Below are positions 1 to 64,000 of a DNA stretch of 64,000 nt, piece by piece. The stretch's first letter is position 1, and the number at the start of each line of letters is the position of its first letter. The stretch covers positions 1 through 64,000 of the forward strand of contig CAMJMQ010000010.1 in the NCBI GenBank assembly GCA_946407065.1, in the 5' to 3' direction. This DNA comes from an uncultured Clostridia bacterium (GTDB taxonomy: Bacteria > Bacillota > Clostridia > Oscillospirales > Acutalibacteraceae). The translations under genes were made by a program, and so were the position numbers. Under the pieces are notes generated by a model. The model had not been told where the DNA came from, ran no database searches, and worked only from the letters and a program-made list of their open reading frames with translations.

Positions 1-52
1 CCCCGTCTTCGGATCGTCACCTTCTGTCCAACGTCTGATCTACGCTCTCCCT

Positions 53-77
53 ACAAACAGTCCACCGGACTGTTTGT
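53..77. repeat. Short perfect inverted repeat
   Basis: An 11-bp stem (53-63 with 67-77) encloses a 3-nt loop. There is no T-run on either strand, so it is more likely a repeat or a structural hairpin than a classical terminator. Nothing else can be assigned in bases 1-118. Confidence 0.5.
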
Positions 78-120
78 ACCTGTGCGTCGTCGCTCACGCT
101 TGACGCTAGGCATGGTCGCC

Positions 121-141
121 TTCGAATCCCACCGCTTCCGC
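121..141 (+). pseudogene. Inverted partial copy of tRNA-Ser 3' end
   Basis: These 21 bases are the exact reverse complement of 197-217, the T-arm/acceptor 3' part of the neighbouring tRNA-Ser. The bases before it do not complete a tRNA, so this is only a tRNA tail in the opposite orientation. It may be a scar from an integration or rearrangement event at the tRNA gene (inference). Confidence 0.55.
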
Positions 142-151
142 AATTTATAGT

Positions 152-184
152 AAAAAACACGGAGTTCCTTTCTGAAACTCCGTG
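152..184 (-). terminator. Rho-independent terminator of tRNA-Ser
   Basis: A 9-bp stem (158-166 with 176-184) is followed on the minus strand by six T residues (A-run 152-157). It lies directly downstream of the tRNA-Ser gene. Confidence 0.8.
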
Positions 185-194
185 CTGATTCATA

Positions 195-283
195 TGGCGG
201 AAGCGGTGGGATTCGAACCCACGAGCCCGTGAGGACTACCTGATTTCGAGTCAGGCCCGTTATGACCACTTCGATACGCTTCC
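195..283 (-). tRNA. tRNA-Ser (anticodon CGA)
   Basis: Read on the minus strand, this is a class II tRNA. The acceptor stem GGAAGCG/CGCTTCC is at 277-283/199-205, and the D-arm is followed by an anticodon stem-loop with CGA in the loop. There is a long variable arm and a GTTCGAATC T-loop, with discriminator G and an encoded CCA (195-197). The long variable arm and the anticodon both indicate serine, reading UCG codons. A strong terminator follows. Confidence 0.93.
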
Positions 284-329
284 GTATTCATTTGTGCAAA
301 TGATATTTTACTTTGTTTTTATCATAATG

Positions 330-1442
330 TCAAGTGTTTTCTAACAAATAAGCGATAACGCCGTTAGAAACCAAAAAGCCTTTTACGGTCAGCGAGATCG
401 AACGATCACTCACATGGCATAATCCCTGCTGCTCTAATCTCTTGGCGGAGGAGATCATCTTTTCACTGATCGGATAACCAAACCGTTCCCGATATTTTTC
501 AAATACCAATCCCTCTGTCAATCTCAACGCCAGCATGATGTATTCATCACTGTCACCACCGTCGGATTCATCACAGATTTGATTCTCATAAAAGCGTTGA
601 AAATCGCTGTCATAATAAAAGCGCTTGCCGTCAATAAAGGAATGGGCGGAGGGCCCGAGACCCAAATATTCATCATCATGCCAATAATGCAGATTGTGAC
701 GACTCTCACACCCTTTATGTGAGAAATTAGAGATCTCATATTGCTGATACCCCAACTCTGCGAGTTTCCCCACAGTATGCTCATAAAACGCTGCCTGTTC
801 ATCATCATGATACAGCGACAGCTGATCTTTCATTTGATAAAACCGCGTACCCTCTTCGACTTTCAGGATATAAGCGGAAATATGCTGTACATGGCAGGAA
901 GCACAGAACGCCAACGTCTTATCCAATGACGCCATCGTTTGCTCGGGGATCGCGAGCATCACATCCAGCGAGATATTATTGAACCCCGCTTTTTGCGCAC
1001 ATGCAACAGTACGGCGCGCGTCATCCGCACTGTGACGGCGACCGAGGAGCTTCAGCTCATTGTCGTTGGCACTTTGCAAACCGATCGAAAGGCGATTAAA
1101 ACCCGCCTGTTTCATCAGTACAAAATCGAGTTCATCGGTGGAGGAAGGATTGACCTCTACCGTGATCTCTGCCTGATCGGCAACATAAAAAGAGCGACGG
1201 ACAGCATCCAAAATACGGATCAGACGCTCGTGACCGAGTAGGGAAGGGGTCCCGCCGCCGAAATAGACAGTATCAACCGGGCGGTCGATGCTTCTACTCC
1301 ACGCTTCGATACTGCTGATCAGATGCTCAGTATATTCAGTTATTTCAAAAGCACCCGTATGCGGACGACGGCTGAAGAAATTGCAATAAGAACATTTTCC
1401 GTCACAAAACGGGATATGCAGATAAAGCCCGATAGGATTCAT
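330..1442 (-). CDS. hemW: Radical SAM heme chaperone HemW-like
   Basis: 370-aa radical SAM protein. The cluster motif is C13-xxx-C17-xx-C20 followed by NF, the pattern of HemW rather than the CxxxCxxCxC of oxygen-independent coproporphyrinogen oxidase HemN. A GGGTP motif (SAM binding) follows, and the C-terminal HemN_C-type domain is present. HemW family members bind heme and deliver it to apo-proteins; many are misannotated as HemN. The length agrees with HemW (about 375 aa). A GAGGAG ribosome site lies 5 nt before the ATG. The gene stands alone between tRNA-Ser and the divergent prfC. Confidence 0.88.
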   Translation of the reverse strand: MNPIGLYLHIPFCDGKCSYCNFFSRRPHTGAFEITEYTEHLISSIEAWSRSIDRPVDTVYFGGGTPSLLGHERLIRILDAVRRSFYVADQAEITVEVNPSSTDELDFVLMKQAGFNRLSIGLQSANDNELKLLGRRHSADDARRTVACAQKAGFNNISLDVMLAIPEQTMASLDKTLAFCASCHVQHISAYILKVEEGTRFYQMKDQLSLYHDDEQAAFYEHTVGKLAELGYQQYEISNFSHKGCESRHNLHYWHDDEYLGLGPSAHSFIDGKRFYYDSDFQRFYENQICDESDGGDSDEYIMLALRLTEGLVFEKYRERFGYPISEKMISSAKRLEQQGLCHVSDRSISLTVKGFLVSNGVIAYLLENT

Positions 1443-1496
1443 AGCTACTCCTCAACGTGGAACGATCCACTGTATATAAATATCTACACAAAGGGG

Positions 1497-1524
1497 TGAG
1501 GCAGGAACTTGCGTTCCTGCCTCA
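1497..1524. repeat. Perfect 12-bp stem hairpin between hemW and prfC
   Basis: A 12-bp perfect stem (1497-1508 with 1513-1524) encloses a 4-nt loop, in the divergent hemW-prfC intergenic region. There is no flanking T-run, so it is not an obvious terminator. It could be a leader structure or a repeat. Confidence 0.45.
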
Positions 1525-1647
1525 AATTTGGAAGGTATATGAAAAAACTTAGATGAATTCTTGTTTATAATGCTATTTTAATAAAATATGCGCAAAAAGT
1601 CAAGTGCATTTGTGTAAATTACCGTAGAAAAAACACACCTAAAGTTG

Positions 1648-1677
1648 TTGACTTTTACTATAGATTAATAGTAAAAT
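1648..1677 (+). promoter_or_regulatory. Sigma-A-type promoter for prfC
   Basis: TTGACT (1648-1653) and TAAAAT (1672-1677) are separated by 18 nt, about 85 nt upstream of the likely prfC start. Confidence 0.5.
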
Positions 1678-1763
1678 TATAGTGTATCACTAAAAACACA
1701 TCTGTTTCCTTTTGCACTTTGCACTAAGGAACTGTCATATTGACGAAAACACGGAGGCATGAA

Positions 1764-3350
1764 TTGAGCACTTTGACCGAACAAATTGAGAAACGACGCA
1801 CCTTTGCGATCATATCCCATCCCGATGCGGGTAAAACGACCTTGACCGAAAAACTGCTGCTTTACGGCGGCGCCATCAATCTGGCGGGTTCCGTAAAGGG
1901 TAAGAAGACTTCCAAGCATGCGGTATCCGACTGGATGGAGATCGAAAAGCAGAGAGGTATCTCTGTTACCTCATCGGTACTACAGTTCAAATATAACGGG
2001 TACTGCATCAACATTCTGGATACACCGGGACATCAGGACTTCTCTGAAGACACCTATCGTACACTGATGGCGGCTGACAGCGCCGTGATGGTGATCGACG
2101 CCTCAAAGGGTGTTGAGAACCAGACCAAAAAGCTCTTTAAAGTCTGTGTTATGCGCCACATCCCGATCATCACCTTCATCAATAAAATGGATCGTGACGC
2201 GCAGAATCCCTTTGATCTGTTGGAGGATATAGAGAATGTCCTCGGCATCAATACCTGTCCGATGAACTGGCCGATCGGCTCGGGTAAGGAATTCAAGGGC
2301 GTATATGACCGCAAGAAGGGCAAGATCCTTTCCTATACCGCTAATAACGGACAGCGCGAGGTAGAGCAGGAAGAGATCGCGCTCGATGATCCCGATCTTG
2401 AGAACAAGCTGTTCTACGGACAGAAGGACACACTGTTTGACGATATCGATCTGCTGGACGGCGCGGGTAATGAATTTGACCTTGACATGGTTCGTAACGG
2501 TCAGCTGACCCCGGTATTCTTCGGCTCGGCGCTCACCAACTTCGGTGTAGAACCGTTCCTGCAGGAATTCTTGCAGCTCACCACAGCGCCTTTGGCGCGT
2601 GAAGCAGGCGGTGAGATGATCGCGCCCGACTCCGATTTCTTCTCCGCGTTTGTCTTTAAGATCCAGGCGAACATGAATAAGGCGCACCGTGACCGTGTAG
2701 CGTTCATGCGTATCTGCTCCGGTAAGTTTGACAAAAACATGGAAGTGTACCATGTACAGGGCGACAGAAAGATGAAGCTCTCTCAGCCGCAGCAGATCAT
2801 GGCGCAGGAACGCGAGGTCGTGGAAGAGGCATATGCCGGCGATATCATCGGCGTGTTCGATCCCGGTATGTTCTCGATCGGCGATACCATCGTTTCTCCC
2901 GGTCAGAAATTTGCGTTCAAGGGTATTCCGACCTTCGCGCCTGAGCATTTCGCACTGGTACGCCAGAAGGATACCATGAAGCGTAAGCAGTTTGTCAAGG
3001 GCATGAACCAGATTGCGCAGGAAGGTGCGATCCAGATCTTCCACGAGCCGGAATCCGGTATGGAGGAGGTCATCGTCGGCGTTGTCGGCGTACTGCAGTT
3101 CGACGTGTTAAAATACCGACTTGAGAACGAGTACAATGTGGATATCATCATGGAGAATACACCGTATCAGTTCATCCGTTGGATCACCTCAGAGGTGGAT
3201 TACAAGACGCTGGATCTGGCATCGGATACCAAGGTCGTAGCGGATTTTCGTGATAACAAGCTGCTATTGTTCCGCTCGGAATGGAGCATCGACTGGGCGC
3301 TGGAGCATAATAAGGATTTGGCGTTACAGGACTTCGGTAACGCGGAATAA
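1764..3350 (+). CDS. prfC: Peptide chain release factor 3
   Basis: Translational GTPase RF3, which recycles RF1/RF2 from the ribosome after stop-codon hydrolysis. The G1 motif SHPDAGKTT, G3 DTPGH and G4 NKMD are all visible, and the protein aligns end to end with the E. coli protein (529 aa). A TTG at 1740 opens the frame, but GGAGG at 1753-1757 sits 6 nt before an in-frame TTG at 1764. That TTG gives 528 aa, so I take it as the start. A promoter lies upstream and a hairpin with a T-run lies downstream, so the gene is probably monocistronic. Confidence 0.93.
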   Translation: MSTLTEQIEKRRTFAIISHPDAGKTTLTEKLLLYGGAINLAGSVKGKKTSKHAVSDWMEIEKQRGISVTSSVLQFKYNGYCINILDTPGHQDFSEDTYRTLMAADSAVMVIDASKGVENQTKKLFKVCVMRHIPIITFINKMDRDAQNPFDLLEDIENVLGINTCPMNWPIGSGKEFKGVYDRKKGKILSYTANNGQREVEQEEIALDDPDLENKLFYGQKDTLFDDIDLLDGAGNEFDLDMVRNGQLTPVFFGSALTNFGVEPFLQEFLQLTTAPLAREAGGEMIAPDSDFFSAFVFKIQANMNKAHRDRVAFMRICSGKFDKNMEVYHVQGDRKMKLSQPQQIMAQEREVVEEAYAGDIIGVFDPGMFSIGDTIVSPGQKFAFKGIPTFAPEHFALVRQKDTMKRKQFVKGMNQIAQEGAIQIFHEPESGMEEVIVGVVGVLQFDVLKYRLENEYNVDIIMENTPYQFIRWITSEVDYKTLDLASDTKVVADFRDNKLLLFRSEWSIDWALEHNKDLALQDFGNAE

Positions 3351-3370
3351 TGGGATGATTTGAATTAACC

Positions 3371-3414
3371 AACCCTCCGCCTCTGTCGAGGCACCTCCCT
3401 TAGGAAAGGAAGGC
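3371..3414. repeat. Dispersed intergenic repeat, family A
   Basis: Begins AACCCTCCG, has a short variable palindrome in the middle, and ends CCTCCCTTAGG...AAGG. Related copies occur at 32247-32342 and 58887-58929. Confidence 0.6.
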
Positions 3415-3444
3415 TTACGATTATTTTATAGACAGGCAAAACGG

Positions 3445-3483
3445 AACCATCTTGTGAATACACTTTCATGAGGTGGTTTTTTT
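3445..3483 (+). terminator. Terminator after prfC, overlapping sigK start
   Basis: An 8-bp stem (3445-3452 with 3471-3478) is followed by a T-run (3477-3483). The right arm and the T-run coincide with the ribosome site and possible start codons of sigK, so folding could also mask sigK translation. Confidence 0.55.
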
Positions 3484-4168
3484 GTTAGGGTTTTTATCGT
3501 ATATCAGCCAATATATCTTTTTGTTCATCCTGCATATCGCGCATGGAGAGAGCTTCCCAAAGCCGTTGAAAAATGCAGAGGAACAACAATATCTGGAGCG
3601 TGCCGCTAAGGGTGATATCAACGCGCGCAATATCCTTGTCGAGCACAACCTGCGCCTCGTCGCGCATATCATCAAGAAATACTACCAGAATTACGGCGGA
3701 CAGGATGATCTGGTATCCATCGGCACGATTGGTCTGATCAAGGCGATCAACACCTTTGATCTCAACAAGAACATCAAGCTGTCGAGTTACGCGTCCCGCT
3801 GTATCGAAAACGAGATCTTGATGTTCTTTCGCAACAATCGCAAATCATCACAGGATATCTCCCTAAACGATACGATCGATACCGATAAAGACGGGAATCC
3901 GCTGACGTTGATGGATATCATGGCATCGGATATGGACGTCGCTCAGGATGTGGATACCAAGCTGCATCTGGAGGTGTTGAGCGCCTACATCGACGAGGTG
4001 CTGACCCCCAGAGAAAAAGAGGTCATCATCAAGCGGTATGGCATAGGAGGAGAAAAGGTACAAACACAGCGGGAGTTAGCAAAAAAGCTCAACATCTCAC
4101 GCTCCTATATTTCTCGAATCGAGAAGAAGGCACTTGAGAAGCTGCGGAGTCGTTATGAGCAGGGGTAA
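3482..4168 (+). CDS. sigK: Sporulation sigma factor SigK
   Basis: Late mother-cell sigma factor of the sigma-70 family, about 228 aa. It has the SigK-type hydrophobic N-terminal pro-region (about 20 residues) followed by SFPKPL. Region 2 contains ARNILVEHNLRLVAHI, and region 4 is a helix-turn-helix (TQRELAKKLNISRSYISRIEKKAL). The start is uncertain: a GTG at 3473 or a TTG at 3482, the latter preceded by AGGTGG. The frame is complete, so the gene is not interrupted by a skin-like element. The pro-region implies processing as for Bacillus pro-sigma-K (family knowledge). cwlD, another sporulation gene, follows. Confidence 0.9.
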   Translation: MLGFLSYISQYIFLFILHIAHGESFPKPLKNAEEQQYLERAAKGDINARNILVEHNLRLVAHIIKKYYQNYGGQDDLVSIGTIGLIKAINTFDLNKNIKLSSYASRCIENEILMFFRNNRKSSQDISLNDTIDTDKDGNPLTLMDIMASDMDVAQDVDTKLHLEVLSAYIDEVLTPREKEVIIKRYGIGGEKVQTQRELAKKLNISRSYISRIEKKALEKLRSRYEQG

Positions 4169-4215
4169 CGTGTATGGAACACATATTGAACCTTAACACT
4201 GACAATCGATTCATC

Positions 4216-4243
4216 TTGACTATATCGGATTTTAAAGTATAAT
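4216..4243 (+). promoter_or_regulatory. Promoter upstream of cwlD
   Basis: TTGACT (4216-4221), a 16-nt spacer, then TATAAT (4238-4243). This is a vegetative-type promoter 38 nt before the cwlD start. Confidence 0.6.
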
Positions 4244-4280
4244 AAAAGCAGTGCTTTCATATACATATCTCGGTGATGAT

Positions 4281-4988
4281 ATGAAAGTCAAAACGATATA
4301 TTTGATCATACTGGCGGTCATTCTGATAACCTTTTGCATCATGATGTATTCGGCGTTTTCCAACATCACCGCGCGTACCGCTGTCGACGACATCGACCGA
4401 CAACCGATGATCGTCATTGACGCGGGTCACGGTGGGGAAGATGGAGGAGCCGAGGTCGACGGCGTACTGGAAAAGGATATCAACCTGAGTATTGCGGGCA
4501 AGCTTTCCGACATCCTGCGCCTCTGCGGCTGTCGTGTGACCGAGATCCGTGACGAGGATATCTCTGTCTATGACAGTGACGCGCAGACGCTCAGAGAGAA
4601 GAAGGTCTCCGACCTCAAACGTCGTGTCGAGATCACGAACGCCAACGATCATAATATCCTTGTCAGCATCCATCAAAATAAGTTTGATAACAGCACCTAC
4701 AGCGGCGCTCAGCTGTTCTATTCATCCAATCATGAAAACAGCCGCGTACTGGCGGAGGATATCCGCAGTGCGGTGGTCTCGCTGTTGCAAAAGGAGAATA
4801 CGCGTGAGCTAAAGCCCGCAGGCTCCAATATCTATCTGCTGGATCATGCCCGGGTGCCCGCTGTGATCGTTGAATGCGGCTTTTTATCCAACGAGGAAGA
4901 ACGGTCAAGGCTGATGAATGACAACTATCAAAATGAAATGGCGTACGCGATCGCAATGGGTGTGTTGGGGTACATCAACTCATTATGA
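4281..4988 (+). CDS. cwlD: N-acetylmuramoyl-L-alanine amidase CwlD
   Basis: 235-aa zinc amidase of the Amidase_3 family with an N-terminal membrane segment (about residues 4-23) and no cell-wall-binding repeats. That is the CwlD layout, whose role is muramic-delta-lactam formation in spore cortex. The motif VIDAGHGGEDGG carries the first zinc His and the Glu; SIHQN gives a second His, and VIVECGFLSN the catalytic Glu region. The open frame begins at 4251, but GGTGAT lies 3 nt before the ATG at 4281, which also gives the membrane segment its proper position. It lies just downstream of sigK. Confidence 0.88.
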   Translation: MKVKTIYLIILAVILITFCIMMYSAFSNITARTAVDDIDRQPMIVIDAGHGGEDGGAEVDGVLEKDINLSIAGKLSDILRLCGCRVTEIRDEDISVYDSDAQTLREKKVSDLKRRVEITNANDHNILVSIHQNKFDNSTYSGAQLFYSSNHENSRVLAEDIRSAVVSLLQKENTRELKPAGSNIYLLDHARVPAVIVECGFLSNEEERSRLMNDNYQNEMAYAIAMGVLGYINSL

Positions 4989-5017
4989 TACTCGCTGAAG
5001 CTCGATCAATTGAATAC

Positions 5018-5068
5018 AATTCCTCAGTCGGCTTGTGCCGACAGCTCCCTTTCCCAAAGGGGGAGCCT
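5018..5068. repeat. Dispersed intergenic repeat, family A'
   Basis: Two nested hairpins (a GTCGGC.../GCCGAC stem, then GCTCCC...GGGAGC). The same layout and flanks occur at 61087-61147. The position between cwlD and radA suggests it can also act as a weak terminator. Confidence 0.55.
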
Positions 5069-5093
5069 AATAAATGTAAAAGGATTATGAATT

Positions 5094-6458
5094 ATGGCTA
5101 AAATCAAAAGTGTATATATCTGTTCGGAATGTGGGTATGAAAGCCCTAAATGGTACGGAAAATGTCCGTCCTGCGGTGAATGGAACACTATGAATGAAGA
5201 GATCAAGGATACCACTAAGACCGCTTCCGCGTCGCGCTCTCACGCGACTGCATACGCGCCTCCCGTACACATCCGCGAAATCGATACCACGGATGAGATC
5301 CGATATCAGACCGGCTCCAAGGAGCTTGACCGCGTGATGGGCGGCGGTATCGTCAAGGGCAGTCTGATCCTTTTGGGCGGTGATCCCGGTATCGGTAAAT
5401 CGACGATATTACTGCAAATCTGTGAATATCTCGGACGAGACCTCAAGATCCTCTATGTATCGGGGGAGGAAAGCAAACGCCAGCTGAAGCTGCGCGCTGA
5501 ACGCCTCGGCGTCAATTCGGAGAATCTCTATATTTTGACGCAGACCGATGTAGAACTGGTTTGTGAAACCATCCGACAGGACAAGCCGGATATCGTGATG
5601 ATCGACTCCATCCAGACGATGTCGCTCTCGGAGCTGAATTCCTCTCCGGGATCGGTCACGCAGGTGCGTGAATCGACCAATTTCTTCATGCGTACGGCAA
5701 AGAGCATGGATATCCCGATGATCATTGTCGGTCATGTTAACAAAGAAGGTTCAATCGCAGGGCCGAAGGTACTCGAACACGTGGTGGACGCGGTACTGCA
5801 TTTTGAGGGCGACAGACAGATGAGCTATCGCATCCTCAGAGCGGTCAAAAATCGTTACGGCTCCACCAACGAGATCGGTGTTTTTGAGATGACGGATGAA
5901 GGGCTCAAAGAGGTGGAAAACCCCTCGCTGATGCTGATCTCCGGCAGACCCAAAAACGTCAGCGGTACCTGTATCGCGTGCGCGATGGAGGGTACCCGTC
6001 CGATCTTGGCAGAGATACAGGCTTTGGCTGCGTCTACGGGCTTCGGCAATCCGCGCAGGATGTGTACAGGCTTTGACTACAACCGCATGAACATGATTAT
6101 CGCGGTGCTGGAAAAACGCGCCGGGTACTACTTTAATAATACCGATGCCTACATCAATGTTGTCGGCGGTTTACGATTGGATGAAACCGCTGTTGATCTG
6201 GCGGTCGCGATCGCGCTGATCTCCTCGCTCAAGGATGTTCCCATCAATGAGAACGCGATCGCATTCGGTGAGATCGGATTGGCCGGAGAGATCCGCTCCG
6301 TCAGCCATGTGCAACAGCGTGTCAGTGAGGCGGTACGTCTGGGCTTTACCAAGATCATCATCCCGTCACATAATATGAAGGATATCACCGGTATCAACGG
6401 CGTTGAGATCGTGCCTGTCAAGAACGTGCGGCAGGCATTTGAGGCGATCTGTGAATAA
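5094..6458 (+). CDS. radA: DNA repair protein RadA
   Basis: 454-aa RecA-like branch-migration ATPase that helps process recombination intermediates. The N-terminal zinc finger is C10, C13, C24, C27. Walker A is GGDPGIGKST (residues 95-104). The RadA signature is KNRYG instead of the usual KNRFG, a conservative change. The C-terminal part is the Lon-protease-like domain, and the length matches the family. Its stop codon overlaps the next gene by 8 nt. Confidence 0.93.
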   Translation: MAKIKSVYICSECGYESPKWYGKCPSCGEWNTMNEEIKDTTKTASASRSHATAYAPPVHIREIDTTDEIRYQTGSKELDRVMGGGIVKGSLILLGGDPGIGKSTILLQICEYLGRDLKILYVSGEESKRQLKLRAERLGVNSENLYILTQTDVELVCETIRQDKPDIVMIDSIQTMSLSELNSSPGSVTQVRESTNFFMRTAKSMDIPMIIVGHVNKEGSIAGPKVLEHVVDAVLHFEGDRQMSYRILRAVKNRYGSTNEIGVFEMTDEGLKEVENPSLMLISGRPKNVSGTCIACAMEGTRPILAEIQALAASTGFGNPRRMCTGFDYNRMNMIIAVLEKRAGYYFNNTDAYINVVGGLRLDETAVDLAVAIALISSLKDVPINENAIAFGEIGLAGEIRSVSHVQQRVSEAVRLGFTKIIIPSHNMKDITGINGVEIVPVKNVRQAFEAICE

Positions 6459-7146
6459 GGCGATCTTATCGACAAAGTATCCGCAGTTTGCCACAAAATT
6501 GAGGAAATACGGATACGAGATCATACCGAGTGAAACAATACCGTGTCACATGCCGTATGAGCGCGATCACGCCGATTTACAGTGCCTGATACTCGATCAT
6601 ACGGCATTTGTACTGTCACGATGTAAACGGCTTATTAAAGTGCTTTCCCGCGATTATCAGGTGATACCGTGCGGCGATCGGTTCAGTGGACAATATCCCG
6701 ATAACACTTTTCTGAGTGCCGTATATTGTGAAAATATATTGATCGGCAGGATCGCTTCACTGGATGAAAAGGCCAAGGAATACTGTCGCAAGAATGATAT
6801 CGAGCTGATTAACGTCAATCAGGGATATGCCAAATGCTCCTGTGTTTCGGTCGCCGATGATGCCATCATCACGGCGGATAACGGTATTATCCATGCTTTA
6901 CAGGATACAGAGATGGATGTTCTTCCGATAGGGAAGGGGAGCGTCCGGCTCGAGGATGCTCCATACGGGTTTCTCGGCGGCGCTTCGGGATATGATCGCA
7001 ATACGCGAACCGTGTATTTCTGCGGTGATATCGACCGACATCCGGACGCTGATAGAATCAGAGATTTCTGTAAAAAATATGATACAAAAATCATCTGCCT
7101 TTCTAAAGACATGCTCACCGATATAGGCGGGATCATATTTTGTTAA
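6451..7146 (+). CDS. DUF6873-like protein
   Basis: 231-aa protein. I recognise it as resembling the clostridial DUF6873 (GME-fold) proteins; no catalytic function is known to me. The GTG start at 6451 overlaps the radA stop by 8 nt and is preceded by GAGG, so translation is probably coupled to radA. Visible features are many Asp/Cys residues, a KCSCVSV segment and GGASGYD near the C-terminus. There is no signal peptide. In many Firmicutes radA is followed by disA; here this gene takes that place. Confidence 0.6.
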   Translation: MNKAILSTKYPQFATKLRKYGYEIIPSETIPCHMPYERDHADLQCLILDHTAFVLSRCKRLIKVLSRDYQVIPCGDRFSGQYPDNTFLSAVYCENILIGRIASLDEKAKEYCRKNDIELINVNQGYAKCSCVSVADDAIITADNGIIHALQDTEMDVLPIGKGSVRLEDAPYGFLGGASGYDRNTRTVYFCGDIDRHPDADRIRDFCKKYDTKIICLSKDMLTDIGGIIFC

Positions 7147-7851
7147 AAAATTAACAATATAGGGGAGTAGCGAATAAAGAGCGCATGGGAGAGATGAAAA
7201 CCTACTAAATAAGAGTAATAATGCAGCCCTCGCTCTAAACATACATATTTATTCTTTATCGATCATCGCAAGATTCAACGATGATATAGTAATATTTACA
7301 GAAAAATGAATCGGCTGGTTCTATATTCAGATTCAGCCGATCCTTGATATAATTCCAGATATTATTGTCATGATAATCACTATATACAATTGAATCAATT
7401 ATAAAACTCAAAAAATAATCGTTTCAGTTTTTTTGAAATGAACAGAACATCATTCAGAAAAAACTGAGACGATAAAACGAAACACTATGACAGATAATAG
7501 TGGTAACAGATTTGAATATACAAATATAACATTGAATCGTATCATTAAAACATCGATCATTCAAATAATAAATTTCATTGAGAAACGCGCATCACAACAC
7601 TAACGCAGTGAATTGCTCAAATCAACAAAAACGGCATCAGAACACGGTATTCAGGCTCTATCTCGGAAATTACCCTCCCCTAAATTACATAAAATATTAA
7701 TTTTGTTTATTCTTCTAATAAAGAATTTACGCCCCTCTCTTTTGCTGTATAATAATCCATACAGTAAGATAATCGGGCGATTTGTTCTATTCAAATGTTA
7801 AACTAATGAATCCTAACACGATTATAATCCATCCGGTAAATGGTGATTCTT
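7147..7851. other. AT-rich 705-nt intergenic region
   Basis: No convincing gene. A 46-codon open stretch on the minus strand (7256-7396, TTG start, no ribosome site) may be a decayed gene. Near the right end, TTTACG (7726-7731) and TATAAT (7748-7753) with a 16-nt spacer could be the promoter of the Xer recombinase gene. The composition is clearly more AT-rich than the neighbouring genes. Confidence 0.5.
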
Positions 7852-8847
7852 ATGAGTAAAAGTAATTTTGCGATCGAAGCCTCTGAGCCGATGAAAGATT
7901 TTTTATATTATCTGCAAACCGTCAAGGGACGTTCGCCGGCAACGGTGGATGAATACTTCAACGACCTGAGAACGTTTTTCCGTTTTATCAAAAAGCAAAA
8001 AGGGCTTGTCCCCTCGGACACACCCTTTCAGGATATCAAGGTGGATGACGTGGATCTTTCTCTGATTTCATCCGTGACGCTGACAGACGGCTATGAGTTC
8101 ATGAACTATCTGCTCCGCGTGCGAAAAAACGATAAAGCGGCTCGTGCGCGCAAGACGACCAGTATCAAATCGTTCTACAGCTACCTGACCAACAAAAAGC
8201 ATTTATTACAAGTTGACCCGCTCAAGGATCTGGAGCGTCCGAACGCGCGTGAAAAGAATCCCCTGCCCAAGTATCTGACGCTCGAACAAAGCATCGAGCT
8301 GCTCAATGCCGTTGACGGCAAGCATAAAGAGCGTGATTACTGCATTTTGACGTTTTTCCTAAACTGCGGTATGCGTTTGGCGGAGCTGGTATCGATGGAT
8401 TATACAGACATCCGCCCCGATCACACGGCTCAGATCATCGGTAAAGGCAGCAAAAAGCGCATTATCTACCTCAACGACGCTTGCATGGCGGCGTATGAAG
8501 CCTATATGAAGGTGCGCCCCGTGGACGGGGTACGTGCCGATGATAAATACGCACTGTTCCTCTCCGCGCAAAAGCGGCGCATCTCGCGAGAAATGGTGCA
8601 GAAAATGGTCTATAAATACATCGAGAAGATCGGTCTGGACTCACAGGGATATTCGGTGCATAAGCTCCGTCACACTGCCGCCACGCTGATGTATCAGCAC
8701 GGCAACGTCGATATCCGCGTGCTGAAGGATGTGCTGGGGCACGAAAGCCTGAGTACGACCGAGATCTATACGCACCTGGATTCGCGCCAGATCGAAGCCG
8801 CCGCAAAGAGCAATCCCCTATCGCGCGTCAAACCGAAAAGCAATTGA
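7852..8847 (+). CDS. Tyrosine recombinase, XerC/XerD type
   Basis: 331-aa site-specific recombinase. An N-terminal SAM-like core-binding domain (about residues 10-110) is followed by the catalytic domain. The catalytic set is visible: Arg in CGMRLAEL, HKLRHT (His-x-x-Arg), LGHESLSTT and the nucleophile Tyr in EIYTHL. It is probably the chromosome-dimer-resolution enzyme rather than a phage integrase, because it is housekeeping-sized and no phage genes lie beside it. An earlier ATG at 7840 exists, but GGTGAT (7841-7846) sits 5 nt before the ATG at 7852. Terminator at 8860-8893. Confidence 0.85.
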   Translation: MSKSNFAIEASEPMKDFLYYLQTVKGRSPATVDEYFNDLRTFFRFIKKQKGLVPSDTPFQDIKVDDVDLSLISSVTLTDGYEFMNYLLRVRKNDKAARARKTTSIKSFYSYLTNKKHLLQVDPLKDLERPNAREKNPLPKYLTLEQSIELLNAVDGKHKERDYCILTFFLNCGMRLAELVSMDYTDIRPDHTAQIIGKGSKKRIIYLNDACMAAYEAYMKVRPVDGVRADDKYALFLSAQKRRISREMVQKMVYKYIEKIGLDSQGYSVHKLRHTAATLMYQHGNVDIRVLKDVLGHESLSTTEIYTHLDSRQIEAAAKSNPLSRVKPKSN

Positions 8848-8859
8848 TGGAAAAAAGCC

Positions 8860-8893
8860 CATCCCCTGACAAGTTTCTGACTTGCAGGGGATG
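8860..8893 (+). terminator. Terminator after xer gene
   Basis: CATCCCCTG/CAGGGGATG plus an inner CAAGT/ACTTG stem with a short loop, followed by TTTGTT. It lies between convergent genes, so it can serve both strands. Confidence 0.7.
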
Positions 8894-8907
8894 TTTGTTA
8901 TACTGCT

Positions 8908-9822
8908 TTACCATGCGTACTGAAATAAAGAATCAATGGTCTCACAAGCATCAGGATAATCCTCAAAGTATTTTTCGATATTATCATAGCTATCTTTGTC
9001 GATCTCATGCAAAACACATTTGCCGTCGGGCGTACAACCTTCAGTGACAAAATAGCGATAATCCTTATTCACCCACTCTACCAAATAACAGGTATTACGA
9101 ATATCATATTTTGTCAAAACCATATCCTTATCACATTTTTGGAGCGGGATCACTCTTTTGACATTGACATTATCGACATACCGAGTACCATCGTGTACCT
9201 GGATCTCCTCAGTATTATCAGATTTCTTTGCATGCTCTATCGAGGCAGTCGACTTATCATCCAATAATACTCTTTTGTAGGAAAAATCCGACGCACGATA
9301 ATCCATCATTCCACCGGATATGTATTGATCGTAGTCCGGCTGTTCCCAATATTCTAAAAAATAATGATCGAGCTTTCCTTGTTCGATACTTTCCTTGATC
9401 TCGTCGTATTTATCTTCACGAACATAGAACTTCGTCCGCCATCCGTAATCAACATCTTGATTCGTCGCGCTATTGTAGTATGCTTCAGCGATTTTGCTAT
9501 CAGAAGCGGTATTGCAGCCTAAAACGACGCCATCTTTACTCACTCCCATTAAAGCGCCGTACCACGAGCGTAACAAAATCGGAACATCACTCTCAATCAC
9601 ATGATAAGTAAACGTATCAGCGTCACGACAAAAAATGAAACTATAATCTCCTGTATCGAGATACTTGTAAGTGGTGTCACGGAACAGTACTTCTGTTTTA
9701 TCGCTATCCGTATATATAGCTATATTCGCCTTTGCTTCATCCAGCGCACGGCAGGAACAGAGAGAGACGGATACCATCATGATCGCTGAAACTAACGCTA
9801 TGAGCTTGATTGATTGTTTCAT
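8908..9822 (-). CDS. Putative lipoprotein, ABC-operon linked
   Basis: 304-aa secreted lipoprotein of unknown function. It has a signal peptide with a lipobox (SVSLCSC, lipidated Cys at about residue 24) and no domain I recognise. The open frame extends further upstream, but GGGGAGAAG directly before the ATG at 9822 fixes the start. It begins 14 nt after the ABC permease gene, so it is the fourth gene of the GntR-ABC operon. A role as accessory or sensor protein of that transporter is inference. Confidence 0.7.
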   Translation of the reverse strand: MKQSIKLIALVSAIMMVSVSLCSCRALDEAKANIAIYTDSDKTEVLFRDTTYKYLDTGDYSFIFCRDADTFTYHVIESDVPILLRSWYGALMGVSKDGVVLGCNTASDSKIAEAYYNSATNQDVDYGWRTKFYVREDKYDEIKESIEQGKLDHYFLEYWEQPDYDQYISGGMMDYRASDFSYKRVLLDDKSTASIEHAKKSDNTEEIQVHDGTRYVDNVNVKRVIPLQKCDKDMVLTKYDIRNTCYLVEWVNKDYRYFVTEGCTPDGKCVLHEIDKDSYDNIEKYFEDYPDACETIDSLFQYAW

Positions 9823-9836
9823 CTTCTCCCCTCCCC

Positions 9837-10661
9837 TTATGTCAGATTGAGCTTTTTGCTCATAATATACTTGTTGATCAGGAAATACATCACGCCAAAC
9901 AGAGCGTGATACAGAATCATAATGATAAAAAAGATATGGACGGAAGGCTCCGGGTGTTGTCCGATCCATTCATTGAGCCTATCAAAAAGCTGAGGATTCA
10001 GCAAACCAAAGATCGCGAAAAAGGTTCCGATGATCTGCTTGACAACATAAATACCGAAGAATATGCCGAAGGCTAACAGAACCTTTTTGCGCTTGGCAAG
10101 CTGCCCAAGCGAGATACAGCAATACAGCTTGATGAAAACAAAGAACGCGGCGACGCATAACAAGAGGATGAATTCAAGCACATACAAACCGCCGTTCGCG
10201 CCGAATCTCGCGAAGAATTTCCCTGCCAGATAGAAGAACGCCTTGAACACCTCGATGTTCACATCCCCTATCGTGATGACCATAAAGGACAGGAAGATCG
10301 CCAAAAGACCTCCTAAACAGAAGATAAAGGACGTCAGCAGCTTCGCAAAAATATGCTGAGTCGGTGTGACGGGCAGGGTATGATTCAGATATCCCTCGTT
10401 CGTGTACATTCCCTGATAGAATCGAACGATACCGACGATAACGGTCATCACGATACAGACGATGATCGAGATGATGTACAGCACCAAAGACGAGATAAAG
10501 AAGCCGTTATATACGGTAGAAGCGCCGCCGACCGCATCAAGAGGCGGCTCAAAGAATTGGATAACGCGGTTGATCAGCGCAAAGCCGAGAATGATCAGCT
10601 GTACGGGAAACAACAATCTGAAATACGACCGAAAGTCAAATTTGATCAGCTTACTTACCAT
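9837..10661 (-). CDS. ABC transporter permease subunit
   Basis: 274-aa integral membrane protein with about six hydrophobic segments, typical of ABC-2-type permeases of GntR(YtrA)-regulated transporters. The start overlaps the ATPase stop (ATGGTAA) and is preceded by GGGAGGTG, so translation is coupled. The substrate is unknown; related systems act in cell-envelope stress or bacteriocin resistance (family knowledge). Confidence 0.75.
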   Translation of the reverse strand: MVSKLIKFDFRSYFRLLFPVQLIILGFALINRVIQFFEPPLDAVGGASTVYNGFFISSLVLYIISIIVCIVMTVIVGIVRFYQGMYTNEGYLNHTLPVTPTQHIFAKLLTSFIFCLGGLLAIFLSFMVITIGDVNIEVFKAFFYLAGKFFARFGANGGLYVLEFILLLCVAAFFVFIKLYCCISLGQLAKRKKVLLAFGIFFGIYVVKQIIGTFFAIFGLLNPQLFDRLNEWIGQHPEPSVHIFFIIMILYHALFGVMYFLINKYIMSKKLNLT

Positions 10662-11353
10662 TTGAACACCTCCCTGAACAAATCGTCAACGCTCATGTTA
10701 TGCACCTCGCGAATATGATCGACCGTATCATGCAGAACGATACCGCCGTTTTTGATAAAGATCACCTCGTCGAGAACCGACTCGATATCGGAGATCAGGT
10801 GGGTCGAGATCAGCACGGACGCATCGGGATTGTAGTTGTTGATGATCGTAGAAATGATATAGTCGCGGGTAGCGGGATCAACGCCCGCGATCGGTTCATC
10901 CAGCACATACAGCTTGGCGTTGCGGCTCATGACGAGGATCAGACAGACCTTTTCTTTATTGCCCTTAGAAAGGCTCTTTAACCGCTGATTCCTGTCGATC
11001 CCTAATCGGGAAATCATTTCAAATGCCAGATCAGTACGGAAATCCTCGTAAAAATCCGCAAACATCATCACGATCTGCTCTACCGTCATCCAGTTATTCA
11101 GATAGTTCACGTCAGGAAGGTAGCTGACGAGTTTCTTGGTATCCACACCGGGTTGCTTGCCGTCGATCAAAACCGTTCCGAAAGACGGCTGTAACAAACC
11201 GTTGATGATCTTAATCAGTGTTGTTTTACCCGCGCCGTTCGGACCGAGAAGCCCGATGATCTTGCCGCTTACAACGGACAAGGAAAGCTGATTCAACGCC
11301 TTGACGGAACCATAGTCCATGCACAGGTTATCACATCTTAATAACTCACCCAT
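10655..11353 (-). CDS. ABC transporter ATP-binding protein
   Basis: 232-aa ABC ATPase. Walker A GPNGAGKTT, a degenerate signature (LSKGNKEK instead of LSGGQ), Walker B LYVLDEPIAGVDP and the H-loop STHLI are visible. The altered signature loop is typical of the YtrB/BcrA-like subgroup that pairs with ABC-2 permeases. The start overlaps the GntR regulator stop by 8 nt, and the permease follows with overlap. It probably energises export or envelope remodelling with the 9837-10661 permease. Confidence 0.85.
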   Translation of the reverse strand: MGELLRCDNLCMDYGSVKALNQLSLSVVSGKIIGLLGPNGAGKTTLIKIINGLLQPSFGTVLIDGKQPGVDTKKLVSYLPDVNYLNNWMTVEQIVMMFADFYEDFRTDLAFEMISRLGIDRNQRLKSLSKGNKEKVCLILVMSRNAKLYVLDEPIAGVDPATRDYIISTIINNYNPDASVLISTHLISDIESVLDEVIFIKNGGIVLHDTVDHIREVHNMSVDDLFREVFKW

Positions 11354-11708
11354 AGCGAAACTCCTTTATGATTTCTATAATCTCCTTTTTATCGAGCCCG
11401 AGCGACTGCATATCGTTCAGATAGTTGATCGTTTTGGATCGGATCAGGCTCTGTAAAACATCGTTTGCAATACCGGTATTCTCGCTGACAAACCACCCGG
11501 AACCGCGTTTTGAGTAGATAACGCCCTGTTGCTCGAGCTGTTCAAAGGATTTTTGTACCGTATTCGGCGTCACGCCGGCATGCAGTGCAACTTCACGCAC
11601 AGACATCAGCCTGTCCCCTGCGTTGACCTCACCGGACGCGATGAATACACAGATCTTCTCACAGATCTGCGGACAGATCGGTCTCTTCTTATCTAACCGC
11701 CAATCCAT
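11346..11708 (-). CDS. GntR family regulator (YtrA type)
   Basis: 120-aa repressor-like protein. The N-terminal GntR winged helix (MSVREVALHAGVTPNTVQKSFEQLEQQG) is followed only by a short helical tail, which defines the YtrA subfamily. The ATG at 11708 is preceded by GGGGGGAGTG; the frame is open further upstream, but that part would overlap the promoter. It is the first gene of the ABC operon. A palindrome overlapping the -10 box (11734-11751) is a good candidate for autoregulation. Confidence 0.85.
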   Translation of the reverse strand: MDWRLDKKRPICPQICEKICVFIASGEVNAGDRLMSVREVALHAGVTPNTVQKSFEQLEQQGVIYSKRGSGWFVSENTGIANDVLQSLIRSKTINYLNDMQSLGLDKKEIIEIIKEFRYG

Positions 11709-11733
11709 CTCACTCCCCCCTAACTGTATTATT

Positions 11734-11770
11734 GTATTACCACAGTAACACAGTTTTGTTTTTCTGTCAA
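11734..11770 (-). promoter_or_regulatory. Promoter with overlapping GntR operator
   Basis: On the minus strand TTGACA (11765-11770) and TACTGT (11742-11747) are spaced by 17 nt. An interrupted palindrome, GTATTAC-CACA-GTAACAC (11734-11751, 6 of 7 positions paired), covers the -10 box. It resembles YtrA-type operators, and the repressor gene starts 26 nt downstream. Confidence 0.6.
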
Positions 11771-11825
11771 TAGGAATGACAAAATTGATATAAAAAAAGA
11801 CTTCCCTCATCAACAGGAAGTCATC

Positions 11826-11857
11826 AAAAAAGGAGCATGATTTCACATCATGCTCCT
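11826..11857 (-). terminator. Terminator of the CofE-like gene
   Basis: An 11-bp stem (11831-11841 with 11847-11857) is followed on the minus strand by a T-run. A second hairpin (GACTTCC/GGAAGTC) lies just beyond it, before the GntR promoter. Confidence 0.75.
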
Positions 11858-11874
11858 CCCCTATTCTTCATTGA

Positions 11875-13074
11875 TCAATCATTGGTGTAGTTATCGAAGT
11901 AGCCCTGTACCAATACAACAGGTGTACCCTTATCGCCGGAGCCGGAGGTCAGATCACACAGAGAGCCAATCAGATCGGTCAGCTGTCTGGGGGTCGTGCC
12001 CTGAGAAGCCATATTACCGACAAGGTTCGCATCCTTGGTCTTGATGCTCTCGGAGATCGCCGCTTTCAACTCGTCACCATGCAGATCCTTAAAGTCATTA
12101 TCCGCAAGGTACTTGAGCTTGAGCTCATTGGGTGTACCGACAAGACCCGATGTATGTGCCGGAGATACGACCGGATCGGCAAGCTCCCAGATCTTACCCT
12201 GAGGATCCTTGAACGCGCCGTCGCCGTAAACCATGACCTCTACGTTTTTGCCGGTAGCGGAATTGATCTTCGCTTGGATATCCTCCACCAGCGGCTGAGC
12301 ATTCTGCGGAAACAGCTTGACGGTATCTTCGGTCGACTTGTTGGAGCCAAGCAGGCCGTAGTTTTCGTTATAGCCGGAGCCGTCTACGGGAGCGTTCATG
12401 ATATCATCCAGACCGAGCACGATTTTGGCGCCTGCCTCCTTGAGGATGCGTTTGGTGCGCTTGCGGGTGTGGATATCACAGGTCAGCACGGTATCGGTGT
12501 AGTTCAAAATAGTCTTGGGGCGGTTGGCGAAGATAATCTCTACCTCTGCCCCACTCTCTTCGATCAGATTGGCGTAATAATCGACGTAGTCAACGCCGGT
12601 GAATTCATGCTTATTCACGCCGAACAGCTCACGATAACGCTCAAGCGTCAGCACATCGCTGTAGGGATTCACACCCGCCTCATCGATCTTGTCGATGGAG
12701 ACCAGCTCATTGCCCACCTCATCGGACGGATAGGACAGCATGAGAACGATCTTTTTGCAGCCCATTGCGATACCGCGCAGACAGATTGCAAAGCGGTTAC
12801 GGGACAGAATCGGGAAAATTACGCCGACAGTACCGCCGCCGAGCTTTGCTTTGACGTCATCAGCGATGTTTTGCACGGTAGCATAATTGCCCTGCGCGCG
12901 CGCGACGATCGATTCAGTGACCGCGATCACATCTTTATCGCGGAGTGAAAAGCCCTCACTCTCTGCGGCAGCAAGAACACTGTCGGTCACAATGGCCGCA
13001 AGGTCATCACCGGTACGGATAATCGGACAACGAATACCGCGAGATATGGTACCGACTAATCTTTCATTACTCAT
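11875..13074 (-). CDS. CofE-like coenzyme F420-0:L-glutamate ligase family protein
   Basis: 399-aa protein of the F420_ligase (CofE/FbiB) family. The N-terminal part shows the family pattern (VGTISRGIRCPII..GDDLA, DVIAVTESIVARAQGN, FPILSRNRFAICLRGIA). CofE adds glutamate to F420-0 in archaea and actinobacteria, but no F420 biosynthesis or F420-dependent gene is in this window and Firmicutes of this type are not known to make F420. The real substrate may therefore be another gamma-glutamylated compound (inference). AAAGGAGCG lies upstream of the ATG and a strong terminator follows. Confidence 0.7.
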   Translation of the reverse strand: MSNERLVGTISRGIRCPIIRTGDDLAAIVTDSVLAAAESEGFSLRDKDVIAVTESIVARAQGNYATVQNIADDVKAKLGGGTVGVIFPILSRNRFAICLRGIAMGCKKIVLMLSYPSDEVGNELVSIDKIDEAGVNPYSDVLTLERYRELFGVNKHEFTGVDYVDYYANLIEESGAEVEIIFANRPKTILNYTDTVLTCDIHTRKRTKRILKEAGAKIVLGLDDIMNAPVDGSGYNENYGLLGSNKSTEDTVKLFPQNAQPLVEDIQAKINSATGKNVEVMVYGDGAFKDPQGKIWELADPVVSPAHTSGLVGTPNELKLKYLADNDFKDLHGDELKAAISESIKTKDANLVGNMASQGTTPRQLTDLIGSLCDLTSGSGDKGTPVVLVQGYFDNYTND

Positions 13075-13241
13075 TTCATATACGCTCCTTTAGTAATTTA
13101 GTAAATTAAAGCCATAGAGTATTATAATATTTGCGGTTAAGATTTTAATTCGAATTTAGAATTATAGAAAGATTTATTAGCATTAAATCATCTGCATACG
13201 CCTTCGATTTCCATCATTTGACCTTTTCTTTCTTGATAAAA

Positions 13242-13271
13242 AATAAGGAGTACCATACAGTACTCCTTATT
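13242..13271 (-). terminator. Terminator of tRNA-Gly
   Basis: An 11-bp stem (13242-13252 with 13261-13271) is followed by T residues on the minus strand, 4 nt past the tRNA CCA end. Confidence 0.75.
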
Positions 13272-13274
13272 CTA

Positions 13275-13348
13275 TGGAGCAGATGATGGGAATCGAACCC
13301 ACACGGTCAGCTTGGAAGGCTGAAGTTCTACCACTAAACTACATCTGC
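13275..13348 (-). tRNA. tRNA-Gly (anticodon TCC)
   Basis: On the minus strand the acceptor stem GCAGATG/CATCTGC, the D-arm AGTTTAGTGGTAGA, an anticodon loop with TCC, the T-arm GGGTTCGATTCCC and an encoded CCA can all be drawn. Confidence 0.93.
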
Positions 13349-13403
13349 ATTATTTGGTTATAGTATACCATATCAATTTAAGTTTGTCAATCGAAAAAGA
13401 CAA

Positions 13404-13427
13404 GGGAGGACACCATGCCCTCCCCTA
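13404..13427. repeat. Dispersed palindromic repeat, family B
   Basis: GGGAGG...CCCTCCCCTACA palindrome. Similar units occur at 33498-33522, 47793-47818, 48879-48901, 56888-56912 and 57988-58013, all intergenic. Confidence 0.6.
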
Positions 13428-13490
13428 CACATATTCAGATACTAAGAACGAAATAATTTGTGAATGCTCATACAGATCGTATGAAACTAA

Positions 13491-13889
13491 TCACTGCTTC
13501 TCGGGATTATCGATGCGGTAGATCTCCTGGTTATCGATGTCGATATTCGGGATCATGACCGGCTGGATGCCGCAGTTGGCGGTCACAGTGGTGATCAACG
13601 CCTTGGCATACGGGAACAACGCCTTGAAGGTCTTGGTGTGGATCAGTTCCTTCTTCTCGCCTTCCTTATACGCAAAAATGCCGACGATGACAACATGGAT
13701 CTTGAACGCCTCGGGATTCTCTTTATCGTGGACTTCGATATCAAAGGTGCCCTTTGCTACGTTTTTGTTGTTGGCATACTGCACCTGATAGGAATATTTA
13801 TTTCCCAAAGATATCTTGGTGCCGTTCTCCAAGGTGTTCGCAAACTCGATTTTATCTACTTTATAAGCCTGTAAATTAACTTCTGACAT
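13491..13889 (-). CDS. secB: SecB-like protein-export chaperone
   Basis: 132-aa protein with the SecB fold pattern: beta-strand segments followed by LFPYAKALITTVTANCGIQP, then MIPNIDI. In classical SecB the equivalent region is PYAR..(I/V)...GG(F/L)P...L.P.NFD. SecB tetramers hold preproteins unfolded for SecA. Such proteins are uncommon in Firmicutes, and some homologues act with toxin-antitoxin systems; no toxin gene is adjacent here. AAGGAG lies 8 nt before the ATG. Function as an export chaperone is inferred from fold similarity only. Confidence 0.65.
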   Translation of the reverse strand: MSEVNLQAYKVDKIEFANTLENGTKISLGNKYSYQVQYANNKNVAKGTFDIEVHDKENPEAFKIHVVIVGIFAYKEGEKKELIHTKTFKALFPYAKALITTVTANCGIQPVMIPNIDIDNQEIYRIDNPEKQ

Positions 13890-14097
13890 AACGGGTTACT
13901 CCTTATTGGAACAAAGTCAATACCATAACGTTATTACAAACGTGCAGCATTGCGGCGAATCCATTCTGTTTCAATCAACTCATAAAACTACGAATTCGGG
14001 TATATTATAGTCCATTTCACAAAAAAAGTCAAACGAGACGTACAACCAATAGCTACAGCGGTTATACGCCCCGTGCACTAATATTGTTAATCGTTGA

Positions 14098-14439
14098 TTA
14101 ACTCTTTACCCTTTCTAAAATCGTTCCGGTTTTCGCATCGATATCATATTCGTATTCATATCCATTATAGTTGAATTCGATCTCGTACTTTTCAACGCCG
14201 TCATCAGTATCAAGTTTTTCTTTTGTAAACTGAACCTGAGAAACTTCTAATCCGGCATCTTTGAGCGCGGTCGACTTCGCAGATTCCAAGTCGATTTTGT
14301 CATTGTTCTGCTGAGCGGCAGCGACCGTAGCCTCCGGCGCGGTAGCTGCTGTAGTCACAGGAGCTGTAGACGCGGGGGCTTCCGTTGCGGCGGGAGCGCT
14401 CTTCTGAGAGGAGCATCCGGCAAACAGTCCGACGGACAA
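14098..14439 (-). CDS. PepSY-domain lipoprotein with damaged start
   Basis: 113 aa in the open frame, with lipobox LFAGC followed by an Ala/Thr/Pro-rich linker (residues 12-42). A PepSY-like module ends in YEYEYDIDAKTGTILERVKS, the typical PepSY C-terminus. The only start in frame is a TTG at 14439, which leaves too short a signal peptide (7 residues before the lipobox) and has no ribosome site. In the next frame an ATG at 14488 encodes a hydrophobic MLIIIMFTMPLL segment, so a one-base indel near 14445-14460 would restore a full signal peptide. It is either a recent pseudogene or a sequencing error. Confidence 0.6.
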   Translation of the reverse strand: MSVGLFAGCSSQKSAPAATEAPASTAPVTTAATAPEATVAAAQQNNDKIDLESAKSTALKDAGLEVSQVQFTKEKLDTDDGVEKYEIEFNYNGYEYEYDIDAKTGTILERVKS

Positions 14440-14507
14440 AATCGATACGATGTAATAATGGCATGGTGAACATGATTATTATCAACATTCTTCTAAAATA
14501 AAGCTAC

Positions 14508-16283
14508 TCAAACCTTGATCACAAGATTATTCAGTTTAAAGAAGGAATTATACTGAAAATCCTTTGCCAAGTTCGAAATCATTCTCAGTCCGATATGACG
14601 TGAAGGATCCTCATCGTTAAACAGCTCAAGCTGCTTGGCGGGATCAAACACGGGACAGTCATCCCGTACACGGAGCGTGTAATCGTCACCGTTTTTCACG
14701 ATACGCACATCGATACTATGCTCCTTGTCATCATTTGAAAACCCGTGTTTAATAATATTGCCCGCAAGCTCTTCTACACTCAGCGCCAAAAGGAACTTAC
14801 GTTTTTTGTCGCAACCGCGAGCTTCGCAAAAGTTCCATATATCCCGAGACAGCTCCACGACCTCATCCATGGAATATATGCTCTTTTCCATCTCCTCGTC
14901 CTCAGAAACACCGAAGTGATCCGGCATCAGAATGATCTTATCCATCAAGCTCTTGTCACGGATACGCAAACGATGAGAATAGACCTTGATCATGATCGCA
15001 TAGAATATCAGCATCAACACCTGCGTGACAGGGAAAGCATACCATACCGCGTCAGCTCCGATAAAGTTCGCCATGATCCCGGCGCTGAGCATCAGGAAGC
15101 CTGCCTCAAGAAGGAAGCCTGCTGTCAGCGACATCTTAGACTCACCTATTCCCTGCAAATAACACTGATAGATCACATTCAAGCCATAGAACGGCATACC
15201 TATCGCATAACAGCGTACTGCTGTGACAGACATCTGCATGGCTTCGGGATTATCTTTGATGAACAGCGCAGAGAACTGCGGCGCAAAGAAATACATCAGT
15301 AAAGCAAAACCGAGGGTAACCGCAAATGTCGCCTCAACCGATAGCAGTAAAAGCTTTTTCAATTTGGCTCGGTTTTCTTCTCCCATCAATACGCCTGCCA
15401 AAACCGCCACTGTCTCAGCCATACCCAGCGTGATCGGATTCAAAAAGGAGTCTGATTGGCGGTGAACGGAATACGCCGCGATCGCCGCCGTCGACGCGAT
15501 CACAGACAAAAGCATATTCATGAAGGTACTTCGAAGCGTATTGGAAACACGACAAACGCCTGACGGTAGACCGTGAACGATGATCCCGCCTGTTTCTTTC
15601 CATTTGAGATAACGTACCGAAAAACGAAGAAAAGTATTCTTCTTGAGAAAGTGCATCAACAAGACCAGAACACCGGCATAATAGCTGAGGCTGGTGGCAA
15701 GGCCCATCTCGAAGGTATCTCCGTGGAAAACGAATACCACAGCCAGATCCAGGACGACGTCCGTCACCGTCATGACAGCGGACGCGATCGCCGGCAGATG
15801 ACGGTCGTTGTCAATCGCCATATAACCGCTCAGCGTCTTCATGGCGTTCATCGCGGGCAGGCCGATCGCAATACCGATCAGATAGTCTGTCGCCTTCGGT
15901 AAAAGATTGGCAGCGTTACCTGACGCGCCGAGCACCTTCGCAATCGATGAAGCGAACGGCAGGATAATCGCCATCAGTACAGTCGCAAATCCGATCGAGA
16001 GAATACAGGACAGGGAGAATATCGATTGAGCATCCTTCTTTTTTCCCTCGCCGATCAGTCGAGTATAACGCGTTCTTGATCCCGTAGAAACGATTGCGCC
16101 AAACACAGAAAAGGTCGTTATCAGCGGATTAACGATACCGAACGCCGCGATCGATTCGGTTCCGAGAAACTGTCCGATCACAACGCCGTCGATCAATGAG
16201 CCGATTGATTGCGTAAGGGATGAAATAATAAACGCAATAAGCTGCGCAAAAAAAGTATTACGCAGTATAGAACTTCTTTTCAT
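14508..16283 (-). CDS. MATE efflux transporter fused to HATPase_c domain
   Basis: 591-aa fusion protein. Residues 1 to about 450 form a 12-helix MATE-type (MatE/NorM-like) transporter. The last 117 residues are a cytoplasmic GHKL ATPase of the RsbW/SpoIIAB anti-sigma kinase type, with an N-box EELAGNIIKH, a VRDDCPVFDP G1-like motif and a HIGLRM G2 loop. The start is taken at 16283, with AAAGGG about 10 nt upstream; ATGs at 16301 and 16328 are possible. The fusion implies export activity or signalling linked to an ATP-binding regulatory domain. The partner is unknown. Confidence 0.8.
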   Translation of the reverse strand: MKRSSILRNTFFAQLIAFIISSLTQSIGSLIDGVVIGQFLGTESIAAFGIVNPLITTFSVFGAIVSTGSRTRYTRLIGEGKKKDAQSIFSLSCILSIGFATVLMAIILPFASSIAKVLGASGNAANLLPKATDYLIGIAIGLPAMNAMKTLSGYMAIDNDRHLPAIASAVMTVTDVVLDLAVVFVFHGDTFEMGLATSLSYYAGVLVLLMHFLKKNTFLRFSVRYLKWKETGGIIVHGLPSGVCRVSNTLRSTFMNMLLSVIASTAAIAAYSVHRQSDSFLNPITLGMAETVAVLAGVLMGEENRAKLKKLLLLSVEATFAVTLGFALLMYFFAPQFSALFIKDNPEAMQMSVTAVRCYAIGMPFYGLNVIYQCYLQGIGESKMSLTAGFLLEAGFLMLSAGIMANFIGADAVWYAFPVTQVLMLIFYAIMIKVYSHRLRIRDKSLMDKIILMPDHFGVSEDEEMEKSIYSMDEVVELSRDIWNFCEARGCDKKRKFLLALSVEELAGNIIKHGFSNDDKEHSIDVRIVKNGDDYTLRVRDDCPVFDPAKQLELFNDEDPSRHIGLRMISNLAKDFQYNSFFKLNNLVIKV

Positions 16284-16341
16284 CGGTATTGACCCTTTCA
16301 TAAAAGATAAGTAGATTTCCCCAATCATACGACTGTATCAT

Positions 16342-16369
16342 AAAAAGCCCGATAGAATCGGGCTTTTTG
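16342..16369. terminator. Bidirectional terminator, identical copy 1
   Basis: AAAAAGCCCGAT/ATCGGGCTTTTT hairpin. The same 28 bases occur at 22333-22360 in the same orientation, and the two copies bracket the accessory segment that contains the ubiquitin gene. Confidence 0.85.
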
Positions 16370-16410
16370 TGCTTGATGTACAAAAAAGATTTTTCGCTCA
16401 AAATCCGTAC

Positions 16411-16461
16411 AGTTTTGAACCCTCGAACACCAAACCTGCCGGAGTTTTGAACCCTCGAACA
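16411..16461. repeat. Tandem copies of a 19-bp repeat
   Basis: Two identical 19-mers at 16411-16429 and 16443-16461, 32 bp apart, containing TTTTGAACCCTCGAACA. An inverted, one-mismatch copy of the core lies at 22246-22262. Nothing else is seen between the MATE start and 16595 apart from the terminator. Confidence 0.7.
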
Positions 16462-16595
16462 AAATCGATTCACTACCGATAGCACTTGCCTTTTCATTTA
16501 TATAGTAATAAATCCATAAATACAAGTTTTCTACTCATAATTACTCTCCTTATCGACTGACTATTTAATTTAATTGCGCTGACATGTTCATTGTT

Positions 16596-17153
16596 TTATT
16601 TCAGGTGCTTAATGATTCGTGCCGGATTTCCGGCAACAACCACATTATCAGGGAAAGATTTGGTGACAACAGAAGCCGCGGCAACAACAGTGTTATCGCC
16701 GATCGTGACACCGGGGAGTATCGTTACCCCTCCTCCGATCCAGACGTTATCACCAATATTGACGGGCTTAGGAATACCGATCTTTTTTCTTCGTCCTTCC
16801 GCGTTCAGAGGATGACCGATTGCGTAAATACACGTTTTCGGTCCTATCATACAATTTGTGCCTATTCTGATCGGAGCGGCGTCCAGAAATACACAGTCAA
16901 AGTTCATGAAAAAATCATCGCCCACAAAGATGTTATATCCGTAGTCGCAGTGAAACGGAGGTTTTACGGCAATATTTTCTGTGCAGCTTCCCAACAATTC
17001 TTTCAGTATTGACTTTCTGACAGATTCATCCTCGGGCGAATCATTAAAACGGGAACAAAGGATCCGCGCGTTTTTCTTGTCCTCCATGAGTTGAGGATCG
17101 TTCGTCAAAAAGGGTTCGGCATTTGTCATTTTTTCTCGTTCGGTTTTCATCAT
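16596..17153 (-). CDS. Sugar O-acetyltransferase (LacA/Maa type)
   Basis: 185-aa left-handed beta-helix acetyltransferase that transfers acetyl from acetyl-CoA to sugars such as maltose or galactosides. An N-terminal Mac domain is followed by hexapeptide repeats ending IGDNVWIGGGVTILPGVTIGDNTVVAAASVV, then GNPAR. The catalytic His is in YAIGHPL. The start is chosen at 17153 because ATG overlaps the TGA of the upstream GNAT gene and AAGGAT lies just before it. Confidence 0.88.
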   Translation of the reverse strand: MMKTEREKMTNAEPFLTNDPQLMEDKKNARILCSRFNDSPEDESVRKSILKELLGSCTENIAVKPPFHCDYGYNIFVGDDFFMNFDCVFLDAAPIRIGTNCMIGPKTCIYAIGHPLNAEGRRKKIGIPKPVNIGDNVWIGGGVTILPGVTIGDNTVVAAASVVTKSFPDNVVVAGNPARIIKHLK

Positions 17154-17596
17154 ACGTTTATCCTTTTTATCATTCTTGTACAATCAAATTTCCAACTTTT
17201 GAAAACTTCACCGTCTCTTTGTTTGTATCCGAGCCTTTCATAAAAGCCTGTCGCTTCCAATCTGGCGTCAATTACTATTTCTGTATAGCCGAGTTCTGCA
17301 ATCCACTTTTCAGCTTCTGCGATCGCTCTGCTGCCGAGATGCTTTCCTCGATATTCGGGAAGAACAACGACTCGTCCGACCAGAACCGTATTTTCATCCA
17401 ACCCATAGAAGCGGCAAGTTGCAACAGGATAGGTGTCGTCTATCAGAACGATGTATTTGCTCTTATCGCCGTCATGCTCATCGAATTCCTCTTCTAAAGA
17501 GATATGGTGCTGGCGGTTCATCCCCTGAATTCTGACGGAGTAAGCTCCGGCTCTCTGCCATGTTTCAGTTGCTCTCAAAGTTTTGATATCGTCCAT
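17150..17596 (-). CDS. GNAT family N-acetyltransferase
   Basis: 148-aa GNAT-fold protein. The acetyl-CoA-binding motif A is VVVLPEYRGKHLGSRAIAEAE, and the C-terminal motif is ATGFYERLGYKQRDGEV. The acceptor substrate is unknown. The frame opens at 17617 (GTG), but GGTGA before the ATG at 17596 and the absence of overlap with the upstream gene favour this start. It is coupled by an ATGA overlap to the sugar acetyltransferase. Confidence 0.82.
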   Translation of the reverse strand: MDDIKTLRATETWQRAGAYSVRIQGMNRQHHISLEEEFDEHDGDKSKYIVLIDDTYPVATCRFYGLDENTVLVGRVVVLPEYRGKHLGSRAIAEAEKWIAELGYTEIVIDARLEATGFYERLGYKQRDGEVFKSWKFDCTRMIKRINV

Positions 17597-17597
17597 C

Positions 17598-17765
17598 TCA
17601 TTCACCATCATTCGCACTTGGTTTCTGCAGTCTATTCCTATCGTAAACCTTTTTGCTCTTTACCACCCTGGTAGTCGGATTCAAACCGTTCCAATCACTT
17701 CTCAGTCGAGCATAATATTTACGCTGTTCTTTTTTGCTTTGCTTTTTGAACGGTACATTTTTCAT
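17598..17765 (-). CDS. Small basic conserved protein
   Basis: 55-aa, Lys/Arg-rich, no signal peptide (begins MKNVPFKKQSKKEQRKYYA and contains WNGLNPTTRVV). I recognise the pattern as a short conserved protein of gut Clostridia with unknown function; its charge suggests nucleic-acid binding (inference). GAGGGG lies 9 nt before the ATG at 17765. It sits between a small membrane-protein gene and the GNAT gene, all leftward and closely packed. Confidence 0.65.
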   Translation of the reverse strand: MKNVPFKKQSKKEQRKYYARLRSDWNGLNPTTRVVKSKKVYDRNRLQKPSANDGE

Positions 17766-17766
17766 A

Positions 17767-18069
17767 TCACTCAGCCCCTCGCATAATCTTCGTTCCAAGC
17801 CATATGAATACTATCGCTGACACGACCAATACGATCAGAGCGGCTATCATGTTCCACAGTCCTGTCAAGGCGCTCAGTGCCGGTGCAAGAGCCACCATCG
17901 CAACTACTTTCGCAAGTTGCTTCATATACCGTTTCTCGTCTTTCGGCTGTACTGACACGGTTGCACGAAAGGGTAACATTTTATAGTCTTTAGTCAGCGC
18001 CATCAACCCGGCATAAATCAGAATAAGACCGGCAAAAATCCCCATCAGGATCGAATACCCGTACTCCAT
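17767..18069 (-). CDS. Small membrane protein
   Basis: 100-aa protein with a hydrophobic segment near the N-terminus (GYSILMGIFAGLILIYAGLMAL) and two more after about residue 55. No family is recognised. GAGGG precedes the ATG at 18069 by 8 nt, which favours it over the upstream ATG at 18090. It is the first gene of the leftward run 18069-16596. Confidence 0.6.
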   Translation of the reverse strand: MEYGYSILMGIFAGLILIYAGLMALTKDYKMLPFRATVSVQPKDEKRYMKQLAKVVAMVALAPALSALTGLWNMIAALIVLVVSAIVFIWLGTKIMRGAE

Positions 18070-18095
18070 ATCTTTCACCCTCAGTTTCAAGTCTG

Positions 18096-18165
18096 ATACT
18101 AAGTTTCCATTAAACGCTTTAACAAATTTATTAACGGAAAATTCCGTATAACTTCGTTGTCCTCG
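18096..18165. mobile_element. Partial MITE-like element (one end)
   Basis: Begins ATACTAAG and then matches the terminal repeat of the 48677-48835 element (CATTAAACGCTTTAACAAATTTRTTA, in short blocks), followed by TTCCGTATA. No matching second end is seen nearby, so this is a solo or truncated copy. Confidence 0.5.
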
Positions 18166-18205
18166 TATGATTATTCATTATGATAACAGATCATACAGAT
18201 ATTGT

Positions 18206-19030
18206 CTACAAGGATTTGCTTGAAAACTGCTGAATCGCCATATCACGAAAAGCTGTATATTTCTTCTCAGGGATCGGCAGCTGAGTGCCATCAGACAGCG
18301 TCAGCTTAAAGCGCCGAATGTTTCGGATATAACCGGGATTGACCAGATAGCTCTGATGACACCTGAGGAACAGATGATGATATCTTTTTTCAAGCGCAGA
18401 TACACTTGTAAGCACCTCGACCGATTCTCCATCGACAGTATGCAGGATACTGTGTCTGCTCTCGTGAGCCGCTTCGATATATACAACGGTATCGGAAAGG
18501 ATAAAGTAATCCGAACGGTCAAGTCCGTGGAAGTGGATGCGATCACCGTTTTGTCTGAGTGAAACGCTGCTGTAATAGATCTGATGAAAGTTTTTCGGAT
18601 ATATCGTATCCTCCTCATGCATGGAATGAGGGTTGGAGATATGACAGAGCAGTATCCTTGGCTGTTTCTCTTTGCTGCCGTTCTCATCCTCAATCATACG
18701 CTCGCACCAAGTCAGGAGCAGGCGCTGATACAGGGTGATGTCATGGTGATCGGGATAGTGCGTAGTAACGTGATAACTCAACATCACATCGCAGGACGAA
18801 GGATGAGCGCTTGTGTGCATGACCTCGATATTTCCCAAGGAAAAGGACAGAGAGTGGTCCTCGGCGTTCCATACCTCGATCATCTTTTCCCTACCGTGCA
18901 GGAATTGTCCCTCGGCGGGACCGTACCACAGCGCGTCATCGTCCATGTGCATCAGGAACGGCATATAGTCGTTATCATAGTATTTCATAATCAGTTCAGC
19001 CGAGAGATCGGCAATCTGTTGTTGGTTCAT
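18206..19030 (-). CDS. NTF2/SnoaL-like domain fused to LytTR DNA-binding domain
   Basis: 274-aa cytoplasmic regulator. Residues about 1-130 look like an NTF2/SnoaL-type alpha+beta barrel (a helix with AELIMKYYDNDY, then DALWYGPAEGQFLHGREKMIEVW). Residues about 165-270 are a LytTR DNA-binding domain (VYIEAAHESRHSILHTVDGE, then LFLRCHQSYLVNPGYIRNIRR and LPIPEKKY). There is no receiver domain, so the N-terminal barrel may sense a small ligand. GGGAG lies 7 nt before the ATG. It is transcribed divergently from the ubiquitin-dockerin gene, with LytTR-like direct repeats between them, which suggests that it controls that gene. Confidence 0.8.
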   Translation of the reverse strand: MNQQQIADLSAELIMKYYDNDYMPFLMHMDDDALWYGPAEGQFLHGREKMIEVWNAEDHSLSFSLGNIEVMHTSAHPSSCDVMLSYHVTTHYPDHHDITLYQRLLLTWCERMIEDENGSKEKQPRILLCHISNPHSMHEEDTIYPKNFHQIYYSSVSLRQNGDRIHFHGLDRSDYFILSDTVVYIEAAHESRHSILHTVDGESVEVLTSVSALEKRYHHLFLRCHQSYLVNPGYIRNIRRFKLTLSDGTQLPIPEKKYTAFRDMAIQQFSSKSL

Positions 19031-19085
19031 CTTCTTGCTCCCGATTTGTTATTGCTGTCATTATATCAAAAAGCCTGTAGCGGGG

Positions 19086-19127
19086 CAAGTTCTTTTCGCA
19101 AAAATACAAGTCTTTTTCGGAAATCTA
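19086..19127 (+). promoter_or_regulatory. Direct repeats, candidate LytTR operator
   Basis: Two adjacent 21-bp units (19086-19106 and 19107-19127) match at 16 of 21 positions; both begin CAAGT and contain TTTTCG. A 21-bp period puts them on one DNA face, which is the arrangement bound by LytTR dimers. They end immediately before the -35 box at 19128. Confidence 0.6.
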
Positions 19128-19157
19128 TTGACGACGGAAATCGTGATATAGTACAAT
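19128..19157 (+). promoter_or_regulatory. Promoter of the ubiquitin-dockerin gene
   Basis: TTGACG (19128-19133) and TACAAT (19152-19157) with 18-nt spacing, 50 nt before the ATG. The suboptimal boxes fit a promoter that depends on an activator bound upstream. Confidence 0.55.
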
Positions 19158-19207
19158 GATATCGTAATGAAGATACTGACCTGAACAGAACACAAGGAGG
19201 ATTGATT

Positions 19208-21274
19208 ATGAAGAAGATCACCAAGAGAGTATTTGCTGTGCTTCTTTCCGTATGCGTGCTGTTCGGCGCTCTTTCTGTGAGCGCGACTGCGGCAAATGTT
19301 ACGCTTGCTCCGGCAGGGATGCAAATATTTGTCCGCACCCTGACCGGAAAGACAGTCACGCTTGATGTCGAATCCAATGACACAATCGAGAATATCAAGA
19401 GTAAGATACAGGAAAAAGAGGGGATCACACCGGATCAACAGAGGCTTATCTTTGCCGGTAAGCAGCTCGAGGACGGACGCACCCTCGCGGATTATAACAT
19501 TCAGAAGGAATCTACCCTGCACCTGGTACTGCGCCTCAGAGGCGAAGACAATGTTATCAGTTACAACCTTTGGGTAGGCGGCATACAGGTCACCTCCGAG
19601 AACTGCGATGATATTCCCTCCGTGATAAAGGGATCTGCTGTCTATGATCCCGAGACCTCCACACTGATGCTCGATAACGTCCAAGGCATTAACGGTGAAT
19701 ATTACGGTGCTTTGATACACTCGCGCCTCGACACCCTCAACATCCTTTTGTCAGGAGAAAACTATTTGAATGCAGATTATGAGCAGAACGGAGAACAAAT
19801 GCGCCACAGCACAGCCATCAGCTCGTTCGGAAACATGGTCTTCTCTGCCGAATCTGACGGAAGCCTGACCCTAGACGGCTTTAACGAGCCTGTATTCTCC
19901 TATAATAAAGCGATCACGATAAACAGCGGTCGTTACGACGCAAAAATACAAGGGAGCAGATTTGGCGAAACGATCAACACATTTGCTTTCGAATGTGCGG
20001 AAATGACCGTAAACGGCGGAGAGATCACCATTGACGCCGACTATTTGCAAGACGATATGACGATGTACGGCAGCGGCGTCTATGCAGATCGCTTTACCAT
20101 GTCCGGCGGTATGATGGCTGTGAATAACTATAAACAGGGAATCGTCGCTGAAGCTATCTCTGTCGCCGGCGGCAGGATCACCCTCAGCAACGGTAAAGAC
20201 ATAGGCTTATACGCTATGGGTGATGAAGGTATCCGCATCAGCGGAACGAAAACATCGGTTGATGTAACTTGCAGCAACATCGCCGTATCTTCCTATTCGG
20301 GATCGATCACCCTCTCTGATGACGTGGAGATCGTTGCTCCGAAGGGCGGCTCTGTCGGAACATGGTACGGCAGGCCTGCCATCGTCAATGAAGACGGCTC
20401 CGGCGCAACTGAGGTAAGGATCGCATCGCCCTACTGTACCGTCGCCATTGACTGCGGCGAGTACGGCGAGGATCTTTCCGTAGATGTACTGCGCGGCGCA
20501 AGGTTCTTTGACGCGCTCGATAACGCAGGAGTATTTGAGACACTCGGCGCAATGGAGACCGAGGACTATATCTTCCGCGAACTTGCGACAAAGCCGCTGG
20601 ATGAATTTGCCGACGCAGATGAATTAATTGAAGACGCAGGCGCTCTGCTCGATACGATCGTTACATCCGATATGACCGTATACGCCGGCTTCTACACGAA
20701 GATCAGGAAAGTCAACCTGACGCTCGATCAGCCCGTTATCGGCACAACCGTTACCTTGACAGGTGATATTCAGACGCCTGCTCCTGTGCTGATTCCAGAA
20801 AAGGATGCTCATTATTCGATCCACTCCGATCCCGAGTATCAATATTCTCAGTGGTACACAAAGGACAACGATAAATACACCACCTTCGAAGGGACTTTTG
20901 AGAAAGGTGAAACCTACTATGTTGATTGTCTGCTTGTTCCCGACTTTGGCTACTGGTTGGATGATAATACCGTCGTAAATGCAATCGGTGCAACGGTGGA
21001 GGAAGCATCCGGACGTATGTCTTTGTCCGTATCGTTATCTGCTCAGGCCGTCGCTCCCACCATTCTCGGTGACGCTGACGGTGACGGGATAGTTACGATT
21101 TTCGACGTTACTTGGATTCAGCGGCTTTTATTAGATATGAAAGTACCGGAAACCTTCAGCGAAACTGCCGCCGATGCGGACGCAGATGGTGAAATCTCAA
21201 TTATTGACGCAACATGGATTCAGCGTTGGCTCTCAGGAATGAAGATTCCCCATTCTATCGGGGAAGAAATATGA
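19208..21274 (+). CDS. Secreted ubiquitin-domain protein with C-terminal dockerin
   Basis: 688-aa exported protein. Residues 1-29 are a signal peptide ending SATAA. Residues 38-113 align without gaps to ubiquitin (19319-19546). Against the human sequence I count 11 differences: K6R, I13V, E16D, P19S, S20N, V26I, A28S, D32E, P37T, S57A, G76E. The I44 patch, K48 and K63 are kept; the C-terminal Gly-Gly is Gly-Glu and the chain continues, so classical conjugation through Gly76 is unlikely. Residues about 115-408 are repetitive beta structure resembling secreted carbohydrate-binding beta-helix proteins. About 410-610 is unassigned. Residues 619-679 are a two-repeat dockerin ([39 protein letters not shown]). 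GGAGG lies 7 nt before the ATG. Function unknown; possibly a displayed mimic of host or protist ubiquitin. Confidence 0.93.
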
Positions 21275-21279
21275 TTTTT

Positions 21280-21309
21280 ATCCACCCTTCTTATCTCAGA
21301 AGGGTGGAT
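21280..21309 (+). terminator. Terminator after ubiquitin-dockerin gene
   Basis: A 12-bp stem (21280-21291 with 21298-21309) starting 5 nt after the stop codon, followed by TATTTAT. Confidence 0.8.
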
Positions 21310-21330
21310 TATTTATCTACCGCCTGCCTT

Positions 21331-21575
21331 ATACTAATCCTTAATAAAAAACTTTATCATCTATTGCGCTATATTTCGTATAGCTTTGTTGGGCTCCTTG
21401 ACAGGCGCCAGCAGTGACACTAAGCCAATCGCTTCGCTCTTGGAGTGTTGTTGCATGGGTGTTGTTAGCCAAATCAAAGATTTGGACAACACCTCAAGCC
21501 TGTCTGCGTCTCCCGTCGCGCTATCCGAAATATATCACTAATATCTGATTAAATCTTTTTATTAAGGATTAGTAT
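21331..21575. mobile_element. MITE-like element, 245 bp
   Basis: Perfect 20-bp terminal inverted repeats (21331-21350 and 21556-21575, ATACTAATCCTTAATAAAAA) extend imperfectly to about 45 bp, sharing ATATTTCG-ATAGC. There is no coding capacity for a transposase. The interior resembles the 48677-48835 element (TTGTTG..CTCCTTGACA, GCCAG). The right end encodes the last codons and stop of the VirB4 remnant. Confidence 0.75.
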
Positions 21576-21999
21576 TACCGAACATCGCCGCTTTGTAATC
21601 AGGCGCGATGACCTGAAGAAGATATCTTTCATTACCGCAACGATACAGACATGTTCCTCGCTCAGGATACTTGATCAGTTCGAACTCAGACGGCTCCACC
21701 ATCAAAGCATCCATATATTCCTTGGGATTGATCTGTCCGGCATTAAACAGGAACTGGTGCGTGGGGATGGAGAACAACGGTTTTGTAAACTCACGAATTG
21801 AGGGAATCAAAAAGTCCTCGATGTTCTGGGGCGCCAGAATGATCGAGGATTCTTTCTTACGTACACGCTTCATAGCGTTGCGGATATATTCGATTGCGGT
21901 CATGTTGGTAAGGAACAAGTACAGCTCATCAATAGATGCAGCCGTGTGACCTTCGCCGAAAAGCTGGTTGCTCATAAAGGATAGGATAGTACGGTGCAA
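21562..21999 (-). pseudogene. C-terminal fragment of VirB4-type conjugation ATPase
   Basis: 145 residues that correspond to the C-terminal end of VirB4/TraE-type ATPases of Gram-positive integrative conjugative elements. Visible blocks are ASIDELYLFL (Walker-B-like), ILAPQNIEDFL and the tail EYMDALMVEPSEFELIKYPE followed by GNERYLLQVIAPDYKAAMFG. The Walker A half is missing; the full protein would be about 600-800 aa. The last residues (NTNP) and the stop codon come from the MITE end. Upstream sequence holds short direct repeats and a tRNA-like fragment, so this is the decayed remains of a conjugative element. Confidence 0.75.
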
Positions 22000-22113
22000 A
22001 TCTAGATGCCATCACTACCGACTGAGCTATGGAGGATCATATGCCCTTTTGGGCGATAACTTTGCCCTTTTGGGGCTAATTTCCTTCATTTCTAAGAAGA
22101 TAGTACGGTGCAA
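21984..22113. repeat. Direct repeats and tRNA 5'-half fragment in element remnant
   Basis: The 15-mer GATAGTACGGTGCAA occurs twice, about 113 bp apart. Between the copies, 22015-22036 is the reverse complement of a tRNA 5' acceptor/D-arm (CTCCATAGCTCAGTCGGTAG), without a complete tRNA. These look like attachment-site or junction debris of a lost element. The rest of 22114-22332 holds only the 22246-22262 repeat. Confidence 0.5.
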
Positions 22114-22245
22114 TTCTTTACATCAGGACTGCCGAGTAGCTGTTAACCGAAAATAATGTAATATTACATATATGTTACAATTTGTGATAATCTTGGTACG
22201 AAAAACAGGTTCATTTTGAAGAGTATAAAGTAGAAAAACTAGCTA

Positions 22246-22262
22246 TTCGAGGGTTCGAAACT
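22246..22262. repeat. Inverted copy of the 16.4-kb repeat
   Basis: The reverse complement contains AGTTTCGAACCCTCGAA, one mismatch from the unit repeated at 16411-16461. It forms the inner right boundary of the accessory segment. Confidence 0.5.
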
Positions 22263-22332
22263 CGACAGACAGGGAAAACACCCGAAAAATATCTATGTTT
22301 CATGCAACTGAAAAACACGTTCTTTAGACGCC

Positions 22333-22360
22333 AAAAAGCCCGATAGAATCGGGCTTTTTG
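22333..22360. terminator. Bidirectional terminator, identical copy 2
   Basis: 28 bases identical to 16342-16369, here extended by a GCC/GGC clamp. It acts as the terminator of tRNA-Gln on the minus strand. Confidence 0.85.
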
Positions 22361-22388
22361 GCGTGAATATCTTTTTATTCACTTAGTA

Positions 22389-22463
22389 TGGCTGGGAAGG
22401 CGGGGTTCGAACCCACGAATGACGGAGTCAAAGTCCGTTGCCTTACCGCTTGGCTACTTCCCA
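22389..22463 (-). tRNA. tRNA-Gln (anticodon TTG)
   Basis: On the minus strand the acceptor stem TGGGAAG/CTTCCCA, the D-arm AGCCAAGCGGTAAGGC, an anticodon loop with TTG, the T-arm GTGGGTTCGAACCCCGC and an encoded CCA (22389-22391) are all seen. Its 3' end faces the accessory segment, the usual geometry for tRNA-integrated islands. Confidence 0.93.
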
Positions 22464-22567
22464 GCAACAGTAATAGTATACCATATTTTTGGATAATGTC
22501 AATACGATTCATGCGGGACAAAATATACATGCCCCGCATGAACGTTTATTGATAAACAATAGCTTTA

Positions 22568-24916
<2,349 letters not shown>

Positions 24917-24928
24917 ATACCTTCTCCT

Positions 24929-25582
24929 TTACTTTTTAGTAGTGATAGAAGCCTGAACCGAAGGAGATAAATTATCTTTATTCTCCTTCTTTTCCTTCTG
25001 CTTCTTCTGTATTCTGAAAAATATGATAGCGTAATTGACCAATGCAAAGATCATCATACCGGCAGTCACACCGAGAACCGTCAATGAAAGGGTCTCGTTT
25101 CTGAAATCAAAGATCGCCATCGCGACAACCAGTACGACGGAAACATAAAACATAAAGGTACTGATCTTTCCGTACCATGACGATTTAGGCGGGATGATAC
25201 CCTGATTAATGATGATGGTGCCGCCGATGATCATCAAAACATCCTTGATGACCATCACGATCATCAATGGCAGTACATACGGCTCGATGCAGATCAGGCA
25301 GATACCGACGGCGATCAGCGTCAGCTTATCCGCCAAGGGATCCAGCACCTTGCCCAATTCCGATTCCTGGTGGAATTTACGGGCGATAAAGCCGTCGAAA
25401 AAATCCGAGATACCGGATATCACCAATACGATGATCGCGGGCGTATAATCTTTTGTGATGTACCTTCCGACGATAAACAGCGCGACAAAAGGCGTGATCA
25501 ATATGATTCTGAAAAACGAGATCGCGTTGGGTATGGTCATCAGATCTTTACTGATGACCTCGTTTTTCTTTTCTTTGCTCAT
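24929..25582 (-). CDS. pgsA: CDP-diacylglycerol-glycerol-3-phosphate 3-phosphatidyltransferase
   Basis: 217-aa membrane enzyme making phosphatidylglycerophosphate, the committed step to phosphatidylglycerol. The CDP-alcohol phosphotransferase signature DG-xx-AR-x8-G-xxx-D-xxx-D is complete (DGFIARKF...GKVLDPLAD). It has several transmembrane helices and a Lys-rich C-terminal tail. An upstream in-frame ATG (25606) exists, but GAGG lies 8 nt before the ATG at 25582. clpE begins 12 nt after its stop, suggesting cotranscription. Confidence 0.9.
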   Translation of the reverse strand: MSKEKKNEVISKDLMTIPNAISFFRIILITPFVALFIVGRYITKDYTPAIIVLVISGISDFFDGFIARKFHQESELGKVLDPLADKLTLIAVGICLICIEPYVLPLMIVMVIKDVLMIIGGTIIINQGIIPPKSSWYGKISTFMFYVSVVLVVAMAIFDFRNETLSLTVLGVTAGMMIFALVNYAIIFFRIQKKQKEKKENKDNLSPSVQASITTKK

Positions 25583-25687
25583 AATATTTTCCTCAAAAAC
25601 TTCCATTGAGATTCCCTTATCCCTTACCGTGTACTCGACACATGATTAGTTGAATCCTGTTCATACCGGATATATTCACAGATTGAA

Positions 25688-26392
25688 TCAATTCTTTCCC
25701 GAGATCATAGAACCGATCCAAGTAAATATATTACCACTATAGAAGTGATAGAATATGAAGGAATTGTTAATTGTTGACTCATTGAACCAAGAAGAATTGG
25801 ATCCGACGTTGACAAGGATGAGTTTTGTCAGATATGCCAGCATACATACCAGCAAAACGGCGTCGATCACTCCGATCACCGCACCGCCAACGCGGTTGAT
25901 GACATTCAGTACAGGGAATCGGAACAGACGCGCGAGCGGTCTTACCAGGATTCTCTGCAGGATCATCATCAAAAACAAAAATACGATGATCGTGATAAAG
26001 AATGTCAAGATACCGCAGGCAACAGGCTTGACGGCGGTATTGACCGCTTCACTGATCGTATCAGTCGCGTTAGAGATCGGATCCGAAAAAGCGCGGGTGA
26101 GATCCTCAGCGTCCAGATTCGTGATCCCCGTCAGCCATGACGGCAACGCCGAGATAATGCCGTCGGCCGCTTTTGTACTGACACCGCTCACGGCATTGGT
26201 AACCGCCTTTTCCAGAGCCGGTCTGACGAACGCGTTATAGGATAACTGCGAGAGCCATTGACCGATCGCGGTAGCCGTCAAATAGGAGATCACGGTCGCG
26301 ATCAGCCGCGCCAGCGATCTTGCCGCGCCGCGATAGATATTCAGCGCAATTAATACGATAAAGATTACTGCTACAATTACATCAAAAATCAT
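25688..26392 (-). CDS. CvpA family membrane protein
   Basis: 234-aa integral membrane protein with the CvpA pattern: an N-terminal helix pair (MIFDVIVAVIFIVLIALNIYRG) and later hydrophobic segments ending before AVLLVCMLAYLTK. CvpA proteins are known for colicin V production and purF-linked roles in E. coli; the function in Firmicutes is unclear. The ATG at 26392 is preceded by GAGGTGCAGG. It lies immediately after the DUF5711 gene (8-nt gap), so the two are probably cotranscribed. Confidence 0.75.
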   Translation of the reverse strand: MIFDVIVAVIFIVLIALNIYRGAARSLARLIATVISYLTATAIGQWLSQLSYNAFVRPALEKAVTNAVSGVSTKAADGIISALPSWLTGITNLDAEDLTRAFSDPISNATDTISEAVNTAVKPVACGILTFFITIIVFLFLMMILQRILVRPLARLFRFPVLNVINRVGGAVIGVIDAVLLVCMLAYLTKLILVNVGSNSSWFNESTINNSFIFYHFYSGNIFTWIGSMISGKN

Positions 26393-26400
26393 CCTGCACC

Positions 26401-27969
26401 TCACAGAGAGACAGAATCGATATATCCCGTGCACAGGACATACGCGTCGGAGGATGTGTACATGATAACGGCGTGCGGATCGGAATTCAACTCTTTTTCG
26501 GAATACGCTTTGCCGTCTTTGGAATACAACATTACCGAGTCGCCGGTCAGCAGCGCGACCCTGCCTTTATATGTAGAGAGGTTGATGATCTTTTTGTCAA
26601 CCGAGAAAGACTTTGACTCTTCACCGCTTGCGGAATAAGAAAGGATATCACAGTTTCTGCCGTCGCCGGAGCTGGATAAAGACACTGTATAGGTGTTGGT
26701 ATCGTCATTGATATCAAACGCTGTCAGGGAACGTCCTTCATAGGAATTCGTACGTAAGCTGCCGTCTTTACCGGTATTCAGCACGTAAGAGGCGTTACGT
26801 CCGACGGCACAGGCGTATTTATCGCTGAGATACTTCACCTGATAGATGATGTCGTTATCGACCTCCTGTATCAGCTGCGGCTTCTCCTGTGTGAAATCAA
26901 GCACATAAAGCGCAGAGATCTCGGAGCCGTTCAATGCGGACAGACCTGCGACAACCGCTTTGGTACCACCGGAATTCAGCGAGACGGAAGTGACATAATA
27001 ATCGGCGAACGAGTAGGCAAAAATCTGCTCGTCCTTTTCGTTATAAACATAGAGCTTTGATAAGTAACCGCTGCTCTGCGTCACCAACGCATAGATACCG
27101 TTATCGGCATAATCTGCCGTCAAGAGGTTATCCTTGGACTCAAAGCTAAAGACTTCCCCTTCCCTATTGATCATCTGATAACCGGTACCGCCCAGATTAT
27201 ACACCAAAGCGCCTTTATCGCTGACCGTCAGTACGGGATTGATGAAAGCGTGCTGCTCGCTGAAAAGAGATCTGCCGTAATTATTGAGCAGCTTTGTCTT
27301 GGTATCGGAAGCATAGCAGATATCCTGTCCGATGCAATCAAAGTTGCCGGCATTGACGCGTTCGCCCTTGATATCGAGGGGGAATTTTTCTTCGCTCTGC
27401 TGATTAAACACGCCATACTTGAAGAAGTTGGAGATATTGTGGAAAGAGAATTTATCGGCATTGAATACCGCGAACACAACAGCAAAAAGGATCACCACAA
27501 TGATAACAACCGCCACGATCCTCTTGACCGGAAACTTTTTCTTCTTGGAAGAAGCTTCCTTTTGCACGTGACTTAACGCGGGTCTTTCATCGGGGAGTGC
27601 TTCTTCCTCATCGTCCGGCGAATCCTCAGCGTTGTCTTCCTGTACACTTTCAGGATCCGGATGCTCGCCGTCGTCAGTTTCCTGTACGGGATGCTTTTCA
27701 ACAGCTTCTTCCTCGTCGGGATCCTCTTGCGGAACATCCTTTAGCGGCGATTCGTCCTCTATCTCATCCTCATCGGGATATTTTTTACGGGCGCGAAGCT
27801 CTTTACGTTTCTGTTTTTTCAAAAGCTTTTTCAGCTTTTTCGCGTTTTTATCCTTTAAACGCTTATCTTGTTCATGCTTTGCTTTTTCATCGGTCTCCGA
27901 ATCTTGCTCGGGGTCTTTGAATTGGATGATCTTTTCATCATCCGCAAAGCGTCTTCCTTTTTTATCCAT
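26401..27969 (-). CDS. DUF5711 family single-pass membrane protein
   Basis: 522-aa protein. Residues about 1-145 are highly charged (runs of Lys, Asp, Glu), cytoplasmic and probably disordered. One transmembrane segment follows (RIVAVVIIVVILFAVVFAVF). The outside part, about 330 residues, shows repeated WD/PQQ-propeller-like strands with the DUF5711 pattern. The role is unknown; the propeller could bind envelope partners. The ATG at 27969 is preceded by GGGTGAAA. truA upstream and cvpA downstream are on the same strand. Confidence 0.7.
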   Translation of the reverse strand: MDKKGRRFADDEKIIQFKDPEQDSETDEKAKHEQDKRLKDKNAKKLKKLLKKQKRKELRARKKYPDEDEIEDESPLKDVPQEDPDEEEAVEKHPVQETDDGEHPDPESVQEDNAEDSPDDEEEALPDERPALSHVQKEASSKKKKFPVKRIVAVVIIVVILFAVVFAVFNADKFSFHNISNFFKYGVFNQQSEEKFPLDIKGERVNAGNFDCIGQDICYASDTKTKLLNNYGRSLFSEQHAFINPVLTVSDKGALVYNLGGTGYQMINREGEVFSFESKDNLLTADYADNGIYALVTQSSGYLSKLYVYNEKDEQIFAYSFADYYVTSVSLNSGGTKAVVAGLSALNGSEISALYVLDFTQEKPQLIQEVDNDIIYQVKYLSDKYACAVGRNASYVLNTGKDGSLRTNSYEGRSLTAFDINDDTNTYTVSLSSSGDGRNCDILSYSASGEESKSFSVDKKIINLSTYKGRVALLTGDSVMLYSKDGKAYSEKELNSDPHAVIMYTSSDAYVLCTGYIDSVSL

Positions 27970-28004
27970 ATTTTCACCCAATTCAGGTTTATTATTGACT
28001 GAAA

Positions 28005-28745
28005 TCACTCATAAAATACTTTGTTCAGATATAATCCGCAGGCCGGCGCGGTTGGACCCGCGAGCTTGCGGCTCTCCCCTTCAATGATCTGAGGCAGTGT
28101 GCCGAATGCGATCCTGCCGTTATTCATGGCGAGCAGTGTGCCGACCATGATACGAACCATATTGTATAGGAATCCGTCGGCGGCAACCGTAAAGATCACC
28201 AGATCGCCCTCTTTTTTGATGTTACAATACTGAACCGTGCGGGTAAAATCCCCTTTTTCACGTTTATCCAAGGTGCAGAAGGAGGTAAAATCATGGGTAC
28301 CGACAAATGCCTGCGCCTCCCGATTCATCGCTTCGATATCCATATCATAGCGATAATGGAGCGCCAGATCCTGCAAAAACGGGTTGCGCACACGGCTGTT
28401 CCACACCTTGTAGACATATTCTTTTCCGGTGCAGGAATAGCGCGCGTGAAAATCATCGGATACCTGACGGACATCGGTGACCGCTACATCATCGGGCAGA
28501 TAACGGTTCATCGCCATCATCAAGTGATCCTCGGTGATGGGATGCGCGATCTTCATCGATACACAATACATATTGGCGTGTACGCCGCTGTCGGTGCGTG
28601 AACAGCCCTTGATATCCGGGCGCTCATGAATGATCTGATACAGTGCCTCCTGAAAGACCTCTTGTACCGTGATCGCATTATCCTGGATCTGCCAGCCATG
28701 CAGATTCTTACCGCAGTAGGTCAGTGTTAATAATAAGTTTCTCAT
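28005..28745 (-). CDS. truA: tRNA pseudouridine(38-40) synthase
   Basis: 246-aa enzyme that isomerises uridines 38-40 in tRNA anticodon arms. The catalytic Asp lies in CSRTDSGVHA, and the family blocks YCGKNLHGWQ, FHARYSC and DGFLYNMVRIMVGTL are present. The ATG at 28745 overlaps the ecfT stop (ATGA). The open frame upstream of it is just ecfT read in another frame. It is the last gene of the ecfA1-ecfA2-ecfT-truA run, a classical order in Firmicutes. Confidence 0.93.
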   Translation of the reverse strand: MRNLLLTLTYCGKNLHGWQIQDNAITVQEVFQEALYQIIHERPDIKGCSRTDSGVHANMYCVSMKIAHPITEDHLMMAMNRYLPDDVAVTDVRQVSDDFHARYSCTGKEYVYKVWNSRVRNPFLQDLALHYRYDMDIEAMNREAQAFVGTHDFTSFCTLDKREKGDFTRTVQYCNIKKEGDLVIFTVAADGFLYNMVRIMVGTLLAMNNGRIAFGTLPQIIEGESRKLAGPTAPACGLYLNKVFYE

Positions 28746-29551
28746 ACAGTGACATTCATAAATACATTCAGTAATACAACTCCCGCGATCACCAACAGCG
28801 TAAACACGATGCTCAGATAATCGCGAGCAGCCAGATGGAGCTGTTTCATGCGGGTACGACCCTCGCCGCCGCGGTAACAGCGACATTCCATCGCGACCGC
28901 TAATTCATACGCGCGTCGGAACGCGGAGACAAAGAGCGGAACCAGGATCGGCACCAGCGCCTTGACACGCGTGATCAGATTGCCGCTTTCCATATCGGCG
29001 CCTCTCGCCTTTTGCGCCGCCATAATCTTGTCGGTCTCTTCCAGCAAGGTCGGTACAAAGCGCAGGGCGATGGTCATCATCATCGCGATCTCATGCACCT
29101 TGACATGGAAGATCGTCAACGGTTTCATCAATCGCTCAAGCGCATCGGTCAAATCGGTCGGAGAAGTGGTGAAGGTCAGCACGGAGCTGCATAATATCAG
29201 GCACACGATGCGTACGCAGACGAATATTGCGTTGTGGATACCCTCCCATGTGACCTTGATAAAGCCCCATTGGAAGATCGGCTCACCTGTTCCGTAAAAG
29301 AGATTCAACAGTGACGTGATGACCACGATCACAATGATCACCTTGAGGCTCTTTAGATACATTTTCAGCGGCACTTTTGATAGTATCACAATCAAAAGAA
29401 CGACTGCCGCCACCAACGCCAATGAATAATAATTGAACGTACAGAAAACCAGTACGATATACGCGATCAGGCTGAGGATCTTGACACGCGGATCCAATCG
29501 ATGGATCACGGAGTCGGCGGGAAAGTACTGTCCGAGGGTAATATCTCTCAT
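28742..29551 (-). CDS. ecfT: Energy-coupling factor transporter transmembrane protein EcfT
   Basis: 269-aa membrane subunit shared by group II ECF vitamin transporters. The coupling motifs with Ala-Arg-Gly appear as AAQKARGAD, plus a second helix near FVSAFRRAYELAVAMECRCY. ATGA overlaps couple it to ecfA2 and to truA. It would serve S components encoded elsewhere, such as the FolT-type protein at 48130-48693. Confidence 0.92.
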   Translation of the reverse strand: MRDITLGQYFPADSVIHRLDPRVKILSLIAYIVLVFCTFNYYSLALVAAVVLLIVILSKVPLKMYLKSLKVIIVIVVITSLLNLFYGTGEPIFQWGFIKVTWEGIHNAIFVCVRIVCLILCSSVLTFTTSPTDLTDALERLMKPLTIFHVKVHEIAMMMTIALRFVPTLLEETDKIMAAQKARGADMESGNLITRVKALVPILVPLFVSAFRRAYELAVAMECRCYRGGEGRTRMKQLHLAARDYLSIVFTLLVIAGVVLLNVFMNVTV

Positions 29552-30411
29552 AGACGACCCTCCTTTTTCAGATACTCCGTGATATCGTGAACGGCTTTTT
29601 CGACCGTCAGCGTCCCTTTATTCAGAGGGACTCCCGCTTCAATCAAGGAATCGATGATCGAGGTGATCTGCGGGATTCGCAGCCCCATCGACGCCAGACG
29701 ATCTCCCTGTGAAAAGATGCGGTCACAGGTATCAAACATTTGAAGATGAGCGTGATCCATCACAAGTGCCTTGTCACATACCGCCGCGACATCCTCCATG
29801 GAATGAGATACCAGCAGTACGGTATTGCCGCGTTGTTGATGGTAGCGGTAGATCTGGGTGAGCAGTACATCCCTGCCCAGGGGATCCAGACCCGCACAGG
29901 GTTCGTCGAGGATCAGGATATCGGGATCCATCGCGATCACACCCGCGATCGCGGCACGGCGCTTTTCACCGCCCGACAGATCGAAGGGCGATTTTTGCAG
30001 AAGCTCCGTGTTCAATCCGACAAACTGAGCGGCTTTTTGAACACGCTCTTTGATCTCATCTTCACTCAGCCCCATATTCATCGGACCGAAGGAAATATCT
30101 TTTTCGACCGTTTCTTCAAACAGCTGATACTCGGGATACTGGAACACCAGACCGACTCTAAAGCGGATCTTTCTGATCTCCTTAGGCTTATCCCAAATAT
30201 CGATCCCATCCAGTGTGATGGAACCGGATGTAGGCTTCAGCAAGCCGTTGAGCATCTGCACCAGCGTGGATTTACCGGAACCGGTATGACCGATGATGCC
30301 GATGAAATCGCCCTGATCGACGTCAAAGCTGACATGATCGACAGCCGTATGCTGAAACGGCGTTTTCTGTGAATACACAAAGGAAGCGTCTTTGACACTG
30401 AGTAAGCTCAT
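29548..30411 (-). CDS. ecfA2: ECF transporter ATPase EcfA2
   Basis: 287-aa ABC ATPase. Walker [10 protein letters not shown], signature LSGGEKRR, Walker [14 protein letters not shown] and the switch His in VSHSMEDV are visible. The EcfA-type C-terminal segment is present. It forms the heterodimer with EcfA1, and both ends are coupled by ATGA overlaps with ecfA1 and ecfT. Confidence 0.92.
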
Positions 30412-31259
30412 CGGAGCACCTCCTTAAGCAGTGAGGTACATTCTTCCTCGGTCAAAGGAAGCTCCTTGATCTCAATGCCGCAGGCACGCAGCTTATGGCA
30501 CAGCTCTGTCGCCTGAGGAACATCTAAACGGTGCTTTTTGAGCAGCTCCACCTGAGAGAACACCTCTCGGGGTGTACCGGAGGTGAGCATTTCTCCGTTA
30601 TCGATCACATAGACCTTGTCGGCGAGCACCGCTTCTTCCATATAATGCGTGATCATCACGATCGTGATACCGTTCTCGCGGTTGAGCTTGAGGATCGTGT
30701 CGAGCACTTCCTGTCTACCTTTGGGGTCAAGCATCGCGGTCGGCTCATCCAGTACGATGCAATCGGGCTTCATGGCAATGATACCCGCGATGGCGATCCG
30801 CTGTTTTTGACCGCCGCTGAGCTTATGCGGCGCGTTGAGGCGATACTCATACATATCGACCGCTTTGAGCGCTTCATCGACACGTTCGCGGATCTCGTCG
30901 GACGGAATGCCGAGGTTCTCGGGTCCGAACGCGACGTCTTCCTCTACAATGCTCGCGACAAGCTGATTGTCGGGATTTTGCAGCACCAGACCGACCTTGC
31001 GGCGGATATCGTAGGTGCACTGTTCGTCAGCGGTATCCATACCGTCGATAAACACTTTTCCGGATGTAGGCAACAGCATGGCATTGAGATGCTTTGCCGC
31101 TGTGCTCTTTCCGGAACCGTTATGCCCCAATATTGCAACGAATTCGCCCTTTTTGATAGCAAAGCTGATATCATTGAGAACGGGCTTTTGGGTCGCGGCA
31201 TCCGATTCATTCTGGGATTCATATTGAAATGTAACGTTTTGTACAGAAATATATTCCAT
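30408..31259 (-). CDS. ecfA1: ECF transporter ATPase EcfA1
   Basis: 283-aa ABC ATPase with Walker [10 protein letters not shown], signature LSGGQKQR, Walker [14 protein letters not shown] and the switch His ITHYMEE. It is the first gene of the ECF module and has GGAGAG before the ATG. ecfA1-ecfA2-ecfT are fused by overlapping start/stop codons, which favours equimolar subunits. Confidence 0.92.
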
Positions 31260-31314
31260 ATACTCTCCAAATCATTGGCAGATCATTTGGCTCGCTGTCA
31301 AAGAGTGTGTCAAA

Positions 31315-32178
31315 TCATCTGCGCCATATCGCGGTAGAACCGCAAGGAAGGGTCAGCCCGGATTCGGTCACGTCTAATCCGATTTCATCGGATGATACGG
31401 TACCGCCGAATCGGCTTTTGATGACCGTTCCCAAAATATACTCCATCACCGAGGGTGATAACCCCGTGGTGTAAGAATTCAAAATCACAAATTCGGCATT
31501 GTCTGCAAGTACGCCGGAACACAGCTCTACAAATTCATAGATGCGTTCTTCAAGTTTCCAGATCTCACCGTTCGGACCGCGTCCGTAGGACGGAGGATCC
31601 ATGATGATACCGTCGTATTTGTGGCCGCGACGGATCTCACGGGCAACGAACTTTGCACAGTCATCGACGATCCAACGCACCGGTTGATCGACGACGCCGG
31701 AAGAGATTGCGTTCTCCTTTGCCCAGTTGACCATGCCCTTTGCCGCGTCAACATGACAGACCTTTGCGCCGGCGTTCAGGCAAGCGATCGTCGCACATCC
31801 TGTATAACCAAAAAGATTGAGGATGTTGAGCTGACGGTCGGATTTGCGGATGATATCCCCTGCCAGATCCCAGTTGACTGCCTGCTCGGGAAAAACGCCG
31901 GTATGCTTGAAGCCCATGGGCTTGACGTTGAACACCAGATCTCGGTATTTGACCTGCCAGGAGGCAGGGACTTTTTTGAACATTTGCCACTTACCGCCGC
32001 CTGTATTTGAGCGAAGATAGCGGGCGTGTGCGTTATGCCAGAGCGGATTTTTGCGCTCGGTGTTCCAGATGACCTGCGGATCGGGACGGATCAGAATGAT
32101 ATCGCCCCAACGCTCTAAGCGCTCTCCGCGGGAGGAATCAATGAGCTCATAATCGCTCCATTCGATTGTTTTTCGCAT
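31315..32178 (-). CDS. Class I SAM-dependent (rRNA) methyltransferase
   Basis: 287-aa Rossmann methyltransferase of the RlmI/RlmK-like group (23S rRNA cytosine/guanine methyltransferases). The SAM motif is LNLFGYTGCATIACLNAGA, with the acidic residue in HVDAAK and catalytic motif DPPSYGRG. The N-terminal PUA domain of RlmI is absent, giving a shorter protein. The target base cannot be told from sequence. The ribosome site is weak. It lies 55 nt upstream of ecfA1, same strand. Confidence 0.78.
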   Translation of the reverse strand: MRKTIEWSDYELIDSSRGERLERWGDIILIRPDPQVIWNTERKNPLWHNAHARYLRSNTGGGKWQMFKKVPASWQVKYRDLVFNVKPMGFKHTGVFPEQAVNWDLAGDIIRKSDRQLNILNLFGYTGCATIACLNAGAKVCHVDAAKGMVNWAKENAISSGVVDQPVRWIVDDCAKFVAREIRRGHKYDGIIMDPPSYGRGPNGEIWKLEERIYEFVELCSGVLADNAEFVILNSYTTGLSPSVMEYILGTVIKSRFGGTVSSDEIGLDVTESGLTLPCGSTAIWRR

Positions 32179-32246
32179 ATTGGTTTCTCTACTTTACAAA
32201 TGATGATTGGTAATACCAGCCGAAATTAAAATACACTACAGGAAGC

Positions 32247-32342
32247 AACCCTCCGGCTCTTCGAGCCACCTTTCTCTCCGGAAACGGCTCCCCCTTGTCC
32301 TTCGGACATTCCCCCAACGGGGATACCTTAGGAAAAGGAGGC
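32247..32342. repeat. Dispersed intergenic repeat, family A (long copy)
   Basis: AACCCTCCGG, a CTCTTCGAG stem-loop, then nested GGGG/CCCC stems ending CCTTAGGAAAAGGAGGC. It is followed by a GACGTCGCTTGTCGTC palindrome (around 32360-32383) typical of another intergenic repeat. It fills most of the gap between ruvB and the methyltransferase. Confidence 0.6.
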
Positions 32343-32397
32343 ATATGGGTTGCGATCAGTACAGGACGTCGCTTGTCGTCCCTCGCAATGACAGAAT

Positions 32398-33462
32398 TCA
32401 GTCAAACAAACTGCCTTGTGCTGCCGCGGTGTTAGCGGGGACTTTGTAGCCGAGGTGCTCATATGCCGCTGCGGTGACACAGCGTCCGCGCGGTGTACGG
32501 GACAAAAAGCCGATCTGCATGAGATACGGTTCATAGACGTCCTCGATGGTCACAGCTTCTTCACCGATCGCCGCCGCGAGCGTTTCCAGTCCGACGGGAC
32601 CGCCGCGATAATATTTGATCATCGCCTCGAGCATGCGTCGGTCATTCTGATCCAGACCCAGCTCATCGATCTCAAGCCTGTCAAGCGCCGTTTGCGCCAC
32701 TTCCAGTGTGATCACACCGTCGGAGATGACTTCGGAGAAATCGCGCACACGCTTTAACAGACGGTTGGCGATTCGAGGGGTGCCGCGTGATCGGGACGCA
32801 AGCTCCAAAGCGCCCTCTTCATCGATCTTGATATCTAAGATCCCGGCAGATCGGGTGATGATCTTTGCCAATTCTTCAGGTGTGTACATTTCGAGCCGCA
32901 ATACTACGCCGAAACGGTCGCGCAAGGGCGCGGTCAGCTGACCTGCTCTTGTCGTCGCACCGACTAAGGTGAACTTCGGCAGCGGCAGATGATAAGATGC
33001 CGCCATCTGACCTTTACCGGTGATGATATCGATCGCAAAATCCTCCATCGACGGATAGAGGATCTCTTCCACAGAACGGGAAAGTCTGTGGATCTCGTCG
33101 ATGAACAGTACATCGCCGGGGTTCAGGTTAGTGAGCAGCGCCGCGAGGTCACCGGGCTTTTCGATAGCGGGGCCCGAGGTGATACGAATATTCACGCCCA
33201 TCTCATTGGCGATGATACCGGATAAGGTCGTCTTGCCCAGTCCGGGAGGGCCGTACAAAAGCACATGGTCGAGCGACTCGCCGCGCTTTTTCGCCGCTTC
33301 GATAAAGATTCTTAAGTTTTCTTTTGCTTTATCCTGACCGATATAATCCTCCAACGTTTTCGGACGCAGAGGGTTATCGGAATCGATCGCATCGGATGGG
33401 ATCTCGGAGGTGTCCATGATACGATCTTCGAAATCCATTTCAAAATCTGTGTTATAATCCAT
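32398..33462 (-). CDS. ruvB: Holliday junction branch-migration helicase RuvB
   Basis: 354-aa AAA+ motor. Walker A GPPGLGKT, Walker [11 protein letters not shown], sensor [17 protein letters not shown] and the C-terminal winged helix ([13 protein letters not shown]) are visible. It drives branch migration with RuvA. It is the last gene of ruvC-ruvA-ruvB and is separated from ruvA by a family B repeat. Confidence 0.96.
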
Positions 33463-33497
33463 GACACAAAGCCTTTCAAAAATGATTCAAATTGATC

Positions 33498-33522
33498 GGG
33501 AGGTGTTAGCCCCTCCCCACCA
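33498..33522. repeat. Dispersed palindromic repeat, family B
   Basis: GGGAGG(TGTTAG)CCCCTCCCC palindrome in the 68-nt gap between ruvA and ruvB. Its stable stem may affect expression between the two genes. Confidence 0.6.
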
Positions 33523-33530
33523 CAGAATTA

Positions 33531-34121
33531 TTATGCCATTTGCTTTAAGGTAGCCGCAATCATCGCTTCGACCGACAAGCTCGGATCGAGCTTAGACAGG
33601 ATCGGCGTGACATCGGCGGCGGAATAGCCCAGCACCGCGAGTGCCGCGACAGCCTTCGGAACGTTGCCTGTATCCGCGATCACACTGCCCTTGCTGACGT
33701 CAAAGCCTGCCGTATCGACCACGCCCTTGATCTTGTCCTTTAACTCGAGCACGATACGTTGGGCGAGCTTGGGTCCGACGCCATTCGCTCGGGTCAGGGT
33801 CTTGCTGTCGCCGGAGGATACGCACATGGCGATCTGTTCACTTGTCAGATCAGACAGGATCGCCAGCGCCACCTTGGGACCGACGCCGGTGATGCCGATC
33901 AGCATCTTGAAGGTAGATAACTCGCCTTTGGACGCAAAGCCGTACAGCTCCATCGCGTCCTCACGGACGTTCATGTAGGTGTAGAGCATGGTTTCGGTAT
34001 TTAGCTTGAGCTGTTTTTGGGTCGTGATCGAGGTCTGCACCCGATAACCGACGCCGCCGCATTCCACAACAGCAAAGCCGGCATCCATCAAAATCAGATT
34101 ACCTCTGACAGAATATATCAT
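33531..34121 (-). CDS. ruvA: Holliday junction DNA-binding subunit RuvA
   Basis: 196-aa protein with an N-terminal OB domain (MIYSVRGNLILMDAGFAVVECGGVGYRV). Two helix-hairpin-helix motifs follow (LIGITGVGPKVALAIL and RANGVGPKLAQRIVLELKDK), with a C-terminal RuvB-binding three-helix domain. The start overlaps the ruvC stop by one base. Confidence 0.95.
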   Translation of the reverse strand: MIYSVRGNLILMDAGFAVVECGGVGYRVQTSITTQKQLKLNTETMLYTYMNVREDAMELYGFASKGELSTFKMLIGITGVGPKVALAILSDLTSEQIAMCVSSGDSKTLTRANGVGPKLAQRIVLELKDKIKGVVDTAGFDVSKGSVIADTGNVPKAVAALAVLGYSAADVTPILSKLDPSLSVEAMIAATLKQMA

Positions 34122-34630
34122 TACTTGATTCCTCGTTTCATCATGATGTTACGCAGATCGGTACCCGCCGCCTGTGTATGCGTCAATGCGAGCGCGAGCG
34201 CGTCGGCGGTATCATCGGGTTTGGGCACTTCTTTGAGATGCAGCAGTCTGCGGGTCATCTCCATCACCTGCGGCTTATGCGCCCTGCCGTAACCGGTCAC
34301 GGCAGTTTTGACCTGCAGGGGGGTGTATTCATAGATCGGGATATGCGCCTGCTGCGCGGCTAAAAGGATCACACCGCGTGCCTGTGCCACCTGGATCGCC
34401 GTAGTGGTATTGGTGTTGAAATAGAGCTTTTCGATCGACATGACATCGGGTTTGGCGTGTCCGATCAGCTCAACGGTATCGTCATAGATCTGTTGAAGGC
34501 GGACATTGAAATCGGTATGCGCCTCGGTTGTGATCGCGCCGAACGCGACGGGGCGGTGCGAGGTGCCCTTATATTCAATTACACCCCACCCGACGATCGC
34601 ATAGCCGGGATCGATACCGAGGATAACCAA
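34121..34630 (-). CDS. ruvC: Holliday junction endonuclease RuvC
   Basis: 169-aa resolvase with the acidic catalytic set in GIDPG, SIEKLYF and DDTADALALALTH. The frame is open to 34747, but the RuvC family starts directly at (M)xILGIDPG. A TTG at 34630 preceded by AGGAG fits; a GTG at 34639 is the alternative. It is the first gene of the ruvCAB operon. Confidence 0.92.
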   Translation of the reverse strand: MVILGIDPGYAIVGWGVIEYKGTSHRPVAFGAITTEAHTDFNVRLQQIYDDTVELIGHAKPDVMSIEKLYFNTNTTTAIQVAQARGVILLAAQQAHIPIYEYTPLQVKTAVTGYGRAHKPQVMEMTRRLLHLKEVPKPDDTADALALALTHTQAAGTDLRNIMMKRGIK

Positions 34631-34814
34631 ACGCTCCACTCCTAACGAAACAACACACTCGATAGACGAGAAAGAATTCCATCCCTTCTCACAATCGGTT
34701 GGTATTGCCGCGGGTCGACAAAACTGTCGAGACCTCACAGCAGCCATTCAAATAATGTGCATAATTTGACAGTTTATTATAACACAAATACACCATCATA
34801 GCAATAATAAAATG

Positions 34815-34843
34815 AAAAAAGTCGCACCAAACTGCGACTTTTT
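34815..34843 (-). terminator. Terminator of the FNT channel gene
   Basis: AAAAAGTCGCA/TGCGACTTTTT stem with a 6-nt loop, T-rich on both strands, so it can also insulate ruvC from the other side. Confidence 0.8.
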
Positions 34844-34863
34844 CAACCATGATATTTATGCAA

Positions 34864-35505
34864 TTATTTCGATAAGACGGCTTTTTTCACCATGTGGAAC
34901 GCAACCGCGCCGATCAGGTTGCCGAGCGATACCAACAGGATGTAGACGATACCCTTTACGGAATACAGCGAATAAGCGGATGAAGCGGCAAAATAGAACA
35001 TGTCCGCTACGCTGTGCTCAAAGCCGCAGAGGATGAACGCGGGCACACAGGTGAACACCAAAATGTACTTGGGAAGCGACTTTTTATCCTTATCGCTCCT
35101 GAAATAATCCACTGCGATATAGACGAGGATGCCGCATAACGCGCCCAAGATGATCGTCTGCCACCACGACTGGGTGAGCTTTGTTTCACAAATCGTTTTA
35201 GCGGTCTCGGCAAGATTCGGTTTTGCGAACATCACGAGTGTACCTATCAACATACAGCCGAGGATATTGCCGAGCCAGATCGTGCAAAGATAAGGGATGT
35301 AGGACAGCTTGTTCTCGAGCAGATAAGCGGTCTTGCCGGTGAACAGTAAAAAGCCCATGATCAGGATCACCGAGAGTCCCAGCGAGAACATGATCGCGCC
35401 GAGGGGCGCTTTTTCGATTGCGACACACGCCAGATATACCGAGCCGCCGAACGAGATCATGATGCCCGCCAACACGGCGGAAAACAGATTTTTCACAAAT
35501 TTCAT
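34864..35505 (-). CDS. Formate/nitrite transporter (FNT) family channel
   Basis: 213-aa channel protein with six hydrophobic helices, shorter than FocA/NirC (about 270-285 aa) mainly at the termini. The pore signature CGFEHSVADMFYFA carries the central His of FNT channels. It could export formate from mixed-acid fermentation or handle hydrosulfide/nitrite; the substrate cannot be fixed from sequence. AAGGG precedes the ATG and a terminator follows, so it is monocistronic. Confidence 0.85.
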   Translation of the reverse strand: MKFVKNLFSAVLAGIMISFGGSVYLACVAIEKAPLGAIMFSLGLSVILIMGFLLFTGKTAYLLENKLSYIPYLCTIWLGNILGCMLIGTLVMFAKPNLAETAKTICETKLTQSWWQTIILGALCGILVYIAVDYFRSDKDKKSLPKYILVFTCVPAFILCGFEHSVADMFYFAASSAYSLYSVKGIVYILLVSLGNLIGAVAFHMVKKAVLSK

Positions 35506-35599
35506 TTTATCGAACCCTTCTTTTATTTGTCCTATAACGCCACATTACTATAGCAAATCCGACTTCATTTTACAATAGCATAGAAGAATTATAAATAAT

Positions 35600-35959
35600 T
35601 CAATCGGAATCGGTCTTTTTCAACGTCAGCACGCTGCCGTCACGGTTCAGCTCTACCCGATCACCGTACAGCTTATATCCAAAGGAATAGTTCATCCCGC
35701 TCTCTTCATCAAAGATCAACAAATCGTCATCCGTCAGCATACACAAGCCGCTGATATACAAAAGCTCGTTGTCGCCCTCGATATCGAGAGTTCCGTTATT
35801 CTCCGAGAAGGATAAGGTCACATCGGCGCCGTTATCGAAGGAACCGCTCCATGTGTACATTTTCAGTTCATCCGAGGGGCTCTGAATACTTTTGACACAG
35901 GATGACAGGCTGAGAACCGCTGCCAACAACAGGAAAATCAACAAAAACTTACCGCGCAT
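35600..35959 (-). CDS. Small lipoprotein
   Basis: 119-aa exported protein. The signal peptide MRGKFLLIFLLLAAVLSLSSC has its lipobox Cys near residue 21. The remainder is beta-rich (SGSFDNGADVTLSFSENNG, GYKLYGDRVELNRDG), resembling small lipocalin-like lipoproteins; function unknown. ATGs at 35959 and 35965 and earlier starts are possible. The downstream membrane protein gene (36005-36493) is only 45 nt away on the same strand. Confidence 0.65.
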   Translation of the reverse strand: MRGKFLLIFLLLAAVLSLSSCVKSIQSPSDELKMYTWSGSFDNGADVTLSFSENNGTLDIEGDNELLYISGLCMLTDDDLLIFDEESGMNYSFGYKLYGDRVELNRDGSVLTLKKTDSD

Positions 35960-36004
35960 TACCATCACCAAGACAGTATATGCGCGGTATTGTGCAGACA
36001 GAAG

Positions 36005-36493
36005 TTATTCGGTTTTCTCTTGTGCATCAGCTTTTTGTCTCATGCGGGTCGCCTGTAAGCCCTGCGTCGTCATGAACATGATCACAAGGATCAAGAGCAG
36101 ACTGACGATGCCGCCGTAAGCGATCGACTTACCGGGACCGAAGCAGATCACAACAGCGCTGAGTATACAGGTGATATAGCTGATCACATACTTTTTCTTG
36201 GATTTTTTATCCAAGAGGAAAAAGAAGAACGAGACGATCGGCAGGATGACCAGGATCGCGCCGTAGATCGCGCTCATCACCTGACCCGAACTCCCGTAGC
36301 CATTGGGCTGGATCAAAAGATTGACCGCGGTGAGGATGGAATACTGTCCATCATCGTTCACGGGACCGTACATCAAGGGCATCCAGACCGTTACCAGAAC
36401 CAGCAGAAAATACATGACTGCTAAAAAGATGCGGACTTTCTTTTCGGAGCTTGACTCCTTGATCTCATCTTTATCAAAATATTTCGCCATCAT
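36005..36493 (-). CDS. Membrane protein of unknown function
   Basis: 162-aa protein with four hydrophobic segments and charged cytoplasmic ends (KYFDKDEIKESSSEKK at the N-terminus, QKADAQEKTE at the C-terminus). No family is recognised. GAGGTG lies just before tandem ATGs (36493/36490). Probably transcribed with the lipoprotein gene below it. Confidence 0.6.
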   Translation of the reverse strand: MMAKYFDKDEIKESSSEKKVRIFLAVMYFLLVLVTVWMPLMYGPVNDDGQYSILTAVNLLIQPNGYGSSGQVMSAIYGAILVILPIVSFFFFLLDKKSKKKYVISYITCILSAVVICFGPGKSIAYGGIVSLLLILVIMFMTTQGLQATRMRQKADAQEKTE

Positions 36494-36569
36494 TACACCT
36501 CGAATGTGTTAATAGTTGATTATTACGCTTCTTATATTAGCACAAACCGATGATGAATACAACAATAAT

Positions 36570-36597
36570 TTGACTTTATAAGAAAAAATGCTATACT
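36570..36597 (+). promoter_or_regulatory. Promoter of the GH13-DUF1653 gene
   Basis: TTGACT (36570-36575), a 16-nt spacer and TATACT (36592-36597), 38 nt before the ATG. Confidence 0.65.
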
Positions 36598-36634
36598 TCT
36601 TAGAGAATTTGTGCAAACAAAGGAGGTATCATGT

Positions 36635-38284
36635 ATGCACTGGATTCATAACACTGTGATTTACAATATTTATCCGTTCGGCTTCTGCGGAGCGCCGAAG
36701 GACAATGATTTTCAATTGAATTACAGACTGGATAAGATCTATGACTTTATCCCCCATTTTAAGAAGATGGGCGTCAACTGCATTTTGTTCAACCCGGTAT
36801 TCGAGAGCACCCGCCACGGCTATGACACGATCGATTACCGAAAGATCGACAGCCGTCTGGGCGATAACGCGAGCTTCAAAAAGATCTGCGATACCCTGCA
36901 CCAAAACGGGATCCGCGTGATCTTGGACGGCGTATTCAACCATGTCGGACGTGATTTCTTCGCCTTCAAGGATATTCAGGAAAAGGGCATGGGCTCACCC
37001 TATACCTCGTGGTTCCAGAATATCCGATTTGATCAGCAGAGCCCCTACGGCGATCATTTCAGCTATGAGGGCTGGGCGGGATTCTATGATCTGGTCAAGC
37101 TGAATCTGAACAACGAGGAGGTTTTGAACTACCTCTTTGAAGCGGTTCGCTACTGGATCGATGAATTCGATATCGACGGTTTGCGTCTGGACGCCGCTAA
37201 CGTCATGGATGTGAACTTCTTCAAGCGTCTGCGCGGTGTTACCAAAGAGAAAAAGCCCGATTTCTGGATGTTCGGTGAGATCGTCGGCGGCGATTACAAC
37301 CGTCTGGCAAATGCGGAAACGCTTGATTCCGTCACCAATTACGAGATCTACAAGGGTCTTTTCTCCTGTCACAACGACCGTAACTATTTTGAATTCGCTC
37401 ATTCCGTCGATCGTCAGGTCGGCGACTGGGGTATGTACAAGAACATCTACATGTACAACTTCGCGGATAATCACGATGTGACAAGACTTTCGAGCATCAT
37501 CCGTGATAAAGCGTTGCAGAAGAATGTTTACACCATGCTGTACGCGATGCCGGGCGTGCCCTCGATCTACTACGGCAGTGAGTTCGGTATGGAGGGCAAA
37601 AAGCAGCCCCATTCCGATGACGACCTGAGAAGAGAGCTGAATCTGAACGCGCTGGAGAATCCCGATTACGCGCTGTTCGAGCACATTTGCAAACTCGGTA
37701 AGATCAGACACAGTTTGGAAGCGCTGCAATACGGCAAGTATAAGAATGAACAGATCCAGCTTGAGCACATGTGCTTTTCGATGAAGACCGACAATCAGAA
37801 GGTCTATATCATGCTCAATCAGAGCAACGAACCGCGCAACATCGGCGTTAACACGGATTTCAACGGCGTTCTGACCGATGTGCTCAACGGCAATCAGCAA
37901 TATCCATGCAACGGCTGGTGCGAGATCACCGTTCCGCCGATGAGCTCCATGATCCTTGTCGCGAACGACGGCTCTTTTATGATCGACTTTGCGGATAACG
38001 AGGGCAATGTACCGATCCCCTCCCCCGAAAGCACATCTGCTCCCGTCGAGGAGAAAGAGCCCGAATTAGTCCCCGAGGAGATCGTAAAAGGTCGATACAG
38101 ACATTTCAAAGGTAACGAATACGAGGTGATCGACTTCGCCAAGGACAGTGAGACGACCGAACCGATGGTCATCTACCGCGCGCTGTACGGCGAGCACGAC
38201 CTGTGGGTACGTCCGTACAAGATGTTCCAAGAGATCATCGAACGCGACGGTAAAAAGATGAGGAGATTTGAGAAAATCGATTGA
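36635..38284 (+). CDS. Cytoplasmic GH13 alpha-glucan hydrolase fused to DUF1653
   Basis: 549 aa, no signal peptide. Residues 1 to about 390 form a GH13 barrel with all catalytic positions: nucleophile D186 (GLRLDAAN), acid E215 (MFGEIVG) and D281 (FADNHD). The short form suggests a maltodextrin or cyclodextrin hydrolase or oligo-glucosidase acting on imported maltodextrins. A beta-sandwich and a Pro/Glu/Ser linker (about 445-480) lead to residues 486-549, which match the small DUF1653 domain (GRYRHFKGNEYEVI...WVRPYKMF). GGAGG lies 8 nt before the ATG; an ATG 4 nt upstream is out of frame. It probably uses products of the secreted pullulanases (inference). Confidence 0.85.
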   Translation: MHWIHNTVIYNIYPFGFCGAPKDNDFQLNYRLDKIYDFIPHFKKMGVNCILFNPVFESTRHGYDTIDYRKIDSRLGDNASFKKICDTLHQNGIRVILDGVFNHVGRDFFAFKDIQEKGMGSPYTSWFQNIRFDQQSPYGDHFSYEGWAGFYDLVKLNLNNEEVLNYLFEAVRYWIDEFDIDGLRLDAANVMDVNFFKRLRGVTKEKKPDFWMFGEIVGGDYNRLANAETLDSVTNYEIYKGLFSCHNDRNYFEFAHSVDRQVGDWGMYKNIYMYNFADNHDVTRLSSIIRDKALQKNVYTMLYAMPGVPSIYYGSEFGMEGKKQPHSDDDLRRELNLNALENPDYALFEHICKLGKIRHSLEALQYGKYKNEQIQLEHMCFSMKTDNQKVYIMLNQSNEPRNIGVNTDFNGVLTDVLNGNQQYPCNGWCEITVPPMSSMILVANDGSFMIDFADNEGNVPIPSPESTSAPVEEKEPELVPEEIVKGRYRHFKGNEYEVIDFAKDSETTEPMVIYRALYGEHDLWVRPYKMFQEIIERDGKKMRRFEKID

Positions 38285-38320
38285 TCGCTATTGAATATAA
38301 ACAATTCAAAAATATGACGA

Positions 38321-38353
38321 AAGGCTGTCACATTCCGAACATGTGGCAGCCTT
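38321..38353 (+). terminator. Terminator after GH13 gene
   Basis: A 13-nt stem, AAGGCTGTCACAT paired with ATGTGGCAGCCTT, followed by ATTCTTT. It lies between convergent genes. Confidence 0.75.
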
Positions 38354-38362
38354 ATTCTTTGG

Positions 38363-38839
38363 TTATTGATTCAGTTCTTCGTGATTCTTTTCAAGATTCT
38401 TCTTAGCGCGCTCCGCTTCTTTTTCGATGTACTTCTGATCATTGTCGATCTGCTTACCGTAGACGACGAATCGCGTGTACAGGAACTCCGTGACGAGATT
38501 TAACAGCATGCTGAGGATCTCGACCAGATAATTGTTCCAGCCCAAAGTTTCCACCAGATAATTACCGCCGATCGTAGACAGCGGTGTGAAGATGCAATAG
38601 TAGAGAAAGACCTTGAGCATCGCCACCGGAACATTAGCCGCGGAATGGAAAGTGAATTTACGGTTGATCGTAAAGTTATACAGCACCGATAACACCAACG
38701 AGATCAGGTAACACGGCCAGTAACTGAACCCCGAGAACTCGGTGAGCAGCGTAAAGGAAACGATCTGGATAATGCCCGCTGACGCGGAGAACAGCACAAA
38801 TTTGATCGTACGGATTATTTCTTTCTTTTTGTTATTCAT
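38363..38839 (-). CDS. GtrA family membrane protein
   Basis: 158-aa protein with four transmembrane helices of the GtrA type (FVLFSASAGIIQIVSFTLL; NFTINRKFTFHSA; C-terminal RFVVYGKQ) and a charged tail. GtrA-like proteins are thought to flip polyprenyl-linked sugars for envelope glycosylation. GAGG lies before the ATG at 38839. It neighbours the LCP ligase gene and faces the YfhO/GT2/LicD operon, which fits an envelope glycopolymer pathway. Confidence 0.82.
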   Translation of the reverse strand: MNNKKKEIIRTIKFVLFSASAGIIQIVSFTLLTEFSGFSYWPCYLISLVLSVLYNFTINRKFTFHSAANVPVAMLKVFLYYCIFTPLSTIGGNYLVETLGWNNYLVEILSMLLNLVTEFLYTRFVVYGKQIDNDQKYIEKEAERAKKNLEKNHEELNQ

Positions 38840-38870
38840 AAAAAACCTCGTTAATCCATCACATATTAAA

Positions 38871-38898
38871 TCGCGGAAACCGAAGTGGGTTTCCGCGA
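38871..38898 (-). terminator. Hairpin after LCP gene
   Basis: TCGCGGAAACC/GGTTTCCGCGA stem between the LCP and gtrA genes. It has only a weak T-rich flank, so termination may be partial. Confidence 0.5.
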
Positions 38899-38907
38899 TA
38901 ATCATTC

Positions 38908-40131
38908 TTATTGAGTAACCGAATTAGCGTTCGACGCGGTGGTCGCCGCAGCGGAAGAAGATGAGGAAGATCCGCCGGATACCGAATCCTCGTAAATGAA
39001 CTTCGCAACATCGCTACGAACACCGTCCCAATCGTGGATCGCGATAACGCTCTGTCCGTCAGGCGTCGTGCCATAGCCCCATTTACCCTGAGTCGGCAGA
39101 GACAGCTCTTCCATGTCGTATTTGATATACGTCATCATGTTGGATACAAGGAAGGTGATATCACCCTTCTTCAGATTGGTGGTGACCAGAGGTCCGATCT
39201 TGTTCGCGACAGAAACCAGTTCAGTCAAAGAGGCCTTCTCACGCAGACTCTTGATGATCGTCTGGATCAGGTTGCGCTGACGGGAGGTACGATCCCAGTC
39301 GTCACCGGAGAAGCTGTATTCGGGATTACCGCCCAGACTCTCCTCGCCGCGATCTCGTGCGTACCACAACGCCTGATAGCCGTCGAGATGTACCATCTGT
39401 TTCTCTTTGGTCTCATCATACTTCAGGAAAGAGGTGACATCTGTCTGACCGTTGACATCGATCTGCGCGTTGATATACTTGATCTCTTCCAAAGTCAGCT
39501 CGATATCGACGCCGCCGAGTGCTTCGATAACCTGTCTGAAGGAAGAGAAGTCGACCGTCGCGTACTTATCGACCTTGATACCAAAGTTCGTTTCGATCGT
39601 ATCGATCGACAATCTCTCGCCGCCGAAAGTGAAAGCGGAGTTGATCTTGTTCTCACCGTGACCGGGGATGCTGACGTAGGTATCACGCTGGAAGGAAGTC
39701 AGCTTCAATTTCTTGTGAACATTATCGATCGAGAGAAGGATCGTGGTATCGCTGCGTCCGTGATCCTCTTCGGTGGCAGGAGAATCCTGACCGAAAAGCA
39801 GGATGTTCAAAACGTTATCACTCGAAAGCAGCGTATTGCCGCCGTTAGCGACAGAAACCGTGGTTTCGGTGGTAACAGTGGTAGCGGCAGGAGCTTCGGC
39901 GGGTTCTAATTCTTTGAAGTGCATCGAATCCAGAACCTTGTAGTAATAAACCAAACCGGAACCGACCAAAAGCATGATCAGGGACAGTACCAGAACAAAG
40001 ATCCTGCGACCGAGACCCTTATTCTTTTTCGGTTTACGGGGAGATGACTCTCGCCGCTCTCTATCGTCGTATATCTTATTCATGTCGTCAGATGATGAAA
40101 TATCTACATAATCGTCATCATATCTAGCCAT
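38908..40131 (-). CDS. LytR-CpsA-Psr (LCP) family ligase
   Basis: 407-aa single-pass membrane protein with its catalytic domain outside. The N-terminus is charged, and one transmembrane helix lies at about residues 45-66 (GRRIFVLVLSLIMLLVGSGLVYYY). The LCP domain has GRSDTTILLSI, KLTSFQRDTYVSIPGHGENKINSAF and YARDRGEE. LCP enzymes attach teichoic acids or other glycopolymers to peptidoglycan. The last 30 residues are Ser/Ala/Thr-rich. It lies beside gtrA and the divergent yfhO operon. Confidence 0.9.
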   Translation of the reverse strand: MARYDDDYVDISSSDDMNKIYDDRERRESSPRKPKKNKGLGRRIFVLVLSLIMLLVGSGLVYYYKVLDSMHFKELEPAEAPAATTVTTETTVSVANGGNTLLSSDNVLNILLFGQDSPATEEDHGRSDTTILLSIDNVHKKLKLTSFQRDTYVSIPGHGENKINSAFTFGGERLSIDTIETNFGIKVDKYATVDFSSFRQVIEALGGVDIELTLEEIKYINAQIDVNGQTDVTSFLKYDETKEKQMVHLDGYQALWYARDRGEESLGGNPEYSFSGDDWDRTSRQRNLIQTIIKSLREKASLTELVSVANKIGPLVTTNLKKGDITFLVSNMMTYIKYDMEELSLPTQGKWGYGTTPDGQSVIAIHDWDGVRSDVAKFIYEDSVSGGSSSSSSAAATTASNANSVTQ

Positions 40132-40321
40132 ATAAGATACCGCCTTTCGTCATATAATCTATGTAAGCGGACATACTCTTACATTTTAAATCATTCTTAT
40201 ATTATACTCAAAAAGAATTATTTAATTTTCTATAAAAGAATATATGTCGAAATTCATACTTTTTTTACAAGTTATGGGAGATATTAGCACATTAGGATAG
40301 GAACATGTACTAAATCCGGGA

Positions 40322-40894
40322 TCATCCAAGCTCATCCAGCGTCAGATAATACGCCGGGATGCACTCCTCCATAAAGATCTTCAAGGCAGGGAGCTCCATC
40401 TTTTCGATCGCCGATTCAGTCGCTTCCTTCGCTTTTTGAAACTCATTATTCCCCATGCGGACTTCTTCGATACATTTGATCAGCGCGGAAAGTTTATCCG
40501 CCGCCTTGACATAACGTTCCAAAACGGCGTCCTCATTGGAGATCACAGGGCGATAGATCGCCTGCAGATCGTCGGGCAGCATGTGAATCAATCGTTCCTC
40601 CGCGACCCTTTCGACCGTTTTATACGCGTTCTTGATCTCGGGGTTATAATACTTGATCGGGGTGGGCATATCGCCGGTGATGATCTCGCTCGCGTCGTGG
40701 AACATGGCGATCACAGCGGCTTTATTCGCATCAAGATCCTCATGCAGACGAGTGTTGGCGATCGTGACCAACGCGTGAGCAAGGATGGCGGTTTCCAGAC
40801 TGTGCTCGGAAATATTCTCGGTTTTTGTGTTATTCATCAACCCCCAGCGGTCGATATATTTCATCCGTGAGATCATAGCGAAAAAACGATTCAT
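40322..40894 (-). CDS. yfbR: 5'-deoxynucleotidase YfbR-type HD hydrolase
   Basis: 190-aa HD-domain phosphohydrolase that dephosphorylates deoxyribonucleoside 5'-monophosphates. The metal residues are in SEHSLETAILAH (His) and MFHDASEIITGDMPTPIKY (His-Asp), with a further Asp in VKAADKLSAL. Length and motifs match YfbR. AGGAG precedes the ATG. Confidence 0.88.
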   Translation of the reverse strand: MNRFFAMISRMKYIDRWGLMNNTKTENISEHSLETAILAHALVTIANTRLHEDLDANKAAVIAMFHDASEIITGDMPTPIKYYNPEIKNAYKTVERVAEERLIHMLPDDLQAIYRPVISNEDAVLERYVKAADKLSALIKCIEEVRMGNNEFQKAKEATESAIEKMELPALKIFMEECIPAYYLTLDELG

Positions 40895-40955
40895 TGACTG
40901 AACTCCTTTTATTTGACAAAAACTAAAAATTTTTAGTGCATTTTATCAGATTGTG

Positions 40956-40964
40956 TGTTATAAT
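40956..40964 (+). promoter_or_regulatory. Extended -10 promoter of the yfhO operon
   Basis: TG-T-TATAAT extended -10 element with no good -35 at the right distance. A TTGACA and a palindrome (ACTAAAAATTTTTAGT) lie 23-45 nt upstream and may bind a regulator. The rest of 40965-41050 shows nothing specific. Confidence 0.4.
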
Positions 40965-41063
40965 ATATAAGTTGAGGTGTGTAATTCTGCTGTGTACCCT
41001 TTACTAAGAGCATTTTAACACATTTTTTCATGCACGTAAAGACTTTTCACAGGAGGACGAAAA

Positions 41064-43559
41064 ATGGTTCTGAATCGTATTGATCGCGATAAAAAACCAT
41101 ATGCGTTGTTTGCTTTTTTATGGGCATTCCTCCTTTCTGTGATCCTTGTTGTTCCCGTCATGATCTATGATCAGGGATACTTTTTATACTACGGCGACTT
41201 TAACGTACAGCAGATCCCGTTTTATCAGCTGGCGCATGATTCGATCCGAAACGGTGAGATGGGATGGAGCCATCTGACCGATCTGGGCGCCAATTTCATC
41301 GGCAGCTACAGCTTCTATGTGCTGGGGTCTCCTTTTTTCTGGCTGACCGTTCTGCTTCCCTCCGCATGGGTGCCCTTCTGTATCGGCCCTCTGCTGATGC
41401 TGAAGCTGGGCTTTGCGTCACTGTCCGCCTATATTTACATACGCAGATATGTACGGCATAAGAAATATGCTGTGATCGGCGGCGTGCTCTACGCGTTTTC
41501 CGGTTTTTCCGTCTACAATATATTTTTCTTTCATTTTCATGAAGCGATCATCATCTTTCCGCTCCTGTTGGCAGCGTTGGATGAGTTCCACGCGACCAAA
41601 CGAAAGGGCGTCGTCGCGCTTGCGGTATTCGCCGCCGCTACGGTGAACTATTACTTTTTCTTCGGGCAGGTCGTCTTTGTCATTATCTATTATATCGTCA
41701 AGCTGATCTCGAGATCCTATCGCTTTCATATTCGGGATTTCTTCGCACTCGCGTTTGAATGTATCGCGGGCTTCGCGATGTCGATGATACTGCTCCTGCC
41801 GTCGATCACCGCCATCACAAGTAACTATCGTGTATCGGAGTTTTTGTACGGCTGGGATGCGGTCGTGTATTCAAAGGCACAAAGATACGTCCAAATACTG
41901 GTCAGCATGTTCTTCCCCGGTGACGTACCGGCAAAAAACAACTTTACTCCGTCAGCGGGAGCGAAGTGGTCCTCCGTCGCCGCATATATCCCGATGTTCT
42001 CCATGACCTTTGTGATCGCGTATCTGCGGCTTAAGAAGCGCGGCTTCTTCCGCAGGATGATCATCATTCTGCTGATCATGGCATGCATCCCGATCCTCAA
42101 CAGCGCCTTCCAATGCCTGAACAACAATTATTATGCGCGATGGTTCTATATGCTGACGCTGTTGATGATTCTGGTCACGGTTCAGTCACTTGACAGCTTC
42201 AACATATTTGAATTCAAACGCGGCTTCTATCCGACCCTTATCATCACACTTTCCATAACGGCTTTGATCGGATTGATGCCGGATGAAACGGACAAGCCGA
42301 TCAAATCCTTTGAGCTCGGTATCGCGGAATCGCCTAAGCGCTTCTGGGTGTTCGTCATCGCGACGCTATGCGGTCTGGCGTTAACGCTGCTGATCGCTTT
42401 CTGCTACAAAAAGAAACGTAAATGGTTTTTCCGCGTCACCGTCATCTCGCTGAGCCTGTTCGTCGCGACATACAGCACGATGTATATGTGGTCGGCTCGC
42501 GGTTATGCGGATCGTGACGATGAATTCATGATCAACTACGCGCTGAACAGCGGTAAGGATATCACGATCGACGATATCAAAGAGGTACGTTCCGACTTCT
42601 ATAAAACCTCCGATAATATGGGAATGTTCTGGCAGGTGCCTAATATACAGGCGTTCCACAGTATCGTTCCGGGGTCGTTGATGAATTTCTATAACAATGT
42701 CGGCGTACAACGCGACGTCGGCTCCCGACCTTCAACAGATTATTACGGACTGCGAGGATTATTGTCGGTGAAATATCTGTTTGAAGAGGATGACCCGGAC
42801 GCCGCCTCCGCGGAATATTTCACGCATATGCCCGGTTATCGTTATCTGAGAACCGAAAACGGCTTTGACGCCTATGAAAATGAGTATTATGTCCCGATGG
42901 GATTCACCTATGATCGGTTCATCACCAAAGAGGAATACGAAGATTTGAGCAAGGACGTCAGGCATTTGGCGTTATTGAAAGCAATGGTGCTGACGCAGGA
43001 TCAGATGAAGCAATACGCGGATATCACCGGCTATACCGACGGGATGTATCTCAACCTCAACTTCTCGCACGATCCCAACAAGTCACAAGATATCCATTAT
43101 CCCAAATACGAAGGATTTGAGAGCATCACCGGAGATTTTGTTTACAGTGAGCAAAGCTATTTTGCGGATACAGAAAAGCTCAAAAAGCACTCCTGTAACT
43201 CGTTCACTTATACTAAAGAGGGCTTTGAAGCGCAGTTTGACAATCAAGGAAACGATAATCTTTTGTTCTTCAGTATACCGTATGACAAGGGATGGAGCGC
43301 ATACGTCAACGGTGAAAAGACCGATGTAGAAGAAGTCAATACCGGTTTGATGGCGGTACGCGTACCGGGACACCAAACCAGTGACATCCGTTTTGTCTAT
43401 CACACGCCTTTGTTAAAAGAAGGCTGTATCATATCCAGCGCGGCGGTCGTCGCGCTGGCGATCTACCTGATTATCTTCAAGGGTTTTCGCGCTAAGCGAG
43501 AATACCGCAGAACATACAGAAAAAAACAGAACACCAGGAAAATGAGGAGGAAGTTATGA
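41064..43559 (+). CDS. YfhO family membrane protein
   Basis: 831-aa polytopic membrane protein with about 12-13 hydrophobic segments in the first 480 residues and an extracellular C-terminal domain closing with a last helix and a basic tail. The YfhO family is GT-C-like (N-terminal YYGDFNVQQIPFY acidic loop). In Gram-positives it decorates lipoteichoic or wall polymers with sugars. AGGAGG precedes the ATG. It is the first gene of a tight operon with pepV, DUF975, GT2 and licD. Confidence 0.85.
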   Translation: MVLNRIDRDKKPYALFAFLWAFLLSVILVVPVMIYDQGYFLYYGDFNVQQIPFYQLAHDSIRNGEMGWSHLTDLGANFIGSYSFYVLGSPFFWLTVLLPSAWVPFCIGPLLMLKLGFASLSAYIYIRRYVRHKKYAVIGGVLYAFSGFSVYNIFFFHFHEAIIIFPLLLAALDEFHATKRKGVVALAVFAAATVNYYFFFGQVVFVIIYYIVKLISRSYRFHIRDFFALAFECIAGFAMSMILLLPSITAITSNYRVSEFLYGWDAVVYSKAQRYVQILVSMFFPGDVPAKNNFTPSAGAKWSSVAAYIPMFSMTFVIAYLRLKKRGFFRRMIIILLIMACIPILNSAFQCLNNNYYARWFYMLTLLMILVTVQSLDSFNIFEFKRGFYPTLIITLSITALIGLMPDETDKPIKSFELGIAESPKRFWVFVIATLCGLALTLLIAFCYKKKRKWFFRVTVISLSLFVATYSTMYMWSARGYADRDDEFMINYALNSGKDITIDDIKEVRSDFYKTSDNMGMFWQVPNIQAFHSIVPGSLMNFYNNVGVQRDVGSRPSTDYYGLRGLLSVKYLFEEDDPDAASAEYFTHMPGYRYLRTENGFDAYENEYYVPMGFTYDRFITKEEYEDLSKDVRHLALLKAMVLTQDQMKQYADITGYTDGMYLNLNFSHDPNKSQDIHYPKYEGFESITGDFVYSEQSYFADTEKLKKHSCNSFTYTKEGFEAQFDNQGNDNLLFFSIPYDKGWSAYVNGEKTDVEEVNTGLMAVRVPGHQTSDIRFVYHTPLLKEGCIISSAAVVALAIYLIIFKGFRAKREYRRTYRKKQNTRKMRRKL

Positions 43560-44917
43560 GTTTCGGCGAAAAAATACTCGATTACAAAGAGGCGATCATC
43601 ACCGATTTGGCGGAACTGATCGCCATCAAATCCGTTACCGGTATCCAGGACGGATGCAAAGAAGCGCTGGATTGGATGATGAAAAAGGCGATCAGCTTCG
43701 GTCTGAAAGCGGAAAGCATCGAGAACGAGGCGGGTCACGTTGAATTGGGTGAGGGCGGCAAGCTCTGCGGCATACTGGCGCATCTGGACGTCGTCCCCGA
43801 GGGCAACAACTGGGACTCCCTGCCGTTTGAGCTGTCGATCGGCGACAACGGATATATGTACGGTCGCGGCGTGACCGACGATAAAGGCGCCGCGCTGATC
43901 AACCTTTATTGTCTGAAGGCACTCAAGGACAACGGCGTCGTCGGCAAGAACACCCTGCGCGCCATCTTCGGCACCAGTGAAGAACGCGGCATGACCGATA
44001 TGGACAAATACTTTGAGTATGAGCCGATGCCGGATCTTTCTTTCACCCCTGATTCGGAATATGGTATTTGTGTCGGTGAAAAGGGTATTTTACAATTAGA
44101 GCTGTACGCGGATACCCATGACGGTACCACGCTGACACAGTTCCACTCCGGCAAGGCGACCAACGCGGTGCCCGATACCGCCTACGCGCTGCTTGACTGT
44201 ACCGAGAACGAGGATCATCAGCTGGCGCGGCTCGCCGACGCAAAGAAGGGCTCGTTTGAGTTTTATTATACCATCGACGGCATGATGGTACTCTCGCGCG
44301 GTAAAGCGGCTCATGCCGCGAACCCTGATGAAGGCTTGAATGCCGCTACGGCGCTGGTCGATCTGCTGACCTCCAACTTCGCACTGCCCACCATGGGCTC
44401 TCTCCCCTCCTTTATCAGCCATTATATCGGCGTCGACACCGACGGTGTGATGCTGGGCATCAAGATGAGAGATAAGGAATCCGGTCCGCTGACGGTCAAC
44501 GTCGGCACCATCCATATCGACGAGGGTTATTCCACCTGTACGCTGGATATCCGTTATCCGGTGACCGCGGACGGTGAAAAGATCCTCGAAAAGATCACCC
44601 GTCAGGCAAACAAAGAAGGGATCCACGTCAAGGTGCTGTCGCATCTGGAGCCGCTGTATCTCAGCAAAGATTCCGACATTGTCCGCATCCTCTCCGATTC
44701 CTACGAGGCTGTCATGGGCGAAAAGCCAAAGCTCTATACGACCGGCGGCGGTACCTATGCGCGTAAGCTCGGCGGCAAGGGCGTCGCGTTCGGCCCGGTA
44801 TTCGAGGGAGAAATCAGCAACATTCATAACGCAAACGAGTGTATCAATGTTGAAAAGTTTTTCCAACATGCGCAGATCTGTCTGGAGAGCATGTATAATC
44901 TTTACACTAAGGGATGA
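43556..44917 (+). CDS. pepV: Dipeptidase PepV (M20 family)
   Basis: 453-aa M20 metallopeptidase. Metal-binding residues appear in LAHLDVVPEG (His), YGRGVTDDKGA (Asp), GTSEERGM (Glu-Glu) and FTPDSEYGI (Asp), with the C-terminal His in ISNIHNANE. It cleaves dipeptides, including some D-residue peptides. The start overlaps the yfhO stop (ATGA) behind GGAGG, so it is translationally coupled. Confidence 0.92.
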   Translation: MSFGEKILDYKEAIITDLAELIAIKSVTGIQDGCKEALDWMMKKAISFGLKAESIENEAGHVELGEGGKLCGILAHLDVVPEGNNWDSLPFELSIGDNGYMYGRGVTDDKGAALINLYCLKALKDNGVVGKNTLRAIFGTSEERGMTDMDKYFEYEPMPDLSFTPDSEYGICVGEKGILQLELYADTHDGTTLTQFHSGKATNAVPDTAYALLDCTENEDHQLARLADAKKGSFEFYYTIDGMMVLSRGKAAHAANPDEGLNAATALVDLLTSNFALPTMGSLPSFISHYIGVDTDGVMLGIKMRDKESGPLTVNVGTIHIDEGYSTCTLDIRYPVTADGEKILEKITRQANKEGIHVKVLSHLEPLYLSKDSDIVRILSDSYEAVMGEKPKLYTTGGGTYARKLGGKGVAFGPVFEGEISNIHNANECINVEKFFQHAQICLESMYNLYTKG

Positions 44918-44923
44918 TCAATA

Positions 44924-45697
44924 ATGTCTGCTGAATCAATCATCAAATCACAGGCACGCGGGATCTTAAAACAGAATTATGTCAAAGCGATTATGGCGCT
45001 TTTGATCATCTGTATACCGTACACCATCAACGACGGTACGACAACGATCATCTCCTGTCTGGTGCCTCGATTTGTCACGGATGAAACGACAAGCATGTTT
45101 TTGGTCTATTCGATCGGTTATCCGGTAGAGGTGATCATGGCGTTTCTGTTTTCTCCGATCATCAACGGTTATATCCGCGCCTTTTACAAAGCAGCGTATA
45201 CGGAAACGATCGACCTAAAGGACGTATTCTTTTACTTTGGGAGCGGTCGGTATCTCAACGCCCTCGGACTGAACATTCGCTTTATCCTGCGGATGCTCCT
45301 GCCGGTGTTGATCCTTTACTCTCCGCTGATCGCCTATGTCATCATCGGCTCCTCATATGCGCCGGAGTTTACCGAAACCGTTATCTACTATGACTTCTAC
45401 TTTATTCTCGCGGTATTATCCACGATCACGACGATATTGTATTCACTGCGCTACTTCACGGTATTCACTGTCAGTGCCGATAACCCGGACTTTTCACCGA
45501 AGCAGGTATTTCAATACAACAAATATATCATGAAGCACAGAACCGGCAGCGCGGCAAAGCTGATCTTCAGCTTTACGCCGTGGATCCTGCTGTGTCTGTT
45601 GATTCTGCCTATGCTGTATGTCATCCCTTATATGACGCAGTCGCTGTGTATCAGCGCCAAATGGATGACGAAGGCGGCGTTGGAGGAGAACGAATAA
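44924..45697 (+). CDS. DUF975 family membrane protein
   Basis: 257-aa protein with about six hydrophobic helices and the DUF975 N-terminal block (IIKSQARGILKQNYVKAIMALLI). Function unknown. It starts 6 nt after pepV, and its TAA shares a base with the next ATG, so it belongs to the envelope operon. Confidence 0.78.
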   Translation: MSAESIIKSQARGILKQNYVKAIMALLIICIPYTINDGTTTIISCLVPRFVTDETTSMFLVYSIGYPVEVIMAFLFSPIINGYIRAFYKAAYTETIDLKDVFFYFGSGRYLNALGLNIRFILRMLLPVLILYSPLIAYVIIGSSYAPEFTETVIYYDFYFILAVLSTITTILYSLRYFTVFTVSADNPDFSPKQVFQYNKYIMKHRTGSAAKLIFSFTPWILLCLLILPMLYVIPYMTQSLCISAKWMTKAALEENE

Positions 45698-46791
45698 TGA
45701 GAGTTTCACTATGTACGATCGCGCGCAACGAAGAAGAAGCGCTGCAAGGTCTGCTCAGAGATTTTGAGGATCAGAACTATCCGCACAACAAGATCGAGGT
45801 CATCATGATCGATTCCAACTCTACCGATCATACCCATGATGTGATGGAGGAGTTCAAAAACACCGACAACGGTTTTTATGATGTAAAGATCTACAAAACC
45901 AACGGTAAAAATCAGGCGTGCGCCTGGAATGTCGCGATCGAACACGCGACGGGCGATATCATCATCCGTGTTGACGCGCACTCCAAGATCCCGCGTCAGT
46001 TCGTTTCCCGCAATGTATTCAACATCCAGGAGGGCGAGAATATCGTCGGCGGCGGTCGTCCCAATATCTGCGCCAACCCCAATCCGTGGACGAAGACCCT
46101 GCTGGCAGCGGAGGAAAGCCTGTTCGGATCCTCTGTCGCGGATTACCGCAGACCTGCCGCGCAAAAGGAGTATCATGACAGCCTGTTCCACGCGGCATAC
46201 AGACGCGAGGTATTCGCCGAGGTCGGCGGATTCAATGAGGATCTGGGGCGTACCGAGGACAACGAGCTGCATTACCGTATCCGCAAGGCGGGCTACAAGA
46301 TGTGCTGTTGTCCCGAGATCATCTCGTTTCAGCATACGAGAAGCACCTTTTCGAGGATGATCAAGCAGAAATACGGCAACGGATACTGGGTCGGACTGAC
46401 ACTGGGCGTGTGCCCCGGTTGTCTGAGCTACTTCCACTTTATCCCCTTTGTCTTTTTGCTGAGCATCATCGGTACATTATTATTATGGGCGATCCTGAAT
46501 CAGCCGGTATTCTTCGCGGTCATCATGGCGATGTACACGATGTTCAACTTTGTTAATACCGTCGGCGCGTTCGTTATCAAAAAATCCATCAATCCGCTGT
46601 TTTTGATCCTGCCGCTGCTCTTCCCTATTCTGCATATCAGCTACGGCATCGGAACGCTGGTCGGACTGATCAAGCTGCCGTTCTGGAAGCACAGTCTGGA
46701 CGGAAGCGCACAGAGAAGGATCGAAGAGATCAAAGAAGCGGTCAAGAACAATACCGTCATCTATGACGATGAACATGAAGAAGTATTATGA
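45697..46791 (+). CDS. Membrane-anchored family 2 glycosyltransferase
   Basis: 364-aa GT2 enzyme resembling ExoA-type transferases. The nucleotide-sugar fold begins MRVSLCTIARNEEEAL, with IDSNSTDHTHDVM, the metal-binding acidic motif in IIRVDAHSKIP, and GRTEDNELHYRIRKAGYK as acceptor/base motif. Two to three transmembrane segments close the protein. The ATG at 45697 overlaps the DUF975 stop; the open frame upstream is not used. It probably builds a surface glycan with YfhO and LicD. Confidence 0.88.
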   Translation: MRVSLCTIARNEEEALQGLLRDFEDQNYPHNKIEVIMIDSNSTDHTHDVMEEFKNTDNGFYDVKIYKTNGKNQACAWNVAIEHATGDIIIRVDAHSKIPRQFVSRNVFNIQEGENIVGGGRPNICANPNPWTKTLLAAEESLFGSSVADYRRPAAQKEYHDSLFHAAYRREVFAEVGGFNEDLGRTEDNELHYRIRKAGYKMCCCPEIISFQHTRSTFSRMIKQKYGNGYWVGLTLGVCPGCLSYFHFIPFVFLLSIIGTLLLWAILNQPVFFAVIMAMYTMFNFVNTVGAFVIKKSINPLFLILPLLFPILHISYGIGTLVGLIKLPFWKHSLDGSAQRRIEEIKEAVKNNTVIYDDEHEEVL

Positions 46792-47633
46792 GTGAGATCA
46801 TTAACGTAGACAGAGATACACTCAGAAAGCTCCAGCTCAAGGAGCTCGAGTCACTGGTGTATTTCGATGAATTCTGTAAAAAGCATGAGCTGACCTACTT
46901 TTTGCTGGGCGGCTGCGTGATCGGCGCGATCCGTCACAACGGCTTTATCCCGTGGGATGACGACATCGATGTGATGATGCCGCGCAGAGATTATGAGCGA
47001 ATGCTCAAGCTGTGGCAGCAACACGAGAGCAATGAGCGGTTTTTGATGCTCAAAACCGACGGCGACAGGGTATTCACCGGCAACAGCTTCGCGACGCTGG
47101 TCGATACCTCAGCGACGATGGTCAAAGAGAATCAAAAGGATATCGATGTGCCGCACGGTATCGTGACGGATGTTTTTCCGCTGGACGGTTGCCCCGACAG
47201 CAGGTGGCAGCGCTATTGGCAGTATTATCACGCGATGATGTACAGCCTGTATATCACCGAGGTAGTGCCCAGTAAGCACGGCGGACTGATCAAATTTGTC
47301 AGCTCTGTGCTGTTGAAGCTGGTGCCCTCGAGAGAAAGACGCACCAAAATCTGGAAAAAGCACGAGAAAAAGATGACCCGCTACGGCTTCCGCACCCATA
47401 AAAAGAGTACGGAGCTGTGCGCGGGGCCGGGATATATGGTCAACGAATACCCGCAAGAGGCGTTCAACGAGGTCATCTATCATGAATTCGAGGGCTTACA
47501 AATGCCGATCCCGAAGGGTTATGACGCCTATCTGAAAATGGCGTTCGGCGACTATATGGAGCTGCCACCCGAGGATAAACAGGTGCCGCATCATGATTTG
47601 GTGGCGCTGGATCTGGAGAAGCCCTGCCGATAG
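46788..47633 (+). CDS. LicD family protein
   Basis: 281-aa cytoplasmic nucleotidyltransferase-fold enzyme. The LicD core is GGCVIGAIRHNGFIPWDDDI followed by DVMMPRRDYERM, with metal-binding Asp residues. LicD proteins transfer phosphocholine or similar phospho-groups to teichoic acid or glycans. ATGA overlap with the GT2 gene; last gene of the yfhO operon. Confidence 0.88.
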   Translation: MSEIINVDRDTLRKLQLKELESLVYFDEFCKKHELTYFLLGGCVIGAIRHNGFIPWDDDIDVMMPRRDYERMLKLWQQHESNERFLMLKTDGDRVFTGNSFATLVDTSATMVKENQKDIDVPHGIVTDVFPLDGCPDSRWQRYWQYYHAMMYSLYITEVVPSKHGGLIKFVSSVLLKLVPSRERRTKIWKKHEKKMTRYGFRTHKKSTELCAGPGYMVNEYPQEAFNEVIYHEFEGLQMPIPKGYDAYLKMAFGDYMELPPEDKQVPHHDLVALDLEKPCR

Positions 47634-47792
47634 GGTGACAGGAATAATCCGAACCTGCTGAAAATGGCAATATTTCGGCAATTTTCGGCTTATCGATCTT
47701 GGCAGGCATAAGCTATTGACATTCATCATGCAAGGAGTATAATGGATGTCGGTTTCTATCAGATGAGCAACATTCATCGCAAATGAAGAGAC

Positions 47793-47818
47793 GGGAGGAG
47801 CAAGCCCCTCCCCTACAA
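47793..47818. repeat. Dispersed palindromic repeat, family B
   Basis: GGGAGGAG-CAAG-CCCCTCCCC followed by TACAA. It lies 22 nt upstream of the THF riboswitch. 47634-47792 shows nothing recognisable. Confidence 0.65.
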
Positions 47819-47839
47819 TCAGGCTTGGCAATTCATATT

Positions 47840-48035
47840 AACAGAGTAAAAGAATACGCGTTAAGTGTTTGCCGTACGGGGAGTTGACGGCAGAACGAAA
47901 GCGGCGCGCCGCTTTTTCAGTCAATGACTGACGCTTGATGAAAGCAACTAAAAATGCTTCAAAAAGCTGACACTTCAGTCTAAGACGGAAAAAGGGCACG
48001 CGTGCCCTGCGGTGTATTCTTTGCATCCCGCTGTT
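47840..48035 (+). promoter_or_regulatory. THF riboswitch with expanded P3 region
   Basis: The conserved blocks of the tetrahydrofolate aptamer are present in order: GCGTTAAGTG, ACGAAAGC, GCGGTGTATTC and TTGCATCCC. The P1 ends AACAG (47840-47844) and CTGTT (48031-48035) pair, and AGAATAC pairs with GTATTCT. The segment between ACGAAAGC and TGCGGTG, normally a few nt, is about 120 nt here and contains several hairpins, including palindromes GCGGCGCGCCGC and GGGCACGCGTGCCC. It controls the FolT-type S component 95 nt downstream. Confidence 0.85.
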
Positions 48036-48043
48036 GCATACGG

Positions 48044-48129
48044 AAACCTCCTTATGCGATAGAAGCAAGCAGATCATTGTAATTTTGATTTTACTGCTTG
48101 CCAAGAGATGCGCAAAGGAGGTCTTTTTT
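48044..48129 (+). promoter_or_regulatory. Ribosome-site-sequestering expression platform
   Basis: ACCTCCTT (48046-48053) is exactly complementary to the ribosome site AAGGAGGT (48115-48122). TGCG/CGCA and CAAGCAG/CTGCTTG pairs extend the stem. Six T residues follow, so the same hairpin could also terminate transcription. It connects the THF aptamer to the folT start codon. Confidence 0.7.
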
Positions 48130-48693
48130 ATGTCAATTATCAAAAAATTCGCCGATTCATCCAAGGAATTGACCCATGTACAGACGCTTGCGATTTGTGC
48201 GATGATGCTTGCGCTCAGGGTCATCCTCGGTATCTTCACCAATTTCACCCTGGCGATCATGCCGTTTGTTAAGATCGGATTCTCGTTTATCCCGATCGTG
48301 ATCACCGCTTATCTGTACGGTCCCGTCTGCGCGGCGATCGTCTCGGGTGCGGGCGATGTGCTGTCTATCATTCTCGCAAATCCGACCGCCTTCTCCATGA
48401 ACCCTGCTTTGACGGCATGCTATGTGTGGGAGGGCATCATCTACGGCGTCGTGCTGTATCAAAGTGAGTTCAAGCTCAAAGACATCATCATCGCCAAGGT
48501 CGCAACCTTATTGCTGTGCTCCCTGCCGCTGAATACGCTGATCCTCAGCGGGATGATGAATATTCCCTACTTTACGTTACTGCTCTATCGTGCTGCGGTA
48601 CTGGTACCGTTCGGCGTGATCGAGGTGCTGATCACACGGTTGATCAAGCCCCTGCTCAACAGGATCAAGGTTATTAATACTAAGTATCATTAA
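48130..48693 (+). CDS. folT: Folate-type ECF transporter S component
   Basis: 187-aa membrane protein with six hydrophobic segments. The ECF S-component pattern is seen in LAICAMMLALRVILGIF and YLYGPVCAAIVSGAGDVLS. With the THF riboswitch in front this points to folate/THF uptake (FolT). It would use the EcfA1-EcfA2-EcfT module encoded at 28.7-31.3 kb. The ATG at 48130 follows AAAGGAGG. The last codons (about NTKYH) and the TAA are contributed by the left end of a MITE-like element. Confidence 0.85.
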   Translation: MSIIKKFADSSKELTHVQTLAICAMMLALRVILGIFTNFTLAIMPFVKIGFSFIPIVITAYLYGPVCAAIVSGAGDVLSIILANPTAFSMNPALTACYVWEGIIYGVVLYQSEFKLKDIIIAKVATLLLCSLPLNTLILSGMMNIPYFTLLLYRAAVLVPFGVIEVLITRLIKPLLNRIKVINTKYH

Positions 48694-48835
48694 AACACTT
48701 TAACATTTATTGCGTTAAATTCCGCATAGCGGTGTTGTCGTCCTTGACATACGCCAGTATGCCTGCGTCCTCCGCCTTGCTCTGCGAAATTTCTCGCTAA
48801 CAAATTTGTTAAAGCGTTTAATGGATACTTAGTAT
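48677..48835. mobile_element. MITE-like element, 159 bp
   Basis: Ends ATACTAAGTATC and GATACTTAGTAT are perfect 12-bp inverted repeats that continue imperfectly through CATTAAA..CTTTAACA to about 30 bp. There is no open reading frame for a transposase. The interior shares TTGTTGTC-CTTGACA-like blocks with the 21331-21575 element. Its left end overlaps the 3' end of folT. Confidence 0.75.
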
Positions 48836-48847
48836 AAGACATAAAGA

Positions 48848-48876
48848 AAAGCACCTCGAAATGAGGTGCTTTTTTA
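48848..48876. terminator. Bidirectional terminator between folT and thrH
   Basis: GCACCTC/GAGGTGC stem with a 5-nt loop, flanked by A4 on the left and T6 on the right. A family B palindrome follows at 48879-48901. Confidence 0.8.
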
Positions 48877-48911
48877 TCGGGAGGAGATAGCCCCTCTCCT
48901 ATATTATATCA

Positions 48912-49511
48912 TTACAGAGCAGCTTTGATCAGGGTCAACAGCTCGTCATAGGTGTCGCAGGCGGGGATATCGGGATAATCCGCCTTGATGCTGTCGGGCG
49001 CACGGAACAGGAAACCCGCCTTGCTCGCTTGGATCATCGCGAGGTCGTTGAAGCTGTCGCCGGACGCGATGGTCTCAAAACCACAGGACTGGAGCGCGCG
49101 GACGGTGGTAAGCTTGGTTTTTTCACAGCGGAGCTTGTAATCGGTGATCTTGCCGTTTTCGTCTACAATCAGCTCATTGCAGAAGATCGCCGGCCAGCCG
49201 AGCTTCTCCATCAAGGGTTTGGCGAACTGGGAGAAGGTATCGCTGAGGATGACCGCCTGTGTGGTGGCGCGCAGCTCATCCAAGAATGCCTTTGCGCCGG
49301 GCATCGGGTCGATCTTCGCGATCGTCTCCTGGATCTCCTTGAGTCCCAGACCGTGCTGATTGAGGATATCCAGACGATATTTCATCAGCTTATCATAATC
49401 GGGCTCGTCGCGGGTGGTACGCTTTAGCTCCGGAATACCGGAAGCCTCGGCAAACGCGATCCAGATCTCGGGAACCAATACGCCTTCTAAGTCTAAACAT
49501 ACAATATTCAT
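48912..49511 (-). CDS. thrH: Phosphoserine phosphatase / homoserine phosphotransferase ThrH
   Basis: 199-aa HAD-superfamily enzyme closely matching ThrH: CLDLEGVLVPEIWIAFAE (nucleophile Asp), VILSDTFSQFAKPLM, and SGDSFNDLAMI (Mg-binding). It hydrolyses phosphoserine and can transfer phosphate to homoserine, linking serine and threonine metabolism. AAGGAAGG lies before the ATG. It is a single gene between two terminators. Confidence 0.9.
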   Translation of the reverse strand: MNIVCLDLEGVLVPEIWIAFAEASGIPELKRTTRDEPDYDKLMKYRLDILNQHGLGLKEIQETIAKIDPMPGAKAFLDELRATTQAVILSDTFSQFAKPLMEKLGWPAIFCNELIVDENGKITDYKLRCEKTKLTTVRALQSCGFETIASGDSFNDLAMIQASKAGFLFRAPDSIKADYPDIPACDTYDELLTLIKAAL

Positions 49512-49592
49512 AAGTATTTACCTTCCTTTTCGGTATTTGATTTACAATATCATTAAACTACAGACAGCGACTTTTGTCAAGCTATCAGGCAG

Positions 49593-49622
49593 AAAAAGAG
49601 CCCATCCGTGAGGATGGGCTCT
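49593..49622 (-). terminator. Terminator of the dockerin pullulanase gene
   Basis: AGAGCCCATCC/GGATGGGCTCT stem with a 4-nt loop and a T-run on the minus strand. Confidence 0.85.
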
Positions 49623-49634
49623 GATCATTTGTTA

Positions 49635-52600
49635 TCAGTTTTCAAGATCGGGATTGTAGTTGTAATATTTACACCAGTCACCGTTGTTCTTGCCTACCAG
49701 ATCATCCTGGATAACGACCCAAATCTCGGGATAATCGTCATACGAGATACCGACATTCTGACCGTCGACTACGCCGTAGTCCTTGGTCTGCGGATTGCCG
49801 TTATTGCTGATGATGAAGTAGTAGTTCAATCCACCCGGGATCGGGAAGGTAACATCATACCAGCCGTTTTCATCGGGATTGGACAGTTGCAGACCCGGCC
49901 AGCCATCGTAGCAGTTGATTGCCTGACCTGCGCCGTCATATGCCCATGCCCAGAGGTGGGGAGCCCAATCCTGACTGCCGCTGTGCTTGACGTGCATCTT
50001 GGGGCTCGCGACGCTGTAGGAATACCAGTAGGTGACAGTGATCTTCTTGTTGACGATACCGGAAGCGTTAGCGGGCATTTCGTCGAGCTTATAGTATGCG
50101 ATCGTCTGCGGAGAGGTGGTGTACTCCTGACCGTAGCGATACTTCTCAACCTTTGGGGTCGCGAGCGACTTAGCAGTACCGTCATCCTGTCTGCCGATAT
50201 AGCAGGTGGTGACAGTGTAGGTAGAGTCAATCATACCGGCAAGAAAACGCTGGAGCAGAGCGACATCAGCGATATCGGTCTCGCCGTCGTTGTTATAATC
50301 ACCGCGAGCAACATGATCCGCATCCAGTTTTTCCATATGAGCGTCATATCTCTGGAGAAGCGTTGCATCGACAAGGTCAACAACACCGTCGTCATTGATG
50401 TCGCCGTAAGGCGCTCTGAATCTTTCGGGAACATAATCAATGTAATTGAAGGTAACGGTCTGAGGCTCAGCGGTGAAGGTACCGGTAGTTTTGCCGTCAA
50501 CGGAGTCGAGCTCATATTCCATCGGGATGGAACCGTCAGCCTCAACGGAGTAACCCTCGCCGGGCTTGCCGATCAGGGTATTGGTGGAGAGGACCTTACC
50601 TGTATCTTTGTGAACGCTGTTGATCGTCAGAGTAGAGAAATCGGAACTGATCGCGCATTCTTCAAAGGTGTTCTTTTCAACCGCGATCAAAGCAGAGTAT
50701 GCGGGAACGGTAAAGGTTCTGCCCTTAACTTCGCCGAGGCTCTGTACGCCCGCGACCTGGTCGTTCGCGACGATGACCCACTCGGAGTTATCGGTAACGC
50801 CGGAGGTCGCCTTGGTGAATCTGTAGTTCTTCTCAATATTGGTGCCGTTGTAGATAACAGCGATCTTGCTCCATTCGCCCTCGGTCCTGTTATCGATGGT
50901 GTAGGCGATCGGGTTCACGGCTCCGGTAGCGGAGGTATCGAAATTATACTTGTAGTTGCCGCCGGCAGCCTCAGTGACGCTGGCGGTAAAGGGAGAGAAC
51001 GCCTTTCTCAGCTCGAACATACCTCTGTAGTAGGATACGATATCGGCGTTGGTCTTTAAGAGCGACCAGTCGATCATGTTCAGAGTTGCCGCGCTCTTAT
51101 AGGAGTTCTCATCGCCGTCCTTAGATCGACCCATCTCTTCACCCGCGAGCAGGAAGTCCATGCCCTGAGAAGAGCTGATGATCGCGCCGGCGAGCTTGTT
51201 CTGCTTGACTACGTCAGCAAAACGCTGGCGGTAGTTTGCGATCGTGCCTCCCTGATTTACATAGGCGAGCTTATCATAGAGGGTGTAGTTATCGTGGCAG
51301 GAAGCGTAGGTCAAGCACTGTTCGGGAGTGACCGCGTGCCATCTTGCCTTACCGACGGTATTGGCGCGGATACCGAAGTTGACGCCGGGCGCGGAGGTCT
51401 TGACGTTCTGTACAAAACCGCCCTCTTCCTTATGGAAGACATTACCCTTGATCGCGTCACGGATCTGGTCGTTGAAGAAGCCGATACGGGTAGAGAGCTT
51501 ATCAGAGTTGCCCTGCGTGGTCATGAAGGTCTCGGTCCCGGCGCAGGTGGTGGGATCGTAAACGGTGTCGCCTGCCCAGCCTTCGCCGTACATCACGATA
51601 CGGGAGTCGATCTCGTCCATGTCGTCACGGATCATGTTCATGGTCTCGCCGTCATGCACGCCCATCAGGTCAAAACGATAGCCGTCGATGTGGTATTCTT
51701 CTGTCCAGTATTTGAGCATTTCGCGCATATACTTACGATACATGGCGCGCTCGGAAGCGGTGTCGTTACCGCAGCCGGACTGCTGGCTGTAGCCGCCGTC
51801 AGCCGTCATGCGATAATAGTACTCGGGGACTGCCGCGGTGAAGCAGGAATCTACGGAATAGGTGTGGTTGTAAACAACGTCCATGATGACGCCGATGCCG
51901 GCTTCATGGAGCGCCTTGATCATCTGCTTACACTCGTTGATACGAACATTACCATCATAGGGGTTCGAGGAATAAGAGCCCTCGGGAACGCCGTAGTTCT
52001 TGGGATCATAGCCCCAGTTGAACTGAGTGGGATCGCCGGACTCGTCGATGGTCGCAAAGTCATACATCGGGTTGATCTGAACATGGGTCACACCCAGGCT
52101 CTTTAAGTAATCGATACCGGTGGAGATCACGCCCTCGTTGTCGAGGGTGGTACCGGTCTCGGTGAAGCCGAGGAATTTACCGCGGTTCGCGTCACTGACG
52201 CCGGAATTCGGAGCATAAGAGAAGTCCTTGACATGAACCTCCCAGATGATCGCGTCGGTCTGCTCGTCAGTGAAAACGTGGTTGTCGCTGTCCCAGCCCG
52301 CGGGGTCGGTGTTCTTCAGATCGACGACCATGGAACGGTCGCCGTTGACGCCGACTGCGTAGGAATAAACGTCCTGTGTCTCGACTGTTTTGGTGGCAGT
52401 TGATTTGTAAATGTGGTTGGGGTTGGTGATGGAGTAGGTGTAGTAGGTGTTGACGATATCACCGTCAACGGTGACAGTCCATACGCCTGTCCATTTTTCA
52501 CCGTCCATCAGCTTTTCCATCTCGACAGTGCCGAGATCCTGTGCGCCTTCTTCGTCATCGGAGCCGGTCGCATAGCGGTTGAGCTTGACCTCAGTGGCCA

Positions 52601-52808
52601 GCGGCGCCCACACCTTGAAGGTGGTGGCATCGGGGCTGTAGATCGCACCCAGCTCGCCGTCATAGGCATATTCCGCGTCCAGCGCCATAGCCGCTTCGCT
52701 GTAGGGGTTGGCAACGGCAGCGGAGGTGGAGACCATCGCTACGGATACCATCGATACAACGAGCATCACGCAAAGAAGCAGAGATATGATTCTTCTTGTT
52801 TTTTTCAT
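49635..52808 (-). CDS. Secreted type I pullulanase with dockerin and starch-binding module
   Basis: 1057 aa. Signal peptide residues 1 to about 30. An N-terminal CBM48-like beta-sandwich (about 45-170) precedes the GH13 barrel with the type I pullulanase motif NWGYDPKNY (264-272). Catalytic D380, E409 and D506 are in place; it cleaves alpha-1,6 branches of starch and pullulan. After the barrel come a MucBP-like module (about 727-792), a two-repeat dockerin (800-860), a second MucBP-like module (about 864-930) and a CBM26-type starch-binding domain (about 936-1050). The internal dockerin is unusual and implies cohesin-mediated assembly. AAGGAGG precedes the ATG. A paralogue is encoded directly upstream. 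Confidence 0.92.
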   Translation of the reverse strand: MKKTRRIISLLLCVMLVVSMVSVAMVSTSAAVANPYSEAAMALDAEYAYDGELGAIYSPDATTFKVWAPLATEVKLNRYATGSDDEEGAQDLGTVEMEKLMDGEKWTGVWTVTVDGDIVNTYYTYSITNPNHIYKSTATKTVETQDVYSYAVGVNGDRSMVVDLKNTDPAGWDSDNHVFTDEQTDAIIWEVHVKDFSYAPNSGVSDANRGKFLGFTETGTTLDNEGVISTGIDYLKSLGVTHVQINPMYDFATIDESGDPTQFNWGYDPKNYGVPEGSYSSNPYDGNVRINECKQMIKALHEAGIGVIMDVVYNHTYSVDSCFTAAVPEYYYRMTADGGYSQQSGCGNDTASERAMYRKYMREMLKYWTEEYHIDGYRFDLMGVHDGETMNMIRDDMDEIDSRIVMYGEGWAGDTVYDPTTCAGTETFMTTQGNSDKLSTRIGFFNDQIRDAIKGNVFHKEEGGFVQNVKTSAPGVNFGIRANTVGKARWHAVTPEQCLTYASCHDNYTLYDKLAYVNQGGTIANYRQRFADVVKQNKLAGAIISSSQGMDFLLAGEEMGRSKDGDENSYKSAATLNMIDWSLLKTNADIVSYYRGMFELRKAFSPFTASVTEAAGGNYKYNFDTSATGAVNPIAYTIDNRTEGEWSKIAVIYNGTNIEKNYRFTKATSGVTDNSEWVIVANDQVAGVQSLGEVKGRTFTVPAYSALIAVEKNTFEECAISSDFSTLTINSVHKDTGKVLSTNTLIGKPGEGYSVEADGSIPMEYELDSVDGKTTGTFTAEPQTVTFNYIDYVPERFRAPYGDINDDGVVDLVDATLLQRYDAHMEKLDADHVARGDYNNDGETDIADVALLQRFLAGMIDSTYTVTTCYIGRQDDGTAKSLATPKVEKYRYGQEYTTSPQTIAYYKLDEMPANASGIVNKKITVTYWYSYSVASPKMHVKHSGSQDWAPHLWAWAYDGAGQAINCYDGWPGLQLSNPDENGWYDVTFPIPGGLNYYFIISNNGNPQTKDYGVVDGQNVGISYDDYPEIWVVIQDDLVGKNNGDWCKYYNYNPDLEN

Positions 52809-52901
52809 GCATTTTCCTCCTTTTTGAAATGTTTAATGAAAAAAAGCTTTCAAAAGATATATATCACAAACACGTTTTACCGCATTTGTCACATCCGATC
52901 A

Positions 52902-55900
52902 TCAATCATCAATTTGGATCGACATCATCTTTTTCTTCTTCGATACGCGTCGAAGAATGATCACCGCGGCGACAATGACCGCTACGGTGCCGACAAACAC
53001 CAGAATGATCGCCAAAAGGTTGTTCTTGACAGAGAGCCAGAACGCCCGCTGCGGATTCTGATAATAAACGAGCACATTTACCTCGTTCTCGGAGAATACG
53101 GCGTTATCGTTGGAGATATCGTAGTATTTGTAACCATCAAACTCCATCTCCTCGACCTCGAGCCGATCGCCCTCGACGCCTCTGTAGGATTTCAGTGAGA
53201 GGATGGTGCCGTCATCCGCCAGATAGATCACGTTGGCGGGACAGGTGAATTCGGAATCACCGCCTTGCGTATCTTTTGCCTCTTTAAAGGTATAGACGAC
53301 TTCGATGGGATCCTTCGTATACAATCCCGCGCCGTTTTCGGGCAACTGATCCAGATCCAGCGAATATCCCTTGATGCCGGGGATCGAGGGAGTGTAGTAC
53401 TGCTGCCCGACACGGTTCGTCATCACGACCGTATTGGCGATCACCTTATTATCGGTATTGACGAATTTGACCGTCACCGTGGAGTATTCGCCCTTATACG
53501 CGACACAGCTGACATCGACGATATCGAACGCTTTGGAAAAGGTGCCGTTCAGTCCGGAATCGGAAAGAATATTATAGTTAAACAAAATCTCTGACGGCGT
53601 CGCCGCTACATACGATTCGTTTTTTGCACCGGTCAGTCGTTCTTCACAGACGACAGAACCCTCATTCGCCTTGTCCTTGTAACGGATATAGAGCAGACAT
53701 TCGGGTGCTTCCTGCTCGATATCGGCAAAGCTCCTGGCGTCCACCAAGACGCACGCGGAGGTAGCGGGCACGCTGACGGTGCCGCTCGCTTCACCGAGCT
53801 TGGATAAGCCGGCACGCTGATCGTCCGCCACGATCACCCAATCACCGTCGGGCAGTGATACGGTGGACGGCTTGGAGGGATCGCCGTTGAGGGCAATGAC
53901 AACAGACGGCATATCGGATCCCGTGACGGAATACGCAATCGTATTTTTGGAAGAACTTTCGAGGAACTGAAGCTCAGTGCGTTCTCCGGTGCCGTCACGC
54001 AGGGTGGGGATCGCCTTGCGGATGCTGATCAGGCCTTTATAGTAATCGGTCATAATGGTGAACCGATACCGTGACAGCCAGTCGATCTGATTGATCTCAA
54101 CCGACGATTGATACGAGTTTTCGTCACCCTGTTTGGTTCTGCCGAGTTCCTCACCCGCGAGCATAAAGGGCATACCGCGGGACATCAAGACTGTGGCGGC
54201 GGACAACTGATTCATCTTTAAAAGATCCTCACGCCGCAGGGTATATTTTCCGTCATCCTTGACAGAAGCGGTCAATTTATCATAAAGGGTCAGATTATCG
54301 TGACACGAAGCGTAGTTGACGCACTGCGCGGGGATGGACGCCCAGCCGTTGCCGGTGCCGTCGATCGCGTTGCGAACACCGCCTTTGGAGGAACCCTCCT
54401 GAACAAAACCCTTGCCGGACGCGTCAAAATTCGAGCCTTTGATCGCGTCACGACCGTTGTCGTTGAACGCGCCGATCCGTTTACTGAGCTTATCCATGTT
54501 GTCCTGATTTGCCAGAGTGACATTGGACGGGACGGTGGTTTTCATGTTCCACGCCTCACCGTACATGATGATGTGCTCACCGTCGGACAAAGCGTCCAGA
54601 TCCTTGCGGATGCCGTTCATGGTATCGACGTCCATCAAGCCCATCAGATCAAAGCGGAATCCATCAATGTGATATTCATCCGCCCAGTAGGCGACGGATT
54701 CACGGATAAATTTGCGCGCCATATAACGTTCGGTGGCGACGTCATTGCCGCACCCGGAGCCGTTCGACCATGTGCCGTCCTCATTGAAACGATAATAATA
54801 GTACGGCGCGATCTGATTAAAAAACGAATTCTCGGATTCGTAGGTATGGTTATAGACAACGTCCATGATGACGCCGATGCCTGCTTCATGGAGCGCCTGT
54901 ATCATTTGCTTACACTCGGTGATACGTGTTCTGCCGTCATAGGGATCGGAGGAATAGGAGCCCTCGGGCGCGTTGTAGTTCTTGGGATCATAGCCCCAGT
55001 TGTACTGATCGTCGATGCTTTGTGCCTCATCGATGGACGCGAAATCATAGAAGGGATTGATCTGTACATAATTGACGCCCAGTTCCTTGAGGTAGCTCAC
55101 ACAGGTCGAGGCGCTGCCCTCTTCACCGTCGAAAGTGGTATCTTTCTCGGTGAACGCGAGGAACTTGCCGCGGTTCTTCTCACTCACGCCGGAGTTTTCC
55201 GCCACGGAGAAATCACGCACGCTGACCTCCCACACGATCGCGTCAGAGGCTTCGCTCACACGCTTGAAGCTATCATTCGACCAACCCTCGGGGTCGGTAT
55301 CGCTGAGATCGACGATCATGCCGCGGTCGCCGTTCACACCGACAGCCTTTGCGTAGGGATCGACCACCTCATAGGTATTGTCCCCTATCGTGACCTTGTA
55401 GGTGTAGTACATGTTCTTGAAGTCGCCCTCAAGCGTCACATACCATGTGCCGACTGACTTGGAAAGGGTCATCGGCTTGACGGCGATGGTGTTGAAGCCT
55501 TCTTCCTTATCGGAACCTGTCTTATAGATACACACCTTCACATCGTCCGCCGTCGGTGACCAGAGCTTGAAGGTGGTGTAATCCTCGGTATAGGTCGCGC
55601 CTAAGTCGGAATCGCGATAGACCGTTTCATCCAGCTTTGCCGCGTACTTGGCATAGCCCAGCTTTTTTGGATCGGGCTTGGGCGGTTCGGTGGGTGGCGG
55701 CTTTGTGGGTTCTTCAGTAGGTTCTTCGGTTTCTTCCTCTGTGGGAGCCTCAGTCGGAGGCTCCGTGAGAGGCGCTTCGGCAGGCTCCTCCTCAACGACT
55801 TCTTCCGCCTCTTGCTCCGCCGGCTGCCCTTCTTCATCGGCGTAAAAACAAGTCGCCGTAACAGACAGAAGCAACAGCAAGGCTAAAATCAGTGAAATCA

Positions 55901-55916
55901 CACGTTTTAAGATCAA
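52902..55916 (-). CDS. Membrane-anchored type I pullulanase
   Basis: 1004 aa. A signal peptide (about 1-25) is followed by a Glu/Pro/Thr-rich stalk (26-85), an N-terminal beta-sandwich and the GH13 barrel with YNWGYDP (305-311). Catalytic D423, E454 and D540 are present. The C-terminal MucBP-like modules lead to one transmembrane helix and a KKKKMMSIQIDD tail, so the enzyme is tethered to the membrane rather than docked. The start is taken as a TTG at 55916 with GAGG 8 nt upstream; ATGs at 55958 and 55949 would place charged and polar residues before the signal peptide. It debranches starch at the cell surface beside its dockerin-bearing paralogue. Confidence 0.88.
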   Translation of the reverse strand: MILKRVISLILALLLLLSVTATCFYADEEGQPAEQEAEEVVEEEPAEAPLTEPPTEAPTEEETEEPTEEPTKPPPTEPPKPDPKKLGYAKYAAKLDETVYRDSDLGATYTEDYTTFKLWSPTADDVKVCIYKTGSDKEEGFNTIAVKPMTLSKSVGTWYVTLEGDFKNMYYTYKVTIGDNTYEVVDPYAKAVGVNGDRGMIVDLSDTDPEGWSNDSFKRVSEASDAIVWEVSVRDFSVAENSGVSEKNRGKFLAFTEKDTTFDGEEGSASTCVSYLKELGVNYVQINPFYDFASIDEAQSIDDQYNWGYDPKNYNAPEGSYSSDPYDGRTRITECKQMIQALHEAGIGVIMDVVYNHTYESENSFFNQIAPYYYYRFNEDGTWSNGSGCGNDVATERYMARKFIRESVAYWADEYHIDGFRFDLMGLMDVDTMNGIRKDLDALSDGEHIIMYGEAWNMKTTVPSNVTLANQDNMDKLSKRIGAFNDNGRDAIKGSNFDASGKGFVQEGSSKGGVRNAIDGTGNGWASIPAQCVNYASCHDNLTLYDKLTASVKDDGKYTLRREDLLKMNQLSAATVLMSRGMPFMLAGEELGRTKQGDENSYQSSVEINQIDWLSRYRFTIMTDYYKGLISIRKAIPTLRDGTGERTELQFLESSSKNTIAYSVTGSDMPSVVIALNGDPSKPSTVSLPDGDWVIVADDQRAGLSKLGEASGTVSVPATSACVLVDARSFADIEQEAPECLLYIRYKDKANEGSVVCEERLTGAKNESYVAATPSEILFNYNILSDSGLNGTFSKAFDIVDVSCVAYKGEYSTVTVKFVNTDNKVIANTVVMTNRVGQQYYTPSIPGIKGYSLDLDQLPENGAGLYTKDPIEVVYTFKEAKDTQGGDSEFTCPANVIYLADDGTILSLKSYRGVEGDRLEVEEMEFDGYKYYDISNDNAVFSENEVNVLVYYQNPQRAFWLSVKNNLLAIILVFVGTVAVIVAAVIILRRVSKKKKMMSIQIDD

Positions 55917-56091
55917 TTTAATAACCTCAAATTTGGCATTATTGTACATGGATATCATATCAAAAAAGATGTTGTATTTAATTCTCCATCAGAAATATAC
56001 TGATAATATTCGATATTTTTATCCTGAGAGCCGTCACAAAATTTTGTCAATTTCATATGATGTAATATCGAATACGGAAAAGAGGTAAAGT

Positions 56092-56403
56092 ATGGAAATG
56101 GTAACCTATACAGTGCGCCCCGGGAACACGCTTTACGCGATCGCGCAATTCTTCGGTACGACGGTGAAGAAGATCGCCGAAGCGAACGGCCTGAGCTGTC
56201 CTTATACGATCTATCCGGGTCAGGAGCTGGTGCTGCCGATCGATCAGATCAAATCACCGCGTTACTATGTGGTACGACCGGGTGATACGATCGTCAGCAT
56301 CGCCGACCGCTACGGACTGGAGATCGAAAACATATTGGCGTTGAACAATCTGGAGGATCCCAACATCATTTATCCGGGTCAGATACTCCGATTGACAAAG
56401 TGA
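56092..56403 (+). CDS. Two-LysM protein without signal peptide
   Basis: 103 aa consisting of two LysM repeats (about 5-50 and 57-101; YTVRPGNTLYAIAQFFG and YVVRPGDTIVSIADRYG), each ending (Y/I)YPGQ. LysM binds GlcNAc-containing glycans. There is no export signal, as in some spore-coat or cortex-binding proteins made in the mother cell, and a spoVM-like gene is nearby, so a sporulation role is possible (inference). GAGGT precedes the ATG. Confidence 0.8.
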   Translation: MEMVTYTVRPGNTLYAIAQFFGTTVKKIAEANGLSCPYTIYPGQELVLPIDQIKSPRYYVVRPGDTIVSIADRYGLEIENILALNNLEDPNIIYPGQILRLTK

Positions 56404-56407
56404 ACTC

Positions 56408-56434
56408 TGCCGCTGCCTGCAAAAGGCGGCGGCA
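56408..56434 (+). terminator. Terminator of the LysM gene
   Basis: TGCCGCTGCCT/AGGCGGCGGCA stem starting 4 nt after the stop codon. A second hairpin with a T-run (56462-56492) backs it up. Confidence 0.7.
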
Positions 56435-56461
56435 TCATCATCTTTATCAATTATTTGATAC

Positions 56462-56492
56462 AATCCTCCCTTTTAGAAAAGGGAGGATTTTT
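56462..56492 (+). terminator. Second hairpin terminator
   Basis: AATCCTCCCTTTT paired with AAAAGGGAGGATT, followed by TTTG. Confidence 0.65.
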
Positions 56493-56499
56493 GATTGAT

Positions 56500-56525
56500 A
56501 AAAAAAGCGGCAGGGGTCTGCCGCT
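56500..56525 (-). terminator. Terminator of the spoVM-like gene
   Basis: AGCGGCAG/CTGCCGCT stem with a 4-nt loop and a T6 run on the minus strand, 11 nt past the stop codon of the 30-codon gene. Confidence 0.75.
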
Positions 56526-56536
56526 CTATGTACTTC

Positions 56537-56629
56537 CTATTCTTTTGTTTCCTTTATCTTTTTGATACCGTAGATCTTCCTGAGAAAGAAGCCCAGTATC
56601 TTTGGATGATCGAGTACGACTACCTTCAT
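56537..56629 (-). CDS. spoVM: SpoVM-like stage V sporulation peptide
   Basis: 30-codon gene on the minus strand. The peptide begins MKVVVL, contains PKILGFFLRKIYG and ends in a Lys/Glu-rich tail. The pattern of an N-terminal beta-like piece, a conserved Pro-Lys-(Phe/Ile)-Leu-Gly and an amphipathic basic helix is that of SpoVM. SpoVM inserts into the forespore outer membrane, recognises its positive curvature and anchors SpoIVA for coat assembly (family knowledge). GGAGG lies 6 nt before the ATG and a terminator follows. Consistent with sigK and cwlD elsewhere in the window. Confidence 0.75.
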   Translation of the reverse strand: MKVVVLDHPKILGFFLRKIYGIKKIKETKE

Positions 56630-56658
56630 CACTGCCTCCTAATCGATCACGCCGCGCT

Positions 56659-56796
56659 TTATCGACGGCGCGCAATACAGGTAATGATCAATACGATCGC
56701 TGCAATGATACACACCGCCTTGGCGGGCAACAGCGACGCGACCAGCAGTCCTGCTGAAAACGCGATCGGCACACTGCAATTCTTACATCTTTGCAT
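56659..56796 (-). CDS. 45-aa membrane peptide upstream of spoVM
   Basis: The short frame begins MQRCKNC, has hydrophobic segments (VPIAFSAGLLVASLL and VCIIAAIVLIITCIA) and ends ARRR. GAGGTG before the ATG is a good ribosome site. The N-terminal Cys pair and two hydrophobic segments suggest a small integral membrane protein. It precedes spoVM by 29 nt on the same strand and is probably cotranscribed; function unknown, perhaps sporulation-linked. Confidence 0.6.
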   Translation of the reverse strand: MQRCKNCSVPIAFSAGLLVASLLPAKAVCIIAAIVLIITCIARRR

Positions 56797-56887
56797 GATC
56801 ATCACCTCTTTACATATTACGCAGGTGACGATCAAATGTTACAGTTGAATTGTCTATAGAGTTTTGGTATAATAATTGGTATGGATC

Positions 56888-56912
56888 GGGAGGAGCAAGC
56901 CCCTCCCCTACA
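56888..56912. repeat. Dispersed palindromic repeat, family B
   Basis: GGGAGGAG-CAAG-CCCCTCCCC followed by TACA, in the leader of the pseudouridine synthase gene. A shorter GGGAGGAAACCTCCC palindrome follows at about 56926-56940. Confidence 0.65.
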
Positions 56913-56956
56913 TATGTTGGAAATCGGGAGGAAACCTCCCTTGCAACGGTGAGAGC

Positions 56957-57901
56957 ATGCGACAATTGACTATCAACAGGAATGACGCGGGTCAGCGCTT
57001 GGATAAATACCTATCCAAGCGTTTTAAAACCATGCCCAAAAGCCTGATGTACAAATACCTGCGCACCAAATACATCAAGCTCAACGGCAAGAAGGCGGCT
57101 CCCGAGGTCTTTCTCAACGAGGGTGATGTGCTGACCTTCTATATCAAGGACGAGTTCTTTGAAGAGCAGAAGCATTATGACTTTCTCAAAGCGGGAAAGG
57201 AGCTCGATATCGTCTATGAGGACGAGAACATCCTTTTACTCGACAAGAAGGTCGGCGTGATCTGTCATCAGGATAACCGCTACGACGCGGACGCGCTGAA
57301 TCTGCGTGTACTGCGCTATCTTTATGAAAAGGGCGAGTATGATCCCGAAAAGGACAGGAGCTTTACCCCTGCCTTATGCAATCGGATCGACCGCAATACG
57401 GGCGGCATTGTGATCGCGGCAAAGAACGCCGAGGCACTGCGCGTGATGAATCAGAAGATCCGCGACAACGAGCTCAAAAAGTATTATCTGTGCGCGGTCA
57501 AGGGCTGTCCGAAGCCGCTACACGCGATACTCACGGCATATCATCACAAGGATGAACGCACCAATACCGTTCGGATCATCGACAAAGAGCGCGAGGGGTA
57601 CAAGAAGATCATCACGGAGTATACCGTACAGGAGCCGTCCCCCGCCCTTTCGATCTGTGAAGTGCTGCTGCATACAGGACGCACCCACCAGATCCGCGCG
57701 CATATGGCGCATATCGGGCATCCGCTGTTGGGCGATGAAAAGTACGGTGATAAAAAATTCAACGCCCGCTATCATATGAAACGACAGGCGCTGTATTCGT
57801 ATAAATTGCAGTTCTGCTTTACCTCTCCGCCAGGCTGCTTAGAGAACCTCAACGGGCAAACATTCGAGGTCAAAAAAGTCAAATTTCTCGATAAAATATA
57901 A
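56957..57901 (+). CDS. RluA family pseudouridine synthase
   Basis: 314-aa RNA-uridine isomerase. An N-terminal S4 RNA-binding domain (RLDKYLSKRFKTMPKSLMYKYL) is followed by the catalytic domain with Asp in CNRIDRNTGGIV and the downstream block LHTGRTHQIRAHMAHIGHPL. The catalytic motif reads NRIDRNTGG instead of the common HRLDxxTSG. The target RNA (23S rRNA or tRNA) is not certain. The ATG at 56957 is preceded by GGTGAG; a longer frame runs through the repeat and is unlikely. Confidence 0.88.
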   Translation: MRQLTINRNDAGQRLDKYLSKRFKTMPKSLMYKYLRTKYIKLNGKKAAPEVFLNEGDVLTFYIKDEFFEEQKHYDFLKAGKELDIVYEDENILLLDKKVGVICHQDNRYDADALNLRVLRYLYEKGEYDPEKDRSFTPALCNRIDRNTGGIVIAAKNAEALRVMNQKIRDNELKKYYLCAVKGCPKPLHAILTAYHHKDERTNTVRIIDKEREGYKKIITEYTVQEPSPALSICEVLLHTGRTHQIRAHMAHIGHPLLGDEKYGDKKFNARYHMKRQALYSYKLQFCFTSPPGCLENLNGQTFEVKKVKFLDKI

Positions 57902-57931
57902 GGCGTTCCCCCATAATAAAGGGAACGCCTT
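57900..57931 (+). terminator. Terminator after pseudouridine synthase
   Basis: AAGGCGTTCCC paired with GGGAACGCCTT, starting at the stop codon. A family B repeat lies at 57988-58013 between the convergent genes. Confidence 0.75.
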
Positions 57932-57987
57932 TACTCATTCATCACAAGAATAACGTATAATCGATTGAATCAAAACGAAAAGCACGC

Positions 57988-58013
57988 GGGAGGAGCAAGC
58001 CCCTCCCCTACAA
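57988..58013. repeat. Dispersed palindromic repeat, family B
   Basis: Same GGGAGGAG-CAAG-CCCCTCCCC unit as at 47793 and 56888, directly next to the pgeF stop codon. Confidence 0.65.
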
Positions 58014-58847
58014 TTAGGATTCCGCATTAATACGCAGCATCGCGCACATGGTGCCGCGATCACCCGCGGTGGCGCGGTGGCTCCACAACAGATCGCTGTT
58101 GTGCTTGGTACAGACGTCACTTATTGTGATGTTCTCGGGCTTCACGCCGCAGGATACCAGAATCTGACGATTACACTCAAGCATATCCACCATAAATTTG
58201 CTGCCGCCCATTTTGGGGAAAATGAACCTTTCACTGTCAAGTTCCAACGCATAAAATTCATCGGCGCACGCTTGATCGACCTCATAACAGCAAACGGAGA
58301 TATTCGGTCCGACAGCACAGATCAGATCGGCGGGATCGGTACCGAAGGATGCCTTCATGGTGTCGATCACCCGCTCGGCGATCCTGCCCACCGTACCGCG
58401 CCATCCGGCATGCGCCAGACCGATGGCATGGGTCTTGCTGTCAACAAAGAACAGCGGCGTACAGTCGGCATAGTAGGTACACAAGGTCACACCCGGTTCG
58501 ATGGTCACCAGTCCGTCCACACTCATGATGTCCTTCTCACGATAGATGCCGATACCCTTCTCGGCGGAGGTCACGACGCGCACAAAGGTATGGTGATCCT
58601 GCGAGGACGCGACCAGGGAGCGGTAGTCAAAGCCCGCCGCCTTGCAGAATCGCTGATAATTCTCGGTGACCGCCTCACGATCATCGTGGTCAAAGCTCAT
58701 ATCCATCGGATGGATAGTGCGGGTGCCCTCACCGAGCTTTGTCGAAAAAGCATGGCGGATGAAGGGGATCTCGGATAAACGGTCATAGGTCAAAAATGAC
58801 ACACCGTCTACGGTATGTAAGGTAAAAACATTCGATTTTAGTTTCAT
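58014..58847 (-). CDS. pgeF: Peptidoglycan editing factor PgeF (YfiH/laccase-domain)
   Basis: 277-aa Cu-oxidase_4 (multicopper polyphenol oxidase-like) family protein. The metal/active-site residues appear in the family blocks SSQDHHTFV, YADCTPL (Cys) and GLAHAGWRGTVGRI (His). Members remove wrong L-Ser-muropeptides or act on purine nucleosides. The ATG at 58847 follows GGTGATATA; the frame upstream runs into a repeat. Complete. Confidence 0.87.
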   Translation of the reverse strand: MKLKSNVFTLHTVDGVSFLTYDRLSEIPFIRHAFSTKLGEGTRTIHPMDMSFDHDDREAVTENYQRFCKAAGFDYRSLVASSQDHHTFVRVVTSAEKGIGIYREKDIMSVDGLVTIEPGVTLCTYYADCTPLFFVDSKTHAIGLAHAGWRGTVGRIAERVIDTMKASFGTDPADLICAVGPNISVCCYEVDQACADEFYALELDSERFIFPKMGGSKFMVDMLECNRQILVSCGVKPENITISDVCTKHNSDLLWSHRATAGDRGTMCAMLRINAES

Positions 58848-58886
58848 TATATCACCACAAAGAAGGATTATCAGAGGAAACAAGTC

Positions 58887-58929
58887 AACCCTCCGGCGCT
58901 TTGCGCCACCTCCCTTAGGGAAGGGAGGC
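58887..58929. repeat. Dispersed intergenic repeat, family A
   Basis: AACCCTCCGGCGCTTTGCGCC hairpin then CTCCCTTAGGGAAGGGAGGC; same layout as 3371-3414 and 32247-32342. Confidence 0.65.
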
Positions 58930-59084
58930 GAAAATATTATACTACGTTCATCTATGACTTGCAATAGTTAAAATATAATGATATACTAAATTCGTATGTG
59001 AATCCAGAACAGATTGCCGCGGGATAAATTGACCAGAATATGGCTCTGATCCCTCGCAATAACAACCAAATACATGGTGATGAT

Positions 59085-59291
59085 ATGAAAAAACAAATCT
59101 TCGGGAAAAACATCGTTCCCTCCTGCGTCTATTGTGAACACTCCAAAACAGAGGGCGAATCACAATTCTGTACCGTTAACAAGCAGTTAAAAAACGGAAA
59201 ATGCAAAAAGTTCAAATATAATCCGATCATGCGTGAACCGAAAGGCATGGCGCCGCTGAAGAGCTTTGATAAAGAAGACTTCACGCTGTGA
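59085..59291 (+). CDS. Small Cys-rich protein
   Basis: 68-aa soluble protein with four Cys in the pattern C-xx-C-x(9)-C...C (CVYCEHSKTEGESQFC, then NGKCKKF), suited to bind zinc. A basic C-terminal half follows. No known function; short proteins of this type are common in Ruminococcaceae. GGTGATGAT lies just before the ATG at 59085. Next to pgeF (divergent) and upstream of the polytopic membrane protein. Confidence 0.65.
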   Translation: MKKQIFGKNIVPSCVYCEHSKTEGESQFCTVNKQLKNGKCKKFKYNPIMREPKGMAPLKSFDKEDFTL

Positions 59292-59374
59292 TCTGAAAAA
59301 CGCAATCATGCTTGATTACGCCCCTTGCAGCATCGCAAGGAATGTTACAAAGACTGATTAACAAGGAGAATGAC

Positions 59375-60958
59375 GTGGATAATACACTCAATGCGAGAAC
59401 CAAAATCGTACAGATCTGCTCCTGTATCGCAATCTATCTGATCGCGGTACTGTTTGCGATACTATCGGTCGCATCCATCCTGCAGACCTGCCACATCGAT
59501 CAAGCGAATCCCTACTCGGAGATCATCAACTTCGATAAGGATCTGGTAGTGACGAATATCGCACTGATCGGCTTGACGATACTGGGCGCGCTCGTGGCGC
59601 TGCGAAAGAACTTTTCCATCAGCAAGCTCAGCACCAAATTCATTGTCGGCGTGATGCTGCTGGTGACGACGCTCTTGTCGCTGATATGGATCACACTGGT
59701 GCGCTCTATCGCGAGCGGCGACGCGATGATCCTGCTCAATACAGCGCGTGACGCAGCGAAGGACAATTACCAGAGCTTCCACACCTCATGGGATTACTAC
59801 GGCAACCACAGCTATTACCTGTTCTATCCCTTCCAGCTGGGTTATGTGTTCTTTGCCGAGATATTATACCGCGTATTCGGCACGGGCAGCTCGGATATCC
59901 TCTTCCAGATCCCGAATGTGATCGCGCTCGACTGCATCTATGTCGGACTGGTGATGATCACCAAAAAGCTTTTTGACCGCCGATCGGTCACCAATATCAC
60001 GGCGATCGCGCTGACACTCTGCTTCCAACCGATGCTCATGACCACCTTCACCTATGGTCTGCTGTTGGGGCTTTCGTTCTCGGTATGGAGCGTGTACTTT
60101 GTGATCCGCTATATGCAGGAGAACAAGATCAAATTCGCCGTATTCGCCGTACTGCTGATGGCGGTATCGGTACTGCTCAAATATAACAACATGATCGTCA
60201 TGGCGGCGGTATGTATCGCGCTGCTGCTGCATGTGATCGGCAAAAAGCGATTATTGGCGTTGGCGGTCATCGCGGCGATGATCATCTGCTCCGTCGGACT
60301 GCAAAAGCTCGTGATCTTCAGCTACTCCGCGCGCAGCGGTGTAGAACTGAACACACAGGTCTCACAGAAGATGTACGCCTACATGGGCATGAGCGAGAGC
60401 GGTATGGCGCCGGGCTGGTACAACGGCAAGGCGATGGAGACCCTGCGTGACGCCAATATGGACGTTGACAAAGCAAATGAGGTCGCGTCACAGGGTATCA
60501 AGCAGCGGTTGGATACGTTGACAAAAAGCAATCAGTTCTTTGAGTTCTACAAGCAAAAACTGCTCAGCCAGTATAATGAGCCGAGCTTTGAATCCATCTG
60601 GATCAGTCAGGTGCGTAAGCACGATTATCCCGAGGGTGAACAATTGCCCGAGATCGTGAACTCCGTCTATTCCGGCGGTCTGTCAAAGGTGTTCGATAAC
60701 TGGTTCAACTACTATGTTATGATGACTTACATTGCTTTCACCGCGGGAATGGTGTGGCTGATCTTCCGCAAAAAGCTCACGACAGAGAGCTTGATCCTAC
60801 CGGTCGCGATCCTCGGCGGCGCGCTGTATCATCTGATATTTGAAGGAAAAAGCCAGTATATCCTCCCCTACTTCATCCTGCTGATCCCCTTCGCCGCGTA
60901 TGGATTTGTCGAAAGTATACGGGCGCTCCACAAGAAGAGCAAGGTACTGTTTGAATAA
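59375..60958 (+). CDS. Polytopic membrane protein, GT39/PMT-like
   Basis: 527 aa with about 12 hydrophobic segments and an outer loop after the second segment (SGDAMILLNTARDAAKDNYQSF), resembling GT-C fold dolichol/undecaprenyl-sugar-dependent glycosyltransferases (PMT/GT39). No firm family can be claimed. The GTG at 59375 with AAGGAG 7 nt upstream is chosen over earlier starts. It may add sugars to surface polymers, as suggested for YfhO. Confidence 0.65.
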   Translation: MDNTLNARTKIVQICSCIAIYLIAVLFAILSVASILQTCHIDQANPYSEIINFDKDLVVTNIALIGLTILGALVALRKNFSISKLSTKFIVGVMLLVTTLLSLIWITLVRSIASGDAMILLNTARDAAKDNYQSFHTSWDYYGNHSYYLFYPFQLGYVFFAEILYRVFGTGSSDILFQIPNVIALDCIYVGLVMITKKLFDRRSVTNITAIALTLCFQPMLMTTFTYGLLLGLSFSVWSVYFVIRYMQENKIKFAVFAVLLMAVSVLLKYNNMIVMAAVCIALLLHVIGKKRLLALAVIAAMIICSVGLQKLVIFSYSARSGVELNTQVSQKMYAYMGMSESGMAPGWYNGKAMETLRDANMDVDKANEVASQGIKQRLDTLTKSNQFFEFYKQKLLSQYNEPSFESIWISQVRKHDYPEGEQLPEIVNSVYSGGLSKVFDNWFNYYVMMTYIAFTAGMVWLIFRKKLTTESLILPVAILGGALYHLIFEGKSQYILPYFILLIPFAAYGFVESIRALHKKSKVLFE

Positions 60959-61086
60959 GAAGTTGAGATTGCACGACTTCATAAGAAGCCTCACAATGAC
61001 AATAAATCATAGAACAAAAGCGCCGCTTCACAGCGCAATATCATTCAATTAAGAAAATGTATCTCGCTGACGCTCGGTCGATTGAT

Positions 61087-61147
61087 ACAATTCCTCAGTC
61101 ACCCGACACGCATGTCGGGTGACAGCTCCTTTTCCCAAAAGGAGCCT
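61087..61147. repeat. Dispersed intergenic repeat, family A'
   Basis: ATTCCTCAGTC followed by a CACCCGACA...TGTCGGGTG stem and GCTCCTTTTCCCAAAAGGAGC with a T-run. Same layout as 5018-5068, so it may also terminate transcription from both sides. Confidence 0.6.
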
Positions 61148-61202
61148 TTTTTATTGAAAGATATTGGCTTCACAGCGGCGCTTTCATTTTGCTATTCAGT
61201 TT

Positions 61203-61499
61203 TCAGCGCTGATAATACGAGGCGATCCTTTGCAGCTTACGCGTGGCGGACTGGATATGTCGAGTGACAGTGGATCGTGAAAGATGCATCGCCTGTGCGA
61301 TATCCTTCATCTTCATACCTTCCAAATAATACAATGTGATACAGTCACGCTGGCGGTCGGTCAGCTCGCGGCGGATCGCGCGGGAAAGGATTTGCTTCAT
61401 CCGCTCACGTTCCATGCGATTGGAGGAACCCTGCTGATACAGCGTATACGCGATGAGATCGCTGTTGTTATCATCGAGGAACATCCTCTCACGCCGCAT
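61203..61499 (-). CDS. Sigma-70 region 4-like DNA-binding protein
   Basis: 98-aa protein, essentially a sigma region 4 helix-turn-helix (RELTDRQRDCITLYYLEGMK followed by MKDIAQAMHLSRSTVTRHIQ). It lacks regions 2 and 3, so it cannot be a full sigma factor and probably acts as a regulator. Overlaps the upstream gene by 11 nt. Confidence 0.75.
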   Translation of the reverse strand: MRRERMFLDDNNSDLIAYTLYQQGSSNRMERERMKQILSRAIRRELTDRQRDCITLYYLEGMKMKDIAQAMHLSRSTVTRHIQSATRKLQRIASYYQR

Positions 61500-61707
61500 G
61501 TGCTTTTCCTCCGCGCAAACGCAGGTGCTCAGCTGTTTTGAGCAACTCGCGATAGATCCGTCGGTATTCGATGATCATATCGCCGATGGATTTACGCATA
61601 TCAGCATTCAGATTTTTGTCATTCAATAATGCCTTTTTCTTCTCGATTACGCTCAGTACACGACAAGCGTCCTCACGGTACGCCGTCGCCCATTCACCAT
61701 AATTCAT
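61489..61707 (-). CDS. Small helical protein paired with sigma-like regulator
   Basis: 72-aa, mostly helical and highly charged (MNYGEWATAYREDACRVLSV; ends LRLRGGKAHAA). No family with a known role is recognised. AAGGATAA precedes the ATG. Translation overlaps the region 4-like gene, so the two products may interact. Such pairs occur in Clostridia and in phage-derived loci. Confidence 0.65.
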   Translation of the reverse strand: MNYGEWATAYREDACRVLSVIEKKKALLNDKNLNADMRKSIGDMIIEYRRIYRELLKTAEHLRLRGGKAHAA

Positions 61708-61960
61708 TTTATTATCCTTTCGATAGACTGCGTTTCAAAACCATGTTTAGGGTGACTACAGTCACCTTCACGTATTCACTGAGTATGGGGCTACTCGTGC
61801 CTTTCGGCAGGATCAAAAGCGTAGCATCACCGCTTTTGAAGGGATTCGTTATGATCGATCATTTGTTCCCTACTATTATTATAGCAGATTTATTGCAGTA
61901 AATCAAGCGAATTTCGAATATTTGTTCTAATTTTTCTATAAAGATAAACGGCAGGATGAT
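61708..61960 (-). other. Structured leader region of the small sigma-like operon
   Basis: About 200 nt upstream of the 61489-61707 gene hold three good hairpins on the minus strand: AAAAGCG/CGCTTTT, TGCCGAAAGGCA and the palindrome GGTGACTGTAGTCACC. No known riboswitch class is recognised. A T-rich, AT-rich stretch (about 61865-61960) separates it from the exonuclease gene. Confidence 0.35.
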
Positions 61961-61971
61961 CTGCCGTCTTT

Positions 61972-62859
61972 TTATTCTGTCGGTTTTTGCTCGACTTTTT
62001 TCCGTCTTTTCTTATCCTTATGCTCGACCTCCGCGGTTTTCTTTGTAACGTCCACATGGTCATAGCACTGCTTGAAGGAGATTCGTCCCTCAAAATCCCT
62101 GCGGCATCTCAGACAACGGAAGTTCGCGCGAAAGGAGCGGTTTTTGAGCCGCCATTTGGAGCGGCGCAGAGCGCGTCTTCCGCAATTCTCACAGTTGAAA
62201 AACATTTCTTTGCGATCAACATTCGGATCCTTTAAATCGCAGATGTTGTAATTCTTGAAATTAAGGCGACGATAAAAGTCATCATCACAGGTATAGAGGA
62301 ACTGCTGTAACAGCTCCCCGTCATAAAGCGCCTTGAAGCATGCCGCCGTCAGCTCCGCGTCGTTATACGCGCGGTGCAGGCTGTCATCCTCAAAGGTGAT
62401 ACCGAGCATCTCGGCGCAGGTAGACAGTCCGAGTTGGCGGGCTTTGTCGCTGTAGCCGATCGCCCTCTCACAGTACTTTTGCGCGTTGACATAATATTGC
62501 ATGAACGGCAGCTTGTCATTGCCGTAGAAATACTTGTAATTCTCGATCAGTACCAGTATGTCGCTGTTGCTCCAGGTCATCAGCACGCCGTCGCCGAGAA
62601 ACTTGCGGAACTTCGACATCACGTGAGAGAAAGAATTATTGCTCTTCTTCAGCTCGTCGATGGTGATATGGGTCAGCGCGCTGACATGAGAATTGAGCTT
62701 CTTGGAGATTTGGGGCTTTACCAGCTCCGAAAAGGTCTCGATGATATTCAGTTGTTCGTCACATTTAACCGCGCCGAACTCGATGATTTCGTTCACGAAT
62801 TTGTGGCGATGCTTCGAGTACGTGCCGTTAAACTCCAAATCAAGTATGATGTATTCCAT
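61972..62859 (-). CDS. KapD-like 3'-5' exonuclease with C-terminal zinc ribbon
   Basis: 295 aa. The N-terminal DEDDh exonuclease has Exo I YIILDLEFN (Asp-x-Glu), Exo II in WSNSDILVL and the last motif HRAYNDAELTAACF (His...Asp). It is similar to KapD, described as an inhibitor of the KinA pathway to sporulation. Residues about 222-262 add two CxxC pairs (CENC, CLRC) that form a probable zinc ribbon, followed by a Lys-rich tail. The ATG at 62859 is preceded by GGTAAA. Substrate not known. Confidence 0.75.
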   Translation of the reverse strand: MEYIILDLEFNGTYSKHRHKFVNEIIEFGAVKCDEQLNIIETFSELVKPQISKKLNSHVSALTHITIDELKKSNNSFSHVMSKFRKFLGDGVLMTWSNSDILVLIENYKYFYGNDKLPFMQYYVNAQKYCERAIGYSDKARQLGLSTCAEMLGITFEDDSLHRAYNDAELTAACFKALYDGELLQQFLYTCDDDFYRRLNFKNYNICDLKDPNVDRKEMFFNCENCGRRALRRSKWRLKNRSFRANFRCLRCRRDFEGRISFKQCYDHVDVTKKTAEVEHKDKKRRKKVEQKPTE

Positions 62860-62892
62860 ATCATTTACCATCTATTCAGACGAACACTGCGC

Positions 62893-62937
62893 GTCCGTAC
62901 TGACCACTGATCACTGACCACTGACCACTGATCACTA
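62893..62937. repeat. Short tandem repeat
   Basis: Four to five degenerate units of TGACCACTGATCAC in the gap between typA and the exonuclease gene. Confidence 0.6.
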
Positions 62938-62938
62938 A

Positions 62939-64000
62939 TTACTTGTTCCTGAACTGGTGCTTCATGCGCTGTTCCTTGCTGAGGATCTCTTTGCGCATAC
63001 GAATGCTCTCGGGAGTGACCTCGACCAGCTCGTCATCCGCGATGAACTCAAGGCATTGCTCGAGCGAGAGGATGGAGGGCGGCGTGAGCTTGAGCGCGTC
63101 ATCCGAGCCGGAAGCACGGGTGTTGGTGATATGCTTCTTTTTGCAGACGTTAACAGTGATATCCTCTGCCTTGGGGCAGGCGCCGACGATCATGCCCTCG
63201 TAAACGTCCACGCCGGGGCCGACAAAGAGCCTGCCGCGTTCCTGAGCGGCATACAGACCGTAGGTGACGGTCTCACCGGTCTCGAATGCGATCAATGAAC
63301 CCTGATGGCGGGTGACGATATCGCCCTTGTACGGCTCGTAGGAATCGAACACGTGATTCATGATACCGTTACCGTTGGTATCGGTCAGGAACTCGGGACG
63401 GTAACCCATCAGACCGCGGGACGGGATGCGGAACTCAATGTGCGTCGAGCCGCCGTCGCGCGTACCCATATTGATCAGCTCCGCCTTGCGGGAACCGAGC
63501 TTTTCCATGACAGCGCCGACATAGTTCTCGGGCACTTCGATCATGAGGTACTCGATCGGCTCATGCAGGACGCCGTCGATCATCTTGGTGATGACCTGCG
63601 GACGGCTGACCTGGAACTCGTAGCCCTCGCGGCGCATGGTCTCGATCAGGATCGAGAGATGGAGCTCACCTCTGCCACTCACCTTGAAGGTATCGGCGGA
63701 GTCGGTCTCTTCAACACGGAGCGCCACATTGGTCTCCACTTCTTTAAAGAGCCTGTCGCGGATGTTGCGGGAGGTGACATATTTACCCTCTCTGCCCGCG
63801 AACGGCGAATTATTGACGATAAAATTCATCGATACGGTGGGCTCGTCGATCTTGACGAACGGCAGCGGATCGATATGATCGGGTGCGCAGAGCGTCTCAC
63901 CGATATTGATGTCCGCGATACCCGACACGCAGACGAGATCGCCCATCTGCGCCTCATCACATTCCACACGCTTCAAGCCCTCAAACTCATAGAGCTTGCT
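62939..64000 (-). CDS. typA: Ribosome-associated GTPase TypA/BipA (partial, 3' part)
   Basis: The last ~353 residues of TypA/BipA; the frame runs off the right edge of the window, so the GTPase domain and start are missing. Domain II, III and V blocks and the TypA-specific C-terminal domain are visible (KVSGRGELHLSILIETMRREG; SRGLMGYRPEFLTDT; GYEFQVSRPQV). TypA binds the 70S ribosome and acts in stress and low-temperature ribosome assembly. The stop codon is inside the window. Confidence 0.93.
   Translation of the reverse strand, partial: SKLYEFEGLKRVECDEAQMGDLVCVSGIADINIGETLCAPDHIDPLPFVKIDEPTVSMNFIVNNSPFAGREGKYVTSRNIRDRLFKEVETNVALRVEETDSADTFKVSGRGELHLSILIETMRREGYEFQVSRPQVITKMIDGVLHEPIEYLMIEVPENYVGAVMEKLGSRKAELINMGTRDGGSTHIEFRIPSRGLMGYRPEFLTDTNGNGIMNHVFDSYEPYKGDIVTRHQGSLIAFETGETVTYGLYAAQERGRLFVGPGVDVYEGMIVGACPKAEDITVNVCKKKHITNTRASGSDDALKLTPPSILSLEQCLEFIADDELVEVTPESIRMRKEILSKEQRMKHQFRNK

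Follow-up and report, generated by a model that had tools for sequence, protein, structure and literature searches.

A dockerin-bearing bacterial protein with a near-eukaryotic ubiquitin domain at a locus of probably exchangeable heads

We report a bacterial protein that carries a near-eukaryotic ubiquitin domain and a dockerin, and whose ubiquitin is likely, from comparison of related loci, one of several interchangeable heads. Its gene lies in what we call the window: the whole 64,000-nucleotide stretch analysed here, from an uncultured Clostridia bacterium of the Acutalibacteraceae (contig CAMJMQ010000010.1). The protein is no isolated oddity but belongs to a broad set, and among its close relatives ubiquitin is the best-conserved part. 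We propose that the window protein is an exchangeable binding head, which a locus under LytTR control would present on the cellulosome, a reading to which we give about an even chance of being right.

The gene runs from 19208 to 21274 on the forward strand as one intact open reading frame of 688 amino acids. It opens with a predicted signal peptide at about residues 1-29 (19208..19294), read from a KK start, a hydrophobic core and SATAA. The ubiquitin domain occupies residues 38-113 (19319..19546); it matches the PF00240 profile, has the beta-grasp fold of that family and is identical to human ubiquitin at 65 of 76 positions, with Glu replacing Gly76. L8, I44, H68, V70, K48 and K63 are all kept. 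Behind it, on the same strand, lie a strand-rich middle (residues 114-410, 19547..20437), the more variable part as judged by dN/dS of residues 113-510; a constant C-terminal region (residues 411-610, 20438..21037) that locus comparison found in proteins with other heads; and a dockerin type I region (residues 611-688, 21038..21271; Pfam Dockerin_1 at residues 620-674, 33.9 bits). A Pfam scan recognised no catalytic domain. In structural comparison of the predicted model, whose C-terminal part is too weak to use, matching rows spanned almost only residues 36-113. The first-pass annotation had described ubiquitin and dockerin in a single frame and the retention of L8, I44, V70, K48 and K63, and both descriptions hold for the window copy. 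It had also named misassembly of the contig at the ubiquitin gene as one thing that would undo its reading. Misassembly is ruled out, because at least 31 full-length relatives from other genomes, at 78-98% identity, stand among the 120 proteins listed.

The genome that holds the window (G000, 2.7 Mb; the window is on contig C10) has three cohesin matches over the cut-off, so that type I dockerin and cohesins occur together, as expected of a cellulosome protein. Matches to the window protein occur in 56 places of this genome, mostly dockerins only. A second ubiquitin gene (G000:C1:49920-53120) has two identical internal ubiquitin copies and a dockerin in a 1686-codon frame; by eye, we saw Flg_new-like stretches around both copies.

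Ubiquitin stands out from the rest of the protein by its conservation. We compared 24 orthologues with the window, namely L079, L088 and 22 of the 31 full-length proteins. Identity averaged 97.1% in ubiquitin versus 76-87% in the other parts: 83.1% for residues 113-410, 85.9% for 411-610 and 86.7% for the dockerin region and, over 23 rows, 80.9% for the signal peptide and 76.1% for the spacer. Simple Nei-Gojobori estimates on related pairs gave ubiquitin a dN/dS of 0.00-0.145 versus 0.26-0.44 for residues 113-510, ubiquitin being lower in nine of nine pairs with DNA. In the six pairs that could be computed, it was also lower, sometimes by little, than residues 510-610 (0.14-0.34) and the dockerin (0.21-0.60), again in every pair. 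This conservation does not single out the Ile44 face. Taking Ile44-patch and core residues from the ubiquitin literature, we found no significant drop in patch entropy relative to other surface positions (permutation P 0.74 for 37 K6R-type sequences, and 0.17 for 99 sequences, a set from which L129 was left out and in which some rows may be eukaryotic contamination). The test found no special conservation of the patch, and Lys48 is replaced in 5 of the 37 K6R-type sequences. In P0079, a full-length relative, a deletion has removed ubiquitin sequence around the central helix, which hints at decay or a relaxed need for ubiquitin; the domain can thus be dispensed with in places.

The tail needed for conjugation is missing. 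In the window, the domain ends Gly-Glu and 575 more residues follow, and Gly75-Gly76 is kept in none of 30 distinct dockerin-bearing sequences. By comparison, Gly-Gly is kept in 17 of 75 sequences without a dockerin, counted after removal of truncated copies of dockerin genes (Fisher p 0.003), and in 10 of the 62 that are left when rows lacking a leader are also removed (Fisher p 0.027). The early suggestion that this is a ubiquitin display and not a conjugable ubiquitin therefore stands.

Divergent from the ubiquitin gene lies a gene for a 274-amino-acid LytTR-domain regulator (18206..19030, reverse strand; Pfam LytTR, 57 bits), of which an AlphaFold model was too weak to use (mean pLDDT 41.6). 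Between the two genes, sequence comparison revealed two direct repeats on the forward strand, CAAGTTCTT (19086..19094) and, 21 bp after the first, CAAGTCTTT (19107..19115), which form a putative LytTR-type operator. Just downstream is a promoter-like element, TTGACG-N18-TACAAT (19128..19157, forward strand), read from the sequence and largely kept in a 14-row alignment, with TTGATG in L081. LytTR operators consist of 9-bp direct repeats about 21 bp apart. Since the spacing fits, we infer that the LytTR protein binds the pair at 19086-19115; the locus thus combines a LytTR protein with an upstream repeat pair, as a LytTR-controlled gene would. Homologues of the regulator (E<=1e-30) occur in 29 of 161 genomes of the genus, and we examined 26 of these 29 loci, leaving out G322, G335 and G412. 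The regulator gene adjoins a ubiquitin gene in eight loci, window included. A raw pattern count found CAAG[T/C]-N16-CAAGT upstream in 21 of the 26 loci; among the five without the pair, the upstream DNA of L246 is off the contig. A longer form of the repeat pattern has one exact match and one match with a mismatch in the window's own 2.7-Mb genome. Only the exact match is informative, because a reversed-pattern control gave six matches at up to one mismatch. Ubiquitin matches occur in 17 of the 29 genus genomes with the regulator versus 16 of the 132 without, counts that ignore kinship. Because those 16 genomes, which are drafts, have ubiquitin without a regulator match, much of the ubiquitin pattern is not tied to the LytTR locus.

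Comparing the 26 loci revealed that different proteins occupy the slot beside the regulator. A ubiquitin protein fills it in eight (the window, L077, L078, L079, L081, L083, L084 and L088; the L081 frame is short and L083 contains masked bases), and in L240 the slot protein contains a diverged ubiquitin in its interior. The constant region, residues 411-610, is matched in 14 of the 26, window included, at 42-100% identity. Eight slots (L236, L237, L243, L245, L247, L248, L249 and L252) combine a match to this region and the dockerin with a different front part; L248, L249 and L252 look like near-copies of each other. Among these front parts, Pfam recognised InlB-like repeats ahead of the constant region in L247 and L248, and in L236 and L245 it sees the dockerin only. 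The L237 protein has a middle resembling that of the window (38%) without ubiquitin, and a weak Pfam match to Cthe_2159 below the curated cut-off. L250 shares the dockerin only, and L239 encodes leucine-rich repeats with neither dockerin nor constant region. No recognised shared parts were found in the slot proteins of L238, L239, L240 and L251, the last cut by the contig end. No such relative was found in the slots of L238, L241, L242, L244, L246, L251 and L253, of which L246 has its upstream DNA off the contig and L251 is cut.

Two loci show where DNA similarity to the window stops and returns. The G438 locus (L236) has the same gene neighbourhood as the window, with a 98% identical regulator and four neighbours at 93-96%, and another head. 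By blastn, its DNA matches the window at 93% up to 19269 and resumes from 20432 at 84%, leaving 19270..20431 on the forward strand without a match. In G417 (L088), DNA similarity extends across ubiquitin as far as 19546, the final base of the domain, and picks up again at 20091. Because similarity breaks around it in both genomes, ubiquitin behaves as a module. A head-swapping locus of this kind would provide a natural experiment in which regulator and stalk are constant and heads differ. The adhesin role floated in the first-pass annotation has gained ground, since relatives hold other heads in the same slot.

With the own genome counted at each level, PF00240 matched 33 of 161 genomes of the genus, 16 of 300 of the family (15 of them above the cut-off) and 5 of 398 of the phylum. 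Four of the five phylum genomes were above the cut-off, and the match was strong only in the own genome and one other. The annotation had proposed searching other Ruminococcaceae for the architecture, and it recurs in the genus. Within the genus, architectures range from minimal proteins of leader, ubiquitin and dockerin only (L082, L087, L089, L090 and L091; five scanned with Pfam) to long proteins, some with diverged internal ubiquitins between Flg_new-like repeats. A search with a minimal ubiquitin-dockerin protein was uninformative on the dockerin family, its 120 listed proteins being swamped by polyubiquitin-like proteins. The nearest named records come from metagenomes and bear the titles Clostridiales, Oscillospiraceae, Ruminococcaceae or Ruminococcus; they include goat-gut bins and RUG (rumen) bins.

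Across 84,980 prokaryote species, 489 loci encode a ubiquitin relative, some of them eukaryotic contamination, in contrast with the 2017 description of Bacteroides fragilis as one of a few bacteria with a eukaryote-like ubiquitin (as worded in PMC5705921). We surveyed architectures in the best 80 of these 489 loci, all in named prokaryote records, calling leaders by a simple rule. A leader stood in front in 67, with ubiquitin directly behind it and a plausible cleavage site in 52 and a spacer between in 15 (L182 is doubtful). The 13 without a leader by this rule include a likely eukaryotic contaminant (L129), contig-end cuts (L143 and L168) and long N-terminal parts (L147 and L160). A Pfam scan of ten chosen proteins recognised an Autotransporter barrel behind ubiquitin in seven and a Por secretion tail in one. 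What the carriers share is that ubiquitin lies at the exposed N-terminus or close to it, in a protein whose tail is of a display or anchoring kind.

Several individual records deserve description. The barrel-bearing proteins (L132, L136, L152, L155, L156, L127 and L141) come from records titled Methylophilaceae, uncultured proteobacterium, Methylotenera, Sneathiella, Burkholderiales, Pseudorhodobacter and Hydrogenophilales. Sortase-like tails were seen by eye in L044 (LPQTG) and L035 (SPKTG). Two Dyella records, L134 (the isolate Dyella sp. OK004) and L179, consist of leader and ubiquitin and nothing more; one ends exactly in Gly-Gly and the other stops after LRL. L188-L190, from viral_contigs, have a leader, ubiquitin and a short tail with VPTMSEW and a hydrophobic stretch, which to us is reminiscent of IPTL-type sorting tails.

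The source of the ubiquitin is likely eukaryotic, judging from its residues. From the proteins that our searches listed we took 86 distinct eukaryote-type units, many of them metagenomic. The nearest matches the window at 68 of 76 positions; its carriers include P0121, P0122, P0124 and P0134. The substitutions K6R, V26I and D32E occur in 1, 1 and 2 of these 86 units versus 38, 48 and 46 of 103 bacterial sequences. Being rare in the former and common in the latter, they fit a ubiquitin that was acquired by transfer and then passed on between bacteria; the window's ubiquitin type also occurs in L125, a Verrucomicrobia record. In a phylogeny of 189 rows and 74 columns, 137 of 186 inner branches stay open, and two rows stand out by their long branches: L042 and P0079, the latter with its deletion and out of register. 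The free tree needs four changes of the K6R label; a tree with K6R held together has a higher likelihood, and one K6R clade is not rejected (p-AU 0.68). The eukaryotic ancestry suggested at first pass thus remains likely on the closeness of that nearest unit, and a 74-column tree cannot settle it.

Placing the window protein among known systems clarified what sets it apart. Eukaryotic ubiquitin and polyubiquitin differ from the window domain, which is predicted to be exported, lacks Gly76 and is fused at its C-terminus. Profile searches of the own genome for E2 (PF00179) and UCH (PF00443) gave no match, and control searches gave none either. Like the dockerin-bearing cellulosome proteins of Ruminococcus, the window protein has a signal peptide and a type I dockerin in a genome with cohesins; unlike them, it has no Pfam-recognised catalytic domain and its head is ubiquitin. 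Proteobacterial autotransporters with ubiquitin passengers likewise have ubiquitin where the mature chain of a surface-type protein is predicted to start, but they have an outer-membrane barrel in place of a dockerin and ubiquitin sequences of another type. The nearest functional precedent, BfUbb (ubb) of B. fragilis, shares with the window protein a patchy presence among relatives and a eukaryote-like ubiquitin that lacks Gly-Gly and stands behind a signal peptide. BfUbb ends after ubiquitin with a C-terminal cysteine and acts free, whereas the window protein has Glu at residue 76 and continues with middle and dockerin. Secreted bacterial ubiquitin is already known; our searches of the open-licence PMC literature turned up neither ubiquitin joined to a dockerin or carried by an autotransporter nor a head-swapping LytTR locus. 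Neither dockerin nor Ruminococcus occurs in the main text of PMC1949818, a survey of the beta-grasp fold.

If the window protein is an exchangeable binding head, it would be exported via its predicted signal peptide, its dockerin would plug into a cohesin, and the LytTR protein would switch the ubiquitin-gene promoter. From ubiquitin biochemistry, a ubiquitin with Glu for Gly76 would be neither conjugated nor readily cut off by deubiquitinases, and so should stay on its stalk as a ligand contacting something outside the cell. Because the minimal proteins consist of leader, ubiquitin and dockerin only, we surmise that ubiquitin itself is the payload. A binding role is favoured because heads differ at one regulated locus and other slot occupants have adhesin-like parts; the most likely use would be adhesive or competitive contact with other microbes or eukaryotic material in a fibre-rich gut. 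No particular partner can be named, since the Ile44 face is not specially conserved. More tentatively, and in our estimate somewhat short of probable, ubiquitin may be a recurring extracellular recognition token: eukaryote-derived, mostly without its conjugation tail, and set at the tip of bacterial surface proteins that end in a dockerin, an autotransporter barrel or a tail of the sortase type or another kind. It would be kept near-unchanged because an outside partner reads it, and would in this genus form one cassette of a regulator-controlled, head-swapping cellulosome locus. Should displayed ubiquitin have such a partner, bacteria would be using a eukaryotic signature molecule as a surface ligand.

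The main rival, which we hold to be unlikely, is an antibacterial head: competing bacteria would be inhibited by the ubiquitin, either when they touch it or once it is set free. BfUbb, secreted without Gly-Gly, is reported to inhibit sensitive B. fragilis strains as a 76-amino-acid synthetic protein (PMC5705921). Different heads in close relatives and small ubiquitin-like proteins with double-glycine leaders in one relative would also suit antagonism, but BfUbb is free and the window ubiquitin tethered, and slot occupants with leucine-rich repeats, InlB-like repeats or weakly carbohydrate-binding-like parts look more like adhesins than toxins. Polymorphic toxins place a variable module C-terminally, behind a constant N-terminal part, with an immunity gene adjacent. 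At the window locus the order is reversed, with the variable module at the N-terminus and the constant part at the C-terminus. The next gene after the ubiquitin gene encodes 145 amino acids on the opposite strand and has no Pfam match. No immunity gene was recognised at the locus, a point against antagonism that is softened by BfUbb itself, which seems from the account in PMC5705921 to need none.

Diverged ubiquitins between Flg_new-like repeats, the own genome's second gene included, look like building blocks, and a very stable ubiquitin fold could be a mere protease-resistant N-terminal end piece. We find this improbable: N-terminal copies have diverged less from ubiquitin (median dN/dS 0.085; 32 copies, 88 pairs) than internal ones (0.172, from only 4 pairs), and minimal ubiquitin-dockerin proteins have nothing to cap. 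We rate lower still the idea of a mimic aimed at eukaryotes, in which the domain would bind or block protist, fungal or host E1, E2, deubiquitinases or ubiquitin receptors. Its closeness to human ubiquitin, with the familiar surface residues kept in the window copy, and the rumen and goat-gut records of several carriers would fit, and BfUbb is reported to inhibit ubiquitination in vitro and to bind human E1 (PMC3352274). However, that report ascribes E1 binding to a C-terminal cysteine missing from the window domain, Gly76 is absent, and no route into the eukaryotic cytosol is evident. The first-pass proposal of a specific attack on E1-E2-E3 or deubiquitinases gained no support, given this lack of delivery, the replacements of Lys48 and the unexceptional Ile44 face. 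Being antibacterial and also an inhibitor of ubiquitination in vitro, BfUbb supports both antagonism and mimicry and decides neither.

Two further observations concern other genes. In L043 (G093:C22, 5497-7003), four tandem small open reading frames share a double-glycine leader, LSEEELELVIGG, of a kind seen in bacteriocins. Three match the ubiquitin profile, and these terminate in LRLRG, LRLMG or LRQMG. These frames adjoin a leucyl-tRNA-synthetase-like frame and lie near ribosomal-protein frames, all named by eye; a homologue search listed four proteins. Within the window, a single open reading frame of 606 amino acids (14508-16328) joins, by Pfam, a MatE transporter to a HATPase_c_2 kinase-like domain at its C-terminal end.
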